64,000 nucleotides of DNA, from positions 62,001 to 126,000 of the forward strand of contig NW_027183992.1 in the NCBI RefSeq assembly GCF_041296385.1, written 5' to 3'. Shown piece by piece: positions 1-64,000 of this stretch (positions within the stretch are counted from its first letter, which is position 1; each line of letters opens with the position of its first letter). The stretch comes from Aphelocoma coerulescens. Taxonomy: Eukaryota > Chordata > Aves > Passeriformes > Corvidae. Made by a program: the position numbers and the translations under genes. The notes beneath the pieces are model-generated. The model was not told the origin of the DNA. It saw only the letters and a program-made list of their open reading frames with translations, and did not search any database.

Positions 1-16
1 CCCCCAAAATGGGGGG

Positions 17-525
17 GCCTGGACCCCCATAGCACCCCCCACACTGACCCCGGGACCCCTCCGCTGACCCTCGGGACCCCTCCGCTGACCCTCGGGAGCC
101 CCCCGCTGACCGCCGGATACCCCGGGACCCCTGGGACCCCCCACTGACCGCCGGACACCCCGGGACCCCCAGTGATCCCCGCGACCCCCCACTGACCCCT
201 GGGACCCCCCCACTGACCCCCGGAACCACCCGGGACCCCCGCACTGACTCCCGGACACCCCGGGACCCCCCCACTGACCCCCGGGACCCCCCACGGACCG
301 CCGGGACCCCCCCACTGACCCCCGGGACCCCCCCACTGACCCCAGGACCCCCCACTGACCCCTGGGACCCCCCCACTGACCCCCGGACATCCCGAGACCC
401 CCGGGACTCCCCCACTGACCCCCGGGACCCCCCCACTGACCCCCGGGACCCCCCCACTGACCCCTGGGACCCCCCACTGACCCCTGAGCCCCCCAATGTC
501 CCCCGGACCCCCCCGTACAGGCGGC
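17..525. repeat. C-rich minisatellite, about 20-24 bp unit
   Basis: Imperfect repeats of the core ACTGACCCCCGGGACCCC fill this stretch. No coding homology is seen on either strand. The region up to about 650 is further C-rich sequence without a recognisable gene. Confidence 0.85.
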
Positions 526-654
526 ACTGACCCCCCCCCCCCCCCAAAAACCCCTCCGGGACCCCCCCTCTGCCCCCCCTCCCCGTGACCCCCAAACCCC
601 CCCGAAATCACCCCAAAAATCCCCGGAATGGCGCCAGGAGCCCCCCCGGAGCCG

Positions 655-700
655 CCGCTTTTATTGGGGGGGGGTCCAGGGGCTGCAGCAGCACCGCACC
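655..700 (-). other. Degenerate outlying copy of the ACTMAP 3'-end unit
   Basis: On the minus strand this reads GCTGCTGCAGCCCC followed by CCCCAATAAAA, the same order (codons for Leu-Leu, then AATAAA) as in the array at 1741-2640. It may be a distal alternative poly(A) signal of ACTMAP or simply a dispersed relic. Confidence 0.35.
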
Positions 701-714
701 CCCCAGGAGCCCCC

Positions 715-1690
715 CAAAACCCCACTGAGACCCCCCCAAATCACCCCAAATCCCCACTGAGACCCCCCCAAATCACCCCCAAATCACCCCAAATCCACAC
801 TGAGACCCCCAAATCCCCCCCAAATCACCCCAAATCCACACTGAGACCCCCCCAAATCACCCCCAAACCCCACTGAGACCCCCCCAAACCACCCCAAATC
901 CACACTGAGACCCCCCCAAATCACCCCAAAACCCCACTGAGACCCCCCCCAAACCACCCCAAATCCTCACTGAGACCCCCAAATCCCCCAAATCACCCCA
1001 AATCCCCACTGAGACCCCCAAATTCCCCCAAATCCCCACTGAGACCCCCCAAATCACCCCAAAACCCAACTGAGACCCCCCCAAACCCCCCAAATCACCC
1101 CAAAACCCTACGGAGACCCCCAATTCCCCCCCAAATTACCCCAAAACCCCACTGAGACCCCCAAACGCCCCCAAACCACCCCAAATCCCCACTGAGACCC
1201 CCCAAATCACCCCAAAACCCCACTGAGACCCCCCAAATCACCCCAAATCCACACTGAGACCCCCCCCAAACCACCCCAAATCCCCACTGAGACCCCCCAA
1301 ATCCCCCAAATCACCCCCAAACCCCACTGAGACCCCCAAATCACCCCCAAATCACCCCAAATCCGCACTGAGACCCCCAAATCACCCCCAAACCCCACTG
1401 AGACCCCCAAATCCCCCCCAAATCCCCCCAAATCCGCACTGAGACCCCCAAATCACCCCAAAACCCCACTGAGACCCCCAAATCCCCCCCAAATCGCCCC
1501 AAAACCCCACTGAGACCCCCCCAAATCACCCCAAAACCCCACTGAGACCCCCAAATCCCCTCCAAACCCCACTGAGACCCCCCCAAATCCCCCCAAACCA
1601 CCCCAAATCCCCACTGAAACCCCCCAACCCCCCCCAAAACCCCCACTGAGACCCCCCAAAGCCCCCCGAGACCCCCAAAACCCCCCTGAG
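715..1690. repeat. Minisatellite downstream of ACTMAP, about 30 bp unit
   Basis: Tandem units of the type CACTGAGACCCCCAAATC, separated by CACCCCAAAAC-type spacers, run through this kilobase. Minus-strand reading frames stay open only because the unit lacks stop codons; they encode Gly/Trp/Val-rich repeats with no family resemblance. Confidence 0.85.
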
Positions 1691-1740
1691 ACCCCCCACA
1701 AAAGCACACGAGCACCGCAGGGACCCCCTGGAGCCCCCCG

Positions 1741-2640
1741 GGGTTTATTGGGGAGGGGTCTCCGGGGGTGCAGCAGCACTGGAGACCCCCGGGGTTCATT
1801 GGGGAGGGGTCTCCGTGCCGGGATTTTTGGGGAGGGGTCTCCGGGGGTGCAGCAGCCCCTGGGGTCCCCGCGGTTTATGGGGGAGGGGTCTCCGGGCCGG
1901 GTTTTTTGGGGAGGGGTCTCCGGGGGTGCAGCAGCCCCTGGAGCTCCCGGCGTTCATTGGGGAGGGGTCTCCGTGCCGGGATTTTTGGGGAGGGGTCTCA
2001 GGGGGTGCAGCAGCCCCTGGAGCCCCCCGGGGTTTATTGGGGAGGGGTCTCCGTGCCGGGATTTTTGGGGAGGGGTCTCCGGGGGTGCAGCAGCCTCTGG
2101 AGCTCCCGGGGTTTATTGGGGAGGGGTCTCCGTGCCGGGGTTTTTGGGGAGGGGTCTCCGGGGGTGCAGCAGCACGGCGCGGCCCCGCAGCCCCCCGGGG
2201 TTTATTGGGAAGGGGTCTCCGGGGGTGCAGCAGCCCCTGGAGCCCCCCGGCGTTCATTGGGGAGGGGTCTCCGTGCCGGGGTTTTTGGGGAGGGGTCTCC
2301 GGGGGTGCAGCAGCCCCCGGGGTTCATTGGGGAGGGGTCTCCGTGCCGGGGTTTTTGGGGAGGGGTCTCAGGGGGTGCAGCAGCCCCTGGAGCTCCCGGC
2401 GTTCATTGGGGAGGGGTCTCCGTGCCGGGGTTTTTGGGGAGGGGTCTCCGGGGGTGCAGCAGCACGGCGCGGCCCCGCAGCCCCCCGGGGTTTATTGGGG
2501 AGGGGTCTCCGTGCCGGGATTTTTTGGGGAGGGGTCTCCGTGCCGGGTTTATTGGGGAGGGGTCTCCGTGCCGGGGTTTTTGGGGAGGGGTCTCCGGGGG
2601 TGCAGCAGCACGGCGCGGCCCCGCAGCCCCCCCGCCACGC
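1741..2640 (-). repeat. Tandem array of the ACTMAP 3' terminus with repeated AATAAA
   Basis: Units combine a module reading GCTGCTGCACCCCCGGAG on the minus strand (the last conserved ACTMAP codons, Leu-Leu-His-Pro) with CCCCAATAAA. Intact AATAAA hexamers lie at 1744-1749, 2033-2038, 2112-2117, 2201-2206, 2491-2496 and 2548-2553. Other units carry AATGAA (TTCATT on plus, for example near 1796, 1953, 2252, 2324 and 2401). The genuine gene end is the right-hand edge; the rest are downstream copies, so the gene may have several usable poly(A) sites. Confidence 0.8.
2548..2553 (-). terminator. Proximal ACTMAP poly(A) signal overlapping the stop codon
   Basis: AATAAA on the minus strand; its internal TAA is the predicted in-frame stop. 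It is followed by further copies in the 1741-2540 array. Confidence 0.5.
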
Positions 2641-3646
2641 CCCCGGGGGGCAGCACGAAGCCCCCTCCCCAGCGGCGCGGGCTCAGCTCGCTCAGCTGCG
2701 CGTTGCTGGCGTGGAGCCCCCGCAGCCCCCAGAGCTGCGGCCGGGGGCTCTTGCCCTGCACGGCCAGCACCAGGACCCCCCCCGAGCCGCAGCCCCCCGC
2801 CCCAAAACCCGACCCCGCCTCACCCGCAGACCCCTCCCCAAATAGGGACCCCCCCACGGAACCGCCGGAGCTCTGCTGAGCCCTCCCCGAGCCCCCCAAA
2901 AGGGACCCCCCTGCCCCCGCTCCTGCAGCACTCCCGGAGCTCTGTGAAGCCCCCAAATGGGAGCCCCCCTCATCCAGAGACCCCTCCTCAAATAGGGACC
3001 CCCCCTCACCCAAAAGGGACCCCCCCTCATCCAGAGACCCCTCCTCAAATAGGGACCCCCCCACGGGATCCCCGGACTCCTCCTGAGCCCCCTCTGAGCC
3101 CCCCAAAAGCGACTCCCCCTCATCCAGAGACCCCTCCTCAAATAGGGACCCCCCCGCCTCTTCCTGAGCCCCCCCTGAGCCGCCCGGAGCCCCCTCCCCA
3201 AATAGGGACCCCCCCTCACCCAAAAGCGACCCCCCCTCACCCAGAGACCCCTCCCCAAATAGAGACCCCCCCACGGAACCCCCCGCCCCCTCCTGAGTCC
3301 CCCCAGACCCCTCTGAACCCCCTAAAAAGGACCCCCCCTCCGCAAAAAGCGACCCCCCCCTCCCCAAAATGAGACCCCCCCTCCCCAAAATGAGACTCCC
3401 CCTCCCCAAAAAGCGACCCCCCCTCCCCAAAAAGCGGCTCCCCCTCCCCAAAAAGCGACCCCCCCTCCCCAAAATGAGACTCCCCCTCCCCAAAATGAGA
3501 TCCCCCCTCCCCAAAATGAGACTCCCCCTCCCCAAAAAGCGCCGCCCCCCCGGGCCCCCCCCGCGCGTGGAACAGGTTCGGGATCTCGGGGTCCCTCCGG
3601 AATCGGGGTCCCAGCGGCTCCTGGGGGGGGACCCCCAGCACCACCC
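2549..3646 (-). CDS. ACTMAP: ACTMAP terminal exon with coding VNTR and one net frame slip
   Basis: The exon starts after CCCCAG with GVVLGVPPQEPLGPRF and PEIPNLFHARGG, which match the family. A conserved tail (VQGKSPRPQLWG, FVLPPGG, GRAVLLHPR) ends at TAA 2549-2551. Between them (about 2830-3540) lie Glu/Gly/Ser/Leu repeats where human has a short SLPEEGSPG-type segment, so I read this as a coding repeat expansion. The two ends are off by one base, which needs an indel, or a cryptic intron such as the GGTGAGG donor at 3240. The stop codon lies inside an AATAAA (2548-2553). Confidence 0.65.
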   Translation of the reverse strand, partial: GWCWGSPPRSRWDPDSGGTPRSRTCSTRGGGPGGRRFLGRGSLILGRGDLILGRGSLILGRGGRFLGRGSRFLGRGGRFLGRGSLILGRGGLILGRGGSLFAEGGSFLGGSEGSGGTQEGAGGSVGGSLFGEGSLGEGGSLLGEGGSLFGEGAPGGSGGAQEEAGGSLFEEGSLDEGESLLGGSEGAQEESGDPVGGSLFEEGSLDEGGSLLGEGGSLFEEGSLDEGGSHLGASQSSGSAAGAGAGGSLLGGSGRAQQSSGGSVGGSLFGEGSAGEAGSGFGAGGCGSGGVLVLAVQGKSPRPQLWGLRGLHASNAQLSELSPRRWGGGFVLPPGGVAGGLRGRAVLLHPRRPLPKNPGTETPPQ

Positions 3647-6600
3647 CTGGGGGGGCGGGGGCGTCAGGGGGGGCTCGGGGACCCCCCCCGGCTGCTCCAG
3701 CACCCCCCTCTGACCCCTCCCGAGCCCCCAAATCCCCCCGAACACCCCCAAATCCACCCAAAACTGCCCCAAAATGTCCCAACCCCCCGAACACCCCCAA
3801 ATCCCCCCAAACTGCCCCAAAATGTCCCAACCCCCCCCCCGAACACCCCCAAATCCCCCCTGAACACCCCCAAATCCCCCCCAAACTGCCCCAAAATGTC
3901 CCAACCCCTCCGAACACCCCCAAATCCACCCAAAACTGCCCCAAAATGTCCCAACCCCCCCCGAACGGCCCCAAATCCCCCCTGAACACCCCCAAATCCC
4001 CCCAAAATGTCCCAACCCCCTCAAACCCCACCGAATGTCCCCAAATCCCCCCCAAAACTGCCCCAAAAAGCCCCCAACCCCCTCAACCCCCCCCCGAACG
4101 CCCCTAAATCCACCCCAAAACATCTCCAACCCCCCCCAAAAACCCCAATTCTCCCCAAACTGCCCCAAAATGCCTCCCAACCCCCTCAAACCCCCCCGAA
4201 CGCCCCCAAATCCCCCCTGAACACCCCCAAATACCCCCCAAAGTGCCCCAAAATGTCCCAGCCCCCTCAAACCCCCCCGAACGGCCCCAAATCCCCCCAA
4301 ACTGCCCCAAAATGTCCCAACTCCCCCTGAACACCCCCGAACGGCCCCAAATCCCCCCTGAACACCCCCGATTCCCCCCAAACTGCCCCAAAATGTCCCA
4401 ACCCCCTCAACCCCCCCCCGAACGGCCCCAAATCCACCCCAAATCTGCCCCAAAACGTCCAAACCCCCCCGAACGGCCCCAAATCTGCCCCAAAATGTCC
4501 CAACCCCCCCGAACGGCCCCAAATCCCCCCTGAACACCCCAAATCCCCCCAAAGTGCCCCAAAATTTCCCAACCCCCTCAAACCCCCCCCGAACGGCCCC
4601 AAATCCGCCCCAAATCTGCCCCAAAATGCCTCCAAACCCCCCAAATCCCCCCAACTGCCCCCAAATCCCCCCAAAATTGCCCCAAAATGTCCCAACCCCC
4701 TCAAACCCCCCCGAACGCCCCCAAATCCACCCCAAAACATCTCCAACCCCCCCAAATCCCCCCAAATCCCCCCAAATCTGCCCCAAAATGCCTCCAAACC
4801 CCCCAAATCCCCCCAAACGGCCCCAAATCCACCCCAAATCTGCCCCAAAATGTCCCAACCCCCCCGAACGGCCCCAAATCCCCCCTGAACACCCCAAAAT
4901 GTCCCAACCCCCTCAAACCCCCCCGAACGCCCCCAAATTCCCCCCAAATCTGCCCCAAAACGTCCCAACCCCCCTGAACACCCCCCGAACGGCCCCAAAT
5001 CCCCCCTGAACACCCCCGATTCCCCCCAAACTGCCCCAAAACGTCCCCAACCCCCTCAAACCCCCCCGAATGTACCCAAATCCACCCCAAAACATCTCCA
5101 ACCCCCCCCAAAAACCCCAATTCTCCCCAAATCTGCCCCAAAATGCCTCCAAACCCCCCAAATCCCCCCAAACGGCCCCAAATCCACCCCAAATCTGCCC
5201 CAAATCCACCCCAAATCTGCCCCAAATCCCCTCAACCCCCCTGAACACCCCCAAATCCCCCCCAACTGCCCCAAAACGTCCAACCCCCCCCGAACAGCCC
5301 CAAATCTGCCCCAAAATGTCCCAACCCCCCCGAACGGCCCCAAATCCCCCCTGAACACCCCAAATCCCCCCAAAGTGCCCCAAAATTTCCCAACCCCCTC
5401 AAACCCCCCCCGAACGCCCCCAAATCCACCCCAAATCTGCCTCAAAATGCCTCCAAACCCCCCAAATCCCCCCGAACGGCACCAAATCCACCCCAAAACA
5501 TCTCCAACCCCCCCAAATCCCCCCAACTGCCCCCAAATCTGCCCCAAATCCCCTCAACCCCCCTGAACACCCCCAAATCCCCCCCAACTGCCCCAAAACG
5601 TCCAAACCCCCCCGAACAGCCCCAAATCTGCCCCAAAACGTCCCAACCCCCCCGAACGGCCCCAAATCCCCCCAAATCTGCCCCAAAATGTCCCAACCCC
5701 CCCTGAACCCCCCCGAACGCCCCCAAATCCCCCCTAAACACCCCAAATCCCCCCAAACTGCCCCAAAATGTCCCAACCCCCTCAAACCCCCCCCGAACGG
5801 CCCCAAATCCCCCCAAATCTGCCCCAAAACGTCCCAACCCCCCTCAAAACCCCAAAATATCCCGCACACCCCCAAATTCCCCCTAAATCCCCCCAAAACC
5901 TCTCCAACCCCCCTGAACGCCCCCAAATCCCCCCCAAATCCCCCCCAAATCCCTCAACACCCCAACCCCCCCTCAAAAAAAAACCCCAAAATCCCCAAAC
6001 GGCCCCAAATCCCCCAAAATCTTCCCCGACCCCCCCAAACGGCCCCAAATCCCCCAAAACGGCCCCAAAACTCCCCCAAATCCCCCCCCACGTTGAGCAC
6101 CCCGGGAATTTGGGGGGATTTGGGGTGCGGGGGGAATTTGGGGGGGATTTGGGGGGGCTCGGGGGGGTTGGAAACGTTTTGGGGGATTTTGGGGGGATTT
6201 GGGGGATTTTGGGGGGATTTGGGGGCATTGGTGGGGTTGGGAATATTTTGAGGAATTTGGGGGAAATTTGGGGGGGTTGGAGACTCGGGGGGTTTTGGGG
6301 TTCGGGGGAGTTTTTGGGGGGTTCAGGGGGGGTTTTGGGGTGTTCCGGGGGGTTTTGGGGTTCAGGGGGTGTTTTGGGGCCTTTTTGGGGTCGTTCAGGG
6401 GGGTTTTGGGGTTCAGGGGGTGTTTTGGGGCCTTTTTGGGGCCGTTCCAGGGGTTTTGGGGTTCAGGGGGTGTTTTTGGGGTGCTTTGGGGGTGTTTTGG
6501 GGCTGTTCTGGGGGTTTTGGGGTTCAGGAGGTGTTTTGGGGTTTTGGGGGGGTGTTCAGGGGGAGTTTTGGGGTCGTTCTGGGGGTTTTGGGGTTCAGGG

Positions 6601-9600
6601 GGTGTTTTGGGGCCGTTCTGGGGGTTTTGGGGTTCAGGGGGTGTTTTGGGGTTCAGGGGGTGCTTTTGGGGTGTTCTGGGGGTGTTTTGGGGCCGTTCCG
6701 GGGGTTTTGGGGTTCAGGGGGTGTTTTGGGGGTGTATTAGGGCCGTTCCGGGGGGTTTTAGGGTTCAGGGGGTGTTTTTGGGGTGCTTTGGGGGTGTTTT
6801 GGGGGTGTTTTGGGGCTGTTCTGCGGGTTTTGGGGTTCAGGGGATGTTTTGGGGTTTTGGGGGTGTTCAGGGGTGTTCAGGGGGAGTTTTGGGGCCGTTC
6901 CGGGGGTTTTGGGGTTCAGGGGATGTTTTGGGGTTTTGGGGGGGTTTTGGGGGTGCTTTGGGGGTGTTTTGGGGCCGTTCCGGGGGTTTTGGGGTTCAGG
7001 GAGTGTTTTGGGGGCCTTTTTGGGGTCGTTCAGGGGGGTTTGGGGTTCAGGGGTGTTTTTGGGGTGCTTTGGGGGTGTTTTGGGGCTATTCTGGGGGTTT
7101 TGGGGTTCAGGGGATGTTTTGGGGCCTTTTTGGGGCCGTTCCAGGGGTTTTGGGGTTCAGGGGGTGTTTTTGGGGTTTTTGGGGAGTTTTGGGGGTGTTC
7201 AAGGGGTGTTCAGGGGGGCGTTTTGGGGCTCTTCCAGGGGGTTTTGGGTTCAGGGGTGCTTTGGGGGTGTTTTGGGGGCATTTTGGGGGCCCGTTCTGGG
7301 GGTTTTGGGGTTCAGGGGGTGTTTATCGGGAGTTTTCTGGGGGTGTTTTGGGGGCGTTTTGGGGCCGTTCCCAGGGGTTTTTGGGGTTCAGGGGTGCTCT
7401 GGGGGCATTTTGGGGCCATTCCAGGGGTTTTGGGGTCCAGGGGGTGTTCAGGGGGTGTTTGGGGGCCATTCGGGGGGTTTTGGGGTTCAGAGGGTGCTTT
7501 GGGGGTGTGCAGGGGGAGTTTTGGGGGTGTTTTAGGGCCGTTCAGAGGGATTTTGGGGTTCAGGGGGTGTTTGTGGGTGTTTGGAGCTGTTTTGGGGCCG
7601 TTCTGGGGGTTTTGGGGTTCAGGGGGTGTTTCAGGGGTGCTTTGAGGCCGTTGCGGGTGTTTTGGGGTTCAGGGGGTGTTTTGGAGCCGTTGTGGGGGTT
7701 TTGGGGTTCAGGGGGTGTTTTGGGCTCGTTCCGGGGGTTTTGGGGTTCAGGGGGTGCTTTGGGGTGTTTTTGGGGGCGTTTTGGGGCCGTTCCGGGGGTT
7801 TTGGGGTTCAGGGGGTGTTTCAGGGGTGTTTTGGGGCCGTTTTGGGGCCATTCCGGGGGTTTTGGGGTTCAGGGGCTGTTTTGGGGCCGTTGTGGGGGTT
7901 TTGGGGTTCAGGGGCTGTTTCAGGTGGTGTTTCAGGGGTGTTTTGGGGCCGTTTTGGGGCCGTTGTGGGGGTTTTGGGGTTCAGGAGGTGTTTTGGGGTC
8001 GTTCTGGGGGTTTTGGGGTTCAGGGGCTGTTTCAGGGCTGTTTCAGGGGTGTTTTGGGGCCGTTGCGGGGGTTTGGGGGTTCAGGGGCTGTTTCAGGGGT
8101 GTTTTGGGGGTGCTTGGGGGTGTTTTGGGGTCGTTCTGGGGGTTTTGGGGTTCAGGGGCTGTTTCAGGGGGTGTTTCAGGGGGTGTTTTGGGGCTGTTTT
8201 GGGGTTGTTCCAGGGGTTTTGGGGTTCAGGGGGTGTTTCAGGGGTGTTTTGGGGCCGTTTTGGGGCCGTTTTGGGGGTTTTGGGGTTCAGGGGCTGTTTC
8301 AGGGGCTGTTTCAGGGGTGTTTTGGGGCTGTTTTGGGGCGGTTGTGGGGCCGTTTTGGGGGTTTTGGGGTTCAGGGGCTGTTTTGGGGTCGTTCTGGGGG
8401 TTTTGGGGTTCAGGGGCTGTTTCAGGGGTGTTTTGGGGCCGTTCTGGGGGGTTTTGGGGTTCAGGGGCTGTTTCAGGGGTGTTTTGGGGCTGTTTTGGGG
8501 CGGTTTTGGGGCCGTTCTGGGGGTTTTGGGGTTCAGGGGCTGTTTCAGGGGTGTTTTGGGGCTGTTTTGGGGGCGGTTTTGGGGCCGTTCTGGGGTTTTG
8601 GGGTTCAGGGGCTGTTTCAGGGGTGTTTTGGGGCTGTTTTGGGGCGGTTTTGGGGCCGTTCTGGGGGTTTTGGGGTTCAGGGGCTGTTTCAGGGGTGTTT
8701 TGGGGCCGTTCTGGGGGTTTTGGGGTTCAGGGGCTGTTTCAGGGGTGTTTTGGGGCCGTTTTGGGCGGTTTTGGGGTTCAGGGGGTGTTTCAGGGGTGTT
8801 TTGGGGCCGTTCTGGGGGTTTTGGGGTTCAGGGGCTGTCTCAGGGGTGCTTTGGGGCTGTTTTGGGGCGGTTTTGGGGCGGTTTTGGGGTTGGGGGCGGC
8901 CGCTCACCGTTGATGAGGGCCCAGTGGGCTCTGTGGCCGCGGCGGCTGCAGGGGCCGTGGTTGCTGTCCTGGTCATAGCTGGGCACGCTCAGGGCAACAA
9001 CGGCAACGGCAACGGCAACGGCGGGAATGACAACGGCGGGAATGACAACGGGAATGACGGAATGACAGCGGGAATGACGGCGGGAATGACGGTGGGAACG
9101 ATGGCGGGAACGACAGCGGGAATGACGGTGGGAATGACAGCGGGAATGACAACGGGAATGACAACGGGAATGACGGCGGGAATAACGGCAGGAATAACGG
9201 CGGGAATGACAGCGGGAATGACGGGAATGACGGCGGGAATAACGGGAATGACAACGGGAATGACGGCGGGAATAACGGCGGGAACGACGGCGGGAATGAC
9301 AGCGGGAATGATGGGAATGACAGCGGGAATAACGGCAGGAATAATGGCGGGAATAACGGGAAAAACGGGAATGACAGCAGGAATAACAACGGGAATGACA
9401 ACGGGAATGACGGGAATAATGGGAATGACAGCGGGAATAACGGTGGGAATAACAATGGGAATAACGGCGGGAATAACAATGGGAATAATGGCGGTAATAA
9501 CGGGAATGACAGCGGGAATGACAGCGGGAATAACGGCGGGAATAACGGCGGGAATGACAGCGGGAATAACGGCAGGAATAACAATGGGAATAACGGCGGG

Positions 9601-12600
9601 AATAATGGCAGGAATAATGGGATTAAGGGCGGGAATGACAGCGGGAATAATGGGAATAACAGCTGGAATGACGGCGGGAATAATGGCGGGAATAATGGCA
9701 GGAAAAATGGGATTAAGGGGCGGGAATGACAGCGGGAATAACGGGAATAACGGCGGGAATGATGGGAATGACAGCGGGAATAACGGTGGGAATAACAATA
9801 GGAATAACGGTGGGAATGATGGGAATAACGGTGGGAATGAGGGAATGACAGCGGGAATAACCGGAATAATGGCGGGAATAAGGGCGGGAATAGTGGCGAG
9901 AATAACGGGAATAATGGCAGGAATAATGAGAATGACGGGATGGGAATGGGATGGGAACGGCGGGAATAATGGGAATAATGGCGGGAATAATGGGAATAAT
10001 GGCGGGAATAATGGGAATAATGGCGGGTGTGACGGCGGGAATGACAGGAGTGAGGGGAATGACGGGAATAACGGCGGGAATAACAGGAATAACAGCGGGA
10101 ATAATGGCGGGAAAAACGGTGGGAAAAAGAGCGGAATAATGGCAGGAATAACGGGAATACCGGCGGGAATAACGGGATGGGAACAGCAGGAATAACAGCG
10201 GGAATAACAGCGGGAATGGTGGGCATAATGGGAATAATGGGATGGGAACAGCGGGAATAACGGGAACAACGGGAATAACGGGAATAATGGTGGGAATAAC
10301 AGGAAAAACAGCGGGAATAACGGGAGTGATGGGAATGACGGGAATAACGGGAAGGGCAGGAACAGCGGGAATAACGGGAATGACAGGAATGATGGGAACG
10401 GTACGGGAAGAGCGGGAATGGGATGGAACGGGATGGGAACGGCGGGAATGGCGGGGAAGAACAGCGGGAACACCAGGATGGGAACAGCGGGAATAACAGC
10501 GGGAATAACGGGAATAACGGGATGGGAACAGGATGGGAACGGCGGGAATAACGGGAATGACGGTGGGAATAACGGGAACGGCAGGAATGGCGGGAATAAC
10601 GGGATGGGAGTGGGATGGAAATGGCGGGAATGGGATGGGGACCGGGATGGGACCGGGATGGGAACAGCGGGAATGGGAACGGCGGGAATGGGATGGGAAC
10701 AGCGGGAATGGGAATGGCGGGAATGGGATGGGAACGGGATTGGGAATGGGATGGGAACGGTGGGAATGGGACGGGAACGGTGGGAATGGGATGGGAATGG
10801 GATGGGAACAGGATGGGAACGGCGGGAACTTTGGGAATAATGGGAACGGCTGGAACGGGATGGGAACAGCGGGAACGGGGGAACAACAGGAATAACGGGA
10901 ACAGTGGGAACGGTGGGAATGATGGGGATGGGAATGGGAATGGTGGGAACAGCGGGCATGATGGGAACGGCGGGAATGGGATGGGAACGGGATGGGAACG
11001 GCGGGAATGGGAATGGTGGGAATGACGGGAATGGCGGGAACGGCGGGAATGACGGGAGTGACGGGAACGGTGGGAATGGTGGGAATGGCAGGAATGGGAA
11101 TGGCAGGAATGGGATGGGAACGGGATGGGAACAGTGGGAACGGCGGGAACGACAGGAGTAACAGTAATGATGGGAATGACGGGGAACGGGAATGACGGGA
11201 ACAGAGGGAATGACGGGAATGATGGGAATGGGAATGGGAATGACAGGAACAGAGAGAATGACGGGAACGGCGGGAATGGGATGGGAACGGGATAGGAATG
11301 GTGGGAACGGCGGGAATGGTGGGAACGGCGGGAATGGTGGGAACGGTGGGAACGACAGGAATAACAGTAATGACGGGAATAACGGGAACGGGAATGACGG
11401 GAACAGAGGGAATGACGGGAACACAGGAAATGATGGGAATGGGATGGGAACAATGGGAATGATGGGAACGGGAATGACGGGAATGGAATGACGGGAGTAA
11501 CAGGAACAACAGGAATGGGAATGATGGGAATGGGAATGATGGGAACAATGGGAACAATGGGAATAAGGGGAACAGCGGGAACGGCGGGAACGGCGGGAAT
11601 GATGGGAATAATGGGAACACAACGGGAACAACGGGGATGGGAACAGGAACAGTGGGAACAACGGGAATGATGGGAATGACGGGAATGATGGGAATGACGG
11701 GAATAACAGAAACAACAGGAATAACAGGAGTGGAACGGGAATGATGGGAATGACAGGAACGAGAGGGGAATAACGGGAACGACGGGAATAACGGGAATGG
11801 GAACGACGGGAATAACGGGAACAGGAATGAGGGGAATAACGGGAACGGGACCTTCTCAGGGGACACAGAGCCCCCAACCCCCAAATCCCAAATAATCCCA
11901 AACCCCAAATCCCAAATGAAGGATACGGGACAAGCAGCAGGAGCCCCCCCAGACCCCAAATAACCCCAAATATCCCAAAGAACCCCAAAGAACCCCAAAG
12001 AATCCCAAAAGAAGGATACGGGACAAGCATGGGGAGCCCCCCGGACCCCAAACAACCCCAAATCCCAAATAACCCCAAACAATCCCAAAAGAAGGATACG
12101 GGACGAGCATGGGGAGCCCCCCCAGGACCCCAAATAACCCCAAATAACCCCAAATATCCAAATAATCCCAAAAGAAGGATACGGGACGAGCATGGGGAGC
12201 CCCCCCAGGAGGTGCCGCAGGACCCGGCCCCGGTTGGGCCCCTCGAGGCCGCCCCGGAGCAGCTCGGCCCGGCACGGGAGCATCTCCTGCGCCAGCGCCG
12301 CCATCTGCGCCGCTGCGGCCCCAAAACCCCAGAGTCACCCCAAAAACCAACCCCGGGAGCCAAAAACCCCCAGAGTCACCCCAAAAACCAACCCCGGAGC
12401 CAAAAAACCCCCAGAGTCACCCCAAAAACCAACCCCGGGAGCCAAAAACCCCCAGAGTCACCCCAAAAACCAACCCCGGAGCCAAAAAACCCCCAGAGTC
12501 ACCCCAAAAACCAACCCCCGGAGCTAAAACCCCCAGAGTCACCCCAAAAAGCAACCCGGGGAGCCAAAAAACCCCAGAGTCACCCCAAAAACCAACCCCG

Positions 12601-15600
12601 GGAGCCAAAAACCCCTAAAGTCACCCCAAAAACCAACCCCGGGAGCCCAAAAAACCCCAAATCCCTCAGAGTCACCCCAAAAACCAACCCCGCAGCCCAA
12701 AAACCCCAGAGTCACCCCAAAAACCAACCCTGGGAGCCCAAAAACCCCAAAAACCCCCAAAGTCACCCCAAAACCAACCCCGGGAGCCAAAAACCCCCAA
12801 AACCCCCCAGAGTTACCCCAAAATGAACCCCTGGAGCCCAAAACCCCCCAAAATCACCCCAAAAACCAACCCCCGGAGCCCAAAAAAAACCCCAAAACCG
12901 CCAGAGTCACACCAAAATGAACCCCCGGAGCCCAAAACCCCCCAAATCCCTCTGAATCACCCCAAAAACCAACCCCGGGAGCTAAAAACCCCCAAAAACC
13001 CCCAGAGTCACCCCAAAATGAACCCCCAGAGCCCAAATACCCCAAATCCCCCCAGAGTCACCCCAAAAACCAACCCCGGGAGCCAAAAAACCCCAAAGTC
13101 ATCCCAAAATGAACCCCGGGAGCCCAAAAACCCCAAATCCCTCTGAGTCACCCCAAAATGAACCCCGGGAGCCAAAAAACCCCAAAACCCCCAGAATCAC
13201 CCCAAAATGAACCCCCAGAGCCAAAACCCGCCAAAGTCACCCCGAAAACCAACCCCGGGAGCCAAAAACCCCAAAACCACCCCAAAAACCAACCCCCGGA
13301 GCCAAAAACCCCAAAACCACCCCAAAATGAACCCCCAGAGTCCAAAAACGCCCAGAGTCACCCCAAAAACCAACCCCGGGAGCCAAAAACCCCAAAACCA
13401 CCCTAAAAAACCCCCAATGGTTTCGGACCCCCCCAAACTGCCCCAAAACCCCCCCAAATTCCCCGAGGGCCCCCCCCAAATCCTCCCAATCCCCCCCAGG
13501 ACCCCCCAAATCCCCCCCCAAATCCCCCCAAACGCCCCCAAATCCCCCCAGGAGCCCCCAAATCCCCCCCAAAGCCCCCCAGGACCCCCGCAAACCCCCC
13601 CAAATCCCCCCAATCCCTTCCAAAGCCCCCCCAGGACCCCCCAAATCCCCCCAGGACCCCCCCAAATCCCCCCAATCCCTTCCAAAGCCCCCCCAGGGCC
13701 CCCCCAAATCTCCCCCAAATCCCCCCAAATCCCCCCAAACCCCCCCAATCCCATTCCAAGCCCCCCCAGGACCCCCCAAATCCCCCCAGGACCCCCCAAG
13801 ACCCCCCCAAATCCCCACCAAAGCCCGCCCAGGACCCCCCAAAGCCCCCCGAAATACCCCCAGGACCCTCCAAATCCCCCCAGGACCCCCCAAATCCCCC
13901 CAAATCCACCCAATCCCTTCCAAAGCCCCCCCCAGGACCCCCCAAATCCCCCCAGGACCCCTCCAAATCCCCCCCAAATCCCCCCCAAATCCCCCCAAAG
14001 CCCCCAGGACCCCCCAAAGCCCCCCGAAATTCCCCGAAATTCCCCCAAATCCCCCCAAATCCCATTCCAAGCCCCCCCCGGACCCCCCCAAATCCCCCCA
14101 AATCTCCCCAAATCTCCCCAGGACCCCCCAACCCCCCCCAAATCTCCCCCAATCCCCCCCCAGGACCCCCCAAATCCCCCCAGGATCCCCGCAAACCCCC
14201 CCAAATCCCCCCAATCCCTTCCAAAGCCCCCCCAGGACCCCCCCAAATCCCCCCAACCCCCCCCAACCCCCCCCCAAATCTCCCCCAAATCCCCCCAGGA
14301 CCCCCCAAATCCCCCCAAATTCCCCCAAACTCCCCCCAAATCCCCCCAATCCCTTCCAAAGCCCCCCAGGACCCACCCAAAATCCCATTCCAAGCCCCCC
14401 CCAGGACCCCCCAAATCCCCCAGGACCCCCCAGGACCCCCCAACCCCCCCCAAATCTCCCCCAAATCTCCCCAGGACCCCTCAAGCCCCCCCCAAATCTC
14501 CCCCAAATCCCCCAGGGCCCCCCAACCCCCCCCAAATCTCCCCCAATCCCCCCCCAGGACCCCCCAAATCCCCCCAGGATCCCCGCAAACCCCCCCAAAT
14601 CCCCCCAAATCTCCCCAAAATCCCCCCAGGACCCCCCCAACCCCCCCCAGGACCCCCCAAATCTCCCCCAAATCCCCGCAGGACCCCGCAACCCCCCCCC
14701 AAATCCCCTCAAATCTCCCCCAAACCTCCCCCAGGACCCCCCAAACCCCCCCAGGACCCCCCAAAACCCCCCCAATCCCTTCCAAAGCTCCCCCAGGACC
14801 CCCCCAAATCCCCCCAAACCCTCCTAAATCCCCCCAGGACCCCCCAACCCCCCCCAGAACCCCCCAGGACCCCCCCAACCCCCCCCCAGGACCCCCCAAA
14901 TCTCCCCCAAATCCCCGCAGGACCCCGCAACCCCCCCCCCAAATCCCCTCAAATCTCCCCAAACCTCCCCCAGGACCCCCCCAAACCCCCCCAGGACCCC
15001 CCAAAACCCCCCCAATCCCTTCCAAAGCTCCCCAGGACCCCCCCAAATCCCCCCAAACCCCCCTAAATCCCCCCAGGACCCCCCAAACCCCCCCCCAGAA
15101 CCCCCCAGGACCCCCCAACCCCCCCCAAATCCCCCCCAAATCTCCCCCAAATCCCCCCAGGACCCCCCCAAATCCCCCAAATCCCCCCCAGGACCCCCCC
15201 AAGCCCCCCCAAACCCCCCCCGGCCGCCGCCTGGGGCCCCACCTGAGAAGATCTCCCCGTGCCGGCTGTAGCCGCGGCTCCGCGCCCTCTCCAGCAGCGC
15301 CCCCAGCCCCACCCGCGGCCCGGGCGGGCTCAGCAGCGCCCCGGCCATGGCCAGGGCCACCAGCCCGCACCTGGCGGCCACCGGGAACAGCGGGAACAGC
15401 GGGAACACCCGGAACGGCGGGAATTCGGGAACAGCGGGAACGGCGGGAACGGCGGGAAACACCCGGAACGGCGGGAACGGCGGGAACAGCGGGAGTTAGC
15501 GGGAACAGCGGGAACACCCGGAACAGCGGGAACAGCGGGAACACCCGGAACGGCGGGAACACCGGGAACAGCGGGATACCGGGAACAGCGGGATACCGGG

Positions 15601-18600
15601 AACAGCAGGAACAGCGGGAATAATGGGAATTCAGGAACAGCGGGAACAGCGGGAACAGCGGGAACACCCGGAACGGCGGGAACGGCGGGAACACCCGGAA
15701 CAGCGGGAACAGCGGGAACAGCGGGATACCGGGAACAGCGGGAACAGCGGGAGTGAGCGGGAACACCCGGAACGGCGGGAACAGCGGGAACAGCGGGAAC
15801 AGCGGGAGTTAGCGGGAACACCCGGAACGGCGGGAATTCGGGAACACCGGGAACAGCGGGAACAGCGGGATACCGGGAACAGCGGGATACCGGGAACAGC
15901 GGGAACAGCGGGAACAGCGGGATACCGGGAACAGCGGGAACAGTGGGATACCGGGAACAGCGGGAACAGCGGGAACAGCGGGAACAGCGGGAACAACGGG
16001 ATACCGGGAACAGCGGGAACAGCGGGAATAATGGGAATTCAGGAACAGCGGGAACAGCGGGAACAGTGGGAGTTAGCGGGAGTTAGCGGGAATTCGGGAA
16101 TAGCAGGAACAGCGGGAACACCGGGAACAACAGGAATGTGGGAACACCGGGAACAGCGGGAGTTAGCGGGAACAGCGGGAACAGTGGGAAACACCGGGAA
16201 CAGCGGGAGTTAGAGGGAATTCAGGAGGCTGGGGTGAGCGGGAATTCGGGAATCCGGGAATAGCGGGAGTTAGCGGGAATAGTGGGAATTCGGGAACAGC
16301 GGGAGTTAGCGGGATACCGGGAACAGCGGGGAACAGCGGGAACAGCGGGAACAGCGGGAATTCGGGAGCAGCGGGAACAGCGGGAACAGCGGGATACCGG
16401 GAACAGTGGGAACAGCAGGAGTTAGCAGGAACAGCGGGAACAGTGGGATACCGGGAACAGCGGGAGTTAGCGGGAACAGCGGGAACAGCCAGCAGGAGTT
16501 AGCAGGATACCGGGAACAGCGGGAACAGCTGGAGTTAGAGGGAACACCGGGAACAGCGGGAATTCGGGAACAGCGGGAACAGCGGGAGTTAGCGGGAACA
16601 GCGGGAACACTGGGAACAGCGGGATACCGGGAACAGCGGGAACAGCGGGAACAGCAGGAGTTAGAGGGAACAGCGGGAACAGCGGGAGTTAGCGGGAATT
16701 CGGGAATAGCAGGAACAGCGGGAACACCGGGAACAGCTGGAATGCGGGAACACCGGGAACAGCGGGAATTCGGGAACAGCGGGAGTTAGAGGGAGTTAGC
16801 GGGAACAGCGGGAACAGCGGGAACAACGGGATACCGGGAACAGCAGGAACAGCGGGAACAGTGGGAGTTAGCGGGAACAGCGGGAACAGCAGGAATAGCG
16901 GGAATTTGGGAAGAGCGGGAACACCGGGAACAGCGGGAGTTAGCGGGAACAGCGGGAACAGCGAGAGTTAGCGGGAATTCAGGAATAGCAGGAGTTAGAG
17001 GGAATTCGGGAGGCTGGGGTGAGCGGGAATTCGGGAATCCGGGAATAGCGGGAGTTAGCGGGAATTTGGGAACAGCGGGAACAGCGGGAATAGCGGGAGT
17101 TCGGGAATAGCGGGAACAGCGGGAATTGGGGGAATACCCGGAATTCGGGAACACTGGGAACAGCGGGAACAGTGGGAACAGCGGGAATTCGGGAATAGCG
17201 GGAATTCGGGAACACTGGGAACACCCGGAATTCGGGAAGAGTGGGAATAGCGGGAACAGCGGGAACAGCGGGAACGCCAGGAAGAGCGGGAGTTAGCAGG
17301 AGTTCGGGAATCCAGGAATCTGGGGTGAGTGGGAATTCAGGAATCCGGGAATAACGGGAGTTAGCGGGAGTTCGGGAATAGCGGGAGTTAGCGGGAATTC
17401 GGGAATAGCGGGAATTCGGGAATAGCAGGAATTCGGGAGGCTGGGGTGAGCGGGAGTTACCGGGAATTCAGGAATCCAGGGTGAGTGGGAATTCGGGAAT
17501 TAGCGGAACTCGGGAATCCGGGGTGAGTGGGAATTCGGGAGTTATCGGGAATTCGGGAATCCGGGGTGAGTGGGAATTCGGGAATCCGGGGGTCAGCAGG
17601 AGTTATTGGAATTCGGGAATCCGGGGTGAGTGGGAATTCAGGAATCCGGGGGTCAGCAGGAGTTATTGGGAATTCGGGAATTCAGGGGGTTATCGGGAAT
17701 TCGGGAATTCGGGAATCCAGGAGTTATCGTGAATTCGGGAATCCGGGGTTATCGGGAATTCGGGAATTAGCGGGACTTCGGGAATCCGGGGGTCAGCGGG
17801 AATTCGGGAATCCGGGGGGTTATCGGGAATTTGGGAATCCAGGGTGAGTGGGAATTCGGGAATCCTGGGGTCAGCAGGAGTCAGCGGGAATTCGGGAATT
17901 CAGGGTGAGCGGGAATTCGGGAATCCGGGGTGAGCGGGAATTTGGGAATCCGGGGGTCAGCGGGAATTTGGGAATCTGGGGGGTTATCGGGAATTCAGGA
18001 ATCCGGGGTGAGCGGGGGTTAGGGGGGGTTAGCGGGAGTCAGCGGGAATTCGGGAATTCAGGGGGTTATCGGGAATTCGGGAACAGGGAACCAGGAATTT
18101 GGGAATCCAGGAATTCGGGGGGTCATCGGGAATTCGGGAATCCGGGAATTGGGAACCCGGGGTTTATCGGGAATCCGGGGTTTATCGGGAATTATTGGGA
18201 ATCCGGGAATCCGGGGGGTTCATCGGGAATTTGGGGGGGTTTATGGGGAATCCGGGGGAATTATTGGGAATTCAGGGGGGGTTTATGGGGAATTCAGGGC
18301 TTTACTGGGAATTTGAGGAGTTTTACTGGGAATTCAGGGGGGTTTTACCGGGAATTCGGGAATTCAGGGGGGGTTTATTGGGAATTCGGGGGATTTATGG
18401 GGAATTTGGGAATTCAGGGGGATTATCGGGAATTTGAGGGGATTTATTGGGAATGCAGGGGGTTTATGGGGAATTTGGGGGGGTTATTGGGAATTTGGGG
18501 GGGTTTACTGGGACTTTGAGAGGCTTTACTGGGAATTCGGGGGGGGTTATCGGGAATTCGGGGGATTTACCGGGAATTTGGGGCTTTATGGCAAATTTGG

Positions 18601-21600
18601 GGGGGGGTTTCAGGAATTTGGGGGGGTTATCGGGAATTTGAGGGGTTTTATCAGGAATTCGGGGGATTTATGGGGGAATTCAGGGGGTTTATGGGGAATT
18701 TGGGGGATTTATTGGGAATTTGGGGGGTTTATCAGGAATTCAGGGCTTTTTCGGGAATTTGAGGGGTTTTCCTGGGAATTCTGGGGGGGTTTTACCGGGA
18801 ATTCGGGAATTCAGGTGGGGTTTATTGGGAATTCGGGGGGGTTATGGGGAACTTGGGAATTCAGGGGGATTATCGGGAATTTGAGGGGATTTATTGGGAA
18901 TGCAGGGGGTTTATGGGGAATTTGGGAATTTGGGGGGGTTATTGGGAATTCGGGGGGGTTTACTGGGACTTTGAGGGGCTTTACTGGGAATTCGGGGGGG
19001 GTTATCGGGAATTCGGGGGATTTACCGGGAATTTGGGGCTTTATGGCGAATTTGGGGGGGGGGTTCAGGAATTTGGGGGGATTATCGGGAATTTGAGGGG
19101 TTTTATCAGGAATTCGGGGGATTTATGGGGAATTCAGGGGGTTTATGGAGAATTTGGGGGATTTATTGGGAATTTGGGGGGTTTATCAGGAATTCAGGGC
19201 TTTTTTGGGAATTTGAGGGGTTTTCCTGGGAATTCTGGGGGTTATCTGGAATTCAGGGGGGTTTATGGGGGATTTGGGAATTCGGGGCGTTATTGGGAAT
19301 TTGGGGGGGTTATGGGGAATTTGAGGGGTTTTTTCGGGAATTCAGGTGGGGTTTATGGGGAATTCAGGGGGTTTATGGGGAATTTGGGGATTTATTGGGA
19401 ATTGGGGGGGTTTCTCAGGAATTCAGGGCTTTTTCGGGAATTTGAGGGGTTTTACCGGGAATTCTGGGGGTTATCTGGAATTCAGGGGGGTTTATGGGGA
19501 ATTTGGGAATTCGGGGGGTTATTGGGAATTTGGGGGGTTTTACCGGGAATTCGGGAATTCAGGTGGGGTTTATTGGGAATTCGGGGGATTTATGGGGAAT
19601 TTGGGAATTCAGGGGGATTATCGGGAATTTGAGGGGATTTATTGGGAATGCAGGGGTTTATGGGGAATTTGGGAATTTGGGGGGGTTATTGGGAATTCGG
19701 GGGGGTTTACTGGGACTTTGAGGGGCTTTACTGGGAATTCGGGGGGGGTTATCGGGAATTCGGGGGATTTACCGGGAATTTGGGGGGGTTATGGCGAATT
19801 TGGGGGGGGGTTTCAGGAATTTGGGGGGGTTATCGGGAATTTGAGGGGTTTTATCAGGAATTCGGGGATTTATGGGGAATTCAGGGGGGTTTATGGGGAA
19901 TTTGGGGATTTATTGGGAATTTGGGGGATTTATTGGGAATTTGGGGGGTTTCTCAGGAATTCAGGGCTTTTTCGGGAATTTGAGGGGTTTTACCGGGAAT
20001 TCTGGGGGTTATCTGGAATTCAGGGGGGTTTATGGGGAATTCGGAATTCGGGGGGATTTATCGGGAATTCGGGGGATTTATCAGGAATTTGGGGCTTTAT
20101 GGTGAATTTGGGGGGGGGGTTTCAGGAATTTGGGGGATTATCGGGAATTCAGGGGGTTTATTGGGAATTCGGGAATTCGGGGGGTTTATGGGGAATTCAG
20201 GGGGGATTATCAGGAATTCGAGGGGTTTTATTGGGAATTCGGGGGGTTTATGGGGAATTTGGGAGGTTTCACCAGGAATTCGGGAATTCAGGGGGGGTTA
20301 CTGGGAATTTGGGGGGTTTTATCGGGATTTTGGTGGGATTTTGGGCGATTCTGGGAAGGTTTTATTGGGATTTGGGAGGTTTTATTGGGATTTTAGGGGT
20401 TTTTTTGGGAGTTTTGATGGATTTTTGGGGGGTTTTGTTGGGATTTTGGGGGTTTTGTTGGGATTTTGGGAATTTTCAGGGGTTTTGTTGGGACTTCAGG
20501 GGAGTTTATCGGGATTTTATTGGGATTTTAGGAGGTTTTATTGGGATTTTAGGGGTTTTTCTGGGAGTTTTGAAGGATTTTTGGGGTTTTGATGGGATTT
20601 GGGGGATTTTATTGGGATTTTGGGAGTTCTTGGGGGGCTTTATTGGGATTTTGGGAATTTTTAGGGTTTTATTGGGGTTTTAGGGGATTTATTGGGAGTT
20701 TGGGAGTTTTGGGGGGTTATTGTGATTTTATTGGGATTTTTGGCCGGTTTTGTTGGGATTTTGGGGGATTTTATTGGAATTTTGGGGGATTTTATTGAGA
20801 TTTTAGGTTTTTTTGGGGTTTTGATGGATTTTTTGGGGGTTTTGTTGGGATTTGGGGGATTTTATAGGGATTTTGGGGGATTTTATTGAGATTTTAGGGT
20901 TTTTTTTGGGGGTTTTGATGGATTTTTGGGGGGTTTTGTTGGGATTTGGGGGATTTTATTGGGATTTTGGGAATTTTTAGGGGTTTTGTCGGGACTTTAG
21001 GGGAGTTTATTGGGATTTTGGGGGCTTTTATTGGGATTTTAGGGGGATTTTCTGGGAGTTTTGAGGGATTTTTGGGGTTTTGATGGGATTTGGGGGATTT
21101 TATTGGGATTTGGGGAGTTCTTGGGGGGTTTCACTGGGATTTTGGGATTTTTTAGGGGTTTTATTGAGGTTTTAGGGGGTTTATTGGGAGTTTGGGAGTT
21201 TTGGGGGGTTATTGTGATTTTATTGGGATTTTTGGCCAGTTTTTTGGGATTTTGGGGGATCTTATTGAGATTTTAGGGGTTTTTTTGGGGTTTTGATGGA
21301 TTTTTTGGGGGGCTTTGTTGGGATTTTGGGGATTTTATTGGGATTTTGGGAGTTCTTGGGGGGCTTTATTGGGATTTTGGGAATTTTTAGGGTTTTATTG
21401 GGGTTTTAGGGGATTTATTGGGAGTTTGGGAGTTTTGGGGGGGTTATTGTGATTTTATTGGGATTTTTGGCCGTTTTTTTGGGATTTTGGGGGATTTTAT
21501 TGGGATTTTGGGGGATTTTATTGAGATTTTAGGGGTTTTTTTTGGGGTTTTGAGGGATTTTATTGGGATTTTGGGGGATTTTATTGAGATTTTAGGGGTT

Positions 21601-24600
21601 TTTTGGGGGTTTTGAGGGATTTTTGAGGGATTTTTTGGGGTTTTGATGGGATTTGGGGAGTTCTTGGGGGGCTTTATTGGGATTTTGGGAATTTTTAGGG
21701 TTTTATTGGGGTTTTAGGGGGTTTATTGGGAGTTTGGGAGTTTTTTGGGGGTCTTATTGTGATTTTACTGGGATTTTTGACCGGTTTTAATGGAATCTTG
21801 GGGGATCTTATGGAGATTTTAGGGTTTTTTGGGGGTTTTGATGGATTTTTTGGGGGTTTTATTGGGATTTTAGGGGATTTTCTGGGAGTTTTGAGGTATT
21901 TTTTGGGGTTTTGATGGGATTTGGGGGATTTTATTGGGATTTGGGGAGTTCTTGGGGGGCTTTATTGGCATTTTGGGAATTTTTAGGGGTTTTATTGGGA
22001 TTTTAGGGGATCTTTTTGAGTTTTGAGGGATTTTTTGGGTTTTGATGGAACTTTGGTGATTTTATTGGGATTTTGGGAGGTTTTATTGGGATTTTAGGGG
22101 GTTTTATTGGGAATTTGGGAATTTTTAGGGGGTTTGTTGGGATTTCAGGAGGTTTTTTCGGGATTTTCAGGGGTTTTATTGGGATTTTAGGGGGGTTTAT
22201 TGGGGTTTGGAGGGATTTTTGGGGGGTTTTGGGACTTGAGGGATTTTATTGGGATTTTGGGAGGTTTTGGGGGGCTTTACTGGGATTTTTGGGGGTTTTC
22301 TTGGGATATTGGGGATTTTTAGGGGTTTTGTTGAGATTTTGGGGGCTTTATTGGGATTTTGGGGAGTTTTATTGGGATTTTGGGGGATTTCCTTGGGATT
22401 TTGGGGGATTTTATTGGGATTTTGGGGATTTTAGGGGTTCTCTTAGGATTTTTGGGGGTTCATTGGGGGTTTGGGAGGTTTTCGGGGGGTTTTATTGGGG
22501 TTTTGTGGGATTTTGGGGGGTTTATTGGGATTTGGGGGGCTTGGGAGACTTTACTGGGATTTTTGGGGGTTTTCTTGGGATATTGGGGATTTTTAGGGTT
22601 TTTGTTGAGATTTTGAAGACTTTATTGGGATTTTGGGGAGTTTTATTGGGATTTGGGGGCTTTTCTTGGGATTTTGGGAGTTCTTGGGGGGCTTTATTGG
22701 GATTTGGGGATTTTTTAGGAGTTTTATTGGGGTTTTAAGGGGTTTATTGGGAGTTTGGGAGTTTTGGGGGGGGTTTATTGTGATTTTTGCAGGGGTTTTT
22801 TGCGGTTTTAATGGGATTTTGGGGTGTTTTATTGGGATTTTAGGGGTTTTTTTTTGAGTTTTGTTGGAACTTTGGGGATTTTATTGGGATTTCAGGGGTT
22901 TTGTTGGGATTTTGGGAATTTTTAGGGGTTTTGTTGGGACTTTAGGGGAGTTTATCGGGATTTTGGGGGATTTTATTGGGATTTTGGGAATTTTATTGGG
23001 ATTTTGAGGGGTTTTGTTGGGATTTTGGGGGTTTTCTTGGGGTTTCCTTGGCATTTTGGGGATTTTATTGGGATTTTAGGGGTTCTGCTAGGATTTTTGG
23101 GGGTTCATTGGGAGTTTGGGAGGTTTTCGGGGGGTTTTATTGGGGTTTTGTGGGATTTTGGGGGCTTTACTGGGATTTTGGGGATTTTTGTGGGGTTTTA
23201 TTGGGATTGTGGGAGGTTTTATTGAGATTTTATGGGGGGTTGGGAGGCTTTATTGGGATTTTTGGGACTTTATTGGGATTTTGGGGGATTTTATTGAGAT
23301 TTGGGGGGGTTGGAGGATTTTATTGGGATTTGGGGGATTTTTGTGGGGTTTTATTGGGATTTTGGGGGATTTTATTGCAATTTGGGGGGATTGGAGGATT
23401 TTATTGGGATTTGAGGGATTTTTGTGGGGTTTTATTGGGATTTTGAGGATTTTATTGGGATTTCACTGGGATTTTGAGGATTTTTGTGGTGTTTTTTGGG
23501 ATTTTGGGGGATTTTATTGAGGCTTGGGGGGATTTATTGGGATTTTATTGGGATTTTGGGGATTTCTGTGGGGTTTCATTGGGATTTTAGAGAATTTTAT
23601 TGAAATTTGGGGATTTCTGTGGGATTTTATTGGGATTTGGGAGATTTTTGTGGTGTTTTTTGGGATTTTGGGGGATTTTATTGAGATTTGGGGGGGTTGC
23701 AGGGTTTTATTGGGATTTTATTGGGGTTTTGGGGATTTTTGGGGGGGTTTATTGGGATCTTGGGGATTTTTTTGTGGGAGTTTATTGGAACTTCGGGGGA
23801 TTTTATTGAGATTGGGGGGATTAATTGGGATTTTATTGGGATTTTATTGGGGTTTGGGGGATTCTGGTGGGGTTTTATTGGGATTTTGGGGGATTTCATT
23901 GGGATTGCACTGGGATTTTGAGGATTTTTGTGGTTTTTATAGGGATTTTGGGGGATTTTATTGAGATTTGGGGGGTTTTATTGGGATTTTATTGGGATTT
24001 CTGTGGGGTTTTATTGGGATGTGAGAGAATTTTATTGACATTTGGGGGGTTGGGGGTTTTATTGAGATTTTATTGGGATTTCGGGGATTTTGGTGGGGTT
24101 TTATTGGGATTTGGGAGGATTTTATTGGGATTTCACTGGGATTTTGAGGATTTTTGTGGTGTTTTTTGGGATTTTGGGGGATTTTATTGAGACTTGGGGG
24201 GATTTTATTGGGATTTTATTGGGATTTAGAGAATTTCTGTGGGGTTTTATTGGGATTTCTGTGGGGTTTTATTGGGATTTTGGGGGGATTTTATTGAGAC
24301 TTGGGGGGATTTATTGGGATTTTATTGGGATTTGGGGGATTTTGGTGGGGTTTCACTGGGGTTTTGTGGGGTTTTATTGGGATTTTGGGGGGATTTTCAG
24401 GGCACCTCGGCCCCTCTGCCCCCCCCCACCCCCTCAGAGCCCCCCAGGACCCCCCCGAGCCCCCCCAGGACCCCCCCAGGGCCCCCCCAGGACCCCCCCA
24501 GACTCACTGGGGCCCGTCCTGGATCAGGGGGGGGCACCGGGCGGTGGAACAGGAGCCACTTCAGGGGACCCTCGAAGCTTTTTGGGGAGGGGCCCAGCAT

Positions 24601-26899
24601 GGGAGACCCCCCCCAAAAACGGGGGGACTCCCCCCAAAAACCCCCAAACCCCCCCAGGAGCCCCAAAACACCCCCAGACCCTCCCAGGACCCCCCAAAAC
24701 CCCCCCGACCCCCCCAGGATCCCCAAAACCCCCCCAGGACCCCAAAAACCCCCCAGGAGCCCCCAAACCCCCCCAGACCATCCCCGGAACCCCCAAACTC
24801 CCCCAGGAGCCCCAAAACACCCCCAGGACCCCCCAAACCCCCCCAGGAGCCCCAAAACACCCCCAGACCCTCCCAGGACCCCCCAAAACCCCCCCGATCC
24901 CCCCAGGAGCCCCAAACCCCCCCCAGGACCCCCAAAACCCCCCAGGAGCCCCCAAAACCCCCCCAGACCCTCCCCGGAACCCCCCAAACTCCCCCAGGAG
25001 CCCCAAAACATCCCCAGACCCTCCCAGGACCCCCCAAAACCCCCCCAGGACCCCAAAAACCCCCCAGAGCCCCCCGGAACCCCCCCAAACTCCCCCAGGA
25101 GCCCCAAAACACCCCCAGACCCTCCCAGGACCCCCAAAACCCCCCCAGGACCCCCAACCCCCCCCAGGCCCCCCCCAGGAATCCCCCAACCCCCCCCAGG
25201 AGCCCCAAAACACCCCCAGGCCCCCCCCAGGACCCCCAGAACCCCTCCAGGACGCCCCCAGGAGCCCCCAAACCCCCCCGGGACCCCCCCAAACCTCTCC
25301 AGGACCCCCCAAACACCCCCCGGACCCCCCCAGGACCCCCCCCAGGACCCCCAGACCCCAACCAAGCCCAGCCCAGAAGGACCCCCCTGACCCCTCCCTG
25401 ACCCCTCCCACGACCTCCCCACCCAGGACCCCTCCCCAAATCCTCTGAGGACCCCCCTGACCCCCCCCAGGACCCCCTCAGGACCTCCTCACCCAAGACC
25501 CCTCCCCAAAACCCTCCCAGGACCCCCCAGACCCCCAGGACCCCTCCCACGACCCATCTAGGACCCCACCCAAGGCCCCTCCCCAAAATCCCCCCAAGAC
25601 CCCTCCCCAAAATCCACCTAAGACCCCTCCCCAAACCCAGCCCAGGACCCCCCAGACCCCTTCCAAGACCCCCCAGACCCCTCCGGACCCCTCCAAGACC
25701 CCTCCCCAAAACCCCTCCAGACCCCTCCCCAAAATCCCTCCAGACCCCTCCCCAAACCCAGCCCAGGACCCCCCAGAGCCCTCCCAAGATCCCCATGAAC
25801 CCCCAGACCCCTCCGGACCCCTCCCCAAAACCCCTCCAGACCCCTCCCCAAAACCCACCCAAGACCCCTCCCCAGACCCCTCCAAGACCCCCCAGGACCC
25901 TCCCACGACCCCTCCCAGACCCCTCTCGGACCCCACCCAAGACCCCTCCCCAAAACCTCTCCAGACCCCCCCCCAAAATACCCCAAGACCCCTCCCCAAA
26001 CCCAGCCCAGGACCCCCCAGACCCCTCCAAGACCCTTCCCCAAAACCCACCCAAGACCCCTCCCCAGACCCCTCCAAGACCCCCCAAAACCCTCCCACGA
26101 CCCCTCCCAGACCCCTCCGGACCCCACCCAAGACCCCTCCCCAAAATCCCTCCAAGACCCCTCCCCAAAATCCCTCCAGACCCCTCCCCAAACCCAACCC
26201 AGGATCCCCCAGACCCCTCCCACGACCCCCAGACCCCTCCCAGACCTCTCTCGGACCCCTCCCCAAAACCCCTCCAGACCCCTTCCCAAAATACCCCCAG
26301 ACCCCTCCCCAAAATCCCCCCAGGACCCCCCAGACACCTCCCACGACCCCCAAACCCCTCCAAGACCCCCAGGACCCCTCCTCAGACCCCTCCAAGACCC
26401 CTCCCCAAAACCCACCCAAGACTCCTCCCCAGACCCCTCCAAGACCCCTCAAAACCCTCCCACGACCCCTCCCAGACCCCTCTCGGACCCCACCCAAGAC
26501 CCCTCCCCAAAACCCCTCCAGACCCCTCCCCAAAATCCCTCCAGACCCCTCCCCAAACCCAGCCCAGGACCCCCCAGACCCCTCCCACGACCCCCAGACC
26601 CCTCCCCAGCCTCAGCCCAGGACCCCCTACCCCCCTCCCATTCCCCCCCCACCCCCCAGCCCCCGACCCCCCCCCTCGACCCCCGTGACCCCGCCCCTCC
26701 CCCACCTGTCCCTCCGCCGCCTCAGCAGCTCCCGGAGCCCTCCGTCCTCTCCCAGCGCCTGCCCCGCTCGCTCCAGCGCCTCCCGCAGGACCCGGCTCAG
26801 CCCGGGGGGGGTCCCGGGGGTCCCGGGGGTCCCGGGGGGCGGCGGGGGAGGGGGCGGGGGAGGGGGCGGGGGTGGGGGAGGGGGCGGCGGCCGCTCCAT
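2549..26899 (-). CDS. ACTMAP: ACTMAP (C19orf54), actin maturation cysteine protease, six coding exons
   Basis: ACTMAP removes the acetylated N-terminal residue(s) of actin during maturation. I recognise the vertebrate protein across six exons: 26706-26899, 24508-24577, 15243-15370, 12183-12312, 8908-8978 and 2549-3646, all with GT-AG borders and matching phases. Catalytic landmarks are present: the Cys in QCGLVAL (exon 3) and the His in AHWA (exon 5). The C-terminal PQLW and FVLPPGG segments are in the terminal exon. The protein would be longer than the roughly 350-residue human form because of a coding repeat in the terminal exon. Two frame slips exist: one extra C in a run in exon 2, and one net nucleotide in the terminal-exon repeat. 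Otherwise the exons look constrained, so assembly error in homopolymers is as likely as pseudogenisation. It is divergently paired with SNRPA across a 0.2 kb promoter, as in human. Confidence 0.85.
2830..3545. repeat. Two minisatellites inside the ACTMAP terminal exon
   Basis: The right part (about 3340-3545) repeats CCCCCTCCCCAAAATGAGA (18-19 bp). The left part (about 2830-3335) repeats a longer unit with CCAGAGACCCCTCCTCAAAT. Translated on minus they give Gly-Glu-Gly-Ser-Leu-Phe type repeats. Confidence 0.8.
3720..6095. repeat. ACTMAP intron 5 array, C-rich half
   Basis: Higher-order repeat built from CCGAACGGCCCCAAATCC, CCCCAAAATGTCCCAACC and CTGAACACCCCCAAATCC modules. No exon homology is seen on either strand. 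Confidence 0.85.
6110..8890. repeat. ACTMAP intron 5 array, G-rich half
   Basis: Repeat of roughly 50-60 bp with cores GGTTTTGGGGTTCAGGGG and TGTTTCAGGGGTGTTTTGG. It is the opposite base skew of the neighbouring array; the switch near 6100 is abrupt. Confidence 0.85.
8908..8978 (-). CDS. ACTMAP: ACTMAP coding exon 5, catalytic histidine
   Basis: It encodes YDQDSNHGPC, then RRGHRAHWALING. The AHWA His is the predicted catalytic histidine of the cysteine protease fold. Acceptor GCCCAG and donor GTGAGC are good, and phases match exons 4 and 6. It lies exactly between two unrelated arrays. Confidence 0.85.
8990..11845. repeat. ACTMAP intron 4 array, GGGAATAAC/GGGAATGAC type
   Basis: About 2.85 kb of purine-rich 9-15 bp units such as GGGAATGACGGC and GGGAATAACGGC. 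Read on the minus strand it is a continuous pyrimidine-rich tract just upstream of the exon 5 acceptor. The very long open frames across it are repeat artefacts. Confidence 0.9.
11880..12182 (-). repeat. Repeats carrying copies of the ACTMAP exon 4 donor
   Basis: Three tandem units of about 83 bp. Each holds the exon-like end CCCCATGCTCGTCCC (or a variant) followed by GTATCC, with exon-like ends at 12100, 12020 and 11937. The rest of each unit is AACCCCAAATA-type sequence. Confidence 0.8.
12183..12312 (-). CDS. ACTMAP: ACTMAP coding exon 4
   Basis: It encodes MAALAQEMLPCRAELL, then GGLEGPNRG, ending PMLVP, closely matching the conserved LLSGGLGGPNR-type segment. Acceptor CCGCAG; donor GTATCC is poor apart from GT. 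The last about 20 exon bases with the donor recur three times in the following intron. Confidence 0.85.
12320..13405. repeat. ACTMAP intron 3 array near exon 4
   Basis: Units of about 38 bp with AGTCACCCCAAAAACCAACC and CCGGGAGCCAAAAACC cores; some units carry AAAATGAACCC instead. No coding signal. Confidence 0.85.
13420..15235. repeat. ACTMAP intron 3 array near exon 3
   Basis: C-rich units of CCCCAGGACCCCCCAAAT type, with AATCCCTTCCAAAGCC inserts recurring at larger spacing, a higher-order structure. No coding signal. Confidence 0.85.
15243..15370 (-). CDS. ACTMAP: ACTMAP coding exon 3, catalytic cysteine
   Basis: The exon opens with the bases completing Gln and then CGLVALAMAGALLS, the catalytic-Cys helix of the family, and ends with RGYSRHGEIFS. 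Acceptor CGCCAG and donor GTGGGG fit phases 2 and 1. On the minus strand the acceptor is preceded by a roughly 2 kb repeat of GCTGTTCCC, an unusually long pyrimidine-rich stretch. Confidence 0.85.
15381..17480. repeat. ACTMAP intron 2 array 1, GGGAACAGC type
   Basis: About 2.1 kb of 9-bp units GGGAACAGC with variants GGGAATTC, GGGATACC and GGGAGTTAGC. It abuts the exon 3 acceptor. Confidence 0.9.
17480..20320. repeat. ACTMAP intron 2 array 2, GGGAATTCGGG type
   Basis: Units GGGAATTCGGGAATCCGGGG grade into GGGTTTATGGGGAATTTGG. A higher-order repeat of several hundred bases is visible (similar blocks near 18450, 18910 and 19650). Confidence 0.85.
20320..24400. repeat. ACTMAP intron 2 array 3, TTTTATTGGGATTTTGGGG type
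   Basis: About 4 kb of G/T-rich units with the core TTTTATTGGGATTTTGGGG. Higher-order copies recur about every 350-500 bp. The minus strand carries many AATAAA hexamers (reverse of TTTATT), all intronic to ACTMAP. Confidence 0.85.
24508..24577 (-). CDS. ACTMAP: ACTMAP coding exon 2, with one-base frame slip
   Basis: The exon encodes FEGPLKWLLFHRPV followed by a conserved LIQDGPQ, matching the family segment before the catalytic Cys. The two halves are in different frames: the exon is 70 nt where splice phases on both sides need 69. The plus-strand G run at 24527-24534 has eight bases where seven would keep frame. The donor is a strong GTGAGT. The acceptor (AAAAAG) is weak and lacks a good pyrimidine tract. 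Confidence 0.75.
24600..26640. repeat. ACTMAP intron 1 arrays, two C-rich families
   Basis: From 24600 to about 25400 units resemble CCCCCAGGAGCCCCAAAACA. From about 25400 to 26640 they resemble GACCCCTCCCCAAAACCC, with higher-order CCCAAACCCAGCCCAGGACC blocks. No exon homology. Confidence 0.85.
26706..26899 (-). CDS. ACTMAP: ACTMAP coding exon 1
   Basis: The ATG at 26897-26899 sits in a good Kozak context (GGGCATGG). The exon encodes a long run of about 19 prolines, a short Gly-Thr-Pro repeat, then an Arg-rich helix (LSRVLREALERAG) that matches the conserved segment before the protease core. It ends GGACAG with donor GTGGGG after 194 nt, leaving two bases of the next codon. Human ACTMAP also starts with a proline-rich tail, so the start choice is sound. 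Confidence 0.8.
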
Positions 26900-27112
26900 G
26901 CCCGGGCCCGGGCGGAAGCGCGGCCTCGGCGGGGTCAGGGGGCGTCACTTCCTGCTCGCCTCTGATTGGGTGAAGCGGGCGCGGGAGGCGGGCGCTGCTG
27001 AGGGGAGCCGCGCGCCGATTGGTTGGTTCGGGGAGGCGCCGCGCGGTGATTGGCTGGTTCCGGGAGGGGCGAGCCGCCATTGGCTGGGCGGGGCCCGCGC
27101 ACGCGGCTGAGG
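26900..27112. promoter_or_regulatory. Bidirectional CpG-rich promoter between ACTMAP and SNRPA
   Basis: About 210 bp separate the ACTMAP ATG from the predicted SNRPA exon 1. Four ATTGG motifs (inverted CCAAT, NF-Y type) start at 26965, 27018, 27049 and 27079; the last three are 31 and 30 bp apart. An ETS-like CTTCC near 26950 and an Sp1-like GGGCGGGG near 27087 are also present. No TATA box is seen. This architecture is typical of divergent housekeeping pairs. Confidence 0.75.
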
Positions 27113-27159
27113 CGGCGGCGGGAGAGCGTGAGGGGAGAGCGGCTGAGGGGGGAGCTGAG
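27110..27159 (+). other. SNRPA: Predicted SNRPA 5' UTR exon 1
   Basis: Non-coding GGCGGCGGGAGAGCG-type leader ending CTGAG with donor GTGGGT at 27160. The start coordinate is approximate because no transcription start can be read. The donor is supported by position and because the downstream intron array consists of copies of this border. Confidence 0.5.
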
Positions 27160-28040
27160 GTGGGTCCGGGGCGGGTTTGGAGGGAAATCGGGGGGCTGAG
27201 GTGGGTCCGGTGCGGGTTTGGGGGGGTCTGAGGGGAAATCGGGGGGCTGAGGTGGGTCCGGGGCGGGTTTGGGGGGAAATCGGGGGGCTGAGGTGGGTCC
27301 GGGGGGGGTTTGAGGGGAAATCGGGGGGCTGAGGTGGGTCCGGGGCGGGTTTGGGGGGAAATCGGGGGGCTGAGGTGGGTCCGGCGCGGGTTTGGGGGGA
27401 AATCGGGGGGCTGAGGTGGGTCCGGCGCGGGTTTGGGGGGAAATTGGGGGAGCTGAGGTGGGTCCGGTGCGGGTTTGGGGGGAAATTGGGGGAGCTGAGG
27501 GGGGTCCGGTGCGGGTTTGGGGGGAAATTGGGGGAGCTGAGGTGGGTCCGGTGCGGGTTTGGGGGGAAATCGGGGGGCTGAGGTGGGTCCGGTGCGGATT
27601 TGGGGGGTTTGAGGGGTAATCGGGGGGGCTGAGGTGGGTCCGGGGGGGGTTTGGGGGGTTTGAGGGGAAATCGGGGGGGCTGAGGTGGGTCCGGGGGGGG
27701 TTTGAGGGGAAATCGGGGGGCTGAGGTGGGTCCGGGGCGGATTTGGGGGGAAATTGGGGGAGCTGAGGTGGGTCCGGGGCGGATTTGGGGGGGTCTGAGG
27801 GGAAATCGGGGGGGCTGAGGGGGGTCCGGGGCGGATTTGGGGGGGTCTGAGGGGAAATCGGGGGAGCTGAGGTGGGTCTGGAGCGGGTTTGGGGGGAAAT
27901 CGGGGGAAAATCGGGGGGGCTGAGGTGGGTCCGGTGCGGGTTTGGGGGGAAATCGGGGGGCTGAGGTGGGTCCGGTGCGGGTTTGGGGGGGTCTGAGGAG
28001 AAATCGGGGGGGCTGAGGTGGGTCCGGGAGAGATTTTGGC
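27145..28040 (+). repeat. SNRPA intron 1 array of exon 1 donor copies
   Basis: About 18 units of roughly 40-60 bp, each with GGCTGAGGTGGGTCCGG, the predicted exon 1 border, followed by GGGTTTGGGGGGAAATCGG. A few units have GAGGGGGG or GTGGGTCTGG in place of the donor. Confidence 0.85.
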
Positions 28041-29210
28041 AGAATTGGGCGGGTTTGAGATGGGTGTGAGGGGATTTGGGGGGGTCTGAGGTGGGTTTGG
28101 GGGGATTTGGACGGAATTGGGAGGGTTTGAGATGGGCGTGAGGGGAATTGGGGGGTCTGAGGTGGGTTTGGGTGATAATGGGGGGGATTTGGGGGTTTCT
28201 GAGGAGAAATGGAGGGGATCTGCAGAGCTCTGAGGGGTCTGAGGTGGGTCTGAGGCGCAGCTGGGAGGAATTGGGGGGGATTTGAGGGTTTTTTGGGGAG
28301 GTTGAGGTGGCTCTGGGGCAGATTTGGGGGGGATTTGGGGAGGTTGAGGTGTTTTTGCAGGGTCTGAGGTGGCTCTGGGGCAGATTTGGGGGGAATTAGG
28401 AGGAGTTTAAAGGGTTTTTGCAGGGCCTGAGGTGGGTTTGGGGGGATTTGGGGGGATTTAGGAGGAGTTTAAAGGGTTTTTGCAGGGTCTAAGGTGGGTT
28501 TGGGGGGATTTGGGGGGAATTAGGAGGAGTTTGAGGCGTTTTTGCAGGGTCTGAGGTGGGTTTGGGGGGATTTGGGGGGAATTAGGAGGAGTTTAAAGGG
28601 TTTTTGCAGGGTCTGAGGTGGGTTTGGGGGGATTTGGGGGGAATTAGGAGGAGTTTGAGGCGTTTTTGCAGGGTCTAAGGTGGGTTTGGGACAGATTTGG
28701 GGGGAATTAGGAGGAGTTTAAAGGGTTTTTGCAGGGTCTGAGGTGGGTTTGGGGTGGATTTGGGGGGTTTGAGGTGGATTTGGGGGGATTTGAGGGGTCT
28801 GAGAAGGATCTGGGGAGAGTTTGGGGGGATTTGGGGAGGTCTGAGGGGATTTGGGGGGATTTGGAGAGGAACCAGGGGGATCTGAGGGGAACTGGGGAGG
28901 GTCTGGGGGGTTCTGAATGGAGCAGGGGGGGTCTGAGGTGGGTCTGGGGGGGATTTAATGGGGTTGAGGGGGATTGGGGGGGGATTGAGGGGTCTGAGGG
29001 GGATTTGGGGGGAAATGGGGGGGATTGAGGGCTTTTGGGGGGTCTGAGGTGGCTCTGGGGGCAATTGTGGGAAATGGGGGAGGGGTTCTGAGGAGCTTTT
29101 GGGGGGCGTCCGAGGGTGATTGGGAGGGGGGGCTGGAGGGGATTTGGGGGTCTGGAGGGGATTTGGGCATCTGAGGGGGGGGTCCCAGATAGGGATTAAG
29201 GGGACAAAGC
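28040..29210. repeat. SNRPA intron 1, second G-rich repeat
   Basis: From about 28300 to 28740 units of about 60 bp contain AGGAGTTTAAAGGGTTTTTG and then CAGGGTCTGAGGTGGG. The TTTTTGCAG piece resembles a 3' splice site. To 29210 the pattern decays to GATTTGGGGGG-type sequence. No gene is seen. Confidence 0.8.
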
Positions 29211-29214
29211 CTCC

Positions 29215-29600
29215 CCCAACACCCATTGTCCCTACAGAGAGGGATTAAGGGGTCAGAGCCCCCCTAAAGCCCCCCTAAAGCTCCCCTGTCCCCACAGAGC
29301 GGGGGTTAAGGGGTCAGAGTCCCCCTAAATCCCCCCTGTCCCCACAGAATGGGGATTAAGGGGTCAGAGCCCCCCTAAAACCCCGCTGTCCCCACAGAGG
29401 GGGGATTAAGGGGTCAGAGCCCCCCTAAAGCCCCCCTGTCCCCACAGAGAGGGATTGAGGGGTCAGAGCCCCCCTAAAGCCCCCCTGTCCCCACAGAGAG
29501 GGATTGAGGGGTCAGAGCCCCCCTAAAGCCCCCCTGTCCCCACAGAGAGGGATTAAGGGGTCAGAGCCCCCCTAAAGCTCCCCTGTCCCCACAGAGGGTC
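29215..29600 (+). repeat. Tandem copies of the SNRPA exon 2 acceptor
   Basis: Seven upstream units of about 48-60 bp, each ending CTGTCCCCACAGAG (first copy CCCTACAGAG), precede the real acceptor CCCCACAG at 29587-29594. Between them lies GGATTAAGGGGTCAGAGCCC. Confidence 0.85.
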
Positions 29601-29606
29601 GCAGCC

Positions 29607-47871
<18,265 letters not shown>

Positions 47872-47884
47872 GCCCCGCGCCCGG

Positions 47885-48970
47885 ACGGGGGCCCTGGGCA
47901 GCGCCAGAGCCCCGAAAACCCACCCTAAATACCCCAGATCCTCAAAAATCGCCCCAAAGTACCCCCTGGGCAGTGCCAGAGCCCCAAAAACCCACCCTAA
48001 ATACCCCAGATCCGAAAAACCCGCCCCAAAGTACCCCCTGGGCAGCGCCAGAGCCCCGAAAACCCACCCTAAATACCCCAGATCCTCAAAAATCGCCCCA
48101 AAGTACCCCCTGGGCAGCGCCAGAGCCCCAAAAACCCACCCTAAATACCCCAGATCCTCAAAAACCACCCTTAAATACCCCAAATCCCCAAAAACCGCCC
48201 CAAAGTACCCCAGATCCTCAAAAACGGCCCCAAAGTACCCCCTGGGCAGTGCCAGAGCCCCAAAAACCCACCCTAAATACCCCAGGTCCTCAGAAACCAC
48301 CCCTAAATACCCCAGATCCTCAAAAACTGCCCCCAAATACCCCAAAACCACCCCTAAATACCCCAAATCCTCAAAATCCACCCCAAAATACCCCAGATCC
48401 CCAAAAACTGCCCCAAAATAACCCAGATCCTCAAAAACTGCCCCAAAGTACCCCCTGGGCAGTGCCAGAGCCCTGAAAATCGACCCTAAATACCCCAGGT
48501 TCTCAGAAACCACCCCAAATACCCCAAAACCACCCCTAAATACCCCAGATCCTCAAAATCCACCCCAAAATACCCCAGATCCCCAAAATCCACTCCAAAA
48601 TACCCCAGATCATCAAAAACTGCCCCGAAATAACCCCTGGGCAGTGCCAGAGCCCTGAAAATCGACCCAAAGTACCCCAAATCCTCAAAATCCACCCCAA
48701 AATACCCCAGATCCCCAAAAACTGCCCCTAAATACCCCAGATCGTCAGAAACGGCCCCAAAGTACCCCCTGGGCACCGCCAGAGCCCCAAAAACCGACCC
48801 TAAATACCCCAGATCCTAAAAAACTGCCCCAAAGTAACCCCTGGGCAGTGCCAGAGCCCTGAAAATCGACCCAAAGTACCCCAAATCTCAAAAAACTGCC
48901 CCTAAATACCCCAAGTCCACAAAAACCGCCCCTAAATACCCCCTGGGCAGAGAAAATCAACCCAAAATCC
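47885..48970 (+). repeat. Repeat array just after the SNRPA stop codon
   Basis: Units carry CCCTGGGCAGTGCCAGAGCC, CCCACCCTAAATACCCCAG and ATCCTCAAAA. The first unit follows the stop by about 20 nt, so the array appears to be an expanded 3' UTR segment. A stray copy of the CCTGGGCAGTGCCAGAGC piece occurs at about 52063. Confidence 0.85.
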
Positions 48971-49093
48971 CCCAAATCCCAGAAATGCCCACCCAGACAC
49001 CCCCAAATCCCATAAAAATACCCCAAAATCCCACCAAACCACCCCGAAACACCCCGAATCCCATTAAAATCGCCCCCAAATCCTCCCCATCCC

Positions 49094-49102
49094 CAGGTAA
49101 GT
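49094..49102 (+). promoter_or_regulatory. Consensus U1 snRNA-complementary site in the SNRPA 3' region
   Basis: CAGGTAAGT is a nine-base match to the U1 5' end, in an otherwise unremarkable C-rich stretch, downstream of the stop and upstream of the PIE copies. In mammals a U1-binding site in the U1A 3' UTR cooperates with the PIE to repress poly(A) addition. A real 5' splice site is the alternative. Confidence 0.7.
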
Positions 49103-49149
49103 TCAGCTCATCCCAAATCCTCCTTTTTCCATCCCAGATTTTGCTTTTT

Positions 49150-51375
49150 TGAGCCCAAATCTCCTTTGGTCACCCCAAATTTCCCAATCCCCACCCCAAA
49201 TCCTTCTTTGTCCACCCCAAATCCCCTTTTCTGTACCCAAATCTCCCTTTCCCATCCCGAGTCCCCCAAATCCCCACCCCAAATCCCCAAATCCCCTTTT
49301 CCCACCCCAAATCCCCACCCCAAATCCCCTTTTCCCACCCCAAATCCCCACCCCAATTCCCCCCAAGGTTTTTGGGGTTCCCTGAGGAGTTTTTGGGGTC
49401 TCTGCCCCCACTCCAATCCCCCATCCCCGCCCCAAATCCCCTTCCCAATCCCCCCAAGGTTTTTGGGGTTCCCTCAGGGGTTTTTGGGGTTTTTCCCCCC
49501 CCCAGCATTGTACCCAGGGTCTCACTGCAGACATTGCACCTGGAGCCGCCCCAAATCCCCAAATCCCCGCCCCAAATCCCCTTTTCCCACCCCAAATCCC
49601 CACCCCAATTTCCCCTGGGGTTTTTGGGGTTCCCTGAGGAGTTTTTGGGGTTCCCTGAGGAGTTTTTGGGGTTCCCTGAGGGGTTTTTGGGGTCTCTGCC
49701 CCCACCCCAATCCCCCATCCCCACCCCAAATCCCCTTTCCCACCCCAAATCCCCTTCCCAATCCCCCCAAGGCTTTTGGGGTTCCCTCAGGGGTTTTTGG
49801 GGTTTTTCCCCCCCCCAGCATTGTACCCAGGGTCTCACTGCAGACATTGCACCTGGAGCCGCCCCAAATCCCCAAATCTCCACCCCAAATCCCCGCCCCA
49901 AATCCCTGCCCCAAATCCCCTTTCCCAGCCCCTCAGGTGTTTTTGGGGTTCCCTCAGGGGTTTTTGGGGTTTTTCCCCCCCCCAGCATTGTACCCAGGGT
50001 CTCACTGCAGACATTGCACCTGGAACCGCCCCAAATCCCCTTTTCCCACCCCAAATCCCCACCCCAATTCCCCCTGGGGTTTTTGGGGTTCCCTGAGGAG
50101 TTTTTGGGGTTCCATGAGGGGTTTTTGGGGTCTCTGCCCCCACTCCAATCCCCCATCCCCGCCCCAAATCCCCTTTCCCATCCCCCAAATCCCCTTCCCA
50201 ATCCCCCCAAGGCTTTTGGGGTTCCCTCAGGGGTTTTTGGGGTTTTCCCCCCCCCCAGCATTGTACCCAGGGTCTCACTGCAGACATTGCACCTGGAGCC
50301 GCCCCAAATCCCCAAATCCCCGCCCCAAATCCCCTTTTCCCACCCCAAATCCCCACCCCAATACCCCCTGGGGTTTTTGGGGTTCCCTGAGGAGTTTTTG
50401 GGGTTCCCTGAGGGGTTTTTGGGGTCTCTGCCCCCACCCCAATCCCCCATCCCCACCCCAAATCCCCTTTCCCACCCCAAATCCCCTTCCCAATTCCCCC
50501 AAGGCTTTTGGGGTTCCCTCAGGGGTTTTTGGGGTTCCCTCAGGGGTTTTTGGGGTTTCCCCCCCCCCAGCATTGTACCCAGGGTCTCACTGCAGACATT
50601 GCACCTGGAGCCGCCCCAAATCCCCAAATCTCCACCCCAAATCCCCTCCCCAAATCCCCAAATCCCTGCCCCAAATCCCCAAATCCCTGCCCCAAATCCC
50701 CTTTCCCAGCCCCTCAGGGGTTTTTGGGGTTCCCTCAGGGGTTTTTGGGGTTTTTCCCACCCCAAATCCCCACCCCAATTCCCCCTGGGGTTTTTGGGGT
50801 TCCCTGAGGAGTTTTTGGGGTTCCATGAGGGGTTTTTGGGGTCTCTGCCCCCACTCCAATCCCCCATCCCCGCCCCAAATCCCCCTTTCCCATCCCCCAA
50901 ATCCCCTTCCCAATCCCCCCCAGGTTTTTGGGGTTCCCTCAGGGGTTTTTGGGGTTTCCCCCCCCCAGCATTGTACCCAGGGTCTCACTGCAGACATTGC
51001 ACCTGGAGCCGCCCCAAATCCCCAAATCTCCACCCCAAATCCCCTTTTCCCACCCCAAAGCCCCTTTCCCAGCCCCTCAGGGGTTTTTGGGGTTCCCTCA
51101 GGGGTTTTTGGGGTTTTCCCCTCCCCCAGCATTGTACCCAGGGTCTCACTGCAGACATTGCACCTGGAGCTGCCCCAAATCCCCAAATCCCCACCCCAAA
51201 TCCCCTTTTCCCACCCCAAAGCCCCTTTCCCAGCCCCTCAGGGGTTTTGGGGGTTCCCTCAGGGGTTTTTGGGGTTCCCTCAGGGGTTTTTGGGGTTTTT
51301 CCCCTCCCCCAGCATTGTACCCAGGGTCTCACTGCAGACATTGCACCTGGAGCTGCCCCAAATCCCCTTTTTCCA
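49150..51375 (+). repeat. Higher-order array carrying the PIE copies
   Basis: Modules are GGGGTTTTTGGGGTTCCCTG, CCCACCCCAAATCCCC and the PIE. PIE-to-PIE distances are 313, 167, 273, 312, 398, 161 and 183 bp, so the units are modular rather than constant. Confidence 0.9.
49506..51350 (+). promoter_or_regulatory. Eight tandem copies of the U1A polyadenylation-inhibition element (PIE)
   Basis: Each 38-nt copy holds ATTGTAC, a CCAGGGTCT...AGAC hairpin arm, ATTGCAC and CTGG. Copies start at 49506, 49819, 49986, 50259, 50571, 50969, 51130 and 51313. Both seven-base U1A recognition boxes are unchanged in all eight. In vertebrate U1A pre-mRNA a single PIE binds two U1A molecules, which inhibit poly(A) polymerase. 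The pairs CCAG/CTGG and GTCT/AGAC can enclose the ATTGCAC box as an internal loop, as in the known structure. The last copy ends 34 nt before AATAAA. Confidence 0.92.
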
Positions 51376-51380
51376 CCCCA

Positions 51381-51386
51381 AATAAA
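51381..51386 (+). terminator. SNRPA: SNRPA poly(A) signal
   Basis: AATAAA, the only plus-strand one I see between the stop codon and 51400. It lies 34 nt after the last ATTGCAC box and is followed by a T/G-rich downstream element from about 51416. Confidence 0.8.
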
Positions 51387-51544
51387 CCCCCCTGTGCCCC
51401 CCCAGGGCTGCCGTGGTTTTTTGGGGCCGATTTGGGGTCCTGGGGGGTTGGATGGGGGTTGGGGGTCTGGGGTTTGACCCCAAAGTTTGGGGACTGGGGG
51501 GAGTTGAGCCTAAAATTTGAGGTTTGGGGGGAGTTTGACACCCC

Positions 51545-51785
51545 AGGCTTTGGGGTTTGGGGCTTTTGGGATTTGGGGTTTGGGGGTTTGGGTTTTTGGG
51601 GTTTTTGGGGTTTGGGTTTTTGGGGTTTTTGGGGTTTGGGTGTTTGGGGTTTTTGGGGTTTTGGGGTTTTTGGGGTTTGGGGGGTTTTGGGGTTTGGGGG
51701 TTTGGGGTTTTTGGGGTTTGGGGGGTTTCTGGGGTTTGGGGTTTTGGGGTTTGGGGTTTTGGGGGTTTGGGGGGTTTTGATGCTT
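51545..51785. repeat. Low-complexity GGGGTTTGGGTTTTT repeat
   Basis: Units of GGGGTTTTTGGGGTTTGGG follow the SNRPA poly(A) site. No gene is seen. Confidence 0.85.
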
Positions 51786-51889
51786 TTTCCAGGTGTTAAA
51801 ATCAGGAGTCAAACGCGGTGAAAGGGAAAAGGGATTTTATTTGGGATTTGGTTTAGGGATCCTCAGGTGCTCACATCCAGGTCATGGCA

Positions 51890-52055
51890 CCGAAATGCAC
51901 CCCACAAAATGCACCCCACAAAATGAGCCCCACAAAGTGCACCCCACAAAATGAGCCCCACAAAGTGCCCACCCCACAAAGTGCACCCCACAAAGTGCCC
52001 ACCCCACAAAATGAGCCTCACAAAGTGCACCCCACAAAGTGCCCACCCCACAGAA
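51890..52055. repeat. Minisatellite CACCCCACAAAATG type
   Basis: Units of about 18-20 bp such as CCCCACAAAGTGCACC and CCCCACAAAATGAGCC, about nine copies. Confidence 0.88.
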
Positions 52056-52144
52056 CCCCCCCTGGGCAGTGCCAGAGCATTGGAGAGCGGCCCGAGAAGC
52101 AGGGACGTGGCTCATGGATGGAATTATTGGATCCATAATCCAAC

Positions 52145-52546
52145 TGTAGCAGTCCAAAGGCCGGCGAGCAAAGGGCCTGGGGGAGAAAAATCCTCCATGA
52201 GCCAAATCCCTGTGTGAGAGGCCAGGCTGGGAAGCAGAAGGGAGCTTTGGGAGGTGCAGCTGTGCTGAGGAGATGGACTGGCCCTAAGAAGGGAGGAAGA
52301 GCTTTGAGCTCCCAAGACAAACCATCGATAATCAGAAGCTCGCCAAATGCAGTCTTTTATCTCACCCAGTGATGGAGAGGTCAGAATGAGCTTTGGGAAG
52401 TTTCAGCTAATGAAAGAACTGATAAGCTTGGATTCAATGCTCTATGGAAGTGCCTGGGTGTTGCTGATAACCGGAGCTCGCTGATATCAATCCTGTCGGG
52501 TGCCTGCCATGGCTCTCCTCACCGAAGTCATCGATCGTTTGCAACA
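52145..52546 (+). repeat. 5' LTR of the class II provirus
   Basis: Begins TGTAGC and ends GCAACA, near-perfect inverted termini, two bases before the primer site. No matching 3' LTR is in the window, so the left border rests on the termini alone. No clear AATAAA is seen inside. Confidence 0.65.
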
Positions 52547-52548
52547 TT

Positions 52549-52566
52549 TGGCGCCCGAACAGGGAC
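52549..52566 (+). other. Primer-binding site, tRNA-Lys type
   Basis: TGGCGCCCGAACAGGGAC is the classic tRNA-Lys primer site. The leader to 52794 carries a possible splice donor GAGGTGAGC near 52589. Confidence 0.9.
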
Positions 52567-52794
52567 TGGGGCTTCGTTTTCCTGACGAGGTGAGCGGCCG
52601 AGAGGCTTCGATAGCAGCGATCGAAAGGCAAAAGATCAGCGGCTGCAGGCAAGCACCTGGTCCGTGCCCGGCCTGACCTTAACAAGAGGGGTCCATGGTT
52701 ACGGCTGACAAGGGCTAAACCTGGGAAAAGGCTGCACAGCTCCTGTCGCCAGGGACAGCGGGAAAGACGCGGAGATCGCGGTAAGGACACAGAT

Positions 52795-54213
52795 ATGGAA
52801 ACAAAGGTGGCCCTTAATTTATTTTTACGCTTTTTAGAAAAGCGGGGACTTAAGGAGATAAACCTTGGTAAGGAATTAAATGCGTTAATAACGTTCGGGG
52901 AAAAGCAAGGGTTCTTTAAGGACCCAGGATCGTTGTTCCATGAACAGCAAGGGCAAGAATGTGGTGTTTGTTTATGGAATCTCGTTATAGATGGCAATAA
53001 AGAAGCTAGAAAGTTAATGAAGCCGTGGAGAGCAGTAAATTATTGTCTTAAACAGTATCCTGCTGAAAAGCAGGTAGCAGCAGTTGCTACGGCTCATTTA
53101 GAGGGCAAAGCCCCTCCACCTGGCACAGTGGCACTCGGGAGCGATTTCGTTCCCACGCCACCCATAGGGTGCCCCGTAGCTGTTAAAGCCCTCACAGATC
53201 AGACACCGTCTGTTCTACCGACGGCACCCCCGGCAGAAAAGAAAGAGGAGTTACCAGAAAGCGACAAAAAGAAGTTGGAACAAGAAGCCGCTGGATGGCA
53301 CCAAGAGCTTCCTGAAAATTTCAACACATGTAACAGCCTTAAATCTCGAGTTAAATGGACTGGAAAGGAATAGTAAAAGCAGCCCTCGAGAATAAAGACT
53401 ATGAACTGGCAGAAGCGATCCGAGATCCGTTTGCCTTCCCAGGAATATATCAAACAGGCGAGGGGGGAATAGTAGGAGCACATAATCCTGTCGACTGGAA
53501 GCTGCTAACTCAGCTGCGAGGCGCAGTCAATGAGTCAGGGCTGCAGAGTGAACCAGCAAAGCAAATGTTAAACTACGTGTGGGGGAGTGGGATTCTCTGC
53601 CCAGAAGACATTAAAACTATTGTTGGAATGATTATGACCCCGGCACAAGTTCTGCTGTGGCCGCGCACTGGAATCGCCTTTGCGATGCCTCTGCTAACGC
53701 TGCCCGTGACCCACAAGAGCCTTTAAATGGGGTAACCGTGGAGCAGCTTATGGGTGTTGGGCGGTTTGCCAGAGCTGAAATGCAAGTGCAAGTGGGGCCA
53801 GAAAGATTATTAGAAGCGATGGGACTTGCACGGCAGCAGTGTCCTATATAAAAACAACCCCCCCTCAGCCCTCCTACCTGCCAATCAAGCAAGGAAGGGA
53901 CGAGCCCTTTCCAAGTTTTGTCGACAGTTACTAAGGCTCTACACAACTCAGATGTACAAGACTTTATGAGAGGACCATTATGAAGACAGTGTGTGATGGA
54001 GAACTGCAATTCTTTTCCTCGAGCCATATTAGTTCCACTGCCTGCAGATGCACCGGTAGAGCTGATGCTGGATAGAATGAGCCGAGTGCCAGGAGGGCCA
54101 CGGGCAATGCTGGTGGAAGCTGTTAGAGAGTTAGGGAAAGATTTAGTGCAAGCCCAAAATCCAGCCTTTGCAGCCCTGGCTCCCTTGAGAGGGGCAGAAG
54201 CACCAAGAGGCAG
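52795..54213 (+). pseudogene. gag remnant (matrix and capsid), class II provirus
   Basis: A matrix-like reading frame opens with ATG at 52795 and runs to 53373. Capsid-like sequence continues in another frame (53355-53726), shifts again near 53657, and resumes at 53993-54213. At least two frameshifts and a stop break it. The family call rests on the capsid segments and the 3' neighbours. Confidence 0.75.
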
Positions 54214-55475
54214 TGTCACGGGTTGGGTTTGTAACCGGGCGGAAACACCAATTTAGTGTAGTGGTTTGGGCTAAAATACTCATGACTGTTTATCTTCTGT
54301 GAGATAAGAATTAGGAGAAATGCAAAGCAGGCACCAACTTGAATGAATATAAAGAAGTTTATTAACAGACCTAAAAGAAGAAAAGAAAAAAAAATTATAC
54401 CACCTTCAGAACTCTCCTCCTCCCCCCACCTTCCTCCCGTCTCCCACTGACAATGTAAAAAGACAACCCTTAAGATGTTCAGTCTGTTTACCACTTCCAT
54501 AATAACCTTGTTCAGTCCATTTAGAAAGAGAAGTCTCTTCTTGCTCGTGCTATGAAAACAGTATCACACCGAGACAGCCACCCACTTCCAAATATTGTTC
54601 AGTCCATTTAGGAAGAGGAGTCTCTCTGCTCGCGATGTGAGTCCCTTCCCCCGACTTGCAGCTTTTCCCACAACTGCTTTCGAGGGTCCACTCTTGAAAG
54701 TTTTCTGGGGTACAATTTCAAGGTTGAGCTGTTCAGAAACAAAGAAACAGAGGCCCTTCTCCTTCCCTGGGAGCAAAGGGTCTTTCTTATCTTCAAGACT
54801 ATCTCTGGGAGCATCTCTAGGAATTGAGGTTTTTCTCCTTTCCTCTTTGGAGCAAAAGTCCTCATCTGGTTCATCTGGTTCATCTCTCTCTGTCCAAACT
54901 TCTCATGAAATTACAGCTGCGTCAGCATCTGCTTATTGCTCACGAGTTGAACACTCCACCCCCCATATCTTCATGAAATTACAACGGGATACTCTGATAT
55001 ATCATAGCTTCACAACAGACTTTCAGCTTTAAGCATCTCCTCTCTCTCTTCCCTCAGGTTTTCAGCTCTTCACAGCAATAAAAGGGTTAATCTCACCTCG
55101 GCCTTGCAGCTGGAATGTGGCTTATCGCTGTTGGTCACCTGACCTCTGCCGGACAGAGGTGCCGCTTTGCTGAATCTCGGCCGCAGTGGGGGGGGGGGGG
55201 GGTCCGAGCCGCTCCGGCTGCCCACGGCAAGGCAGTGGGGGGGGGTTCCGGGGCCTGCAGCCACCTGTCCCAGCGCCGGAAACGAGAGAGAGCTTGGAGG
55301 GGGAGTTTGTCTATTCTTAAGTGTGTATCACAGAGGCGGTCACAACTTTAAGTGGCTTAAAGAATTGTCCATATTCAAACTGGCCACTGATAGGTTCTAT
55401 CAGGTCCCAGAGGAAGCTGTAAGCACCCCTTAGCAAGGATATCCCTTCCGGGACTATGCTTGCTAACCTATGACA
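54214..55475 (-). mobile_element. Solo LTR inserted in gag, minus orientation
   Basis: On minus it begins TGTCATAGG and ends CCGTGACA, with an AATAAA at 54358-54363. Five-base flanks GGCAG (54209-54213) and GGCGG (55476-55480) fit a target-site duplication with one mismatch, and the gag frame resumes directly after. No internal retroviral sequence lies inside, so recombination to a solo LTR is inferred. The G-run near 55190 and the C/T-rich part are ordinary LTR content. Confidence 0.8.
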
Positions 55476-55640
55476 GGCGGCTACTATAACAAGCCTAAAG
55501 AAGTCAAGAGCTTCTGATGTGGTCACAAAGGACACCTGAGACGGCAGTGCCAGGTCCAGCAAGTGTGGTGCCGTAATTGCAGTGTCAATAATCACTCCAC
55601 GGAAGCCTGCCGGGAAAGGCCGGGAAACGGGAGACCGAGG
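55476..55640 (+). pseudogene. Nucleocapsid part of gag, class II provirus
   Basis: Two zinc-knuckle-like motifs are visible, CGHKGHLRRQC and CRNCSVNNHSTEAC. The first knuckle has a TGA where a CGA codon is likely ancestral, and its first Cys is lost. Confidence 0.75.
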
Positions 55641-55739
55641 GCGAAGGGTCGCGGCGTGACGGCACCAACAGCGGCCCCAGCAGCAGCAATGCCGGCCCCC
55701 GCAGCTCCCCACAATCGGCCGAGTGCCTGCGGCCAGCGA

Positions 55740-56090
55740 CCCGAGGAAGCCTCGGCCTGGACCTGGCAACAGCAATAGATGTGACCTGGATTGACGACCG
55801 ACCCCAGAAGATTCCAGAGCCCCGAGTCATCAATGGGCAGTGCCATGGAGCTCTGCTGTTAGGTCGCTCTTCCAGTAGAATGAAAGGGCTTTTTATATTG
55901 CCCGGCCTAATTGACAAAGACTATGAAGGAGAGATTTGCATCATGGCTCAAACTCACTTTCCACCTGTGCACATCCCAGCACACAGCAAAATTGCTCAAT
56001 GAATACCTTTGCCTCACCTGACTGCAGCTATAGCCCAAGAAGCGCCGCAGAGGGGAACAAGAAATTTTGGTTCAACTGGGAGTCTCGCTC
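55740..56090 (+). pseudogene. dUTPase domain of the class II provirus
   Basis: A GLDLATAID segment near 55755, a GRSSSRMKG segment near 55865 and an RGTRNFGSTG segment near 56055 resemble dUTPase motifs in order. An in-frame TGA lies at 56000-56002. Such a domain precedes protease in betaretroviruses. Confidence 0.7.
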
Positions 56091-56099
56091 TTCTTACCC

Positions 56100-56439
56100 T
56101 CCCGCTAGCTCCCGGCCAGTTGCTACTGCCGTGTTCACTCATGGCAGCGATTCCATAACGTTATCTGCTCTCTTGGACTCTGGAGCAGACTTAACAATAG
56201 TGGCCAATTCATGCTGGCCTCAGCACTGGCCCCTTCAACGTGCAGCAGGAGGAGTCGAAGGTGTCGGAGGCACTGAGTCAGTACAACACAGCCGGGATCG
56301 AATTCAAATCATCCGAGATGGACGCACTGCATCTGTTATAGTCACAGTGATGCCTCTGCCTGAGAAAGTGAACGCTCTAATAGGAAGAGACGTGCTCACC
56401 CCGCTGAGGTCTGTGTTAACCACTGAGACTCCTTTTTGA
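56100..56439 (+). pseudogene. Protease domain of the class II provirus
   Basis: The aspartic protease signature LLDSGADLTIV (DSG codons at 56176-56184) and a downstream LIGRDVL flap-end motif are seen. The frame differs from the dUTPase and from the following RT. The shift into RT near 56436 could reflect the natural frameshift of this family. Confidence 0.8.
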
Positions 56440-58036
56440 TAGCGGCCGCTGCATTGACTTTCCCGATAGCCTTGCACTGGCTTACTAATGCCTCAGTGTG
56501 GATCGAGCAGTGGCCGCTCAAGGAGGAAAGTCTGCAGCGAGCCCATGCACTGGTGCATGAACAGTTACACCAAGGACACTTGCAACCATCTACGAGCCCA
56601 TGGAATACTCCCATCTTTGTGATCCAGAAGAAATCAGGAAAATATCGGCTGCTGCATGATTTGCGTGCCATTCATGCTCAAATGCAAGCCATGGGGACTC
56701 TGCAAGCTGGCCTTCCCAGTCCTGCAGTTGTACCTGAGAACTGGCATTTACTAATAATGGACCTAAAATTCTGGTTTTTCACTATACCATTGCATCCTAA
56801 TGACGTGCATCGCTTTGCCTTCACCCTCCCTGCTACAAACAGGGAAGGACCTGCCTCTCGATATGAGTGGTCAGGGCCTCCCCAAGGGATGAAAACCAGC
56901 CCCATCTTGTGTCAGATGTCTGTTGATGCTGCACTGAAGCCAGTTCGAGTGCAGTGGCCAAAACCCATCATTTAGCACTATATGGATGATATCCTCGTCG
57001 CTCAGCCAGATCCAATCACCCCCCAACAAGAACTCCTGCTCCCCGATCAGCTAAAACAGTATGGCTTGATTGTCGCGCCAGAAAAGGTTCAACGTGCGCC
57101 TGTTTGAAGTACCTGGGGTGGAACATCACCGAAACACAAATCAAGCCACAGAAGGTGACAATTCAAACCAATCTCAAGACCCTGCAAGATGCACAAAAGC
57201 TCATGGGTGACTTGCAGTGGCTGCGAGCAGTCGTAGGCATCAGTAATGAAGACCTAGAGGTACTGAGACCCTTGCTGAGAGGGACTGATCCCTCCTCGCC
57301 AGTTCGGCCCCCACCACAGCAAATTAATACTATCCAGCGTATCGGTACTGTTATTGCAGACAGAGCAGTTGATCGAATGGACGCTGATCTTCCAGTCGAC
57401 TTTACTGTCCTCCACGGAGAGAGTCAACTGATCTGTGCACTGACTCGGTGCAGAAAGAAAAAGGCGGAGCAAGTTAAGGTACTAGAATGGATGTTCACAA
57501 GCCTACAGCCCAAAACAACATTGCAACAGAAAATCGACAATTTGGCAGAATTGGTACAAAAAGGCCACACCCGTATAATACAAGTCACTGGGCAAGAGCC
57601 AGGAACGATCTACTTGCCAATGAAAAGAAATGAGCTTGAGTGGTATCTGCAACATTCTCAAACCTTGCAGATTAGCCTGCTAAGCAACGCCCAGCAAATT
57701 GAAGTACAACCACTCAAGGCCCCGGTACTGAAATGGATGACACAGCATACAGGGGTTCAGATTCCCAAAAGGAGCAAACAACCACTACAAGGAGCAGTAA
57801 CCGTGTTCACCGACGCTGGAAAGAAGTCCTGACGAGCAGCTGCGACGTGGCAGGTTCAAGGACAATGGTGCCACCAGATACTAGAGGCTGAACCTGGAGA
57901 CTCTTTGCAGACCCTTGAATCAGCCGCAGTGGTCGGGGCGTTCAAGCCATGGCTGACTGTTAAGCTCAGTGTAGTGACAGACTCTTTATATGTTGCTGGC
58001 ATCGTAGAACGAATAGAGGATGCTGGGATAAAAGAC
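56436..58036 (+). pseudogene. Reverse transcriptase and RNase H, class II provirus, truncated
   Basis: The fingers and palm segment SGKYRLLHDLRAIHAQ is present. A TAG at 56973-56975 immediately precedes HYMDD (YMDD codons 56979-56990). A frameshift lies near 57100. The RNase H segments VFTDAG, TLESAAVVG and VVTDSLYVAGIVE are seen, with a TGA near 57830 after the first. It stops at 58036 where the ERVL LTR begins. Confidence 0.85.
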
Positions 58037-58964
58037 TGTCTCGGTTTGAAAGACAGGTGTCTGCTAAGGAAGGCAGAAGCCCCCCTTGAAGTGGCAGATA
58101 TAACCCCTTTCCCCCTGAGTTATTATGATTTTGAAATCAAGGGTCTTTAGGCAAAGGTGGGAAATAGGAATAACAGTTCTTTACTATATATATAGATAGA
58201 TATATAGATATATAACCAGTCAAACAAAACAACAACAACTATGGCAGTAACAGCAAACACAAACCCAGTCCCAGCCTTCTCGGCTGTCAGGCCGTTTCCC
58301 CTCGGTGCAGTTCCGCTCGCAGCCGGCAGGGATCGCTGGCGGCTCCCGGTGAGCAGGGCAGGTGCGATGGTTCCCCCGCGGCTGCAGGGGGCGCTCCGGA
58401 GCGAGCTCGGGGAGCACGCGGCACTGGTGCCCTGGGATCCCGGGGAAGGGTGGAACAAAGGCTTCACAAACCCCTGGGCAGGCAATCCTGGACTCCCAGA
58501 ACCGCAGGCTGGAATGGCAGGCCGGAGCGGCAGGCACAAACACAAATCCCGGGTGGCAGACGAGATGTATCCAAAAGGGGAACCCCCCGGGGCTCCAGGC
58601 AGGCAGGGTGAGCGCGGCTACAACGCAGCGAAGGCTCGAAACAGCAGCGGGGCAGGGTGGCCGCAGCCCGGCCTCCAGCAGGGCAGGGAAAGCAGCCTTG
58701 GGATCCCGGTGTTGTTTCCAGCAGAAAGGAAAGATGCCGAAAACGGGAACCAGCAGCTCCTTTCTCTGCAGCTTCTCTCTCCAGACGCTGAGAGCGAACT
58801 GCGAACGCCCAGGTGAAACAAAGAGTAGCCAGGCCCACCCCACCCCCAAACGGGCTGCTGTTTTTGTCTTTCTTAAGTACAGACATTTGTCCCCTAGCAA
58901 CATGCATATGGGAAAAAATTCCTCTAACAGAAAAAAAAACTAGGACAAAACGAAAACCCCAACA
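58037..58964 (-). repeat. 3' LTR of the ERVL provirus
   Basis: On minus it starts TGTTGGGG and ends CCGAGACA, giving TGT...ACA ends. A purine-rich stretch (AAAAAATTTGGGGTGG on minus) at about 58972-58987 is a polypurine-tract candidate. A short TATA/TAGA microsatellite lies at 58183-58216. Confidence 0.7.
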
Positions 58965-59101
58965 TTATCCACCCCAAATTTTTTCCCATACTAACATGTT
59001 ACATGAAACTTAACCTTTTTAACCATATAAATACAAGCATCACCTAAATTATATACATATGTACATGCTGATACTGATACAAGTACAGAGCCATGGGTAG
59101 T

Positions 59102-61600
59102 TCACCCTAAAACAAGGTCCCCTTGTGGTATGCATCGGGTCTCTCCATCCCTTTGCATCACCCACCAGGTACAACCTGGTCCCTGAGCAAAAACAACCCC
59201 ACGGATGGGTTTGTCTTTGCTCAAGGCAGACTTTACCCAAACAGTTTTTCCAAGCATACCTCTCATGTGCACCACTGGAACCTTATCCCCGTCTGTTGTT
59301 TGTAGGGGTTCGGATTGGGCAGGGCCTGCTCGGCTGGTGGAGCCTCGGGTGTTAACTAACCAGGTGGCTTTTGCTAAATGCACCTCCCAGTTTTTGAAAC
59401 TCCCCCCACCCAGTGCCTTCAAGGTGGTTTTAAGCAGTCCATTACACCGCTCAACCTTCCCAGCTGCTGGTGCATGGTAAGGGATGTGGTACACCCACTC
59501 AATGCCATGTTCTCTAGCCCAGGTGTTTATAAGGCTGTTCTTGAAGTGAGTCCCATTGTCAGATTCAATCCTCTCAGGGGTGCCATGTCTCCAAAGGACT
59601 TGCTTTTCGAGGCCCAGGATGGTGTTCCGGGCCGTAGTGTGAGGCACAGGGTAGGTCTCCAGCCATCCTGTGGTGGCTTCTACCATTGTGAGCACATGGC
59701 GCTTGCCTTGGCGGGTTTGAGGCAGTGTGATGTAATCAATCTGCCAGGCCTCCCCATACTTGTATTTGGACCATCGCCCACCGTACCACAGGGGCTTCAC
59801 CCACTTGGCCTGCTTGATCGCAGCGCATGTCTCACAGTCATGGATCACCTGGGAGATACTGTCCATGGTTAGATCCACCCCTCGGTCTCGTGCCCACTTA
59901 TAGGTGGCGTCTCTGCCCTGATGGCCTGAGGCATCATGGGCCCATCGAGCTAGGAACAACTCTCCTTTATGTTGCCAATCCAAGTCTATCTGGGACACCT
60001 CTATTTTCGCAGCCTGATCTACCTGCTTGTTATTACGATGTTCTTCATTAGCCCGGCTCTTGGGGATGTGAGCATCTACATGACGGACCTTCACAGATAG
60101 CTTCTCTACCCGAGTGGCAATGTCTTTCCACTCCTCAGCAGCCCAGATTGGTTTTCCTCTGCGCTGCCAGTTTGCCTTATTCCACCTTTCCAGCCAACCC
60201 CACAGAGCATTGGCTACCATCCATGAATCAGTGTAGAGGTAGAGCTTTGGCCACTTCTCTCTTTCAGCAATGTCCAGAGCTAATTGAACGGCTTTGAGTT
60301 CAGCAACTTGGCTCGATCCACCTTCTTCTTCCGTAGCCTGTGCAACTTGTCGTGTGGGGCTCCATACAGCGGCTTTCCATTTCCGGCTAGCGCCTACAAT
60401 TCGGCAGGAACCATCAGTGAAGAGGGTATATTGTCTTTCACTGTCTGGTAGCTCGTTATATGGTGGGGCTTCTTCGGCACGCGTCACCTGCTCCTCTTCT
60501 TCTTCAGAAGATAACCCAAAAGTCTCACCTTCTGGCCAGTTCGTAATTATTTCCAAGATCCCAGGGCGACTTGGGTTTCCAATTCGGGCGCGCTGCGTGA
60601 TGAGGGCGATCCATTTGCTCCAAGTAGCATTGGTGGCGTGATGGGTAGAGGGAACCTTTCCCTTGAACATCCACCCCAGCACTGGTAGTCGGGGTGCCAG
60701 GAGGAGTTGTGCCTCAGTTCCAATTACCTCTGAGGCAGCTTGGACTCCTTCATAGGCTGCCAAGATTTCTTTCTCTGTGGGAGTGTAGTTGGCTTCAGAC
60801 CCTCTGTAGCTTCGGCTCCAGAATCCCAGCGGTCGGCCCCGAGTCTCACCAGGCACCTTCTGCCAGAGGCTCCAGGACAGGCCATTGTTCCCGGCTGCAG
60901 AGTAGAGCACGTTCTTCACCTCTGGTCCTGTCCTGACTGGGCCAAGGGCTACGGCGTGAGCGATTTCCTGCTTGATCTGGGCAAAGGCTTGCTGCTGTTC
61001 AGGGCCCCAGTGGAAATCGTTCTTCTTGCGGGTAACCAGGTAGAGAGGGCTCACGATCTGGCTGTACTCAGGAATGTGCATCCTCCAGAAACCTATGGCG
61101 CCTAGGAAAGCTTGTGTTTCCTTCTTGCTGGTCGGTGGAGACATCGCAGTGATCTTATTGATGACCTCAGTGGGAATCTGACGTCGTCCATCTTGCCATT
61201 TCACTCCCAGGAACTGGATCTCTCGGGCAGGTCCCTTGACTTTGCTCTTCTTGATGGCGAAACCAGCTTCCAGGAGAATTTGGATTATTCTCTCTCCTTT
61301 CTCAAACACTTCTGTTGCGGTGTTCCCCCACACAATGATGTCATCAATGTACTGCAGGTGTTCTGGAGCCTCACCCTTTTCCAGTGCAGCCTGGATCAGT
61401 CCATGGCAGATGGTGGGACTGTGCTTCCACCCCTGGGGCAGTCGGTTCCAGGTGTACTGCACACCCCTCCAGGTGAAAGCAAACTGAGGCCTGCACTCTG
61501 CTGCCAGAGGAATGGAGAAAAATGCATTGGCAATGTCAGTAGTAGCATACCACTTCGCTGCTTTGGACTCCAGCTCATACTGGAGCTCCAACATGTCCAT
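59102..61600 (-). CDS. ERVL pol: reverse transcriptase, RNase H, integrase (832 codons open)
   Basis: One uninterrupted frame. RT has WNRLPQGW and YIDD (residues about 84-87). RNase H has the acidic residues of TDGS (about 396), VAEL (about 434) and YTDS (about 458). Integrase has an HH-CC zinc site (His 555 and 560, Cys 589 and 592) and a D-D-E triad (about 622, 681 and 717). The RT N-terminus lies in the neighbouring frame, joined across a frame slip near 61590. The listed start is only the first Met of this frame. Confidence 0.9.
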   Translation of the reverse strand: MDMLELQYELESKAAKWYATTDIANAFFSIPLAAECRPQFAFTWRGVQYTWNRLPQGWKHSPTICHGLIQAALEKGEAPEHLQYIDDIIVWGNTATEVFEKGERIIQILLEAGFAIKKSKVKGPAREIQFLGVKWQDGRRQIPTEVINKITAMSPPTSKKETQAFLGAIGFWRMHIPEYSQIVSPLYLVTRKKNDFHWGPEQQQAFAQIKQEIAHAVALGPVRTGPEVKNVLYSAAGNNGLSWSLWQKVPGETRGRPLGFWSRSYRGSEANYTPTEKEILAAYEGVQAASEVIGTEAQLLLAPRLPVLGWMFKGKVPSTHHATNATWSKWIALITQRARIGNPSRPGILEIITNWPEGETFGLSSEEEEEQVTRAEEAPPYNELPDSERQYTLFTDGSCRIVGASRKWKAAVWSPTRQVAQATEEEGGSSQVAELKAVQLALDIAEREKWPKLYLYTDSWMVANALWGWLERWNKANWQRRGKPIWAAEEWKDIATRVEKLSVKVRHVDAHIPKSRANEEHRNNKQVDQAAKIEVSQIDLDWQHKGELFLARWAHDASGHQGRDATYKWARDRGVDLTMDSISQVIHDCETCAAIKQAKWVKPLWYGGRWSKYKYGEAWQIDYITLPQTRQGKRHVLTMVEATTGWLETYPVPHTTARNTILGLEKQVLWRHGTPERIESDNGTHFKNSLINTWAREHGIEWVYHIPYHAPAAGKVERCNGLLKTTLKALGGGSFKNWEVHLAKATWLVNTRGSTSRAGPAQSEPLQTTDGDKVPVVHMRGMLGKTVWVKSALSKDKPIRGVVFAQGPGCTWWVMQRDGETRCIPQGDLVLG

Positions 61601-62231
61601 GAGCAGCGCTCAGTGGTGGAGTCACTTCATTCAAGCCACGATAGTCCACAGTCAATCTCCATTCCCCATCGGACTTGCGCACAGGCCAGATGGGGCTGTT
61701 GAAGGGTGAGTGGGTCTTGCTGACCACCCCTTGGCTCTCCAGCTCACGAATCATCTTGTGGATGGGGATCACAGCATCTCGATTTGTCCGATACTGCCGG
61801 CGGTGCACTGTCGAGGTGGCAATTGGCACTCGTTGCTCTTCCACTTTCAGGAGCCCAACTGCAGAAGCATTCTCTGATAGTCCAGACAGGGTGTTCAACT
61901 GCCTAATGCCCTCTGCCTCCACAGCAGCAATCCCAAATGCCCACCTGAGTCCCTTTGGGTCTTTGTAATAGCCATTCCGGAGGAAGTCTATGCCCAGAAT
62001 ACACGGGGCCTCTGGGCCGGTCACAATCGGATGCTTTTGCCACTCCTTCCCAGTCAGGCTCACCTCAGCTTCCAAAAGGGTCAACTGCTGTGATCCCCCG
62101 GTCACCCCAGCAATGGATACAGGTTCTGCCCCCACATGTCCCGATGGCATTAAAGTACACTGTGCCCCAGGATCAACCAATGCATCATATTTTTGTGGCT
62201 CTGATGTGCCAGGCCATCGGATCCACACCAT
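61575..62231 (-). pseudogene. ERVL protease and RT N-terminus
   Basis: The protease-like ALVDPGAQCTLM motif and CILGIDFLRN are followed by the RT entry segment SPIWPVRKSDGEWRLTVDYR. The frame is lost near 61600 where it should run into pol. The usual DSGA/DTGA is DPGA here, which may or may not be active. Confidence 0.8.
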
Positions 62232-62282
62232 CCAGAAAACGCGGTTCTCCCGTGCCTCTTCCTGGCTAGAGGCAGGGCCCCT

Positions 62283-63960
62283 CTAGCCCTGGTTATCATT
62301 CTTTCCCTGGGCATACATACTAGAGGTACCTTCGAGGGGATCTGACATATCATCCTCCCTTCTGTAATACCTGGCAGCTCGGTCACGGGAGGCTGAGGCT
62401 ACTTTCACCTTAGCGGAACCCCCTCGGTTAGTGCCTCCCTCCTTGAGTTCACGCACCCGCGCTGCCAGGACAGAGGTGGGTTTCCCATCCCACCTTCTCA
62501 TGTCTTCCCCATGCTCACACAGGAAAAACCACAGCTCAGCTCGTGGGGTGTACCCTCTCTCTCTAGCAGGGGGACGACGGGCTCTGACTTGGGGGCCTGT
62601 GACTCGCACTGGTGCCACACTGACTGACCTTCCTCATCTCCTCCATCTCCTCCCTCATTTCCTTCCTCATCTCCTTTATCTCCTCTTTGAGGTCCTGGAC
62701 CACAGCAGAGACATGAGTTTTCAGCGGGCCATTGACCATACTGTCATAATTCCTGAGCTTGTTGGCAACAGAGCCCACTGTTTCTCGGTTATTGTCAGCA
62801 TCAATGGTTGCAATGAAGGTGGTGTATTGCGATGGCCCTAGTCTTGCCAGGTTCCACATCATCTGTCCTGTGCACCTGACCTTATCGGGGTCATTACCGT
62901 GCTGTCCATCCCTCCCAAAGAGTACCTCTAATACTGCCACCTCTCTTAGCTGTTGGATCCCTTCCTCAAGTGTCTTCCACTGCATTCTATGATGGTACTC
63001 CTGCATTCTTTCTTTGTGAATGAACCTTTCTCTCACACTCATTAAGAGCCGCTCCCAGAGAGAAAGGGGCCCTGGCTGCCTCACAAATACCTGGTTCACA
63101 CCTGGGTCCTGGGTCAATGATCCCAGATACCTTGCCTCACCACTATCCAGTTGCACACTTGTGCCCATAAGGTCCCAAACCCGAAGCAGCCAGGTGGTAT
63201 AAGGCTCACGCCCCCTTTGCACAATGTCATCTCGCATACCACGGAGACTGTCGTACGACAGGGACTCAATGATGATTTCTGGCTCTGGCTCCCCTGCTGG
63301 TTGTGAGGGCCCTGGTTCCCCATCATCATTAACTGGTCGTACTGATTTGGTCTTACACTTCCTCCTTTGCACAGGGGCGACTGCTGCTGGCTGTGCTTGT
63401 CCTTGGGGTTCAGCTGAAACCTGGGTGGTTGTAACATCCGTGGGTTTCCACTGCTGCACTGTCAGACTCCCCCTCTTTGGGGCAGGGAGAGGTTTTTTCA
63501 CTAGCTGAGGAGGTATATTCCTTTAGCAATTGGCATATCCCCTGGTGCACCTGGCCCATCTCCTGGCATATCTCCTTGCGCACCTGGCCCATCCCCTGGC
63601 ACATCTCCTGCATCCCTTTCGCCAGTACCCCCACCCATTTCGGGTAGTCCATTTCTGAGGTGGGCTGTTGGGCGGTATCTGGCTGTGGGGGAGGGTCTCT
63701 AGTGTCTGGGGCTGTGTCAGGCTCTGGGGCTGAATCAGGCTCTGGGGTAGGATCTCTAGTGTCTAGGGCCGTGCCAGGTTCCGGGGCAGGATCAGGCTCT
63801 GGGGTAGGAACTCTACTCTCTGGGGCCATGTCAGGTTCTGGGGCAGGGTCAGGCTCTGGGGCAGGATCTCTAGTCTCTGGGGCTGGTGTCTGGGTAGTTA
63901 TCCAAGCCAATCTCAACTTATCCTTGAATGCGAAATAGAGTAGGCCTACCAGCAGCAGGT
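62283..63960 (-). pseudogene. ERVL gag region in three frame segments
   Basis: An N-terminal segment (63410-63916) carries a Pro-Glu-Pro-Asp repeat and a heptad-like Met/Gln/Gly stretch. A middle segment (62563-63501) looks like a matrix/capsid region with a coiled-coil-like EMRKEMREEMEEM. A C-terminal segment (62283-62618) ends just before protease. Two frame slips separate them. The gag call rests mainly on position and gene order. Confidence 0.7.
63680..63890 (-). repeat. Short repeat in ERVL gag encoding Pro-Glu-Pro-Asp
   Basis: Imperfect units of GGCAGGATCAGGCTCTGGGG type on plus, about 18-30 bp, in the N-terminal gag segment. Confidence 0.75.
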
Positions 63961-64000
63961 GGTTAGTATTCAGAGGGAATCTAAACCCTTCGAAAATTGA

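Follow-up and report, generated by a model that had tools for sequence, protein, structure and literature searches.

Eight tandem copies of a U1A PIE-like element in the 3′ region of a songbird SNRPA gene and their probable origin in local repeat expansion

In this study, we analyzed a 64-kb stretch of songbird DNA (the window) and found eight copies of the U1A PIE in the 3′ region of its SNRPA gene. At the sequence level, we observe the array itself, its block structure, its location ahead of the one AATAAA in this region, an intact reading frame for U1A, and like copying at the ends of exons 2 and 3. The explanation we favor, and hold to be rather probable, is a songbird SNRPA 3′ UTR expanded by the process described as sequence stuttering, with one working PIE and mostly passive further copies, which perhaps act as a weak sink for U1A.

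The SNRPA reading frame is intact on the + strand of the window and comprises six coding exons for 283 residues, with AG before and GT after the exons at the inner junctions (Table 1). Besides this reading frame, the assignment to SNRPA in the initial annotation was confirmed by tblastn, for which an approximate human U1A sequence was used as query, and by a PDB search, in which exon 2 matched U1A with an E-value of 1.5e-32. The alignment with human U1A contains 215 identical positions in 293 columns. Among the best 120 of 3,471 matches of the protein search, 20 of the 21 top rows had 89–92% identity over the full length and were nearly all named as songbirds, while the remaining one was a low-quality model of Chamaea fasciata with 75% identity. 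Searching the genome with a 144-residue query from exons 1–3 gave six matches, four on the SNRPA contig, including one copied exon-3 tail, and two on another contig (66% and 50% identity), which presumably represent the U2B″ gene. The first RNA-binding domain is nearly unchanged in the alignment with a primate protein, with five differences in the first 95 residues. The basic linker at 37567–37626, which we take as the counterpart of the peptide that inhibits poly(A) polymerase in human U1A, contains an additional RE- and RD-rich run; this run was present in all five aligned songbird proteins, the one studied here included, and in none of the seven others (crane, emu, cuckoo, alligator, turtle, primate, and Xenopus).

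Table 1. Features of the SNRPA locus, in positions of the 64-kb window.
Feature	Position	Strand	Evidence or remark
SNRPA exon 1 (coding part)	29607..29679	+	tblastn with approximate human U1A; splice junctions
SNRPA exon 2 (RRM1)	31595..31767	+	PDB search; tblastn; splice junctions
Array of exon-2 tail with 5′ splice site, intron 2	31744..33867	+	12 copies, one of them real and 11 decoys
SNRPA exon 3 (end of RRM1, basic linker)	37507..37692	+	tblastn; splice junctions
Array of exon-3 tail with 5′ splice site, intron 3	37680..39345	+	7 matches, real exon end included
SNRPA exon 4	41298..41468	+	tblastn; splice junctions
SNRPA exon 5 (RRM2 start)	45516..45604	+	tblastn; splice junctions; reading frame
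Coding part of SNRPA exon 6, stop codon included	47712..47871	+	tblastn; splice junctions; reading frame
3′ region, C/A-rich tandem repeats (period 72, related units)	47872..49093	+	
ATTAAA ahead of the array, perhaps a proximal poly(A) signal	49063..49068	+	T-rich stretch downstream
CAGGTAAGT, candidate U1 snRNP site	49094..49102	+	sole occurrence on the + strand of the window
PIE copy 1	49503..49548	+	Rfam; lower stem 3/4 pairs
PIE copy 2	49816..49861	+	Rfam; lower stem 3/4 pairs
PIE copy 3	49983..50028	+	Rfam; lower stem 2/4 pairs, Box 2 closing C-G lost
PIE copy 4	50256..50301	+	Rfam; lower stem 3/4 pairs
PIE copy 5	50568..50613	+	Rfam; lower stem 3/4 pairs
Junction of a seemingly deleted ninth PIE and flank	50747..50776	+	inferred from block comparison
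PIE copy 6	50966..51011	+	Rfam; lower stem 3/4 pairs
PIE copy 7	51127..51172	+	Rfam; lower stem 4/4 pairs
PIE copy 8	51310..51355	+	Rfam; lower stem 4/4 pairs; 25 nt before AATAAA
AATAAA poly(A) signal	51381..51386	+	followed by a GT-rich stretch (GTGGTTTTTTGGGG)

The stop codon is followed by 3.5 kb of C-rich repeats with ATTAAA (49063), CAGGTAAGT (49094), the eight PIEs (49503–51355), and AATAAA (51381) in this order. The latter is the sole AATAAA within 47.8 to 52.0 kb and starts 34 nt after the last box, in agreement with the array end given by the initial annotation. Copy 8 lies 25 nt from this signal and the other seven copies 208–1832 nt. In the 110 nt before each PIE, three to six GGGG runs occur (49396–51312), and copies 5, 7, and 8 have a four-run G-quadruplex pattern, with loops of at most 9 nt, in front of them. 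Further downstream of SNRPA, Pfam matches in two of six scanned stretches point to provirus-like pieces on the + strand, namely Gag p24 (53615–53848; E 8.8e-9) and a retroviral protease (55927–56436; E 1.4e-16).

The array consists of eight ATTGTAC...ATTGCAC pairs with a fixed offset of 26 nt on the + strand, starting at 49507, 49820, 49987, 50260, 50572, 50970, 51131, and 51314. Allowing up to two mismatches, the paired-box pattern matched eight times, compared to a mean of 0.31 and a largest count of 3 in 100 shuffles. A block of 38 nt (CATTGTAC...CCTGG) with both U1A boxes inside is identical in all copies, and the start-to-start spacing ranges from 161 to 398 nt, with seven different distances. 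The Rfam model RF00460 (U1A_PIE) matched every copy with E-values of 4.8e-9 to 2.4e-5 and bit scores of 47.8 (two copies), 41.7 (five copies), and 35.2 (one copy), the best match spanning positions 6–51 of the 74 model positions. The eight-copy array is thus real by pattern count, Rfam matches and block identity; its boxes are indeed unchanged amid filler of variable length, and the element is PIE-like, though all copies score below the gathering score of 50 bits. Other Rfam rows, i.e. Dictyoglomi-1 (E 6.5e-6), mir-6131 (0.14), and HIV RRE (0.77), were far under their gathering scores and were taken as chance matches on repeats.

Across the genome (1.33 Gb, 660 contigs), the exact paired-box pattern with a loop of 3–10 nt was found in these eight copies only. 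The genome search with RF00460 also returned only these eight among the 59 of 240,533 first-look candidates that were scored, so that more distant PIE relatives could be missed. Collections of viral contigs and of genome contigs, both poor sources of bird DNA, contained no PIE match. In the titles and opening abstract lines of the open-licence literature, no description of an amplified PIE was found.

All eight copies share with the known U1A PIE (RF00460) the gene, both boxes on opposite sides of the middle stem, the middle stem itself, and four of the five upper-stem pairs, and the C-G pair closing Box 1 is present throughout. In its U1 snRNA target, U1A reportedly makes contacts with the AUUGCAC loop as well as with the C-G pair that closes it (PMC2203988). 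Copy 8 also resembles the known element in its position just before the poly(A) signal. The array differs from the known element in that there are eight copies, whereas the consulted parts of reviews describe one element, in that the fifth upper pair of the model is C-C in all copies, in the sub-threshold scores, and in the incomplete lower stem of copies 1–6. The complete lower stem of copies 7 and 8 is also the state of the Rfam consensus, and therefore these two copies probably retain the older form of the PIE. The ends of tandem arrays are generally thought to be less homogenised.

With non-pairing positions opened, the energy of the PIE fold was calculated as −6.1 kcal/mol for the Rfam consensus, −5.9 for copies 7 and 8, −1.2 for copies 1, 2, 4, 5, and 6, and +2.4 for copy 3. 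In native flanks, RNAfold did not favor the PIE fold: the middle-stem probability of each copy was 0.06 or lower when the full array was folded, rose to at most 0.68 in copy 8 with flanks of 150 nt, and reached 0.81 in copies 7 and 8 when the flanks were only 6 nt long. These modelled probabilities count against the favored explanation, although the Rfam consensus, too, lacks the PIE fold as its RNAfold minimum. For the latter reason, RNA folding was rejected as proof of a PIE.

Comparison of the copies with each other revealed a block structure. The block with copies 1–3 matches the stretch that carries copies 4 and 5; the two differ at 10 of 693 aligned spacer positions and at none of 76 core positions, and the second block lacks a stretch carrying one PIE. 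A ninth PIE thus seems to have been lost from the second block, most simply by deletion.

Similar copying is visible in the introns. The exon-2 tail array, with steps of 183–206 bp, provides intron 2 with potential decoy 5′ splice sites. When the exon-stuttering threshold of Hron et al. 2026 (PMC12954441; 20 nt, 42.1 bits) was applied, four decoys each of exon 2 and exon 3 passed and exons 1, 4, 5, and 6 had none; at the same threshold, the PIE had seven extra copies and the segment with the U1 site none. Tandem-repeat coverage was 0.87–1.00 along the initial 48 kb of the window and fell to 0.45 over the following 8 kb, where the array is located, and to 0.04 over the final 8 kb, compared to 0.00–0.15 in six sampled 10-kb stretches of four large contigs. 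The window is located at the repeat-saturated end of a 2.66-Mb contig. Among 16 other stretches of this contig, three nearer to its start had a coverage of 0.94–0.99 and 13 beyond the window 0.01–0.40. The surroundings appear to resemble avian dot chromosomes, a label taken from repeat content and not from a map, and the low coverage past position 126 kb of the contig was counted against it.

Sequence stuttering was described for avian dot chromosomes by Hron et al. 2026 (PMC12954441), who report copied exon ends with their splice sites and repeat blocks isolated inside introns, without crossing into exons. As in that account, SNRPA shows local tandem repetition with imperfect units that are tens to hundreds of bases long, and the ends of exons 2 and 3, splice donors included, have been copied into introns. 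The PIE array differs in lying after the stop codon and before AATAAA and in copying a structured regulatory element; the intron-confined blocks reported there count against stuttering as its source. The main text, as far as consulted, mentions neither SNRPA nor UTRs, and the supplementary gene list may include SNRPA. Most likely, the PIE was amplified by a repeat-making process that also acted elsewhere in SNRPA. Among the options initially proposed, neutral hitch-hiking in a repeat-prone locus is the best supported one; the ends of exons 2 and 3 were copied too, and the first 48 kb of the window have a tandem-repeat coverage of 87–100%.

Under the favored explanation, local tandem expansion would have copied a unit of G-rich block, pyrimidine tract, PIE, and C-rich spacer, followed by duplication of a three-PIE block and loss of one PIE. 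According to reviews, two U1A molecules bound to the PIE inhibit poly(A) polymerase. With its complete lower stem and its distance of 25 nt to AATAAA, copy 8 is the copy most likely to work and may still do this classic job, perhaps helped by U1 snRNP at CAGGTAAGT. Copies 1–7 would mostly be passengers; if transcribed, they could provide extra U1A sites, weaker ones in copies 1–6, and their effect as a local sink for free U1A would be mild at most. Regarding the U1 site, Guan et al. are said to have described in 2007 one that acts with the PIE in human U1A mRNA. The songbird gene likewise has a perfect 5′ splice-site-like CAGGTAAGT in the SNRPA 3′ region upstream of the PIE. It differs from the human site in lying 405 nt ahead of the first Box 2 and 2,212 nt ahead of the last one, and in that no base-pairing partner with a run of at least 8 pairs was found for it from 48.9 to 51.4 kb.

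An alternative is that the array is kept by selection, with up to sixteen U1A molecules per transcript giving a higher feedback gain or a buffer of free U1A. For evaluation, the flanks of the copies were used as yardstick, a tree was constructed from pairwise distances, and changes were counted loosely or strictly, the strict count comprising mismatches only in clean context. For the 38-nt core, whose limits were set after its invariance was seen, the loose count gave 4.5–9.7 expected changes and none seen (P 0.0001–0.01; with half the tree length 0.008–0.10), and the strict count 1.3–3.9 expected and none seen (P 0.02–0.28; half length 0.14–0.53). For the 46-nt Rfam element, which has two changes, or one without CpG positions, P was 0.0004–0.02 by the loose count (half length 0.04–0.27) and not significant by the strict count (0.11–0.91; half length 0.44–0.97). 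A column count with a Fisher P of 9e-7 (0 of 38 core versus 52 of 147 gap-free flank columns variable) was discarded because the flank columns contain misaligned repeats.

As controls we used the copied exon tails, excluding the real ends of exons 2 and 3; for exon 3, five of the seven matches were used and the divergent one at 39319 was dropped. The 11 exon-2 decoys evolved about as their flanks by the loose count (6–13 changes seen, 8–16 expected) and exceeded the strict expectation (3.5–6.6), so the strict count looks too strict. The five exon-3 decoys (27 nt), which presumably have no function, looked conserved by the loose count (0–1 changes seen, 4.3–6.3 expected; P 0.01–0.18) and not by the strict count (P 0.51–0.84).

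The slower change of the core by the loose count, absent in the exon-2 control, could mean selection on the copies, in line with both boxes, middle stem, and 4-bp upper stem being intact in all eight and with the nearly unchanged RNA-binding domain of the ligand. Box identity is no proof of it, because strict P values range from 0.02 to 0.53 and a presumably functionless control is conserved by the loose count. Moreover, the core was chosen post hoc, the longer element lacks strict significance, the lower stem is incomplete in six of eight copies, one PIE was seemingly lost, and all eight copies are preceded by an equally invariant G-rich piece of 24 nt that lies outside the PIE. The suggestion that conserved boxes amid variable spacers hint at constraint was therefore not established, as recent duplication suffices; from the proposed comparison of spacer and box substitution rates, a core slower than its flanks emerged by the loose count (P 0.0001–0.10) and was not borne out by the strict one. 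Selection is thus possible, and maintenance of the array by it appears rather unlikely to us. A further, speculative idea, which we regard as distinctly unlikely, is that the PIE is a variable-number array across songbirds or individuals, whose copy number would set U1A self-limitation or how much free U1A the nascent transcripts retain, the upstream U1 site being a second input.

The array could also be located outside the mature mRNA, as downstream flank, if polyadenylation were mainly directed by ATTAAA, whose first base lies 31 nt ahead of CAGGTAAGT and which is followed by a T-rich stretch. This is improbable in view of the canonical AATAAA with its GT-rich stretch at the array end and of the PIE just before it, as expected if AATAAA is the regulated site. 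We consider it highly improbable that the PIE copies serve as alternative 3′ splice sites for a donor CAGGTAAGT, whereby splicing in the 3′ UTR would set the PIE number and could trigger decay: all eight are preceded by a C/T tract ending in CAG, with a pyrimidine content in 15 nt of 0.73–0.93 compared to 0.60–0.87 at five coding acceptors of SNRPA, but the CAG is expected anyway since it belongs to the lower stem of the PIE. Long tandem arrays are generally hard to assemble, but an array collapsed or extended by assembly error is very unlikely given the seven different copy-to-copy distances and the location within a 2.66-Mb contig.

In the transferrin receptor mRNA, too, a structured element that binds protein occurs several times in the 3′ UTR; these iron-responsive elements control decay by iron and are conserved. 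The SNRPA array shares with them the repetition of such an element; it differs in that theirs is a conserved array that governs mRNA decay by iron. If the SNRPA 3′ UTR was indeed expanded by stuttering, avian repeat expansion would reach into a 3′ UTR and copy a well-studied RNA element that is bound by the product of the gene itself. The array would then offer a natural series for asking whether the number of binding sites alters autoregulation, and it would be an example of a functional-looking repeat that is perhaps simply carried along.
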